From: Candidatus Aadella gelida
GTDB taxonomy: Bacteria > Omnitrophota > Gorgyraeia > Tantalellales > Tantalellaceae
Reading direction: 5' to 3'
Assembly (NCBI GenBank): GCA_030765205.1
Contig: JAVCDB010000110.1
Coordinates: 1-34,751 of the forward strand
Length of the DNA: 34,751 nt
In this document: piece after piece, positions 1-34,751 of the stretch
Layout of the letters: each line of letters opens with the position of its first letter
Position numbering within the stretch: the first letter of the stretch is position 1
Translations under genes and position numbers: made by a program
Notes under the pieces: model-generated
Databases searched by the model: none
The model's input: only the letters and a program-made list of their open reading frames with translations
Told to the model about the DNA's origin: nothing

Positions 1-120
1 ACCGCTTTCACTCGACTCCGAACCGGAAAGAGCGCAACATCCCTCACCCGCAAAAACCCCTGTCCCGAACACCGCCACAACTATCAAACCCGCCATGAAC
101 AAATAAAATATTTTTTTCAC
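1..120 (-). CDS. Secreted protein of unknown function, N-terminal 40 codons only
   Basis: Not recognised; cut by the left window edge. Reading leftwards from a GTG at 118-120, 40 codons stay open to position 1. A GGAGAG ribosome binding site lies at 125-130, four bases before the start. The peptide begins with VKKIF, followed by a hydrophobic stretch at about residues 5-23 and a small-residue site VFA-GE near residue 24. This is a standard Sec signal peptide cleaved by signal peptidase I. The mature start contains GEGCCALSGSES, with two adjacent cysteines and many serines. Those cysteines are not in a lipobox, so a lipoprotein is unlikely. The gene lies downstream of tRNA-Arg and its terminator, separated by about 640 bases of repeat-rich DNA, so it probably has its own promoter. 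Nothing can be said about its function. Confidence 0.7.
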   Translation of the reverse strand, partial: MKKIFYLFMAGLIVVAVFGTGVFAGEGCCALSGSESSESG

Positions 121-183
121 AACACTCTCCTTTTCAACAAAAATCTAATTAACATATTATATCGAGTACCGAATATATGCAAG

Positions 184-237
184 GTAAAAAACAGGAACGG
201 CACCAAGCGAAGCGTATGGACCGTCCCTATTTTTTAC
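184..237. repeat. Imperfect inverted repeat, REP/MITE-like
   Basis: The 17-base arms 184-200 and 221-237 are inverted copies with two mismatches (GTAAAAAACAGG... against ...CCCTATTTTTTAC), separated by 20 bases. A GGAC/GGTCC core next to an A-rich or T-rich end is typical of small elements moved by REP-associated or IS200-like transposases. None is present in this window, so this assignment is inference. Confidence 0.55.
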
Positions 238-390
238 AGTTTTAAAAGTTAAAAGGTTTTAAAGGTCTAATCATTGACCGATAGTCTCTGGAGACAATTC
301 TGAAAATAAAATCAAAAACTCTCCTAGCAATCCAGAACACGTCCCTCTGCCCCCTCATTTTTGTCAAAAGTCAGAACAGGAAGACTGTTT

Positions 391-504
391 TTAAGTGTTA
401 ATTTTTAAGTATTAAGTTAGAGCTACCTACCCTTAACCCCTTAACCCCTTAACCCTTGATACCTAATACTTACTTAATACCTACCACTTAATACTTAACT
501 CTCA
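391..504. repeat. Degenerate 7-8-base repeat array with inverted arms
   Basis: The left arm (391-420) has TTAAGTA-type units. The centre (about 430-455) has three CCCCTTAA octamers. The right arm (about 461-500) has CTTAATAC-type units that are the reverse complement of the left arm. The whole could fold into a long imperfect hairpin. It belongs to the short-period arrays found in many other gaps of this window. Confidence 0.7.
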
Positions 505-717
505 TTTCCCTTCCAAAGGTACAGGTCTGGGAACATCCTGCTTCGTTCTTCACGTTCCCTGCTCGCTGGTAGAACTTCGAAGGGATAGTTCTTGCAAAGC
601 AGAACACTTTAGGAAACGTCCCTTATGGTTTACAACGTAGTGATCGGATTCGGACCGACAACGTGACCGAATCTTATAAGGTCACGGAGCCGGGCCGGGG
701 ACGATGCCGTAGCGAGT

Positions 718-749
718 TTTTCGGATAGAAATTTATTTCTATCCGAAAA
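718..749. repeat. Perfect 15-bp inverted repeat with 2-base loop
   Basis: Arm 718-732 (TTTTCGGATAGAAAT) is the exact reverse complement of 735-749. Outer bases ATGCC (704-708) and GGCAT (758-762) are also complementary, so the hairpin may extend with internal mismatches. It lies between the terminator of tRNA-Arg and the partial secreted-protein gene. There is no long T-run directly after either arm, so it looks like a dispersed palindromic element or a processing signal rather than a second terminator. Confidence 0.75.
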
Positions 750-762
750 CGAGTGAAGGCAT

Positions 763-796
763 AAAAAAAAGACATCCTTTTGGATGTCTTTTTTGA
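763..796 (-). terminator. Intrinsic terminator of tRNA-Arg (works on both strands)
   Basis: The stem GACATCC (771-777) pairs with GGATGTC (782-788) around a 4-base loop. It is flanked by eight A on the left and six T on the right, so a U-tract follows the stem in either direction. It begins 20 bases downstream of the encoded CCA of tRNA-Arg and is the natural end of that transcript. Confidence 0.85.
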
Positions 797-815
797 GCCA
801 TTTTTCGAAGAAAAA

Positions 816-892
816 TGGCGTCCCCGGACCGATTCGAACGGTCGACCTACGGCTTAGGAGGCAGTCGCTCTATCCAGCTGAGCTACGGGGAC
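816..892 (-). tRNA. tRNA-Arg, anticodon CCU
   Basis: The gene reads leftwards from 892. The 7-bp acceptor stem is GTCCCCG with CGGGGAC. The D arm is GCTC/GAGC and the anticodon loop is CTCCTAA, with anticodon CCU at 856-858, decoding AGG. The variable loop AGGTC has five bases, and the T arm is GACCG-TTCGAAT-CGGTC. The discriminator is G (819) and CCA is encoded in the DNA (816-818). The anticodon stem ACTGC/GCCGT has one mismatch, U29 against C41, where GCAGT would pair fully. Everything else is canonical, so the gene is probably functional. It is followed by a strong terminator at 763-796. Confidence 0.95.
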
Positions 893-914
893 ATTTTATT
901 CTATACGTTTTATT

Positions 915-958
915 GAGATCCCTCGTCTTCCCCTCACTAGTTCGGGTTCGCTCGGGAT
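915..958. repeat. Degenerate half copy of the TTGTCATCCCGA element
   Basis: The sequence from GAGATCCCTC to CTCGGGAT resembles the right half of the elements at 19778-19883 and 27793-27909: GATCCCTC, then a CTCACTA stretch, then TTCGG...CGGGAT. The left half and the outer GACAA end are missing. It probably marks an old, decayed copy. Confidence 0.4.
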
Positions 959-970
959 AAATTCGCACTT

Positions 971-1003
971 ATAGTTTACTCTCCTTTTAGTCGCGTAAAC
1001 TAT
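971..1003 (-). other. 9-bp hairpin just after the sigma factor stop codon
   Basis: ATAGTTTAC (971-979) is the exact reverse complement of GTAAACTAT (995-1003), with a 15-base loop. It lies 8 bases past the sigma factor stop codon. No T-run follows in the direction of transcription, so it is not a classic terminator. It may protect the mRNA 3' end or mark processing between the sigma factor message and tRNA-Arg. Confidence 0.45.
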
Positions 1004-1011
1004 GCGCTCAT

Positions 1012-1866
1012 TTATTTAGCCTTCTTTTTCTTATTCTTCTTCAAAAGGTCAAGAGCTTCCTCTTCCTGCTCTTCCATCATCTTTCTCAATTTCAATATAC
1101 ATGCTGCTTCAATTTGCCTGACCCTTTCTCTTGTAATACCAAAATGTTTCGCGGTATCTCTTAAGGTATGAAAAGAACCTTCGTCCGTTAAGCCGAATCT
1201 TAATCTTAATATCTTCTCTTCCCGTTCGGTCATTTTTGAGAGCAATCCCTCTATACGTTCATGAAGCAGAAATTTTGAAAGCTCATCCACTGAATTCACT
1301 ATGTTCTCATCCTCTATAAGATCCATGAACTCGGAGTCTCCGGATTCGCCTATAGGAGCATTAAGACTTGAGATGCTTGATGCCATCTGATTAAGCTGCC
1401 TCACACGAGCTACAGGTAGCTTCATCCTTTTAGCTATATCAGCCATTCTCGGACTTTTTTTCATTTTTTGTATGAGATGTTTTTTTACCTTCTGAAACCG
1501 CATAAGCATTTCCATTACATATACGGGGATACGCACGGTCTTACCCTGATTAGCAACCGCACGGGTAATAAACTGTTTTATCCACCATGCCCCATAGGTA
1601 CTGAACCGGTACCCTTTATCAGGATCATATTTAGAAACAGCTTTCATGAGACCTAAATTGCCCTCTTCTATAAGGTCCAGCATAGGAACACCAAGATAAC
1701 TATATTTCTTGGCAATATTGATAACCAAACGCAGATTACTTTTTATCATCTTCTGTCTGGCTTTCTTGTTCCCTTTCTTGACCTTTCCCGCCAGTTCTTT
1801 TTCGGCTTCCGGAGAAAGAAGAGGCAAATCTCGTATGTCTTTAAGATAAAGTTTTATAGCATCCAT
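1012..1866 (-). CDS. rpoD: RNA polymerase sigma-70 factor (RpoD/RpoS type, lacks region 1.1)
   Basis: Directs RNA polymerase core to promoters. The 284 residues hold region 1.2 (residues 1-30), region 2 (about 44-112, with NLRLVINIAKKY and the melting/-10 segment YRFSTYGAWWIKQFITRA), region 3 (about 118-190), and region 4 (about 205-262) with the -35 helix ITRERVRQIEA at 244-254. The tail is lysine-rich (NKKKKKAK). There is no N-terminal acidic region 1.1 and no long non-conserved insert, so it is shorter than a typical primary sigma factor and closer in size to RpoS or group 2 factors. Whether it is the housekeeping sigma cannot be settled from one gene. A weak GGAAG site precedes the ATG. 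A repeat array separates it from ppdK upstream, and tRNA-Arg follows about 120 bases downstream. Confidence 0.9.
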   Translation of the reverse strand: MDAIKLYLKDIRDLPLLSPEAEKELAGKVKKGNKKARQKMIKSNLRLVINIAKKYSYLGVPMLDLIEEGNLGLMKAVSKYDPDKGYRFSTYGAWWIKQFITRAVANQGKTVRIPVYVMEMLMRFQKVKKHLIQKMKKSPRMADIAKRMKLPVARVRQLNQMASSISSLNAPIGESGDSEFMDLIEDENIVNSVDELSKFLLHERIEGLLSKMTEREEKILRLRFGLTDEGSFHTLRDTAKHFGITRERVRQIEAACILKLRKMMEEQEEEALDLLKKNKKKKAK

Positions 1867-1880
1867 AAACTTACTTCCCG

Positions 1881-1980
1881 GGTTCTAGGTTAATAGGTTT
1901 TAGGTGTTAGGTTCCAGGTTTTAGGTTATGGAGTCTTAACCCTGACACCTATAACCTAACACCTAAAACCTAAAACCTGC
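1881..1980. repeat. Paired inverted heptad array (GGTTTTA / TAAAACC)
   Basis: Bases 1881-1930 hold GGTTTTA-type heptads (GGTTCTA, GGTGTTA, GGTTCCA and so on). Bases 1945-1980 hold the complementary type (AACCTAA, CACCTAA). The arms can pair in the transcript as a long imperfect hairpin between ppdK and the sigma factor gene. The same word family recurs at 19903-19926 and 33427-33501. Confidence 0.85.
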
Positions 1981-1985
1981 TCAAT

Positions 1986-4706
1986 TTATCCCTCTAATAC
2001 TACCTGTGCCGCCGCCAATCTTGCTATAGGCACACGAAACGGTGAGCAGCTAACATAATTAAGACCCGCTCTAGCAAAGAACTTAACTGACTCCGGATCC
2101 CCTCCGTGTTCTCCGCATACGCCGCATTTGAGGTTCTTCTTAGTCTTTCGGCCCCTATCAACTCCACATTTCACAAGCTGACCAACACCCTCTTGGTCTA
2201 TCGAAGCGAACGGATCTACTTTAAGAACTTTAGATTCCAGATATTCCGGAAGGAAAGATCCAATATCATCACGACTATACCCAAACGTCATCTGAGTAAG
2301 ATCGTTAGTTCCAAAAGAGAAAAATTCAGCTTTTTCAGCAACCTTATCAGCAACTAAAGTAGCACGAGGTATTTCCATCATCGTACCAACTGTATACTTC
2401 ACTTTGGATCCCTTTTGCTTGATGATACTATCAGCGACTTCCCTCGTTATTTTCTCCAATATGTCATATTCCTCTTTGGTTCCTATAAGCGGTATCATTA
2501 TTTCCGGAAGAACCGTTATTTTCTTTTTAGCAACGTTACATGCGGCTTCTATGATCGCCGTTACCTGCATTTTGCATATTTCAGGGAACGTGATCGAAAG
2601 ACGGCACCCTCTATGTCCAAGCATGGGATTCATCTCATGCAATGAATCAACTTTTGCTTTTACAATACTTGACGTCGTTTTAAGTCTCTTCGCCATCTCT
2701 TTTTGCCCCGCAGCATCGTTCGGCAGGAACTCATGAAGAGGCGGATCCAGTAGTCTTATCGTAACCGGAAAACCGTCCATCGCTTTAAAGATACCTTCAA
2801 AATCTTTTCTCTGATACGGCAAAAGTTTTCTTAGAGCTTTTTCGCGTCCATCGAGATTTGAAGAAAGTATCATTTCGCGGATCGCCCATATTCTGTCACC
2901 TTCAAAGAACATATGTTCTGTACGGGTAAGCCCAATACCTTCAGCACCGAAAGCTCTGGCATTCAAAGCATCTTTGGGCGAATCAGCATTTGTTCTGACC
3001 TGTATCTTACGATATTTATCAGACCAAATCATTATATCTTTAAACATTTTGCATAACGGATGTTTAAGCGCAGTTTTATTCCCACCTATAATGCCCAAGA
3101 CAACGGGTGAAGCGGATGTCTCGACCTTACCTAGAATAACTTCACCGCTTGTACCATCAACTGAAATAAATTCATGTTCCTTGATGGTTTTTCCGTCAGC
3201 CTTGATCTGTTTCTTCTTGTAGTCGATCCCAAGAGCGCCGCATCCTACAACGCAGCATTTTCCCCAACCGCGCGCGACTACTGCCGCATGTGAGGTCATC
3301 CCTCCGGTTGACGTAAGTATCGCTTCTGCCGCCCACATACCGCTAACATCTTCAGGTGAAGTCTCTTTACGTACCAAGATAACTTTTTTACCTGTTTTAG
3401 CGACCTTAACAGCATCCTCCGCCGTAAAACAAACCGCGCCGTAAGCCGCTCCCGGACCCGCCGGAAGACCTACAGCAGCAAGTTTTTTTGAAGAAAGAGC
3501 TGCGCTTTTAGCCTTCGGATCAAAAACAGGAAAAAGAAGCTGGTTTAAATGATCGCCTTCGATCCTCTGAAGAGCATCTTTATCACTTATAAGTTTTTCT
3601 TTGACCATGTCAACAGCTATCTTTACCGCTGCCATACCTGTTCTTTTACCGGTTCTTGTCTGAAGCATGAAAAGTTTACCTTCCTGTATCGTAAACTCAA
3701 CATCCTGCATATCTTTGTAATGCCTTTCGAGTTTAAGCCTGATACCATTAAGCTGTTTGTATATTTTAGGCATCTTTGTCTTAAGGGTCGAAAGCGGCTG
3801 CGGCGTTCTTATCCCGGCAACTACATCCTCACCCTGAGCATTTATGAGATACTCTCCGTAGAACTCGTCTTTCCCGTTCGAAGGATTACGAGTAAAAGCT
3901 ACTCCCGTACCTGAATTCTCGCCCATATTACCAAATGCCATGGCCTGCACGTTTACCGCAGTACCCTTAAGACCTGATAATCTGTTAATACGTCTGTACG
4001 CAATGGCCCTGTCAATATTCCACGACTTTATGACAGCGTCAACCGCATAACCTAATTGAACGCGTGCATCGGTCGGGAAATTTTTCCCTACATGTTTCTT
4101 GTACACCTTTTTATAAGCCTCAACTACTTCCTTAAGTTCCTTCACGGTCAGATCTGTATCCAGCTTCCGTTTATGTTTCTTCTTAACCTTTGAAAGCTCT
4201 GCTTCGAAATGTTCGTGATCTACACCCATACATACATCCCCGAACATATTAATAAAACGACGATAAGAATCCCAACCCATTCTCTCATTTTTAGTTTTAG
4301 CTATAAGCCCTTCAACCACCTCATCGTTAATCCCAAGATTAAGCACAGTATCCATCATCCCGGGCATTGACACGGCCGCGCCGGATCGTACTGATACTAA
4401 AAGCGGGTTTTTAGGATCTCCAAGTTTTGCGTTCATAGCTTTTTCAAGCTTTGTGATATTAGCGTCTATCTGTTTAGCCAGTTCGGCTGGTTTTTTCTTG
4501 CCGTGAGTGTAATAATGTTCACAAACTCCCGTTGAAATAGTAAATCCCGGAGGAACGGGAACGCCTATACTGGACATTTCCGCTAAATTCGCCCCTTTCC
4601 CGCCTAAAAGTTCTTTCATCGAAGCTTTACCTTCGGTTTTACCTCCGCCAAAAAAATAAACATACTTTTTGGAAGATACGTTTTTTTTACTTGTTCTTTT
4701 TGCCAT
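1986..4706 (-). CDS. ppdK: Pyruvate, phosphate dikinase
   Basis: Interconverts pyruvate, ATP and phosphate with phosphoenolpyruvate, AMP and pyrophosphate in the cytoplasm. It serves PPi-dependent glycolysis or gluconeogenesis. At 906 residues it has the normal length. The order is an ATP-binding domain (GGKGANLAEM at 35-44 and SVRSGAAVSMPGMMDT at 105-120), the swivelling phosphohistidine domain (GGMTSHAAV, catalytic His about 473, preceded by the Thr that is the regulatory phosphorylation site in plant enzymes), and the PEP/pyruvate TIM-barrel. The barrel contains GTNDLTQMTFGYSRDD and ends with CGVCGEHGG, the catalytic Cys being about 864. The ATG has an AGGAGG site about 11 bases upstream. 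It lies 55 bases after glyS and probably shares its transcript. No separate regulatory protein gene is seen. Confidence 0.97.
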   Translation of the reverse strand: MAKRTSKKNVSSKKYVYFFGGGKTEGKASMKELLGGKGANLAEMSSIGVPVPPGFTISTGVCEHYYTHGKKKPAELAKQIDANITKLEKAMNAKLGDPKNPLLVSVRSGAAVSMPGMMDTVLNLGINDEVVEGLIAKTKNERMGWDSYRRFINMFGDVCMGVDHEHFEAELSKVKKKHKRKLDTDLTVKELKEVVEAYKKVYKKHVGKNFPTDARVQLGYAVDAVIKSWNIDRAIAYRRINRLSGLKGTAVNVQAMAFGNMGENSGTGVAFTRNPSNGKDEFYGEYLINAQGEDVVAGIRTPQPLSTLKTKMPKIYKQLNGIRLKLERHYKDMQDVEFTIQEGKLFMLQTRTGKRTGMAAVKIAVDMVKEKLISDKDALQRIEGDHLNQLLFPVFDPKAKSAALSSKKLAAVGLPAGPGAAYGAVCFTAEDAVKVAKTGKKVILVRKETSPEDVSGMWAAEAILTSTGGMTSHAAVVARGWGKCCVVGCGALGIDYKKKQIKADGKTIKEHEFISVDGTSGEVILGKVETSASPVVLGIIGGNKTALKHPLCKMFKDIMIWSDKYRKIQVRTNADSPKDALNARAFGAEGIGLTRTEHMFFEGDRIWAIREMILSSNLDGREKALRKLLPYQRKDFEGIFKAMDGFPVTIRLLDPPLHEFLPNDAAGQKEMAKRLKTTSSIVKAKVDSLHEMNPMLGHRGCRLSITFPEICKMQVTAIIEAACNVAKKKITVLPEIMIPLIGTKEEYDILEKITREVADSIIKQKGSKVKYTVGTMMEIPRATLVADKVAEKAEFFSFGTNDLTQMTFGYSRDDIGSFLPEYLESKVLKVDPFASIDQEGVGQLVKCGVDRGRKTKKNLKCGVCGEHGGDPESVKFFARAGLNYVSCSPFRVPIARLAAAQVVLEG

Positions 4707-4761
4707 CTCTCTTTCTTTCCTCCTTTGCGAGCGTCCCGTCGAACACTTCTTTTTCTACGTC

Positions 4762-6084
4762 TTATACACTAAATTTTTCTTTAACAAACGCTCCCATCTT
4801 GGAAGCATCCATCCTTTCCTGTTCCATTGTGTCTCTATCTCTCACCGTTACTTTGCCGTCATTCAATGACTCTACATCAACAGTTACGCAGTAAGGCGTT
4901 CCTATCTCATCCTGCCTGCGGTACAACCTGCCGATCGCCGCGGTGTCATCATAGACAACACGGTACTGTCCTTTTATATCGTCGCGTATCTTGTGCGCCA
5001 TCTCTACAATTTCCGGTTTGTTCTTAAGAAGCGGCAGCACTGCCACTTTTATAGGCGCTAATCTTTTATCAAGTGATAGGAAAGCTCGTTTCTTATCTTT
5101 GACAAGTTCGCTACGATAAGAATCCGTTAGAAAAGCCAAAAAGGCTCTATCTACTCCTCCCGAAGGCTCAATTACGTACGGAAAATAACTTTTTTCTTCC
5201 GCGTTATCAAAATATTTAAGTTCTGTCCCGCTGATCTTAGAATGCTGCTTAAGATCATAATCTGTCCTATTGGCTATGCCTTCAAGTTCCGACCATCCCA
5301 TAGGGAACAGAAATTCTATATCATGACAACTCTTCGCGTAATGAGCAAGTTCTTCTTTTGCGTGTTCACGCAGCCTGATATTCTCTTCCCGTATCCCAAG
5401 AGAGACATACCATTCTTTACGCGCATTGACCCAATATTCGTACCATTTCTCGTCTTCACCGGGTTTAACAAAAAACTCAAGTTCCATCTGTTCGAATTCG
5501 CGGCATCTAAAAATAAAGTTTCCTGTAGTTATCTCGTTCCTGAACGATTTTCCTGTCTGAGCCACTCCAAAAGGAAGTTTTTTTCGGCTGGTATTCAAGA
5601 TGTTCTCAAAATTAACGAAAATACCTTGTGCAGTCTCCGGCCTGAGATAGACGTCCAATGCATCTTCTTCGACTGAACCCAAATGCGTCTTGAACATCAA
5701 ATTAAAACTTTTGGGCTCGGTAAGCTCTCCTCCGCACTCGGGACACTTCTCGCCTTTTAGGTGATCTATTCGAAATCTCTTGCGGCAAACTTTGCAATCA
5801 ACCAACATATCCGCAAATGATCCTACGTGACCCGAAGCTTTCCATGTTTCAGGATTCATCAGAATAGACGCGTCCAAACCCTCAACATCATCCCGATCAT
5901 AGACCATACTTTTCCACCACTGGTCCTTGATATTCTTTTTAAGTTCAACGCCCAGAGGTCCGTAATCCCATACGCTGCCTATCCCCCCGTATATTTCGCT
6001 AGACTGAAAAATAAATCCGCGTCTCTTACACAGATTAGCTATTTCCTTTAAGGTTACTCCGCTGGCTGACTGTTCTTTTCCCAT
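4762..6084 (-). CDS. glyS: Glycyl-tRNA synthetase, single-chain alpha2 type
   Basis: Charges tRNA-Gly with glycine. This is the dimeric single-polypeptide enzyme (440 residues), not the tetrameric GlyQ/GlyS form of many Proteobacteria. Visible are the N-terminal class II motif 1 region (FQSSEIYGGIGSVWDYGP, 27-44), a four-cysteine zinc site (C97, C100, C114, C117), motif 2 (about 178-204, GKSFRNEIT then FRCREFEQME), motif 3 (EPSGGVDRAFLAF, 306-318), and a C-terminal anticodon-binding domain from about 340. An AAGGAAAG ribosome binding site precedes the ATG. recO lies 44 bases upstream and ppdK 55 bases downstream, consistent with one operon. No T-box leader is visible. Confidence 0.97.
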   Translation of the reverse strand: MGKEQSASGVTLKEIANLCKRRGFIFQSSEIYGGIGSVWDYGPLGVELKKNIKDQWWKSMVYDRDDVEGLDASILMNPETWKASGHVGSFADMLVDCKVCRKRFRIDHLKGEKCPECGGELTEPKSFNLMFKTHLGSVEEDALDVYLRPETAQGIFVNFENILNTSRKKLPFGVAQTGKSFRNEITTGNFIFRCREFEQMELEFFVKPGEDEKWYEYWVNARKEWYVSLGIREENIRLREHAKEELAHYAKSCHDIEFLFPMGWSELEGIANRTDYDLKQHSKISGTELKYFDNAEEKSYFPYVIEPSGGVDRAFLAFLTDSYRSELVKDKKRAFLSLDKRLAPIKVAVLPLLKNKPEIVEMAHKIRDDIKGQYRVVYDDTAAIGRLYRRQDEIGTPYCVTVDVESLNDGKVTVRDRDTMEQERMDASKMGAFVKEKFSV

Positions 6085-6128
6085 TTAGTCTTTCCTTTTC
6101 AGGTTGCGCTTACTCTTAGTCTAAATCC

Positions 6129-6884
6129 TTAGGTTATTATCTTCTCTAACTCCAGCTGTCTTAAAAATTTTGTCGATTTTATTGGTCTATTTATATGATA
6201 CTTTATGAACTCTCTCAAAACTATCTCTGCTTCTTTCCCTACTTCTTTAGAAACCTTTACCGCAGCTGATTTCTCAATACTGGTCCTGCCTATCTTCTTC
6301 ATGAAGTTTATAGTCCCCATCGAGACTTTTATCCCTGTCTTAACGCAAGATGAGCAAACTGCTCCCCCGCTTTTAACGTTAAACCGAGAAACGCTTTCCA
6401 TACTAACGCCGCATTCGGAGCATTCTTCAAGTTGGGGCTCAAGCCCTATGGCTTCTAATATTTTGATCTCAAATATTCTTCCCGTTCGTTTCGCGCTGGC
6501 TTTGGTAGCTAACATTCCGAGACTGCCGGAGAAAATATCATACAATTTTTTATCAGGACAATAATCATCAGTCACTATGTCTATTAATTCTATAAAATAA
6601 TCAGCGTATGTCAACCTTTCAATTTCTTTTCTTATGGGAAGATAAGTTTCAATTGCTCTACATCCGCTTATAAGATCCAATCCCTTTTTCTTTTTTTTAT
6701 AAAATAGTATCTCGCATTTGGTAAATCTCTCCAGATCTCCCGCAAATTGAGGGCTAGGATTCCTTACGCCTTTAATAACTCCGGTTACTTTACCAAAATC
6801 CCGCGTATAAACCACAAGAATATAACTGGTCTCTCTCAGTTCATACTTTTTTAAGATTATCCCTTCAGTCTTTAGTACAGCCAT
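6129..6884 (-). CDS. recO: DNA repair protein RecO
   Basis: Recombination mediator that, with RecR, loads RecA on SSB-coated single strands and anneals complementary DNA. The 251 residues match the family: an N-terminal OB fold (1-80, starting MAVLKTEGIILKKYELRE), a helical middle, and a zinc site with paired cysteines C155-x2-C158 and C177-x2-C180. The start ATG (6882-6884) sits directly against a heptad repeat array (6891-6953) and no Shine-Dalgarno sequence is visible. It may be translated from a leaderless or weakly initiated mRNA. It lies 44 bases before glyS. The 234-base gap on the upstream side makes a promoter there likely, though no convincing one was recognised. Confidence 0.93.
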   Translation of the reverse strand: MAVLKTEGIILKKYELRETSYILVVYTRDFGKVTGVIKGVRNPSPQFAGDLERFTKCEILFYKKKKKGLDLISGCRAIETYLPIRKEIERLTYADYFIELIDIVTDDYCPDKKLYDIFSGSLGMLATKASAKRTGRIFEIKILEAIGLEPQLEECSECGVSMESVSRFNVKSGGAVCSSCVKTGIKVSMGTINFMKKIGRTSIEKSAAVKVSKEVGKEAEIVLREFIKYHINRPIKSTKFLRQLELEKIIT

Positions 6885-6890
6885 GGTTTC

Positions 6891-6953
6891 GTGATCCGTG
6901 AACAGTGAACAGTAAACAGTTATCTGTTGACCATAGACAATTGACTATTGACT
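6891..6953. repeat. Heptad array upstream of recO (GTGAACA and ATTGACT units)
   Basis: Two word types follow each other with 7-base spacing: GTGAACA/GTAAACA and then GACAATT/GACTATT. The second type is the inverse of TCTATAGTCAATGGTCTA at about 7046-7065, so the two may pair across the recO leader. Related words recur at 30719-30777. Confidence 0.75.
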
Positions 6954-7069
6954 TTTAAAAGTCTCTTAATGAAAAATATTGGTCCATAGCCTACAGTCAT
7001 TTCTCTCTTATTTCTACTATTCAATCCCAACATCGGTCCTTCCCTGTCTATAGTCAATGGTCTAATGAC

Positions 7070-7129
7070 ATCCTTCGTCCTTCATCCCTCGTCCTTCATC
7101 TCTCTACTCTTCTATCCTCTACTCTCTGA
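7070..7129. repeat. Heptad array running into the DUF502 gene stop codon
   Basis: Pyrimidine-rich 7-base units (TCCTTCG, TCCTTCA, TCCCTCG, then ACTCTCT types). On the minus strand the units encode the end of the DUF502 protein (EIRE then TAG), so the last sense codons and the stop lie inside the array. Confidence 0.75.
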
Positions 7130-7754
7130 TCTCCGGTGTCACAGACCCGCCCGACATTACAAGCTTCATCCCTTCTTCCACGGTCATTTTAAGGAACTGT
7201 ATGTTCTCCTTTGGTACCACAAGAAACACGCCACTTGTCGGATTCGGCGTTGTCGGAACAAAAACATTCACGCTGCCATTTTGCATGATCTCTTTTATCT
7301 CTCCCTTTGTCGTGCCGGTAGTAAACCCTATAGAATATAAACCTTTTCTAGGATACTCTATAAGAACGACTTGTTTGAAAACCGTTTTTCCCTGGCCCAT
7401 AAAAGACGAAAATATTTGTTTTGATGCGTTATATATCCTTCCCATTACCGGTACTTTAATAAGAATTCTTTCTCCAAAAGAAAAAACCCTGTTTATAAAC
7501 AATATCTTCGCTCCCCATCCTATAAACGCCACCGCACATATGACAATGATGAAGATAAGACCCTTCGCGGCATAAGCATTAAGCCCCTTTCCGACGATGG
7601 GTTCAAAAGACCTCATTATAGGGTTGAGGATAACATCATTTACTTTGCGAACCAAAAAACCTATAAGAGTTGTTGTGAGGGCTAGCGGGAGAAGAAGCAC
7701 TACTCCATTAAAAAAATTCAGAAGTACCTTATTCCATATCTTTTTTACGCTCAT
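7119..7754 (-). CDS. DUF502 family membrane protein
   Basis: Function unknown. The 211-residue protein has two membrane helices (about residues 15-37 and 63-86) followed by a soluble part. The family signature VFVPTTPNPTSG occurs at 165-176 with VVPKENI after it. DUF502 proteins are widespread, including plant COV-like proteins, and their biochemical role is not settled. A GGGGATAGAG ribosome binding site precedes the ATG. It follows dgkA-PAP2 by 30 bases and is probably the last gene of the phoH-pgpH-ybeY transcription unit. The C-terminal residues after SGGSV, the stop codon and the sequence beyond are written in a heptad repeat array, so the very end of the protein is probably not conserved. 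Confidence 0.9.
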   Translation of the reverse strand: MSVKKIWNKVLLNFFNGVVLLLPLALTTTLIGFLVRKVNDVILNPIMRSFEPIVGKGLNAYAAKGLIFIIVICAVAFIGWGAKILFINRVFSFGERILIKVPVMGRIYNASKQIFSSFMGQGKTVFKQVVLIEYPRKGLYSIGFTTGTTKGEIKEIMQNGSVNVFVPTTPNPTSGVFLVVPKENIQFLKMTVEEGMKLVMSGGSVTPEIRE

Positions 7755-7784
7755 CTCTATCCCCTTTTATATCTGTTTTTTTTA

Positions 7785-8513
7785 TCAGGAAAACAGCTGA
7801 AAAACAAGAACTGCTGTAACAATTCCCAGCAAACCGCCTAAAAGAACTTGCGACAAAGTATGTATTCCCTCGGTCAGGCGGCTTTTAGCAATAAGTATAG
7901 CCAAAAGAAGCACCAATATACTTACCAATACATTTTCCGTAAAAAGCGATACTACTGTCCAGATAGCGAACGCCACAGCGGAATGACCGCTAGGCATTCC
8001 TCCTCTTAAAAGAGGAGTGTCCTTCCTGACGATCTTCGACAATAGAACTAAGCCCACTACCCCTAAAAGAATTATAAATGTCACGTGCCAAGATGACTGT
8101 CTTATCAGGGAGAACGCACCGTCAAAAGAACTCACCGCACGTTTTACGATTAGTATATATCCTGTAACAATGGCATTCACCGCACTCACGAATACGGCCC
8201 CTGCGGCTATATCTTTTATTACTTTAGCCATAGGATGGTACTTATTATCGCTTATAAGATTTATCGTGTATTCAATGGCTGTATTGAACATTTCAGCAAC
8301 CAATACGAAAGTTACCGCGAAACATAAGATCATAAACTCCGATCCGGTAACATTGAAATATATAGCCGCTATCAATGCTAGAAAACCTACGAGAAAATGT
8401 AACCTCATATTGCGTTCTTTCTGCAAAGTGTGAACTACTCCTTCTAAAGCATTGTTCACGCTTGCAAAAAAACTTTTACCGTAAATTCTTTTTGACTCTC
8501 TGGAAGATTTCAT
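7785..8513 (-). CDS. DgkA-type lipid kinase fused to PAP2 phosphatase domain
   Basis: Likely acts on lipid alcohol or lipid phosphate in the inner membrane, such as undecaprenol/undecaprenyl phosphate or diacylglycerol. The substrate is not readable from sequence. The N-terminal half (about 15-125) is a prokaryotic diacylglycerol/undecaprenol kinase domain with the signature EMFNTAIE (74-81), then AKVIKDIAAGAV (96-107) and three helices. The C-terminal half (about 140-242) is PAP2-like: MPSGHSA (173-179) and SRLTEGIH (211-218). The Asp that usually follows the last His at three or four residues is replaced (TLSQV). Kinase and phosphatase in one chain could cycle a lipid carrier. It overlaps ybeY by 38 bases. 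Confidence 0.9.
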   Translation of the reverse strand: MKSSRESKRIYGKSFFASVNNALEGVVHTLQKERNMRLHFLVGFLALIAAIYFNVTGSEFMILCFAVTFVLVAEMFNTAIEYTINLISDNKYHPMAKVIKDIAAGAVFVSAVNAIVTGYILIVKRAVSSFDGAFSLIRQSSWHVTFIILLGVVGLVLLSKIVRKDTPLLRGGMPSGHSAVAFAIWTVVSLFTENVLVSILVLLLAILIAKSRLTEGIHTLSQVLLGGLLGIVTAVLVFQLFS

Positions 8514-8940
8514 TTTCTTTAGCTTTCATTAGATCTCTCTTTTCGAGACTGGTATCTTCATATCCTAATAGATGTAATACCCCATGTATAACATAAAGCA
8601 CCGTTTCTTCTAAAAACGATGTCCCATAGATCTTCGCATTATGTTTTGCTCTGTCAGTCGATATGGCAATGTCCCCCAGGAATTCGTGCTTCGTGCTTCG
8701 CGCTTCGTGATTCGAAACAATGCTTTCCCCTGCCGGGAACGCTATAACATCAGTTGCTTTGTCCTTTTTAAAATACTTGCGGTTGTATACGCGGATTCTC
8801 TGGCTGCTCATGAACGATATATTAAGTTCACAATTTTTTTTCTTTAAGCCGGCCAAGGATTCTATTGCCGCTCTATTGGTCTTCTTTAGGTCTCTTCTTA
8901 TTCTTTTGTTGAGATTTTCGTTGTTTATCCGTATCGTCAT
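8476..8940 (-). CDS. ybeY: Endoribonuclease YbeY (rRNA maturation factor)
   Basis: Metal-dependent endoribonuclease needed for 16S rRNA 3' maturation and ribosome quality control. The 154 residues have normal length. The metal site HGVLHLLGYED (119-129) has two of the three usual histidines (H119, H123). The third ligand position is Asp129 where many homologues have His, a substitution also known in other phyla such as Bacteroidota. DVIAFPAG (64-71) and LGDIAIS (88-94) are conserved. Between them residues 75-86 (VSNHEARSTKHE) are encoded by five heptad units (8682-8716), an in-frame copy of the intergenic repeat type. It overlaps pgpH by 68 bases and dgkA-PAP2 by 38, showing tight coupling. 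phoH, its usual partner, is two genes upstream. Confidence 0.94.
   Translation of the reverse strand: MTIRINNENLNKRIRRDLKKTNRAAIESLAGLKKKNCELNISFMSSQRIRVYNRKYFKKDKATDVIAFPAGESIVSNHEARSTKHEFLGDIAISTDRAKHNAKIYGTSFLEETVLYVIHGVLHLLGYEDTSLEKRDLMKAKENEIFQRVKKNLR
8682..8716. repeat. In-frame heptad array inside ybeY
   Basis: Five consecutive 7-base units: ATTCGTG, CTTCGTG, CTTCGCG, CTTCGTG, ATTCGAA. They encode residues 75-86 of YbeY on the minus strand, in the variable loop between two conserved motifs. This is the only array in the window lying well inside a coding region. Confidence 0.85.
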
Positions 8941-11146
8941 CTGTCACCGTAACACTTTCATTTTTTTTAGGGTCTTCGGGATAATTTAAACGAGTATGAA
9001 AAACGCCCATGAGCACCCTTTCAAAACTTTCGGCTATTACATGCATATCTTTAAGAGTGAGATTGCATTCATCCAGCTGCCCGTCGATAAACTTGTTGTT
9101 GATTATTTTTTTTACCAAGTTCCTAATGCTCGAAGGAACGGGGTCCACCAGCGTCCGGCTGGACGCCTCGACAGAATCAGCCAAAAGTACTATGGCGCAC
9201 TCTTTTGTCTGAGGCCGGGGGCCCGGATAACGAAAGCCTTCTTCTTTTATAACCGTACCTTCTTCAGCTCGTTCTATAGCCTTCTGATAAAAATAAGCTA
9301 TAAGGCTGTCTCCATGATGCTGCGCAATAAAATCTATTATAGAGTTATTCAGTTTATGTTTTTTTGCTATCTCTATCCCATCTTTGACATGTTTACTTAT
9401 TATCAGCGAACTCATTGAAGGCGCCAATTTAGCATGACGTGATCCCGATCCCCTTTCATTCTCGCTGAAATATTCGGCTTTGGGTATTTTTCCTATGTCG
9501 TGATAGTAGGCTCCTACCCGCGCTCTTAAACTATCGGCTCCGACGGCTTCACTGGCAACTTCCGCTAGATTCCCAACCATAATGCTATGATGATAGGTCC
9601 CGGGAGCCTCTATAGCCAATTTTTTGAGTATAGGATGATTGAGATCCGAAAGTTCAAGTAGACTTATGTTTGTAGACACTTTAAAGATATGCTCAAAAAC
9701 GGGCAAAAGTCCCATAACGATAAATCCGGAAAAAAGACCGCTAGCTATGCCCCAGATCCCGTCCTTTATAAAAAAATCAACACCCATCCCATTGATCAGC
9801 CCTATACATACTATAGCCAGGAACTTGGCGACTCCCGCGATTATCCCCGCCCATAGTATCCTTGCTCTTCGGCGGGCGCCTTTTATCACGAACATTCCAA
9901 CAGCACCGCCGACTATAAGAACAAAAGCCAGATTAACTCCGCCGCCTATGAGCATAGAAATGAATACGCTCACCAGTATAGTGCAAAGAAACGCCACATT
10001 GAACCCTAAAAGAAGTGTGAGCGTCATTCCCATACTGGCCATGGGAATAAAATAGCTCGGTTGAGGAGACCTCATGACAAAATCCGCTATCATGAGCATC
10101 ATAAAAACGCTTAGCAGCGTCATGGAAACATTTTTCGGCTCCTTCAGAAAATTTGTCCCGGAAGTAAATGACATGTAAATAAACGCCACTAATCCCAGAA
10201 GCAGAAAAAACATCAATATCCCTATAAAAAATGCCGGAGAAGTCCCCGGGCGGAATATACTTCTGAGCTGCACAAGCTGTGCTATGTGTCTGGCGTTGAC
10301 CCTTTTTCCTTTTTCTACTATAAGCTCGTTCTTTTGCACAGTCCAGCTCTTGTATATCGGTTCGATATCCTTGACGGCTTCTTCCCTTCTAAGATCCGTT
10401 CTTTCTTCGTCAAGTGTCATATTGGGCTTGAGGTACATTAAGGCTACATTTTCAGTGAACTGTCTGGTTTTGCGGTCATCTGAAAAGTATTCTAATGCGA
10501 AATCTTTAAGCGCGTCATCAAGTTCCTGGGGCTGCAAAAGATCCTCAACAGGTTTTTCTTCTGAAAGCGTCCCTTTTTCGTCGATTATTATTACTCTACC
10601 GGACCCTTTTTCTTTGATATATTCTAGATCCTCTTCATTGATATACCCTGAATCAAATGTTTTTTTAAGAACGTTCCTTGTTTTATCCTTTATGGCCACA
10701 ATATCCGGATGCTGCAGAAGAGCTTTAAGTGTTTTCTCAGGGAACTCCTTTTCTATGCTTGTTTTTATAACAGCAATCTTCTCTTCGGGAGTAAGGTCTC
10801 TATCTTTTTCCGCCACAATAGCTTGAAAAAACCGGTCGGTTTCTGAAAGCGCCTTCTCTTCGGCAATCTTATCATGTCTCAACATGAACGGAACGCTGCG
10901 CGCGGCTACCTCTTTGGCTTTCCCTGTTTGAGTTTCGTCGACCTCCCAGTAATAAGCAAAGTCATAAGGAGCATAGACGTTTTTTAAGGCAATATCTCCT
11001 TCATGTACGCTCCACTGGTAGATCTGAGGACTCATGAACATGCTGACAAATACCGCCGCGATAAATACGATTATCAGCATTATCGAAATATTCTCTTTTC
11101 GCGATACAATTTCGATAATGTTTTTAGTTTTTATTGATGTTTTCAT
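8873..11146 (-). CDS. pgpH: 7TM-HD membrane hydrolase, PgpH-like (cyclic-di-AMP phosphodiesterase family)
   Basis: Inner-membrane protein of 757 residues in the order: one membrane helix (about 20-38), a large extracytoplasmic domain (about 50-300), a seven-helix block (about 306-482), and a cytoplasmic HD domain. The HD metal motifs are TYHHSIMVGN (HH at 519-520), YYHDIGK (HD at 549-550) and QHHGD (610-611). In Listeria PgpH this architecture hydrolyses cyclic-di-AMP. Activity here is inferred from the family, and no cyclase gene is in the window. The start ATG at 11144-11146 is chosen over one 33 bases upstream because GAGAAG precedes it. It overlaps the phoH end by 23 bases. The phoH-pgpH-ybeY-dgkA order is found in many bacteria. 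Confidence 0.93.
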   Translation of the reverse strand: MKTSIKTKNIIEIVSRKENISIMLIIVFIAAVFVSMFMSPQIYQWSVHEGDIALKNVYAPYDFAYYWEVDETQTGKAKEVAARSVPFMLRHDKIAEEKALSETDRFFQAIVAEKDRDLTPEEKIAVIKTSIEKEFPEKTLKALLQHPDIVAIKDKTRNVLKKTFDSGYINEEDLEYIKEKGSGRVIIIDEKGTLSEEKPVEDLLQPQELDDALKDFALEYFSDDRKTRQFTENVALMYLKPNMTLDEERTDLRREEAVKDIEPIYKSWTVQKNELIVEKGKRVNARHIAQLVQLRSIFRPGTSPAFFIGILMFFLLLGLVAFIYMSFTSGTNFLKEPKNVSMTLLSVFMMLMIADFVMRSPQPSYFIPMASMGMTLTLLLGFNVAFLCTILVSVFISMLIGGGVNLAFVLIVGGAVGMFVIKGARRRARILWAGIIAGVAKFLAIVCIGLINGMGVDFFIKDGIWGIASGLFSGFIVMGLLPVFEHIFKVSTNISLLELSDLNHPILKKLAIEAPGTYHHSIMVGNLAEVASEAVGADSLRARVGAYYHDIGKIPKAEYFSENERGSGSRHAKLAPSMSSLIISKHVKDGIEIAKKHKLNNSIIDFIAQHHGDSLIAYFYQKAIERAEEGTVIKEEGFRYPGPRPQTKECAIVLLADSVEASSRTLVDPVPSSIRNLVKKIINNKFIDGQLDECNLTLKDMHVIAESFERVLMGVFHTRLNYPEDPKKNESVTVTDDDTDKQRKSQQKNKKRPKEDQ

Positions 11147-12095
11147 TTTTCTTCTCTGATTCGTCCTTGTACACTTCAATTATCTTCTGCACAAGCTCGT
11201 GCCTGACAACATCTTTACTTTTCGTGTTTACGACTTTTATTCCTTCAACCTTTTCCAATAAAGATCCGGCATGTATAAGTCCCGATTTCTTATGTCCCGG
11301 GAGATCACTTTGGGTTATATCACCCGTTATGACGGTTTTTGAATCAAACCCCAATCGGGTAAGAAACATCTTCATTTGGTCTTGAGTAGAGTTTTGGGCT
11401 TCGTCCATTATAATGAACGAGTCATTAAGTGTTCGTCCTCTCATATAAGCCAACGGTGCGACCTCAATCACTCCTCGATCAAGATGGTCTTTTATTATGT
11501 CCGGTTCCATCATGTCATGTAAAGCATCGTACAATGGCCGTAGGTAAGGATTTACCTTTTCATAAATGTCACCCGGTAAAAATCCCAAACTTTCACCAGC
11601 TTCAACTGCGGGCCTGGTAAGTATTATTCTGGAAACAAGTTTTTTTCGAAGAGCATTCACGGCCATAGCCATGGCTAAATAAGTTTTACCGGTACCTGCG
11701 GGACCTATACAGAAAACTATATCATGCCTTCTTATAGCATCTATATATCTCTTCTGCCCCTCACTTCTGGGAACTACATAGGCTCTTTTAGAACTAACCT
11801 CTATCTTATCCAAAAAAATATCACTTACCGGAACGGTGATATTGACATTTTTGATGGAATAATCTATATCCCTTGGTGACAAATGTCCGCCTTTTCTAAT
11901 AACGGCTAAAAATTCATTAACAAGTTTTTCCGAGCTTAAAAGGCCTTCTTCATTATTGGCGACAAGCTTCAGTTCTCCAGAACTGAAAGAAGTTTTAACC
12001 TCAAAAGCTTTTTCTATCTTTTTAAGGTTCTCATCATGTTTCCCGAAAAGCACTCGGGCTTCAGAATCGTCTTTTAGACCAATTATTTTATCCAT
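11124..12095 (-). CDS. ybeZ: PhoH-like ATPase (YbeZ type)
   Basis: Cytoplasmic P-loop ATPase of the PhoH family, thought to act on RNA with YbeY. At 323 residues it has the usual size. An N-terminal RNA-binding-like domain (1-100) is followed by Walker A GPAGTGKT (131-138), Walker B FIIMDEAQN (227-235) and the conserved TGDITQSDLPG. It overlaps the small exported-protein gene upstream by 13 bases and pgpH downstream by 23, so the run is translated in a coupled way. The charged tail (KDESEKKNENINKN) is not conserved in the family. The older name phoH refers to phosphate starvation control in E. coli, which cannot be assumed here. Confidence 0.94.
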   Translation of the reverse strand: MDKIIGLKDDSEARVLFGKHDENLKKIEKAFEVKTSFSSGELKLVANNEEGLLSSEKLVNEFLAVIRKGGHLSPRDIDYSIKNVNITVPVSDIFLDKIEVSSKRAYVVPRSEGQKRYIDAIRRHDIVFCIGPAGTGKTYLAMAMAVNALRKKLVSRIILTRPAVEAGESLGFLPGDIYEKVNPYLRPLYDALHDMMEPDIIKDHLDRGVIEVAPLAYMRGRTLNDSFIIMDEAQNSTQDQMKMFLTRLGFDSKTVITGDITQSDLPGHKKSGLIHAGSLLEKVEGIKVVNTKSKDVVRHELVQKIIEVYKDESEKKNENINKN

Positions 12096-12553
12096 TCTTC
12101 TTCGTCTATCTCTTCTGTCTCATGGCCTGAAGCTTTACCTGAATCGTCATAAGGGGTACTTACTTCTTCTTTCATCTCTAGTGTGGTAACTTCTTGCGGT
12201 TCCGGAATACCCTTCTTCTCTTCTTCTGCAGATGAGACTTTTTTCTTTGCTTTTTCTTCGGCCAAAGCCTTTTTAGCTTTCTTTCTATCTTTTTTTGCCT
12301 TAGACCCCTCTCCGACTATTGATGACGGCAATTCTACATCTATTCCTATCATAACTCTCTCGTCACTACGCTCTTTAGAAATTATATTCTCCGGTTTGCC
12401 TGAAAGATAACCTCTGTTCCCGACAAGCTCCTGATCTACACGTTTTTTCTTGAATGTGTAAACCTCTATCCCCTTAATTATTTCTGTCCCGGAACATGCC
12501 TCACCGGACATTATAAACATCGCCATAACTGCCAAAATAACGGTCTTATACAT
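12083..12553 (-). CDS. Small exported protein of unknown function
   Basis: Not recognised. The 156 residues start with a signal peptide (MYKTVILAVMAMFIMSGEA, cleavage probably before CSGTE). A short, ordered-looking region around residues 25-50 (VYTFKKKRVDQELVGNRGYLSG) is followed by a low-complexity Lys/Ala/Glu stretch (about 85-110) and an acidic end (EEIDEEEWIK). The ATG at 12551-12553 is preferred over an adjacent GTG because the AAGGGGG site then lies at normal distance. It sits between aspS and phoH, overlapping phoH by 13 bases, so it is made together with the phoH-ybeY run. The compact RVDQELVGNRGYLSG segment is the best handle for finding relatives. Confidence 0.75.
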   Translation of the reverse strand: MYKTVILAVMAMFIMSGEACSGTEIIKGIEVYTFKKKRVDQELVGNRGYLSGKPENIISKERSDERVMIGIDVELPSSIVGEGSKAKKDRKKAKKALAEEKAKKKVSSAEEEKKGIPEPQEVTTLEMKEEVSTPYDDSGKASGHETEEIDEEEWIK

Positions 12554-12578
12554 CACATCCCCCTTTTTAGTGTCGTAC

Positions 12579-12613
12579 CACTTAACACTTAATCCTTTAT
12601 CCTTTATCCTTAT
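12579..12613. repeat. Heptad array over the aspS stop codon
   Basis: Five consecutive 7-base units: CACTTAA twice, TCCTTTA twice, TCCTTAT. On the minus strand the array encodes the last residues of AspRS (NKDKG), contains its TAA stop and continues into the gap. Confidence 0.85.
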
Positions 12614-14372
12614 TTTTTCTAAGCCTTATTCCTAATTCTCTTAATTGTTCATCATCAACCTTTGAAGGCGCATCCGTAAGTAAACATGTCCCCTTTTGCG
12701 TTTTAGGAAAAGGAATAACTTCTCTTATAGAAGAATCGTTCGTAAAAAGTGCTACTAATCTATCTAATCCGAAAGCCACTCCTCCATGCGGAGGCGGGCC
12801 ATAGTTGAATGCTTCTAAAAGAAACCCGAACTTGTTTTTATATTCTTCCTCGGTAAGGCCTAAAATATCAAATATCTTTTTCTGGATCTCTCGGTCGTGT
12901 ATCCTAATGCTCCCGGACCCTATTTCGCTTCCGTTAAGAACAAGATCATAGGACAAAGATCTAACCTTACCGGGTTCATTGTTTTCTATAAGGGCTTTGT
13001 CCTCTGCTCGAAACGAGGTGAAAGGGTGATGTTCTGACGCCCATCTCTTATTTTCTTTGTCATACTTGAAAAGAGGAAAATTAACCACCCATAAAAAATT
13101 GAATTTCTTATCGTCTACTAGATTTTTTTTCTTTCCTATGAGTAGCCTTAATGCTCCCAGGGCATTACAGGCAACTTCTTTAGAATCGGCAACCATAAAT
13201 ATCATGTCACCGGGCCTCGCGCCTGTTTTAGAACGAAATGTTTCCAAGAGTTCCGGAGAAAAGAATTTAGTTATGGCCGACGTTATCTCGTTCTCTTCAA
13301 CTTTAAAATATGCGAGTCCCTTTGCTCCATAATCTGAGACAAATGAAGTAAGGTCATCTATCTCCTTGCGGCTACTTGATCCGTATCCCGGCGCGGCAAG
13401 AGCCATTATTTTCCCTCCGGAAGACGCAATATCCTTAAATATTTTAAAATCGCTTCCCGCAACATCTTCAGTAAGATCATTGAGCAAAACATCAAACCGG
13501 GTATCAGGTTTATCGCTACCGTATCGCGTGACAGCTTCTTCATAATCCATTCTGGGAAAAGGCGTAGGGATATCTATCTCTAAAACCTTTTTGAAAAGCC
13601 CCTGAAAAAGCCTTTCACATACATCCCAAATGTCTTCTTCCTCAACAAATGACATTTCCATATCAAGCTGAGTAAATTCCGGTTGACGATCGGCTCTTAA
13701 GTCCTCGTCTCTAAAGCATCTTACTATTTGAAAATATTTTTCGGCGCCGGATACCATCAGCAGCTGTTTGAATATTTGAGGTGATTGAGGAAGAGCATAA
13801 AAGCTGCCTTCATGAAGTCTTGACGGAACGAGATAGTCTCTAGCTCCTTCCGGTGTAGATTTAGTAAGCATCGGAGTTTCAACTGAGATAAACCCTTCCT
13901 GATCCAAGAAATCACTAACAAATTTATATGCCTTATGTTTTACCGTCAGCTTGCGCTGCATGGAGCTGCGTCTTAGGTCAAGGTATCTATATTTCAGCCT
14001 CATTTCCTCGGAAACATCGATATCATCTCTAACTTCAAAGGGCGGGGTGTCAGATTTTGAAAAAATATCGATTCTTTCAACTTCCACTTCTACCTCGCCT
14101 GTAGGGATCTTTTTGTTTACCGTATCCGCGGGACGCGGACTGATAAGCCCTGTGATCTTGACGCAATACTCATTCCTTAGTTCATGCGCTTCCATATGAG
14201 CATCTTTATTCTTTTCCGGATCAAAGACGATCTGAGTTATCCCATATTTATCTCTGATATCCATAAAAATTATGTCACCATGATCTCTGCGCGATGCAAT
14301 CCATCCGCATAGAACGACTTTTTTACCTTTTTCTTTTAGAGTTAGCTCACCACAAGTGTGCGTCCGTATCAT
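12597..14372 (-). CDS. aspS: Aspartyl-tRNA synthetase
   Basis: Charges tRNA-Asp, and possibly tRNA-Asn. The 591 residues are the bacterial type with an N-terminal OB anticodon-binding domain (1-105), class II core, inserted GAD domain (about 290-420) and motif 3. Motif 2 is CFRDEDLRADRQPEFTQLD (219-237), and motif 3 starts GGVAFGLDRLVALF at 530. In SRRDHGDIIFMDIRD the His31 position corresponds to the residue reported to favour non-discriminating AspRS, which would feed the Asp-tRNA-Asn/GatCAB route. The second reported position is Asp rather than Gly, so this remains open. An AAAGGGAA site precedes the ATG. The C-terminal NKDKG is encoded by a heptad array. Confidence 0.96.
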   Translation of the reverse strand: MIRTHTCGELTLKEKGKKVVLCGWIASRRDHGDIIFMDIRDKYGITQIVFDPEKNKDAHMEAHELRNEYCVKITGLISPRPADTVNKKIPTGEVEVEVERIDIFSKSDTPPFEVRDDIDVSEEMRLKYRYLDLRRSSMQRKLTVKHKAYKFVSDFLDQEGFISVETPMLTKSTPEGARDYLVPSRLHEGSFYALPQSPQIFKQLLMVSGAEKYFQIVRCFRDEDLRADRQPEFTQLDMEMSFVEEEDIWDVCERLFQGLFKKVLEIDIPTPFPRMDYEEAVTRYGSDKPDTRFDVLLNDLTEDVAGSDFKIFKDIASSGGKIMALAAPGYGSSSRKEIDDLTSFVSDYGAKGLAYFKVEENEITSAITKFFSPELLETFRSKTGARPGDMIFMVADSKEVACNALGALRLLIGKKKNLVDDKKFNFLWVVNFPLFKYDKENKRWASEHHPFTSFRAEDKALIENNEPGKVRSLSYDLVLNGSEIGSGSIRIHDREIQKKIFDILGLTEEEYKNKFGFLLEAFNYGPPPHGGVAFGLDRLVALFTNDSSIREVIPFPKTQKGTCLLTDAPSKVDDEQLRELGIRLRKNKDKG

Positions 14373-14399
14373 TTTTGTTCCCTTTCAGATCCGTTTTTT

Positions 14400-14436
14400 T
14401 TGTCATCCTGAGCAAGGCCAAAGGCCGAGATGACAA
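14400..14436. repeat. Short TTGTCATC-ended hairpin element
   Basis: TTGTCATC (14400-14407) and GATGACAA (14429-14436) are inverted, with a GGCC-AAA-GGCC hairpin between them. The outer ends match those of the longer elements at 19778-19883 and 27793-27909, so this looks like an internally deleted member of the same family. It lies in the hisS-aspS gap. Confidence 0.7.
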
Positions 14437-14461
14437 TCTTAAGAATTTATTTTTCCGTATT

Positions 14462-14497
14462 GAGTAGTAGCCGGGGTTTAAACCCCGGCTACTACTC
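14462..14497. repeat. Perfect 36-bp palindrome centred on TTTAAA
   Basis: Every base from 14462 to 14497 is self-complementary around the TTT/AAA centre. The half site reads GAGTAGTAGCCGGGGTTT. The same core with one base change occurs at 30661-30686, so it is a dispersed element rather than a local terminator. There is no T-run after it. It sits in the hisS-aspS gap close to the hisS stop. Confidence 0.9.
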
Positions 14498-14510
14498 CAC
14501 TCACATCGGT

Positions 14511-15803
14511 TCAACCTGACTCTCTGACTCTTTGACTCTTTATTTTTTCTACACATTCCCCGATCGTTAGTTCCTCTTGATCGCCGGTCTCCATATCCTT
14601 AAAGAGCACAACGCCCTTATTAACCTCTTGGTCTCCTATTATTATCACTTTCTCTCTTTTTTCTTTGTTGGCTCTTTTCATAATAGATTTGAGAGAACTA
14701 GTCGTAACTTCTATTTCACATGATATATCATGCTCCCGAAACTTTTGAACAGTTCGGAGCGCTTCAGTTAAATTTTCTTCGCCCAGCACGATAACAAGTA
14801 CGCCCTTTACTATAACAGGCTTTTTTTCGTCTGAGACAGCTAAAAGCGCGCGTTCTATACCGAGCGCATATCCAATTGCGCCTACATCAGGTCCACCCAT
14901 TTCTCCCGCAAGATCATCATACCTTCCTCCTGCCGCGATCGCGTCCTGCGCCCCCAAAGAAGGATGATTGATCTCAAAGACCATCCCGGTATAGTAATCA
15001 AGTCCTCTGACAAGATTATGGTTTTCTTTGAATTTTACTCCTAGCTTTTTAAGATTATCCTTTACTCCGCAATAATTTGAAGAACATTCCTCGCACAAAG
15101 AATCTGAAACTTTAGGGGCCGCCGCAATTATATGTTTACATTCCTTGTTCTTGCAATCAAGTACCCTCAAAACATTGGACGAGGTTCTCCTCTGACAATT
15201 TTCGCAAAGCTCGTCTTTCTTTTTAAGCAAAGCTTCTTTTAGCATCTTTTTATACTTTTCTCTATCATCAGAGCACCCCAAAGAATTAATATTTAGTTCA
15301 GCTTTTTCTATCCCCGCGCTATCAATAACAGACATAGCATTGGTAATAAGCTCGACATCGTAACAGATGCTGCCCTTCGGTACCCCGATCATTTCGGCGC
15401 CTATCTGATGAAACTGTCTCAATCTTCCTTTTTGGGGCCTTTCACTGCGAAACATCGGTCCAATATAGAACAGTTTCGAAATATTATTTTCTTTGTCTAG
15501 TCCCCTCTCTATGAACGCTCGTATTACAGAAGCTGTGCCTTCAGGTCTTAACGATATTTCTTTTTCGCTCCGGTCCTTGAGAGAATACATTTCTTTTTCG
15601 ACAATATCCGTATCTTCTCCAATACTTCTGGTAAACAAAACAGTTTCTTCAAGAATAGGTGTACGTATTTCAGTAAATCCAAACATACGAAAAACTTTAC
15701 GCGCACTTTTCTCTACCATATAAAAAGCCCCGGCTTCTTGCGGGAGAATATCCGGCATACCTCTCAATGATCTGTATGTGTTGTTTTTGCTTTTCTTTTT
15801 CAT
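14511..15803 (-). CDS. hisS: Histidyl-tRNA synthetase
   Basis: Charges tRNA-His. The 430 residues show class II HisRS features: YRSLRGMPDILP (10-21), motif 2 (about 112-135, FYIGPMFRSERPQKGRLRQF), the histidine-binding LVRGLDYYTG (264-273), GGRYDDL (292-298), motif 3 GYALGIERAL (311-320), and a C-terminal anticodon domain from about 330. The ATG at 15801-15803 is chosen over an in-frame ATG 54 bases upstream because the latter lies inside the HU gene. The middle part has an unusual set of cysteines (C200-x2-C203, C217, C222, C237-x2-C240, C245) that could bind a metal. The last residues (SQRVRESG) are encoded by three octamer repeats. Confidence 0.96.
   Translation of the reverse strand: MKKKSKNNTYRSLRGMPDILPQEAGAFYMVEKSARKVFRMFGFTEIRTPILEETVLFTRSIGEDTDIVEKEMYSLKDRSEKEISLRPEGTASVIRAFIERGLDKENNISKLFYIGPMFRSERPQKGRLRQFHQIGAEMIGVPKGSICYDVELITNAMSVIDSAGIEKAELNINSLGCSDDREKYKKMLKEALLKKKDELCENCQRRTSSNVLRVLDCKNKECKHIIAAAPKVSDSLCEECSSNYCGVKDNLKKLGVKFKENHNLVRGLDYYTGMVFEINHPSLGAQDAIAAGGRYDDLAGEMGGPDVGAIGYALGIERALLAVSDEKKPVIVKGVLVIVLGEENLTEALRTVQKFREHDISCEIEVTTSSLKSIMKRANKEKREKVIIIGDQEVNKGVVLFKDMETGDQEELTIGECVEKIKSQRVRESG
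14517..14540. repeat. Octamer array at the hisS 3' end
   Basis: Three 8-base units (TGACTCTC, TGACTCTT, TGACTCTT) encode the last residues of HisRS on the minus strand, ending four bases before its stop codon. Confidence 0.8.
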
Positions 15804-15825
15804 ATGTGCCCGCCTAATACCTTTT

Positions 15826-16119
15826 TTACACTTTAGCTGACGGATCTTCTTCAACATCGATCTTCATCTTCATACCGGCCTTGAAAGAGACCACTTTCTT
15901 ATCGGGAATAGAGACTCCTTCTCCCGTACGGGGATTACGCCCCATTCTTCCCTTTCTTGTTTTGACTTTGAATATGCCGAAATTTCTGAGTTCGACTTTT
16001 TTCCCGTCTGACAAGCTATTGGTTATGATATCGAAGGTACGCTGAACGACCTCTTTAACATCGACTTGTTTCATCCCGGTGTCATCTGAAATCTTCATTA
16101 TAATATCTTTTTTAGTCAT
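15826..16119 (-). CDS. HU/IHF-family DNA-binding protein
   Basis: Small DNA-bending nucleoid protein. The 97 residues have the full HU fold: an N-terminal helical dimer part (MTKKDIIMKISDDTGMK), the LRNFGIFKV strand (about 45-53) and the DNA-binding arm with the GRNPRTGE signature (about 60-67) including the intercalating proline. It cannot be decided from sequence alone whether it is an HU or an IHF subunit; the IHF-like RMGRNPRTGE is shared by both. GGGAGG precedes the ATG. It has its own sigma-70-like promoter (16174-16202) and is followed after 22 bases by hisS, so it leads that transcript. Confidence 0.94.
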   Translation of the reverse strand: MTKKDIIMKISDDTGMKQVDVKEVVQRTFDIITNSLSDGKKVELRNFGIFKVKTRKGRMGRNPRTGEGVSIPDKKVVSFKAGMKMKIDVEEDPSAKV

Positions 16120-16173
16120 ATCTTCCTCCCTTTTTTATACGTTTCTAGTTTATATGTTTATCAATAAGTGCTT

Positions 16174-16202
16174 ATGCTATCATGGGTTATGTTTAATGTC
16201 AA
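16174..16202 (-). promoter_or_regulatory. Sigma-70-type promoter for HU-hisS
   Basis: On the minus strand: -35 TTGACA (16197-16202), a 17-base spacer, -10 TAGCAT (16174-16179). The -35 matches the consensus fully and the -10 matches four of six positions. It lies about 55 bases upstream of the HU start codon. Confidence 0.55.
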
Positions 16203-16224
16203 TAATAAGGGCTGCTTTTCTCAA

Positions 16225-16254
16225 TAAAAAAGGCTCCTCAAGCTATATGCCTTT
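16225..16254 (-). terminator. Possible weak terminator after dnaE
   Basis: On the minus strand AAAGGC (16249-16254) can pair with GCCTTT (16229-16234) around a 14-base loop, followed by a run of T. The stem is only 6 bp. It lies between the dnaE stop codon and the HU promoter, where a terminator is expected. Confidence 0.4.
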
Positions 16255-16265
16255 GTCCTTACCCT

Positions 16266-19200
16266 TTATCTGGTAAGGAATTTAATATTCCCTGTCCCTA
16301 CCAAAGGTTCTACAGCATCTATAAGATCATCTGTAGGGCGTACGAAAAGATCCTTGTCGGCAGAAAGACGTATCTTACGTCCTTCTGGAGAGATAAATTC
16401 GATAAAGAGCGGAGTATCCCCTTTGAACCTGGCAATTATCCTTTTAATACTGACCATCATAGTTTCTTCTAAACCCGTTGTAGACAGTTTTACAAGCACA
16501 GCTTTAGTGAACTTCTCTTTGACTTTCTCAAGAGGTATTATGTCTTCCGCTACAAGCTTAGGTTCTTCTTCTCTTAAATTCAAACGTCCGTGTATATACA
16601 CAAGATTATCTGCTTTAACAAGTTCCATAGTCTTTCTGTAAGTTTTAGGAAAGACCAAGACTTCCATAAAGTTGTCTAAATCTCCAAAATTTACGATAGC
16701 CATCTTTTCGGCTTTCTTTCTGGTAACTGTTATCTTTGCTTTGTTTATTATTCCCCCAATAAGGACCTCTTGTCCATCGGTCATGGAAGCAAGCTCGGAT
16801 ATCTTTGCAGTCGAGTAAGCATTGAGAAGTCTTTCAAACCTAGCTAAAGGATGTTTGGTTATATAAAACCCCAACATCTCTTTTTCGTTCGCGAGAAGCT
16901 CATTTTCCGGCCATTCAGGAATATCCGGCAGGCTATGAAAATTTTCTTTAAAACTTTCATCGGCATTCGCGTCGTCAAAGAAAGACATTTGTCCGAGATT
17001 CCTGTCTTTGTTAGCCTTAGCGGCCATCCCAAGCACTTTATCCAGAACAGCCATACCTTGAGACCTGTACGCACCGGTAGAATCGAAAGCTCCGCATTTT
17101 ATGAAGCTTTCCACTACTTTTCTGTTAACAGCTTTCTGGTCGACCTTAAGAACAAAATCATATAAAGATTCAAACTTACCGTTATTTTGTCTTGCGCTTA
17201 TTATCGAACCGGCTGCCCCTTCTCCTACATTCTTCACAGCGGATATACCGAACCGTATGCCCTCTCCAACAACGGTAAAATCCTTAAAACTTTCATTTAC
17301 ATCCGGAGGAAGTATGTCTATCCCCATCTGCACGGCATCGTTTATATAGTCAGATAATTTGTCGGAATTATTTTTTTCTCCCGTCAAAAGTGCTGTCATG
17401 AATTCTACTGGATAATTGGCTTTTAGATACGCTGTCCTATAACTTATCATTGAATAAGCCGCCGAATGAGATTTATTAAAACCGTATCCGGCAAAATACG
17501 CGATAAAATCCCATATTTTTCCCGCAGTGATCGCATCAACTTTATTCTTTTTGGCGCCATCAAGAAATTTGCCCTTAAGAGCCTGAAGAGCTTCCTGTAT
17601 CTTTTTCCCCATTATTTTACGCACATTATCGGCTTCGGCCATACTGAATCCCGCCAGAGTCGAAACTATTTTCATTACTTGTTCCTGGAACACTATGATG
17701 CCGTAAGTATCTTTCAATATGGGTTCTAAGGCCGGATGATCATATTTCACTTCTATATGTCCCTGTTTTCTCTTTATGAACTCGTCGAGCATCCCGCTTC
17801 CCATGGGACCCGGCCTGTAAAGAGCAAGGATAGATATAAGGTCTTCGAATCTTTCCGGTTTTATCTTCCTCAAAAGATCTCTCATCCCGCTGGACTCAAG
17901 CTGAAATATACCGGCTGTCTCGGCACGGGTCAAAAGCTCATAAGTAGCCTTATTTTCAAGGGAGATGTTATCGATATCTATATTCTCTCCTCTTGTGCGC
18001 TGAACTATTTTTATAGTGCGGTCAATAACGGTCAAGGTCTTAAGACCCAGAAAATCCATCTTAAGCATCCCGATCTTTTCCAAGGACTTCATCGCGTATC
18101 CGGTGACTATTTGGTCGTCAGAAGACTTAAATAAAGGAGTCCGTTTCTGAAGCGGCTTATCTGATATTACGACGCCCGCAGCATGTGTAGACGCATGCCG
18201 GTTAAGCCCTTCCAAGCGCCTTGAAGTATTTATCAGTTGCCGGATAACAGGATCTTCTTCGTATTTCGCTTTTAGTTCCGGTTCTATCTCAAGTGCCTGC
18301 TTCAAGGTTATCCCGGGATCGTTCGGTATCAGCTTTGCAATCCTATCCACATCGGCATAAGGTATGCCCATTACTCTGCCCACATCCCTTACAACGCCTT
18401 TTGCCATCATGGTACCGAATGTGATTATTTGAGCTACGTTCTCTTTGGAATATTTTTCCACGACATAGTCTATTACGTCGCCTCTTCTTTCATAACAAAA
18501 ATCTATATCTATATCAGGCATACTTACCCTGTCGGGGTTAAGAAACCTTTCGAATATCAGCCCGTACTTGAGAGGATCTATGTCCGTGATCCCCAGAGCG
18601 TAACTTACAATACTACCGGCGGCAGAACCTCTCCCGGGCCCTACCGGTATACCTTGCTCTTTCGCATGATTTATAAAATCCCATACGATGAGAAAATAAC
18701 TTGTATACCTGCTCGCTTTTATTATCTTTTTCTCGTGTTCAACTCTTTCCGTTATCTCAGGAGTTAGGCCTTTATATCTTTTCTCTATGCCTTCTTTTAC
18801 CAGCTTATCAAAAAAGGCCTCGTTTTCCCATCCTTCCGGAGCCTTAAAATGAGGGAGATGCAATTCGCTAAAATCAAGTTCTAAATTACATTTATCAGCT
18901 ATCTTTATGGTATTTTTAATAGCCTCCGGGACAGGAGAGAAGGCTTCCTTCATTTCGTCAGGAGATTTAAAATACATCTGATCGGTCTGGAACTTCATGC
19001 GATTATCGTTATCTAATGTCGTTTGCGTCTGAACGCAAAGAAGAGCGTCATGCGCTTTGGCATCTTCCTTCTCAAGATAATGCACATCACTTGTAGCCAC
19101 TAACTGCAAGCCCATTTCTTTTGCGAGTTTTATGGCGTCATCATTGAGTTTATACTGCTCTTTTATACGATTATCCTGTATTTCCAGATAAAAATCATCT

Positions 19201-19718
19201 TTACCAAAAATGTCGACATATTCCTGCGCGGATTTTTTGGCTTCATGCCACTGATCGGACATAAGAAAATGGTTTACTTCCCCTTTCATGCAAGCTGACA
19301 TCGCGATAAGTCCCTTACTGCATCTTGCAAGAACCTCTTTATCAACTCTCGGTTTATAGTAGAACCCTTCTAGGTATCCAAGCGAAACTATTTCCATGAG
19401 ATTTCGATACCCGGTAAGATTTTTGGCTAGAAGAACAAGATGATATGCGGCTCCCTTTATACCATGACTGGTTTTATCGAACCGGCTTTCCGGAGCAACA
19501 TATATTTCACAACCTATAATGGGTTTTATACCTTTGGCCTTGGCTTTTTCGTAAAATTCTATGGCACCGAACATGTTCCCATGATCAGTAATAGCACAAG
19601 CCGGCATGTCATATTTTATGGCAAGATCAAGAAGCTCTCCGAGACGGCAAGCACCGTCTAGAAGACTGAATTGAGTATGTACATGTAAATGTACAAAACC
19701 TGAATTAGAATTTGTCAT
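16266..19718 (-). CDS. dnaE: DNA polymerase III alpha subunit
   Basis: Catalytic subunit of the replicative polymerase. The 1150 residues are a DnaE1-type chain: an N-terminal PHP domain (VHLHVHTQFSLLDG at 9-22, ITDHGNMFG at 43-51), the polymerase palm with GPGRGSAAGS (360-369) and the catalytic aspartates in PDIDIDF (401-407), helix-hairpin-helix parts, and a C-terminal OB fold (about 985-1035). There is no built-in DEDD exonuclease, so it is not PolC. No Shine-Dalgarno sequence is visible; the start ATG lies inside a 9-base minisatellite (19711-19761) that also supplies codons 1-3. A convincing promoter was not found in the 205-base gap to the IMP dehydrogenase gene, which is largely occupied by repeats. 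Confidence 0.97.
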   Translation of the reverse strand: MTNSNSGFVHLHVHTQFSLLDGACRLGELLDLAIKYDMPACAITDHGNMFGAIEFYEKAKAKGIKPIIGCEIYVAPESRFDKTSHGIKGAAYHLVLLAKNLTGYRNLMEIVSLGYLEGFYYKPRVDKEVLARCSKGLIAMSACMKGEVNHFLMSDQWHEAKKSAQEYVDIFGKDDFYLEIQDNRIKEQYKLNDDAIKLAKEMGLQLVATSDVHYLEKEDAKAHDALLCVQTQTTLDNDNRMKFQTDQMYFKSPDEMKEAFSPVPEAIKNTIKIADKCNLELDFSELHLPHFKAPEGWENEAFFDKLVKEGIEKRYKGLTPEITERVEHEKKIIKASRYTSYFLIVWDFINHAKEQGIPVGPGRGSAAGSIVSYALGITDIDPLKYGLIFERFLNPDRVSMPDIDIDFCYERRGDVIDYVVEKYSKENVAQIITFGTMMAKGVVRDVGRVMGIPYADVDRIAKLIPNDPGITLKQALEIEPELKAKYEEDPVIRQLINTSRRLEGLNRHASTHAAGVVISDKPLQKRTPLFKSSDDQIVTGYAMKSLEKIGMLKMDFLGLKTLTVIDRTIKIVQRTRGENIDIDNISLENKATYELLTRAETAGIFQLESSGMRDLLRKIKPERFEDLISILALYRPGPMGSGMLDEFIKRKQGHIEVKYDHPALEPILKDTYGIIVFQEQVMKIVSTLAGFSMAEADNVRKIMGKKIQEALQALKGKFLDGAKKNKVDAITAGKIWDFIAYFAGYGFNKSHSAAYSMISYRTAYLKANYPVEFMTALLTGEKNNSDKLSDYINDAVQMGIDILPPDVNESFKDFTVVGEGIRFGISAVKNVGEGAAGSIISARQNNGKFESLYDFVLKVDQKAVNRKVVESFIKCGAFDSTGAYRSQGMAVLDKVLGMAAKANKDRNLGQMSFFDDANADESFKENFHSLPDIPEWPENELLANEKEMLGFYITKHPLARFERLLNAYSTAKISELASMTDGQEVLIGGIINKAKITVTRKKAEKMAIVNFGDLDNFMEVLVFPKTYRKTMELVKADNLVYIHGRLNLREEEPKLVAEDIIPLEKVKEKFTKAVLVKLSTTGLEETMMVSIKRIIARFKGDTPLFIEFISPEGRKIRLSADKDLFVRPTDDLIDAVEPLVGTGNIKFLTR

Positions 19719-19761
19719 ATTTGAATTTATTGCATTTGTGAAGTTTGTTGGGTTTGTTGAG
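19711..19761. repeat. Nine-base repeat array over the dnaE start codon
   Basis: Four contiguous 9-base units at 19726-19761 (TTTATTGCA, TTTGTGAAG, TTTGTTGGG, TTTGTTGAG) are followed at 19711-19725 by a fifth unit TTTGTCATA and a partial TTTGAA. The dnaE initiation codon (CAT at 19716-19718 on the plus strand) is part of the fifth unit. Confidence 0.75.
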
Positions 19762-19777
19762 ATTATAAAATTTTATA

Positions 19778-19883
19778 TTGTCATCCCGAGTGAGCGCCAG
19801 CGAATTGAGGGATCTTTCTTCTTCTCATTAAGATCCCTCCACTCACTACCTGCCGGCAGGCAGGCGTTCGGTCGGGATGACAA
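19778..19883. repeat. TTGTCATCCCGA-ended palindromic element
   Basis: The terminal inverted repeats TTGTCATCCCGA (19778-19789) and TCGGGATGACAA (19872-19883) are perfect over 12 bp. Inside, GAGGGATCT is mirrored by AGATCCCTC, giving a nested hairpin. There is no coding capacity. The same ends and inner block recur at 27793-27909. Similar sequences are known as dispersed non-coding elements in many bacteria, and a MITE-like nature is inferred. Confidence 0.8.
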
Positions 19884-19902
19884 ATCTGCCTCTCTAGCTC
19901 TT

Positions 19903-19926
19903 CAACCTAAAACCTAGAACCTGTTA
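19903..19926. repeat. Heptad array at the end of the IMP dehydrogenase gene
   Basis: AACCTAA, AACCTAG and AACCTGT units abut the TAA stop codon (19924-19926). The word family is the same as at 1881-1980 and 33427-33501. Confidence 0.65.
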
Positions 19927-21087
19927 CTTCCTCTTCATCCCTACACGTTGAGCGCTCTGATATACTTTACCTTCCGTCTGAATCGAAGGAGCGATTATCA
20001 TTCCTACGCGCTGCATCTCGCGTATATTACTTGCTCCGAGATTCCCCATACTGGTCGCCAACGCTCCCATCAAGTTCTGGGTTCCGTCATCCAATCTTGC
20101 CGGCCCGTATAAGATCTCTTCCAATGTACCAGTAGTGCCTACATGTATACGTGTACCTCTGGGGAGAGAAGGATGCGGCATAGCCATTCCCCAATGATCT
20201 CCTTTACCCGGAGCTTCAGTTGCTCTGGCAAAGGCGTTCCCCAGCATAACCGCATCAGCTCCCGCAGCAAACGCTTTACATACGTCTCCTCCGGTAGCCA
20301 TTCCGCCGTCAGTGATTATAGGTACATATCTGCCTGTTTCTTTATAATGAAAATCTCTGGCCGCGGCACAATCACAAGTCGCCGTGATCTGCGGCACACC
20401 TATACCGAGAACGCCCCGCGAAGTACATGCCGTCCCGGGACCTATACCTACAAAGATACCCTGACATCCTGTTCCCATTAAAGCTAAAGCTACATCATAA
20501 TCGACACAATTCCCTAAAAGAACCGGGATCTTCATCTCCTTACAAAAATCATGAAGCTCAAGAGGTTCATATTCACTGGATTTATGCTGGGTACTGATGA
20601 CAGTAGATTGAATAATAAAAATATCACACCCCGCGTCACGCGCGATCGGACCGAATTCACCCGCTACTTGAGGATTACAGCTGACTATCGCCGGAACTCC
20701 GGCGGACTTTAATTCTTTGATCCTTTTGGTTATAAGCTCTTTCTTTATAGGAGCTGAATATACATCCTGTATGATCTTAGTGGATTCTTTAGCGTCACAT
20801 GTTACGATCTTTTCTATGGCTTTGGAGGGATCCTCATATCTCGTGGCTACTCCTTCAAGATGCAGAACAGCTATTCCCCCGAGCTTACCCATAGCTATAG
20901 CAAAATTAACGTCTACTACCCCGTCCATGGATGAGGCCATTATGGGAACCTGAAACTCAATACCGCCTATCTCACAACTTACATCCACATCGTTAGGATT
21001 TATAGTTAGATTACTCGGAACCAATGCAACTTCGTCAAACCCATAACTCCGCCTGGCTTTACGTCCTTTTCCAACCCACATTCCCAT
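19924..21087 (-). CDS. guaB3: IMP dehydrogenase, GuaB3 type
   Basis: NAD-dependent oxidation of IMP to XMP, the committed step to GTP; assignment is to the GuaB3 branch of the IMPDH/GMP reductase family. The 387 residues form a TIM barrel with no CBS regulatory domains. The catalytic loop GIGPGTACTSRGVLGIG (214-230) carries Cys221 and is typical of GuaB3 rather than canonical GuaB. IITDGGMATGGD and HVGTTGTLEEILYGPA are further landmarks. AGGAGG lies six bases before the ATG, and a strong promoter (21162-21190) is upstream. GuaB3 members usually coexist with a full-length GuaB, which is not in the window. A GMP reductase role cannot be excluded from sequence alone. Confidence 0.88.
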   Translation of the reverse strand: MGMWVGKGRKARRSYGFDEVALVPSNLTINPNDVDVSCEIGGIEFQVPIMASSMDGVVDVNFAIAMGKLGGIAVLHLEGVATRYEDPSKAIEKIVTCDAKESTKIIQDVYSAPIKKELITKRIKELKSAGVPAIVSCNPQVAGEFGPIARDAGCDIFIIQSTVISTQHKSSEYEPLELHDFCKEMKIPVLLGNCVDYDVALALMGTGCQGIFVGIGPGTACTSRGVLGIGVPQITATCDCAAARDFHYKETGRYVPIITDGGMATGGDVCKAFAAGADAVMLGNAFARATEAPGKGDHWGMAMPHPSLPRGTRIHVGTTGTLEEILYGPARLDDGTQNLMGALATSMGNLGASNIREMQRVGMIIAPSIQTEGKVYQSAQRVGMKRK

Positions 21088-21161
21088 AATTTCCTCCTGT
21101 AAAAATTCTTATCCCCGAGAAGACGGGAATATATAAAATATATATGTATAAAGATTTGTAT

Positions 21162-21190
21162 ATAATACATAAGCGGGTCTCCTTTGTCAA
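21162..21190 (-). promoter_or_regulatory. Sigma-70-type promoter of the IMP dehydrogenase gene
   Basis: On the minus strand: -35 TTGACA (21185-21190), a 17-base spacer, -10 TATTAT (21162-21167). This is close to ideal and the clearest promoter in the window. The expected start of transcription is near 21154, about 67 bases before the ATG. Confidence 0.75.
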
Positions 21191-21333
21191 GAGACTATTA
21201 GCGAACGCTTATACTGGGCATAAGTCCTTTTATTATAGTAACTTATATTAAAAAATTTTAAGGTGTGAAAAGGTGTTTTTTGTTAGGAAAGTTGGAAAAG
21301 TTTTCTTATCGTAAGTTATTTATTCGTAAAGCT

Positions 21334-23025
21334 TTAAGAAGCCTGGCTCTCGGCTCTTTCATGCTGCTTCCTGTATCCCCGCCATTTCATTTCTCCGGCG
21401 ACGCCTTGGGCTATATTGGTGAGATGATCCCCGATCTTTTCAAGATTATCAATAAAATCCATAAAGACCACTCCGGACTGTATATCGCAAGACTTTTCAC
21501 TTAAACGGTTTACATGAGATTTTTTAAGTTCAATTTGAAATCTATCGATCTTTGCTTCTCTTTTGAGAACGCTGCTTGCAATATCAGTATCATTTTTCTT
21601 TAGAGCTTCACTCGCGGCGATCATCATGCTATTCAGTTCATTCCACATTAAAGTTAATTCTTTAACTGCTTCAGCACTAAAAAGAAGTTTCTGTTCAATT
21701 TTTCTTTCGGCAAGTTCTACAATATTTTCGGCATGATCCCCTATTCTTTCAACATCATTAACAGTATGTATAAGAACGGGTAATTCTTCAGATTCTTCTT
21801 CAGCAAGAGTTCTCTGCGAAAGTTCTACTAGGTACTGCGTAATTTCAGATTGCAGGTTATCTATTATTTCTTCGAGGGCTCCTACTTCTTTAGCACTTTT
21901 AAGATCGTTCTCAATAAAAGTTTTAACAGCGTAGGCTGTAGATTTGGCTGCAATATCCAACATTCTCACGGCCTCTCTTCTAGCCTGCTCCATAGCTATT
22001 GGAGGAGTGTCCAGTAGATGCTTCTCTAAATATTGAGGTCCCATTTCAATAGAATCTTTTCTTTTAGGTACAAGAAAAACACTTGCCTTCTCAAGCAGTC
22101 CTACAAAGGGAAGAAAAACAGCAGTGTTTATCACATTGAACATGCTATGAGAAACAGCTATATAAAACATAACTGTTGTTGCGGAAAGTTTTACAGGAAC
22201 GATAAAAGCTACCGCTCTTTCAAATAGTCCTATATAGACAAAAAACAGCATGTAGGCGGCGCCTATTGTATTGAACAATGTGTGCGACATCGCGGCCCGC
22301 CGGGCCGATATTGTCCCTCCCACAGCAGCTAATTGAGCGGTAATCGTCGTACCTATATTGTCCCCTATCATTATCGGTATTGCAGCTGGGAAACTTATTA
22401 TTCCATTAAATGCCATTATTTGGACTATAGCTATTGTAGCGCTGGAACTTTGCAGTACTACAGTAAATATCATGCCTACCAAAACACCCATTAGCGGGTT
22501 GTCGCTAAAGGAAAGAAACATCTCTTTTACATACGCACTCTCTTTAAGCGGCACGAAGGCATCTTTCATAAAATCAAGTCCAAGGAAAAGCATCCCAAAG
22601 CCCATGAGCACTTGTCCCCAAAACTTTGTTTTCTTGCGCCTGGCGAAACTGTTTATTGCAAACCCTATACCAATGGCGGGAAGAGCGTATTGAGTAACTT
22701 TAAAAACCGACATGGAAGATACTAGCCATGCAGTGAAAGTCGTACCAATATTGGCACCCATTATAACGCTTATAGCCTGCTTAAGACCCAAAAGACCCGC
22801 GTTTACAAAACCTACTACCATAACAGTAGTAGCGCTTGAAGACTGGACAAAACAGGTTATCCCCGCTCCAACTAAGATTCCTATGATTGGCAGTTTAGTT
22901 ACCGCGGAAAGAATAGATTTAAGACGTTCACCGGCTATTTGCTTAAGACCTTCCGACATTAGTTTCATGCCGAAAAAGAATATCCCCAGTCCACCGATGA
23001 GCATGTATAGCATCTGTAAATTCAT
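21334..23025 (-). CDS. Na+/phosphate symporter with C-terminal PhoU-like domain
   Basis: Inner-membrane phosphate transporter of the NptA/YjbB (SLC34-like) family. The 563 residues have about eight to nine membrane helices in the first 330. The two inverted transport repeats each carry a QSSSAT motif (61-66 and 192-197) followed by a GANIGTT or GDNIGTT motif (90-96 and 221-227). A cytoplasmic helical PhoU-like domain (about 345-550) ends the chain. In some homologues such proteins export phosphate when internal levels are high, so direction is open. No ribosome binding site is visible. It is flanked by nadX upstream and by the IMP dehydrogenase promoter region downstream, and appears to be a single-gene unit. 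Confidence 0.92.
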   Translation of the reverse strand: MNLQMLYMLIGGLGIFFFGMKLMSEGLKQIAGERLKSILSAVTKLPIIGILVGAGITCFVQSSSATTVMVVGFVNAGLLGLKQAISVIMGANIGTTFTAWLVSSMSVFKVTQYALPAIGIGFAINSFARRKKTKFWGQVLMGFGMLFLGLDFMKDAFVPLKESAYVKEMFLSFSDNPLMGVLVGMIFTVVLQSSSATIAIVQIMAFNGIISFPAAIPIMIGDNIGTTITAQLAAVGGTISARRAAMSHTLFNTIGAAYMLFFVYIGLFERAVAFIVPVKLSATTVMFYIAVSHSMFNVINTAVFLPFVGLLEKASVFLVPKRKDSIEMGPQYLEKHLLDTPPIAMEQARREAVRMLDIAAKSTAYAVKTFIENDLKSAKEVGALEEIIDNLQSEITQYLVELSQRTLAEEESEELPVLIHTVNDVERIGDHAENIVELAERKIEQKLLFSAEAVKELTLMWNELNSMMIAASEALKKNDTDIASSVLKREAKIDRFQIELKKSHVNRLSEKSCDIQSGVVFMDFIDNLEKIGDHLTNIAQGVAGEMKWRGYRKQHERAESQAS

Positions 23026-23089
23026 TGAGTTTTTTATAGTAAATTTTTAGTGTGAGAAGTTCAAAATTAGTTCGATCAAATTCAGGCTT

Positions 23090-23118
23090 AAGTTAACATG
23101 AAGTTTTATATATGTCAA
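23090..23118 (-). promoter_or_regulatory. Candidate promoter of the Na+/phosphate symporter gene
   Basis: On the minus strand: -35 TTGACA (23113-23118), a 17-base spacer, TAACTT (23090-23095). The -35 is perfect but the -10 matches only three of six positions. It lies in the gap between nadX and the symporter gene, where a promoter is expected. Confidence 0.35.
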
Positions 23119-23137
23119 TAGAAATAGAGCCTATTTT

Positions 23138-23944
23138 CTACGTCCCTATGCGTACATTTCGAAAATATCCGTCAATCGTCGCCATAGCAGCCAGTGAAGC
23201 AAGATAACTAGTCTTGGGATTATCCGGAGACGGTACGTTCTCGGTCCGCATAAGAAAATTTCCGGCATTACTCTCAACTGTTATCTCATGCGTATTCTTA
23301 CTATAAGCGGGTGAGACGACTATTTTAACCAAAGTCGCATCGGGTCCCAGCCCTGCAAGAGAAATAAGAGCGGAAACATTTATATTTTTGGGGAATCCCT
23401 TCATAGCTTCGGACGCGCTTCCCTTAAAAATTACGGTCTCTTCCTTTATCTCATCAAGTGCTATACCTTTTTCCAAAATAAAGGGCGCACCGGTTAAAGC
23501 TTTTGGAGGTTTCCTTGTAGTGAGTCTTACCGAAGTTATACCAGATATTTTAGCAGCCTTCAGAGCATCTATTCCAGCAACCGCTCCGGAAGGAAGCATT
23601 ATCTTTATCCCTTTTTGTTCGGCCTCATCAAGCAAACTTTCCTGCCCAAGCAATCCACCTATACTCATAAATATCGCGTCTTTCTCGGCATCTATGACCC
23701 CTTTTAAAACATCACCGGCAGCGGAAGCTGAAGCGGCTTCTACTATGAGATCCGAATTTTTTATCGCATCTTTCATATCTTTCGCTATTTTAGAACCTGT
23801 AATAATACTGGAAAGTTTTTGCGCGCATGAGGCGTCTTGATCATACAAAAGAACGGGCCCAACCTTTCCCTTAAATTTCTTTTCAATATACCCGCCTATT
23901 GCCGTACCTATGGTCCCGCATCCGATAATAGAAATCTTTTTCAT
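23138..23944 (-). CDS. nadX: L-aspartate dehydrogenase
   Basis: Oxidises L-aspartate to iminoaspartate with NAD(P), supplying the substrate of NadA. It replaces the FAD enzyme NadB. The 268 residues begin with a Rossmann fold (GCGTIGTAIGGY, 8-19), then the conserved SGAVAGIDAL (about 118-127), TRKPP (142-146), and a C-terminal domain with NINVSALISLAGLG and HEITVESNAGNF. Length and order match the family. Its ATG overlaps the nadA TGA by one base (TGATG), so translation is coupled and the two products act in consecutive steps. NadC, the next enzyme, is not in the window. Confidence 0.93.
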   Translation of the reverse strand: MKKISIIGCGTIGTAIGGYIEKKFKGKVGPVLLYDQDASCAQKLSSIITGSKIAKDMKDAIKNSDLIVEAASASAAGDVLKGVIDAEKDAIFMSIGGLLGQESLLDEAEQKGIKIMLPSGAVAGIDALKAAKISGITSVRLTTRKPPKALTGAPFILEKGIALDEIKEETVIFKGSASEAMKGFPKNINVSALISLAGLGPDATLVKIVVSPAYSKNTHEITVESNAGNFLMRTENVPSPDNPKTSYLASLAAMATIDGYFRNVRIGT

Positions 23945-24885
23945 CAGCTTGTCACCTCTAACATTCTTTCAAGTGTTTTACGGGCTTTCTCCGCGATATT
24001 CTCAGGAACATCTATTTTATATACCATTTTCTCTAAAGATCTGGCGAGCCATCCAAGCGTTGTCAATTTCATATTAGCGCAGATAAACTGATCAGTCGGA
24101 ACGTGAAATATTTTTTCCGGGCTATCACGCTTGAGCCTGTAGATTATACCTATCTCTGTTCCTATTATAAAATCTTTTTTAGAAGATCCCGCTACATGTT
24201 TTATCATGGCAGCTGTGCTTCCGGTAAAATCTGAAAGTTCCAAGACTTCTTTACGGCATTCGGGGTGAGCAATAAACTCCGCATCCGGATATAGCTCTTT
24301 TGTTTTAGCGACCTCATCTTTTGTAAGCCTCATATGTACAACGCAGTAACCATCCCACAATATTATCTCTTTTTCCGGAACATGCTCGGCAACATATCGG
24401 CCGAGATTCTTATCCGGAACGAATATGATCTGTTTTTCTTTTAGTGACTTTATTATCTGCACAGCATTTGAAGATGTGCAGCATATATCACTCTCCGCCT
24501 TAACGCTTGCCGTAGAATTAACGTAACAGACTACCGCGGCTTCAGGATACTCCTTTTTCTTTTCCTTTAGCTTTTCTACTGTAGCCATATCAGCTAAAGG
24601 ACAACCCGCTTCTTCCACCGGAAGGAGTACCGTTTTCTCGGGACTAAGCATATAAGCGCTTTCTGCCATGAATTTTACTCCGCAAAATACTATAAGATCC
24701 TCTTTAGCTCTGGTAACCTCTCTTGCCAAAGCGTATGAATCTCCCGTTATATCAGCAATCTCCTGTATCTCATCTCTCTGATAGTTGTGCGCGACTATCA
24801 GCGCTCCCTTTTCCTTCTTGAGAACCGCTATCTTGTGCATAAGATGTTCTTTGTACTTGGCATCAAATTCAGGTTTTCTATACAT
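23944..24885 (-). CDS. nadA: Quinolinate synthase A
   Basis: Condenses iminoaspartate with dihydroxyacetone phosphate to quinolinate in NAD synthesis. The 313 residues form the three-fold pseudo-symmetric NadA fold. The three cysteines expected to bind the [4Fe-4S] cluster are C95 (AGCPLADM), C181 (GYCVVHM) and C269 (ICANMKLTTL), spaced 86 and 88 residues as in known structures. The early HNYQRDEIQ (33-41) is also conserved. AAGGGG lies upstream of the ATG. The stop overlaps the nadX start. A degenerate repeat fills the 108-base gap to panC. Confidence 0.97.
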   Translation of the reverse strand: MYRKPEFDAKYKEHLMHKIAVLKKEKGALIVAHNYQRDEIQEIADITGDSYALAREVTRAKEDLIVFCGVKFMAESAYMLSPEKTVLLPVEEAGCPLADMATVEKLKEKKKEYPEAAVVCYVNSTASVKAESDICCTSSNAVQIIKSLKEKQIIFVPDKNLGRYVAEHVPEKEIILWDGYCVVHMRLTKDEVAKTKELYPDAEFIAHPECRKEVLELSDFTGSTAAMIKHVAGSSKKDFIIGTEIGIIYRLKRDSPEKIFHVPTDQFICANMKLTTLGWLARSLEKMVYKIDVPENIAEKARKTLERMLEVTS

Positions 24886-24929
24886 AGTACCCCTTTTTTG
24901 TGTTAACTCTCCTGTTACCTTGTAGAATC

Positions 24930-24995
24930 AAAAATAAGGACACGGGGATATCTTTTAGCAGGATTTTATACTCCTACAGAAAAGGTGTCCCCGCT
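24930..24995. repeat. Degenerate GGTGTCCCC-type inverted element at the panC end
   Basis: AAAATAAGGACACGGGG (from about 24930) and AAAAGGTGTCCCCGC (24981-24995) look like the decayed ends of a small REP/MITE-like element. The right end overlaps the panC stop codon (24994-24996), so it may have inserted at the very end of that gene. The arms pair poorly, hence the low score. Confidence 0.4.
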
Positions 24996-25845
24996 AGGTC
25001 GTACCTATCAACATATTATCTATAAGCCTTGTTTTACCCACAAAAACCGCTACCGCAACTAGTGCTTTCTTTTCAACCTTATTTATAGGTTCGAATTTTT
25101 CTGTATCCAGGATCTCTACATAATCTATCCGAATATCTTTTTGTTCCTCAAGTATCTCTTTTATGGAGCTCTTCAGGTTCTTTGTCTCTTTTTCTCCGGA
25201 AGACGCGAGCTCTTTGGCACTTTTTAGACTTCTGAAAATATTTAATGCTTGAGTTCTTTCCTCTTGAGACAAATATACGTTTCGGGAACTCATTGCCAAG
25301 CCGTCTTCTTCCCTTACTATAGGCATTATCCTGACGTCTACTGAAAGGTCCAGATCTTTCACCATTTGTCTTACGAGAAAAGCTTGCTGCGCGTCTTTTT
25401 GACCGAAATAACTTTTGTCAGGCCTGATAATATTAAAAAGCTTAGCTACTACAGTAGTCACGCCTCTAAAATGCCCGGGACGTCTTGCTCCGCAAAGAAT
25501 CTTTGAAGCCGGCCCCTTATTCTCAACAAAAGTATCAAACCCCTCGGGGTACATCTCTTCCTCTTGAGGAAGAAAAAGGATATCTACATTTTCTTTTTCT
25601 AAAAGCTTCTTGTCCCTTTCTATGTCTCTTGGATATGTACCAAGGTCCTCCCCGGAACCGAATTGCGCGGGATTAACGAAAATGCTGACGACGACTTCGT
25701 CACATTCTTCTCTTGCGGCTCTAACCAGACTCATATGCCCTTCATGAAGATAACCCATTGTAGGGACAAGACCTATAGTCCTTTTTTCTTTTTTAGCTTC
25801 TTGCGAAGCGTCCCGCATCTCTTTGATAGTTTCTATGGTTTTCAT
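24994..25845 (-). CDS. panC: Pantothenate synthetase
   Basis: Joins pantoate and beta-alanine with ATP to make pantothenate, the coenzyme A precursor. The 283 residues are of normal length. The nucleotidyl-transferase HIGH-like motif is [10 protein letters not shown] (28-37), then IFVNPAQFG (55-63), GQKDAQQ (148-154), and the KMSKS-like MSSRN (185-189). The C-terminal lid ends LIGTT. No other pantothenate gene (panB, panD) is nearby. Upstream is a 201-base gap with no recognised gene. The chosen ATG has no clear ribosome binding site but fits the family start ([11 protein letters not shown]). Confidence 0.97.
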
Positions 25846-26046
25846 ATGATGGTTCGCATTTGCATATGATCTCGTTTGTTTGTGTTCTCGTTTAAGGACG
25901 TCAAACGTTTTGTCTATGTTTCTTGTAAAGCTTTGTTATTATGCCGTTTTGTAAGAAAGTGCCGTTTAGTTGATTGTTCTCCTACTTAAAACGTTTGCAG
26001 CAAAAGTACCTTTTTCTGCATCTGTTGTGTTCTTTTTTACGTGGTG
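25846..26046. other. Gap between folK and panC, no gene seen
   Basis: No coding signal or promoter is recognised. On the minus strand AACGGCA occurs twice about 18 bases apart. The 12-mer AACGGCATAATA (plus strand 25937-25948) recurs exactly in the leader of argG (34689-34700). An 11-codon open frame here is too short to judge. Confidence 0.4.
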
Positions 26047-26535
26047 TTAAGATTCGGTTGTTTTTTCACTTTCGTTTCTTTGCCCCTTGTATAGCTCGCT
26101 AATCGTTTTTCCTATAGCAGGGTGCACAGCTTCCGGGGCTATTTCCGAAAGGCCCCTCAATACAAAACTTCTTTCATGCATTCTAGGATGGGGCACCACA
26201 AGGCCTTCCGTTTCTATAACCTCGTCATCATAAAGAAGGATATCTATATCTATTACTCTGGGAAAGTTCTTTTTCTCGGAAGGAACTCTGCCAATTTCTT
26301 GTTCTATATTTTTCAGTATCCTAAGTAAGTCCTTAGGCGGAATTTCAGTCCTGATCCCGACTGTTCCGTTGATATAATCTTCTTGAGGAGGTCCCCCAAC
26401 AGGCTTTGTGCAATAAAGCTCCGACTTACTATCAAGGCGTATTCCTTCAATTTTCGCTAGTTTTCTTATAGCCCGTTCACAATTTTCTCGTTTGTCACCA
26501 AGATTAGATCCTATACCCAAGTATGCGATAGCCAT
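26047..26535 (-). CDS. folK: 6-hydroxymethyl-7,8-dihydropterin pyrophosphokinase
   Basis: Transfers pyrophosphate from ATP to hydroxymethyl-dihydropterin in folate synthesis. From the ATG at 26533-26535 it has 162 residues, normal for the family. AYLGIGSNLGDKREN (4-18) is the family N-terminus, which fixes this start; the open frame extends 32 codons further upstream into a repeat array and the dapL end and is not used. GGPPQEDYINGTVGI (47-61) binds the pterin. FPRVIDIDILLYDD (91-104) holds the two metal-binding aspartates D96 and D98, and PHPRMHERSFVL follows. No Shine-Dalgarno sequence is visible upstream because the leader consists of heptad repeats (26542-26569). folP and folB are not in the window. 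Confidence 0.95.
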   Translation of the reverse strand: MAIAYLGIGSNLGDKRENCERAIRKLAKIEGIRLDSKSELYCTKPVGGPPQEDYINGTVGIRTEIPPKDLLRILKNIEQEIGRVPSEKKNFPRVIDIDILLYDDEVIETEGLVVPHPRMHERSFVLRGLSEIAPEAVHPAIGKTISELYKGQRNESEKTTES

Positions 26536-26541
26536 ATTTAA

Positions 26542-26569
26542 ATCCGGGTTTCGGGTCCCGGGTCCCGGA
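26542..26569. repeat. Heptad array between dapL and folK
   Basis: Four consecutive 7-base units: ATCCGGG, TTTCGGG, TCCCGGG, TCCCGGA. It fills nearly all of the 37-base gap, from just after the dapL stop to just before the folK start. Confidence 0.85.
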
Positions 26570-26572
26570 TCA

Positions 26573-27742
26573 CTATTTAAAGAATACCTTCTTAATACGT
26601 GCAACTGCTTCCTTAAGCTGCTTGGGTCCAACGGTCATGGCCATACGTATATATCCTTCACCGCTTTTCCCAAACCCGTTACCGGGTGTCACTATTATGT
26701 CGGCTTTTTCTAACATATCTTTTGCAAGCGAGAACGAATCATAGTTCCCAAAAACAGGCGCCCATAAATAGAAAGTAGCTAAAGGCGCTTTGACGTCCCA
26801 TCCCGCTTCTTTGAGGCCTTCCGCCAGAACATTCCGTCTTTCAGTATAAATCTTGTTCATGGTCTCCTTGACCTGGTCGGCATGTTTTAGCGCTTCTATA
26901 GCAGCTATCTGAACAGCAGTAAATATGCCGGAGTCTATATTAGCCTTTACTTTGCCTAATCCGTTAAGCATCTCAGCATTCCCTACAGCCATACCTACTC
27001 TCCAACCCGTCATATTGAAGGTTTTAGAAAGAGAATGGAATTCTATCCCCACTTCTTTAGCTCTATCTATCTCAAGAAAACTCATGGGCCTGTATCCATC
27101 AAAACTCATTTCGGTATATGCCGCATCGGAACATATCATGATATTGTTCTCCCGCGCAAATTTAACGGCCTTTTCATAAAAGGCTTTATCACATACCGCG
27201 CCCGTAGGATTGTTAGGATAATTCAAATGCATTAATTTACATCGCTTTGCGGTATCTTTATCTATAGCATCGAGATCCGGCAGGAAATTATTCTCTTTTA
27301 AAAGCGGCATGAAATGCGCTTTTCCTCCGGCGAATATCGTACCGGAAGTATACGGAGGATATCCCGGATCCGGAATCAACACTTCGTCTCCCGGATTAAT
27401 GAAAGCTAACGGAACATGAGCTATACCTTCTTTTGAACCTAAAAGCGGTAAGACTTCAGTCGCAGGATCAAGATCAATACCGAACCTTTTCTTATACCAC
27501 ACGGCCATTTCTTCTCTAAGCGCGCTAAGGCCCCTGTTCAGCGCATACTGATGAGTAGACGGATCTTGAACAGCTTCTTGAAGTTTTTTGATAATAATGT
27601 CCGGTGTCGGAGTATCAGGATCGCCAACTCCTAGATCTATTATTGGACGCCCCTCGTTTATAGCTTTCTGTTTAGCCTTATCTATTTCTTCAAACAAATA
27701 AGGCGGTAACTGTTTTAATCTTTCCGCATAATCTACTTTCAT
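26573..27742 (-). CDS. dapL: LL-diaminopimelate aminotransferase
   Basis: Converts tetrahydrodipicolinate directly to LL-diaminopimelate with glutamate, bypassing the DapD/DapC/DapE acylation steps. The 389-residue fold-type I PLP enzyme has DLGVGDPDTPTP (36-47), NYPNNPTGA (174-182) and the PLP lysine in SLSKTFNMTGWRVG (237-250, K240). Related aminotransferases look alike, but its position between dapB and the rest of a lysine cluster lacking dapD and dapE supports DapL. AAGGA lies about 12 bases before the ATG. It is separated from dapB by a 267-base gap that contains a MITE-like element and three short arrays. Confidence 0.9.
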   Translation of the reverse strand: MKVDYAERLKQLPPYLFEEIDKAKQKAINEGRPIIDLGVGDPDTPTPDIIIKKLQEAVQDPSTHQYALNRGLSALREEMAVWYKKRFGIDLDPATEVLPLLGSKEGIAHVPLAFINPGDEVLIPDPGYPPYTSGTIFAGGKAHFMPLLKENNFLPDLDAIDKDTAKRCKLMHLNYPNNPTGAVCDKAFYEKAVKFARENNIMICSDAAYTEMSFDGYRPMSFLEIDRAKEVGIEFHSLSKTFNMTGWRVGMAVGNAEMLNGLGKVKANIDSGIFTAVQIAAIEALKHADQVKETMNKIYTERRNVLAEGLKEAGWDVKAPLATFYLWAPVFGNYDSFSLAKDMLEKADIIVTPGNGFGKSGEGYIRMAMTVGPKQLKEAVARIKKVFFK

Positions 27743-27766
27743 CTTTTCTTATCCTTTCATATTTTG

Positions 27767-27790
27767 CATAGCTCATAGAGCATAGCACAT
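27767..27790. repeat. Heptad array upstream of dapL (CATAGCT units)
   Basis: CATAGCT, CATAGAG, CATAGCA and a partial CAT unit, three full 7-base periods. They abut the TTGTCATCCCGA element that begins at 27793. Confidence 0.75.
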
Positions 27791-27792
27791 AT

Positions 27793-27909
27793 TTGTCATC
27801 CCGAGTGACTTCTGCGAAACTTTAGCGAAGCAGAGGAATCGAGGGATCTTTTTTATTTTTACATAGATCCCTCCACTTCCTCATTACATTCGGTCGGTCG
27901 GGATGACAA
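27793..27909. repeat. TTGTCATCCCGA-ended palindromic element, second full copy
   Basis: Ends TTGTCATCCCGA (27793-27804) and TCGGGATGACAA (27898-27909) are the same perfect 12-bp terminal repeats as in the 19778-19883 copy. The inner GAGGGATCT...AGATCCCTCCACTTCC block is shared. The outer spacer differs in length and sequence. Confidence 0.8.
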
Positions 27910-27939
27910 GAGAGTGCAAATTGCATATCAGTCAATCTT

Positions 27940-27963
27940 CCGGTGACCTGGTAATCCGGTAAC
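27940..27963. repeat. Octamer array (CCGGTAAC units)
   Basis: Three consecutive 8-base units: CCGGTGAC, CTGGTAAT, CCGGTAAC. It lies between the MITE-like element and the heptad array at the dapB end. Confidence 0.6.
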
Positions 27964-27975
27964 TGGTGCCTTCTT

Positions 27976-28010
27976 CTACCCTCTACCCTCTGACTTCTAT
28001 CCTCTATACC
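27976..28010. repeat. Heptad array touching the dapB stop codon
   Basis: Five consecutive 7-base units: CTACCCT twice, then CTGACTT, CTATCCT, CTATACC. The last base overlaps the TAG stop codon of dapB (28010-28012), so the array starts exactly at the end of the gene. Confidence 0.85.
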
Positions 28011-28750
28011 TAAAGTCCTAATACGTCGGCCATAGTATAAAGTCCGGGAGCTTTTCCCGCAACAAATTTAGCAGCTTTAATTGCGCCTTTTGCGAAAACA
28101 TCACGGCTTTTCGCGTCATGCCGGATCTCAATATTTTCATATTCACCGTCAAAAACTATACCATGATTACCTATAACTTCACCTTCTCTGAAAGCCTCTA
28201 CGGGAACATCACGTCCTGTAGACTCTTTTATTTTCTGCGCTATCATCTTAGCCGTTCCTGAGGGAGAATCTTTCTTATGAACATGGTGAGTTTCATCCAC
28301 TTTAATATCAAAATCTCTGCCAAGTACAGCTGCCATTTCTTTGACTATTTTGAACACTAAATTTACACCTATGGACATGTTTGGAGAAAAGACTATTGGA
28401 ATCACCTTAGAAGCTTCTTTTATCTCCTCTTCTTCATCTTTACCTAGCCCTGTAGCACATATCACCATAGGAAGGCCTTCTCCTTTGCATACTTTAAGAT
28501 GTTCCATAGTCGGCTCAGGAAGAGTAAAATCTATAAGGCAGTCTGCTTTACCGAAAATGTCAGCAATATCTGAACTTACCTTAACTTCGGGACACTTTTC
28601 TTCACCCAATACGTCTTTCATATTCTTACCTATGTCGGGCGAATCTTTTCTCTCAAGAGCGCTAAACCCTTCGACTTCGGGATCAAGACACACTTGACGA
28701 GCCGTCATCTTTCCCATCTTTCCGCATGCACCTGCTATGCCTATAATCAT
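28010..28750 (-). CDS. dapB: 4-hydroxy-tetrahydrodipicolinate reductase
   Basis: NAD(P)H-dependent step after DapA in diaminopimelate and lysine synthesis. From the ATG at 28748-28750 it has 246 residues. An ATG six bases upstream would leave no space after the AAGGAG site, so the inner one is chosen. The nucleotide-binding GIAGACGKMGK is at 4-14. The active-site DETHHVHKKDSPSGTA lies near 150-165, with the catalytic His pair and the Lys of KKDSPSGT. ATGLGK and FSPNMSIGVN are also typical. Downstream the stop codon touches a heptad array. Upstream lies a large inverted array separating it from dapA. Confidence 0.96.
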   Translation of the reverse strand: MIIGIAGACGKMGKMTARQVCLDPEVEGFSALERKDSPDIGKNMKDVLGEEKCPEVKVSSDIADIFGKADCLIDFTLPEPTMEHLKVCKGEGLPMVICATGLGKDEEEEIKEASKVIPIVFSPNMSIGVNLVFKIVKEMAAVLGRDFDIKVDETHHVHKKDSPSGTAKMIAQKIKESTGRDVPVEAFREGEVIGNHGIVFDGEYENIEIRHDAKSRDVFAKGAIKAAKFVAGKAPGLYTMADVLGL

Positions 28751-28766
28751 GTTCATCTCCTTGTTT

Positions 28767-28877
28767 CGTATAGAGTATAGCGTATAGAGGGTTAACCGAC
28801 CGATGCTCTAACAAAGGTGGATGGGAAAATAGGGTATCGGTCAATATAACGCTATACGCTATACTCTATACTCTATA
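28767..28877. repeat. Long hairpin built from paired heptad arrays between dapA and dapB
   Basis: The left arm has GTATAGA/GTATAGC heptads (28768-28788). The right arm has CGCTATA twice and CTCTATA twice (28850-28877). Inner GACCGAT and ATCGGTC extend the pairing, giving arms of roughly 35 bases around a loop of about 30. The right arm runs into the TAG stop codon of dapA (28873-28875). It may fold in the mRNA and separate or stabilise the two cistrons. Confidence 0.85.
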
Positions 28878-29739
28878 CCAACTTATACTTCTTAAGTACT
28901 TCTCTTAACTTATCGCTTCCGTCAGACGTCATCTCACACATAGGAAGCCGCCATTCTTCTTTGAGTAGACCCATCATTCCCATAGCTGTTTTCACGGGAA
29001 TTGGATTAGTCTCTATAAACATCGCGCTGCACAAACCCGCTATCTCATAGTGGACCTTACGGCTAAGTTCTTCGTCCCCATTCAGATATGCCTGCGTGAG
29101 TTTGTGAACCTTCTCGGGAATAATGTTAGCAACTACGCTTACAACACCTTTGGCGCCTACCGACATAAATGGTAATGTCAAAGAGTCGTCCCCACTCATT
29201 ACCGTGATGTCGCAAAGAGCCAGAATATCGGTTACCTGCTGAACGCTCCCCCCGGCTTCTTTTATGGCGACTATATTCTCTATTTTATTCAGTCTGGCAA
29301 CCGTCTCGGGCGTAAGCGATATTCCCGTACGTGAAGGCACATTGTAAAGCATTATAGGGACGCCTGATTCTTTAGCTATCTTTTCATAATGCCTGTACTG
29401 CCCTTCCGGCGTAGGCTTGTTATAATACGGAGTTATAACGAGCGCGGCGTCACATCCCGACTTTTTGGCGCTTACAGTAAGCTCTACAGCTTCGGCTGTA
29501 TTGTTCGATCCTGTACCCGCTACTACAGGTATCCTTTTATCCGCTGTTTCAACAGCTATTTTTATCAATCTCTTCTGCTCGGACATATTCATAGTAGCGG
29601 CTTCACCCGTACACCCGCAAGGCACTATACCGTCAGTCCCTTTATCTATATGAAATTCTATGATTTCCCTGAACTTTTTTTCGTCAATTTTTCCGTCTTT
29701 GAACGGAGTAACAAGTGCTACATAAGAACCTTTAAACAT
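28873..29739 (-). CDS. dapA: 4-hydroxy-tetrahydrodipicolinate synthase
   Basis: Condenses pyruvate with aspartate semialdehyde, the entry step of the diaminopimelate pathway. From the ATG at 29737-29739 it has 288 residues. A TTG two codons earlier is rejected because the GGGGG site would then be only two bases away. Visible are CGCTGEA (around 41-47), the catalytic Tyr in MLYNVPSRTG (about 132) and the Schiff-base Lys in NIVAIKEAGG (about 160). dapF lies 49 bases upstream and is probably cotranscribed. The stop codon lies inside a heptad array. Confidence 0.97.
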   Translation of the reverse strand: MFKGSYVALVTPFKDGKIDEKKFREIIEFHIDKGTDGIVPCGCTGEAATMNMSEQKRLIKIAVETADKRIPVVAGTGSNNTAEAVELTVSAKKSGCDAALVITPYYNKPTPEGQYRHYEKIAKESGVPIMLYNVPSRTGISLTPETVARLNKIENIVAIKEAGGSVQQVTDILALCDITVMSGDDSLTLPFMSVGAKGVVSVVANIIPEKVHKLTQAYLNGDEELSRKVHYEIAGLCSAMFIETNPIPVKTAMGMMGLLKEEWRLPMCEMTSDGSDKLREVLKKYKLV

Positions 29740-29788
29740 GATCAATTCCCCCTTTTTCTTTATCTCTCTTCTAACGATGTTTTAAAAC

Positions 29789-30607
29789 TTATATTTTCCC
29801 TTCCCATGCTAAAGCGGCTTCACCCTCCAGGTAAACGTCATATATCCTGTTTCCTTTTTTTTCATAATACACTTTGAGAACCTCTCCGCTTTTGGTCAAA
29901 AGGCTCACCGGACTCGTAACCTGATCTAGTAGCCCCAGAGTAACAGCAGTCGCTACTGTTCCGGTTCCGCATGCCAAAGTCTCTTCTTCGACACCTCTTT
30001 CATATGTCCGTATCATCAGTCTCCCGTCTTCTTTTTCCCCCACAAAATTAGCATTTGTACCATCGGGCTCGAACATGGTATGCCTGCGTATCTGCCTGCC
30101 GACATTGTGAACATCATATGTTTCTATATTGTCTACAAGATGCACAACATGCGGCACTCCCGTATTCAGGTAATGTACCTTCATGAGACTTTTTCCTATA
30201 CCCAGATTTATATCAGTCTTTATATCTTTGGGTTCACTCATTTTTAGTTTTACATTGTTACCCTTTACCGATGCCGATATTATTCCGGCTCTCGTTTCTA
30301 TATCAAGTTCTTCCCCAAGTCCGAATTTAGACGCGTAAACCGCACTGCATCTAGCTCCGTTCCCGCACATATCCACTTCAGATCCGTCCGGATTGATAAT
30401 ACGCATCTTGAGATCCGCTTTGTCTGATCTTTCCAAGACAAGTATCCCGTCCGCGCCTATGGATATCCGTCTTGGGCACAGCTCAATGGCCATTTCCGAA
30501 TAATTAATATCTTTAGTGCTAAGCTCTCCGCTTAAATTATCCAGAATAATAAAATCATTACCGCTAGCTACGGCCTTAGTAAAACATAAATTATATTTTC
30601 GGTCCAT
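29789..30607 (-). CDS. dapF: Diaminopimelate epimerase
   Basis: Converts LL- to meso-diaminopimelate, the form used in peptidoglycan and by LysA. The 272 residues are normal. The two catalytic cysteines are C81 in DMCGNGARC and C213 in EETLACGTGTVAT, the thiol pair of the cofactor-independent racemase mechanism. KAVASGNDFII (11-21) is the family N-terminus, with Ala-Ser-Gly replacing the common Gly-Leu-Gly, a mild variation. AGGAG lies five bases before the ATG. It fits directly after DapL in the pathway. Confidence 0.96.
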   Translation of the reverse strand: MDRKYNLCFTKAVASGNDFIILDNLSGELSTKDINYSEMAIELCPRRISIGADGILVLERSDKADLKMRIINPDGSEVDMCGNGARCSAVYASKFGLGEELDIETRAGIISASVKGNNVKLKMSEPKDIKTDINLGIGKSLMKVHYLNTGVPHVVHLVDNIETYDVHNVGRQIRRHTMFEPDGTNANFVGEKEDGRLMIRTYERGVEEETLACGTGTVATAVTLGLLDQVTSPVSLLTKSGEVLKVYYEKKGNRIYDVYLEGEAALAWEGKI

Positions 30608-30622
30608 GATTCTCCTATCACT

Positions 30623-30777
30623 GCTTACTGTTTATTAACTCGACCCTTATTTCCACAACTGTAGCTGGGGTTTAAACCCCAGCTACTGCTTCATTCCCAC
30701 ACCGGTCATTCTCTATCTATAGTCTGTGGTCTATTGTCTACAGTCTTTCTCCGCCATTCACTGCTTACTGTTCACTG
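30623..30777. repeat. Heptad arrays in the lysA-dapF gap
   Basis: Three short arrays: ACTGCTT and ACTGTTT units near 30623-30640; ATAGTCT, GTGGTCT, ATTGTCT and ACAGTCT at 30719-30746; TTCACTG, CTTACTG and TTCACTG at 30757-30777. The last contains the TGA stop codon of lysA (30772-30774). The words match those upstream of recO (6891-6953). A TTTAAA palindrome sits in the middle. Confidence 0.8.
30661..30686. repeat. Perfect 26-bp palindrome centred on TTTAAA
   Basis: The half site GTAGCTGGGGTTT is followed by its exact complement. It shares the GTAGC(C/T)GGGGTTTAAA core with the 36-bp palindrome at 14462-14497. The single difference in the half site is compensated in the other half, so self-complementarity is kept. 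Confidence 0.9.
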
Positions 30778-32025
30778 TTTAAATTCCTTAATTATTTTCT
30801 CTCCTCTTACCAGATCCTTATAAGTCTCTGCTTTCCGTACAACTTTTATTTCTCCGTTAAGAGCCAGAAGCTCCGCCGGACGGGGCCGCGAGTTATAATT
30901 AGATGCCATAGTAAACCCATATGCTCCGGCGCTCATAACCGCCAGATATTCTCCCGTCACAAGTTCGGGTAACTTTCTGTCAAGCGCCAGATAATCACCG
31001 CTTTCGCATATTGGACCCACAACATCATACTTACTTTCTTCTGAGTCTCTTTCATTAACAGGCTTTATCTCGTGATACGCCTCATAAAGACTGGGTCTTA
31101 TGAGGTCGTTCATCCCGGCGTCCACTATCGCAAATTTCTTTCCCGTAGATCCCGTTTTTATGTATATGACTTTGCAGACTAAAATACCGCTATTCCCCAT
31201 AATAAACCGGCCCGGTTCGAGTATCAATTTAAGCCCCTTACCTCTTACCAAAGGCACGATAGCTTCCGCGAAATCTTTTGCGGAAGTAGCTTTTTCTTTA
31301 TTGTACACTATTCCGAACCCGCCCCCGATATTAAGCCACTCTATATCAATGTTCCCTTTATCAATAAACTCTAACACTTTTTTCAGCGCGGTAACGAACG
31401 GCGCTATTTCAGTTATTTGTGATCCTATGTGAACATGTATGCCTTTTAAGAAAACATGCGGATACTTATTAGCATTATCGAAGATATCTTCAGCAGTTTT
31501 CAGGTCTATCCCGAATTTTTTCTCTTTTGTACCGGTAGTTATGTAATCATGCGTGTCCGCCTTAACATCAGGGTTGATACGTAGGGCTACCTTTACCTTT
31601 TTTTTGAGTTTCCCTGCTATCGTGTCTATCATTATAAGTTCCGGTAAAGATTCTACATTGAAGAACAGTATCCCCTTCTGTATCGCATTCTTAACTTCCT
31701 CTTCCGTCTTACCAACACTGGCATACACTATTCTTTCCGGAGGACACCCTGCCTTCAGTGCTTTATAGAGTTCTCCTCCTGAAACTATATCAAGTCCTGC
31801 CCCGGAATCAACAAGCGCTTTGCATATGCTTAAGTTGGAATTTGATTTCATCGAAAAACATATCAAAGGATCCATTTCGCTAAAGGCTTCTTTTATCTTG
31901 CTAAAATGCCACATAACGGTCTTGTAGCTGTACAGATAGAAAGGCGTAGGATATTCCTTAACTATCTCCGCTAAAGACAAATCTTCGCAAAAAAGGACGC
32001 CGTCATTGTATTTAAATTCATGCAT
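30772..32025 (-). CDS. lysA: Diaminopimelate decarboxylase
   Basis: PLP enzyme that decarboxylates meso-diaminopimelate to L-lysine. The 417 residues are a fold-type III alanine-racemase-like barrel plus beta domain. The PLP lysine is in CFSMKSNSN (K60). HVHIGSQI (197-204), NIGGGFGI and EPGRFI bind the cofactor. GPICESGDYLA carries the active-site Cys of the neighbouring subunit. It follows argH by 14 bases with a GGGGAAGG site, so it is cotranscribed with argH. The TGA stop is inside a heptad array. Confidence 0.97.
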   Translation of the reverse strand: MHEFKYNDGVLFCEDLSLAEIVKEYPTPFYLYSYKTVMWHFSKIKEAFSEMDPLICFSMKSNSNLSICKALVDSGAGLDIVSGGELYKALKAGCPPERIVYASVGKTEEEVKNAIQKGILFFNVESLPELIMIDTIAGKLKKKVKVALRINPDVKADTHDYITTGTKEKKFGIDLKTAEDIFDNANKYPHVFLKGIHVHIGSQITEIAPFVTALKKVLEFIDKGNIDIEWLNIGGGFGIVYNKEKATSAKDFAEAIVPLVRGKGLKLILEPGRFIMGNSGILVCKVIYIKTGSTGKKFAIVDAGMNDLIRPSLYEAYHEIKPVNERDSEESKYDVVGPICESGDYLALDRKLPELVTGEYLAVMSAGAYGFTMASNYNSRPRPAELLALNGEIKVVRKAETYKDLVRGEKIIKEFKQ

Positions 32026-32039
32026 GTCTTTTCCTTCCC

Positions 32040-33413
32040 CTATTTGAGTTTTTTCTTCCAGCGCACTATTTCTTTTTTGACAAACTCCGGATTAGTGCTT
32101 CCTAAAGTTTTTTTATTGCCCACGGAAGACTCCCCGTCAAGCAATCCATAAATGTCTTCTCCGAGGTGTTCTGAGTATTCTTTAAGCTCCGAGAGAGACA
32201 TATCAGAAATATTCTTACCGTTATCCGCGCAATGCTTTATTATTTTTCCCACAACCCCATGCGCATCGCTAAAAGGCATTCCCTTACGTACTAGATATTC
32301 CGCAAGATCAGTTGCGTATATAAACTCATCTTCAAGAGCTCGAGACGCAGCATCTTTGTTCAAGTCTACCGTTGACATAACGCCTTTCATTATAGATAGG
32401 CTTCCAAGAATACTCTCCACGGATTCGAATAAAGGTTTTTTATCTTCCTGCAGGTCCCTGTTATACGAATGAGGCAGTCCCTTAAGAAGAACAAATACGG
32501 AATTAAACGCACCCGCTATATGAGATGTCCGTCCCCTTACAAGTTCAAGTACGTCAGGATTCTTTTTCTGAGGCATAAGAGAGCTTCCTGTACAATATTT
32601 TTCTCCTATTTGAAGAAATCCGAATTCCGGAGTTCCGTACAATATCATATCTTCACATATCCGGGATAAATGCAGCGCTATAATACCTATCACAGAAATG
32701 ATCTCAACTATAAAATCCCTGTCACTCACAGAATCAATACTGTTCTCGGATATTTTCGCGAACCCTAATTTATCGGCAACAAACTTACGGTCAAGTTCAA
32801 GAGCCGACCCCGCAATGGCACCCGACCCCATAACCATGATATCCGCACGTTTCGCCGCATCGGAAAGACGCGTCAGATCGCGTTCAGTCATCTCAACATA
32901 TGCCATAACAAGATGCGCAAAGAGTACCGGTTGGGCACGATTGAGATGCGTATACCCCGGCACAATAACGTCTGAGGTCCTTTCTGCCAGAAGTACCATC
33001 TCTTTTTGCAGATTTATGATGCCTTGAGTTATCTTCTCGGCCTTATCTTTAACATATAGCCGCACATCATTAACTACCTGTTCGTTTCGTGACCGTCCCG
33101 TATGCATCTTTTTGGCCGCATCGGGATTCTTTTGGGAAACATAATCCTGCACTAAAGAATGTATGTCTTCATATCCCTCAAAAGAAACGGACCCTTCCTC
33201 TACCTTCTCTAAAAGTTCATCCAAGGCATCTGAAAGATCTTTCTTTTCTGCATTCGTTATGAACCCGCACTTTGAGAGCATTTCTACATGCACCTTACTG
33301 CTCAAACAGTCGTATTTGGCCAACACCTTGTCGGTATCCAAGCTTGAAGTGAATTTCATCACTTCCGGATCGATCTCTTTTCCCGAGAACCGTCCTCCCC
33401 ATAATTTTGCCAT
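32040..33413 (-). CDS. argH: Argininosuccinate lyase
   Basis: Splits argininosuccinate into arginine and fumarate, the last step of arginine synthesis. The 457 residues match the family. Conserved blocks are HTGRSRNEQ (104-112), GYTHLNRAQP (153-162) and the flexible signature loop GSSLMPQKKNPD (276-287), which carries the catalytic Ser in this superfamily. GAGGAG lies seven bases before the ATG. argG is upstream across an 84-base gap filled by a paired heptad array, and lysA follows after 14 bases. Confidence 0.98.
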   Translation of the reverse strand: MAKLWGGRFSGKEIDPEVMKFTSSLDTDKVLAKYDCLSSKVHVEMLSKCGFITNAEKKDLSDALDELLEKVEEGSVSFEGYEDIHSLVQDYVSQKNPDAAKKMHTGRSRNEQVVNDVRLYVKDKAEKITQGIINLQKEMVLLAERTSDVIVPGYTHLNRAQPVLFAHLVMAYVEMTERDLTRLSDAAKRADIMVMGSGAIAGSALELDRKFVADKLGFAKISENSIDSVSDRDFIVEIISVIGIIALHLSRICEDMILYGTPEFGFLQIGEKYCTGSSLMPQKKNPDVLELVRGRTSHIAGAFNSVFVLLKGLPHSYNRDLQEDKKPLFESVESILGSLSIMKGVMSTVDLNKDAASRALEDEFIYATDLAEYLVRKGMPFSDAHGVVGKIIKHCADNGKNISDMSLSELKEYSEHLGEDIYGLLDGESSVGNKKTLGSTNPEFVKKEIVRWKKKLK

Positions 33414-33426
33414 AGTAAACTCCTCA

Positions 33427-33501
33427 TTCTAGGTTCTAGCTTTTAGGTTCTAGGTTTTGGATTTCCCTAACACCTACAACCTAACACCTATCACCTGTTA
33501 C
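33427..33501. repeat. Paired inverted heptad array between argG and argH
   Basis: Five TTCTAGG/TTTTAGG-type units (33427-33461) and five CTAACAC/CTATCAC-type units (33467-33501) have opposite polarity and can pair. The outermost unit contains the TAA stop codon of argG (33498-33500). The word family is the same as at 1881-1980. Confidence 0.85.
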
Positions 33502-34667
33502 TTATACGGCATCACCCAAAGATCAATAAAACCTTTGGCCAATGATTGATCGAAAACATCTCCTTCACTGTATGTGGCCAATTCCTCTTTATACCTGGAT
33601 TTTGGACTCTTCCTGCCGCATACGGTGACATTACCTTTATACAATTTTATTTTTACGTCGCCTTTTACATTCTCCTGGGTTTTATCCACAAAAGCATCTA
33701 TAGCTTCTTTAAGCGGAGTAAACCATAACCCGTTATATACCAGCTCCGAATAACGCACAGCTAAACCTCGTTTATATTTTAGTGTTGCCCTGTCCAGGAC
33801 AAGATCCTCCAATGCGCCATGAGCAGCATAGAGTATGGCTGATCCCGGAGCTTCATAGATCTCACGTGACTTTATTCCTACCAGCCTGTCTTCCACCATA
33901 TCAACACGGCCCACACCATGAACTCCTCCTATCTTGTTAAGTTTCTTAACAAGTTCAATCGGAGCGTATTTCCTGCCGTTTATCGCACGAGGTATCCCCT
34001 TATCAAAAGAGATAGTCATGTATGCTGCCTTTGCGGGCGCTTTTTCAGGTGGAACAACGGTTACATACGTATCTAAAGGAGGTTCGATCCATGGATCTTC
34101 AAGTTTTCCGCCTTCCACACTTATTCCCCAAAGGTTTTGATCTATACTATACAGTTTTTTCTTGGTCTGATCTATCGGTATACCGTGCTTTTTCGCATAA
34201 TCTATCTCGTCTTCTCGAGTCTTGAGTTCCCATTCCCGTACCGGTGCTATAACCTTTGCCGTAGGTATTTTCATGTGGAACGTAGCTTCGAACCTGACCT
34301 GATCATTTCCTTTACCCGTACATCCGTGCGCTACAGCGGTAGCTTTTTCCTTTTTGACAAAGTCTGCCATTGCTTCAGCTATTATGGGACGCGAAAGAGC
34401 GGTAGCAAGATTATATTTCCCCTGATACATCGCTCCCGTTTTCATTGCCCTGAACGCGTATTCGGTAATAAATTTCTTTTTAAGATCCGCTACTACACAC
34501 TTTGATGCTCCTATACGAAAAGCCTTCGTTCGGGCCTTTTCCATATCTTGTCCCTGACCTACGTCACCCATGAAACAAATTACTTCATAGCCCCGCTCCA
34601 TCAGCCATTTGATAACCACAGAAGTATCAAGACCTCCCGAATATGCAAGTACGATTTTCTTTTTCAT
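33498..34667 (-). CDS. argG: Argininosuccinate synthase
   Basis: ATP-dependent condensation of citrulline with aspartate. The 389 residues are slightly short but complete. The N-terminal PP-loop AYSGGLDTS (8-16) binds ATP. AHGCTGKGNDQVRFE and the SIDQNLWG...EDPWIEPP blocks are typical of the synthetase domain. AGGAG lies seven bases before the ATG. The 84 bases upstream to the window edge contain short repeats but no recognised promoter, so the operon may start outside the window. The stop codon is within a heptad array. Confidence 0.98.
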   Translation of the reverse strand: MKKKIVLAYSGGLDTSVVIKWLMERGYEVICFMGDVGQGQDMEKARTKAFRIGASKCVVADLKKKFITEYAFRAMKTGAMYQGKYNLATALSRPIIAEAMADFVKKEKATAVAHGCTGKGNDQVRFEATFHMKIPTAKVIAPVREWELKTREDEIDYAKKHGIPIDQTKKKLYSIDQNLWGISVEGGKLEDPWIEPPLDTYVTVVPPEKAPAKAAYMTISFDKGIPRAINGRKYAPIELVKKLNKIGGVHGVGRVDMVEDRLVGIKSREIYEAPGSAILYAAHGALEDLVLDRATLKYKRGLAVRYSELVYNGLWFTPLKEAIDAFVDKTQENVKGDVKIKLYKGNVTVCGRKSPKSRYKEELATYSEGDVFDQSLAKGFIDLWVMPYK

Positions 34668-34751
34668 TATATTCTCCTTAAGCTCGTCTATTATGCCGTT
34701 CTGCTTGTCTGCTATGTTGAGCTATGTTTTCTTCTATTTAAAACCTTTAAA
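34668..34751. other. Leader of argG, repeat-like
   Basis: This stretch holds the argG ribosome binding site and A/T-rich sequence with a repeated ACATAGC word on the minus strand. The 12-mer at 34689-34700 is shared with the panC leader. No gene end is recognised before the window edge. Confidence 0.4.

Follow-up and report, generated by a model that had tools for sequence, protein, structure and literature searches.

The window, that is, the whole stretch of 34,751 nucleotides of Candidatus Aadella gelida DNA that was analysed, is contig 31 of an assembly of 1.59 Mb in 113 contigs. It carries dapA and dapB, whose spacer has the minus strand as its sense strand and is occupied by paired arrays of degenerate seven-nucleotide words (heptads). 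The best named relatives of DapA come from Candidatus Omnitrophota MAGs (24 loci). The parts of the locus are as follows:

29745-28873, minus strand: dapA (PF00701)
28852-28878, minus strand: sense 5' arm of the dap cassette, GTATAG[AC] heptads starting inside the dapA stop codon
28830-28850, minus strand: sense 5' half of the core (...TATATTGACCGATACCCTA), its ATTGACCGATR motif pointing with transcription
28811-28829, minus strand: loop of 19 nt, unlike the loop of the cassette copy on contig C63
28798-28810, minus strand: 3' half of the core stem, sense TAGAGCATCGGTC
28768-28789, minus strand: sense 3' arm CTATACGCTATACTCTATAC, with the Shine-Dalgarno-like GGAG of dapB a few bases on
28756-28010, minus strand: dapB (PF01113/PF05173)

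Read in the sense direction, a GTATAGA-GTATAGA-GTATAGC-GTATAGC array, with the dapA stop codon (the TAG in TTGGTATAG) inside its first heptad, is followed by TTATATTGACCGATACCCTA, the loop, TAGAGCATCGGTCGGTTAAC, the 3' array CTCTATACGCTATACTCTATAC and the ribosome-binding region of dapB. The outer arms (28768-28787 and 28852-28871) are complementary at 100% of 20 nt and the inner stem (28798-28810 and 28830-28842) at 85% of 13 nt; a stem search on the spacer returned 42 pairs around the 19-nt loop. The long hairpin that a preliminary description had placed between the two genes is therefore real, and its fold on the sense strand (-47.9 kcal/mol, z -7.80) was equalled by none of 200 shuffles. 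The same description had pointed to three similar sites in the window, two of which, both of one heptad family (F), hold up on folding (1881-1980, z -5.66; 33427-33501, z -3.85), and strong stems between cistrons and a recurrence of paired arrays are both supported; the third, at 391-504, is weak (z -2.70), with 4 of 200 shuffles folding as well and an empty centroid structure. The other paired arrays in the window are:

1881-1980, minus strand: family F paired arrays (AGGTTTT/AGGTGTT), between a PPDK gene and a sigma-70 family gene
33427-33501, minus strand: family F paired arrays, between argG-type and argH-type genes
387-512, strand not assigned: weakly paired arrays of the TTAAGTA / ACTTAAT kind, plus an inner run of CCCTTAA
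6883-7127, minus strand: family A cassette with AGACTAT/GTCAATA arms and a TGACCGATG core, flanked on both sides by heptad runs

A TTCGTGC array at 8683-8714 of the window falls inside a reading frame (8476-8940), so arrays can enter coding sequence.

Folds as stable as that at dap (z down to -7.8) favour a function at the RNA level, the stems being kept by selection for stabilising, ending or insulating the message between one cistron and the next. We consider this unlikely. The plus strand, which is antisense to the dap genes, folds slightly better than the sense strand (-51.8 kcal/mol, z -7.06), and none of the four terminator-like sites found between 27500 and 30000 lies at the hairpin, so that a GC-rich stem with a following U run, the mark of an intrinsic terminator, was not detected there. 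An Rfam search of the window at gathering thresholds returned one tRNA only and no group I intron.

Heptad arrays across the genome and their polarity

Period 7 in the spacers of this genome exceeds chance. Over 292,779 bp, intergenic self-match was 0.321, 0.314 and 0.303 at lags of 7, 14 and 21, while every other lag between 4 and 20 gave 0.261-0.283, and 93 lag-7 arrays were found, compared with 6-27 at seven control lags. Of the spacers in 477,420 bp, arrays were present in 61 of 163 between co-directional genes, 5 of 16 between convergent genes and 4 of 25 between divergent ones (classes resting on heuristic gene calls by a simple longest-ORF rule), a distribution that would suit an RNA-level role. 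Several families of heptads are involved: F (AGGTTTT/AGGTGTT), A (AGACTAT/GACCATT), G (GTATAG[AC], as in the dap arms), AGAGGGT/AGAAGTC, GACGAGG, AGTGAAC and GAATCAC. A universal grammar of GT-containing heptads, considered by eye, was dropped because family A breaks it.

Pairs of neighbouring arrays within 200 bp of each other numbered 81 in 834,843 bp, 30 of them inverted, 13 direct and 38 neither, against 809 in 6000 expected by chance of unlinked arrays. Fourteen related genomes gave 27 inverted and 2 direct neighbours, six of the 14 having none at all. The cassettes are multi-copy and intergenic, their neighbouring arrays are mostly inverted, and relatives have the same architecture made of other heptads.

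Counts of pairs and of oriented motifs, above and below, are not independent, since copies within a family share descent, and binomial p values were left unused except in the statement on G.U pairs below. Polarity was identical in 36 of 36 comparisons of related pairs in the relatives and in 133 of 158 in the A. gelida genome, where the opposite-polarity comparisons listed come mostly from two doubtful pairs. The arm read first was the G-richer one in 48 pairs and the G-poorer one in 8, with one tie; counted by family, the G-richer arm came first in 16 of 17. Near stop codons this G-richness is strong in the A. gelida genome (G>C in 87 arrays, C>G in 13) and not so in the relatives taken singly (G013 11:3, G055 7:8, G002 7:3, G042 2:1, others 8:4). 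The core motif [AG][AT]TGAC[CT]G[AG]T[AG], a pattern derived from the same genome in which its orientation was counted, reads in the sense direction at 35 of the 37 co-directional cases. This ratio of 35:2 could be taken as a sign of selection on the transcript; it is, however, inseparable from replication direction, as just one case opposed the direction of most genes in its stretch, and that case followed its genes.

Relationships between arms and tests of pairing

The preliminary description had seen in the complementarity of two degenerate arrays a hint of either selection for pairing or birth by inverted duplication. Selection for local pairing and local inversion both predict a closer match between an arm and its own partner than between that arm and partners elsewhere. 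In family F (13 loci) own partners scored 18.2 and cross-locus partners 18.4 (p 0.57); this set was read from 19 loci after five had fallen under the score or motif threshold and one duplicate at C62 had been dropped, p being 0.57 or 0.84 depending on which C62 row was removed. Family A, with 15 of its 30 own pairs, gave 16.6 for own and 17.6 for cross-locus partners (p 0.98). Similar results were obtained in two relatives, G013 (8 loci; own/cross 20.2/22.0 and 22.0/24.6, exact p 0.95) and G014 (7 of 10 rows; 16.7 versus 18.9, p 0.99), and the sole set leaning towards own-partner matching was that of G055 (7 pairs; 15.5 versus 14.1, p 0.11). Each of these tests rests on 7-15 loci. Two looser tests in the A. 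gelida genome were nominally positive, one at p 0.024 (12 rows, including one unrelated non-heptad hairpin) and one at p 0.018 (27 rows of heterogeneous chained families), a significance that was lost once family A was cleanly defined.

Likeness among 5' arms (20.6 in F, 19.8 in A) lay above the own-partner scores, and each arm is at least as close to same-side arms at other loci, 5' to 5' and 3' to 3', as it is to its own partner. Within F the two arms also differ in their heptad words (p 0.003, arms swapped at random within loci); we prefer this test to a Fisher p of 2.4e-5, for which the categories had been picked after the counts were seen. Neither selection for local pairing nor a local inverted duplication is supported by these comparisons, in which foreign partners match as well as own ones.

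Substitutions within the stems tell the same way with respect to pairing. On the sense strand of 48 co-directional pairs, 1049 Watson-Crick positions were accompanied by 37 G.U, 38 A.C and 124 transversion mismatches; so few G.U would be expected with p 0.0014 if G.U were in 2:1 excess. A first stem test had given 15 G.U, 20 A.C and 57 transversions. Compensatory change was sought in family A, a related cassette with six near-full-length paralogous copies, the dap copy being one without alignable relatives: among 30 pairs, 15 were invariant, 2 varied on one side, none had changed on both sides and 13 departed from pairing by broken cells alone. The preliminary description had named two observations that would speak against a role in expression, a lack of compensatory changes and transcript coverage passing the sites unaltered, and the first of these is what we see.

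We also considered whether the 5' arm insulates the ribosome-binding site (RBS) downstream. At dap the native 5' arm leaves the site more open than shuffled arms do (0.79 versus 0.61), which is the direction that an RNA-level function would favour. This was not reflected in the 28 rows with a usable start among the 48 co-directional pairs (two loci counted twice), where openness was 0.514 with the native and 0.502 with the shuffled arm and 17 of 28 rows were higher (p 0.33); a general effect is absent, and RBS insulation was rejected. On the grounds of wobble symmetry, cross-locus matching and the absence of compensation, we reject RNA selection as the main explanation of the pairs.

The dap junction in relatives points in the same direction. 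Gene order is stable, dapA standing before dapB in 29 of the 30 loci read, 28 of which are from relatives, and the exception stops at a contig edge. Paired heptads, on the other hand, were found there in only 3 of 28 readable relatives, L010 (GTGCTGA), L026 (GGTTTCA) and L016 (GTCGCTA, by eye), all from the same family as A. gelida and all with heptads other than those of its own dap cassette. Fourteen further members of that family and 11 of another have no paired arrays at the junction, a single array being present in L036, and this absence from most relatives argues against an RNA-level function.

Probable copying and exchange of words, and possible origins

Cassettes and their parts recur at other places in the genome. 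The 19-nt phrase GTATAGAGTATAGCGTATA, the pairing part of the dap arms, is found exactly at four places, namely both dap arms, C6:14578 and C16:29781, and at the latter two no GTATAG array of opposite orientation was seen within the same spacer. The C6 copy also shares with dap the following CGAAACAA(A)GGAG. The dap core recurs in the C63 cassette copy and, combined with F arms, at C62. BLAST of the A. gelida genome with an F query returned 52 rows (with arrays scored on both strands) and with the 186-bp A cassette 73 rows, six of them near full length, that at 6883-7127 included, with 82-94% identity excluding the query itself. Among variable columns of the A copies the core has 15 transitions and 7 transversions and the arms 5 and 11 (Fisher p 0.047, borderline). 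Given these arm transversions, and a number of heptads that varies from copy to copy, the arms appear to change by whole words.

Relatives show a comparable pattern. The L010 cassette at the dap junction is matched by 27 rows within G014, the genome that bears it, and by none within the A. gelida genome, G013, G006 or G012. Matches to GTATAG phrases were obtained in 12 of 56 relatives besides the A. gelida genome, most of all in G020 (22 rows), and a split into lineage-private heptad families is therefore too simple, the words being partly shared. Three of these GTATAG loci were read, and two are paired, without the GACCGAT core.

We suggest that the dap hairpin is probably one copy of a dispersed, non-coding intergenic heptad cassette, and that its complementarity comes from a shared family of words and not from upkeep of the individual pair. 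Such a cassette would consist of two opposite arrays of one heptad family, the G-richer arm first, around a short centre, some families having a conserved TTGACCGATG core. Cassettes and array phrases may spread by copying, through recombination or some mobilising activity, and the arms may then diverge as whole heptads are gained, lost and exchanged, so that complementarity would follow from common family membership without being maintained pair by pair. Mobility is put forward here as an inference, as neither an empty site nor a target duplication was seen. Between co-transcribed genes a cassette would form a long stem in the mRNA, which we take to be a tolerated by-product and not the reason for the sequence.

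A different origin could be birth at each locus, by inverted duplication or template switching, with later decay of the arms. It could account for arms alike at 20 of 20 positions at dap and at 24 of 25 at C62, and for the inverted arrangement in several genomes. The arm likeness at these two sites tells to that extent against the dispersed-cassette reading, as recent local copying would give it too. We hold birth at each locus to be quite unlikely, because foreign partners are matched as well as own ones, the 5' and 3' arms of F differ in their words, the dap phrase is present elsewhere, and the loops of F pairs, like those of G014 pairs, look mutually unrelated.

It is very improbable that a RAYT (Y1) transposase moves the cassettes as REPIN-like elements, intergenic, inverted and multi-copy though they are. 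Three Y1 genes are present in the A. gelida genome, with REP-associated tyrosine transposase as their best NCBIfam match (74-80 bits), but all three proteins stay under the curated cut-off of 80, and no Y1 match was obtained in G014 (81% complete), a genome rich in paired cassettes. Besides, the heptad arms of the dap, F, A and G014 cassettes carry no GTAG tag on reading, and the palindrome flanking the Y1 gene on C37 is a different one, GTAGCCGGGGTTTAAACCCCGGCTAC.

Other repeats were noted alongside these genes. A perfect palindrome, GTAGC[CT]GGGGTTTAAACCCC[AG]GCTAC, is present in 28 copies within 834,843 bp of the A. gelida genome, with window copies at 14467-14492 and 30661-30686, and this GTAGC...GCTAC palindrome lies on both sides of a frame-broken Y1/RAYT-like gene (L220, G000:C37); judged from these sequences, palindrome and gene may form a REP-RAYT-like system in Omnitrophota. 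A second RAYT-like gene (L218, G000:C68:3691-4032) is flanked by GTACCGTTT... and GGGACAC...TTTAAACACAAAAAAGGGG, which recur in other spacers (e.g. L045 8374, L105 start). In the window, GTCATCCCGA...CTCGGGATGAC inverted repeats around GGATCT/AGATCC inner arms (19780-19882 and 27797-27907) are apparently a further dispersed hairpin element.

The boldest birth mechanism left by the data would see the pairs as scars of two-ended repair of a chromosome break, in which both 3' ends were extended by G-richer heptads, much as in telomere addition or through slippage synthesis by some terminal activity, before being joined. Convergent arrays with G first, arms of the same family with independent word order, short unrelated loops and words varying between lineages would all follow, and the polarity of 16 of 17 families, the independence of arms in the family tests and the varied loops agree with this. 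There is as much against it as for it, and we regard it as highly doubtful: Ku was found in 0 of 11 genomes and RVT_1 in neither G014 nor G055, A cassettes have been copied as 186-bp units with a shared core, and the F arms differ in words relative to the genes. The sole RVT_1 match in the A. gelida genome (G000:C106:429-1086) has internal stops.

Among described repeats, the cassettes can be read, by analogy, as kin of the convergent heptamers of Xanthomonas and of a stem in the Nostoc trnL intron. Heptanucleotide STRR repeats are known from cyanobacteria. Like these, and like the TAACTGA repeats of Beggiatoaceae, the arrays here are intergenic tandem heptamers in many copies; the Beggiatoaceae sets are described in an extract of PMC4679880 as direct, with a single inverted one, and as lying mostly just before start codons, unlike the mostly inverted neighbours seen here. 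For Xanthomonas, extracts of PMC4692102 report degenerate 7-nt GGGAATC units that are mostly intergenic, favour aligned ORFs and seldom lie between divergent ones, 70 and 75 instances of a nearby pair of arrays in convergent orientation, and prominent repeats at differing genes in two related species. Tandem degenerate 7-nt units in mainly intergenic positions, convergent pairs and a preference for aligned over divergent ORFs (here from heuristic ORF calls) are all found in our genome, too. In those extracts there is, however, one G-quadruplex-forming unit per organism studied, in contrast to the many families seen here, most without GGG and some with a shared core; on reading, neither the dap unit GTATAG[AC] nor the F unit AGGTTTT contains the GGG tracts of a G4.

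In the P6b stem of the Nostoc trnL intron, as excerpted from PMC4476775, both sides are likewise built of 7-nt motifs, and a similar stem arises from either of two unlike motif classes, which substitute for one another; that stem belongs to a self-splicing group I intron, whereas the present cassettes lie in intergenic spacers. REP/REPIN sequences and GTAG-tagged palindromes share with the cassettes the character of short extragenic inverted repeats in genome-specific families, set between co-directional or convergent genes in the extracts of PMC3116915 and PMC3733652, which show them without heptad arrays; the GTAG tag and the transposase link were not found for our cassettes. A literature search for Omnitrophota together with tandem repeats and intergenic returned nothing, and neither "repeat" nor "intergenic" occurs in the main text of an Omnitrophota survey (PMC10066038).

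Paired heptads as a kind are thus known from Xanthomonas and Nostoc, where they were noted without a mechanism, and what sets the present case apart is its variety of families, a core that is shared and oriented, and the phylum. Complementary degenerate arms do not by themselves show that an RNA stem has been selected. The paired architecture returns, built from unrelated heptads and with its polarity fixed, in several genomes of a distant uncultured phylum, which makes the origin of such pairs testable by strain comparison.
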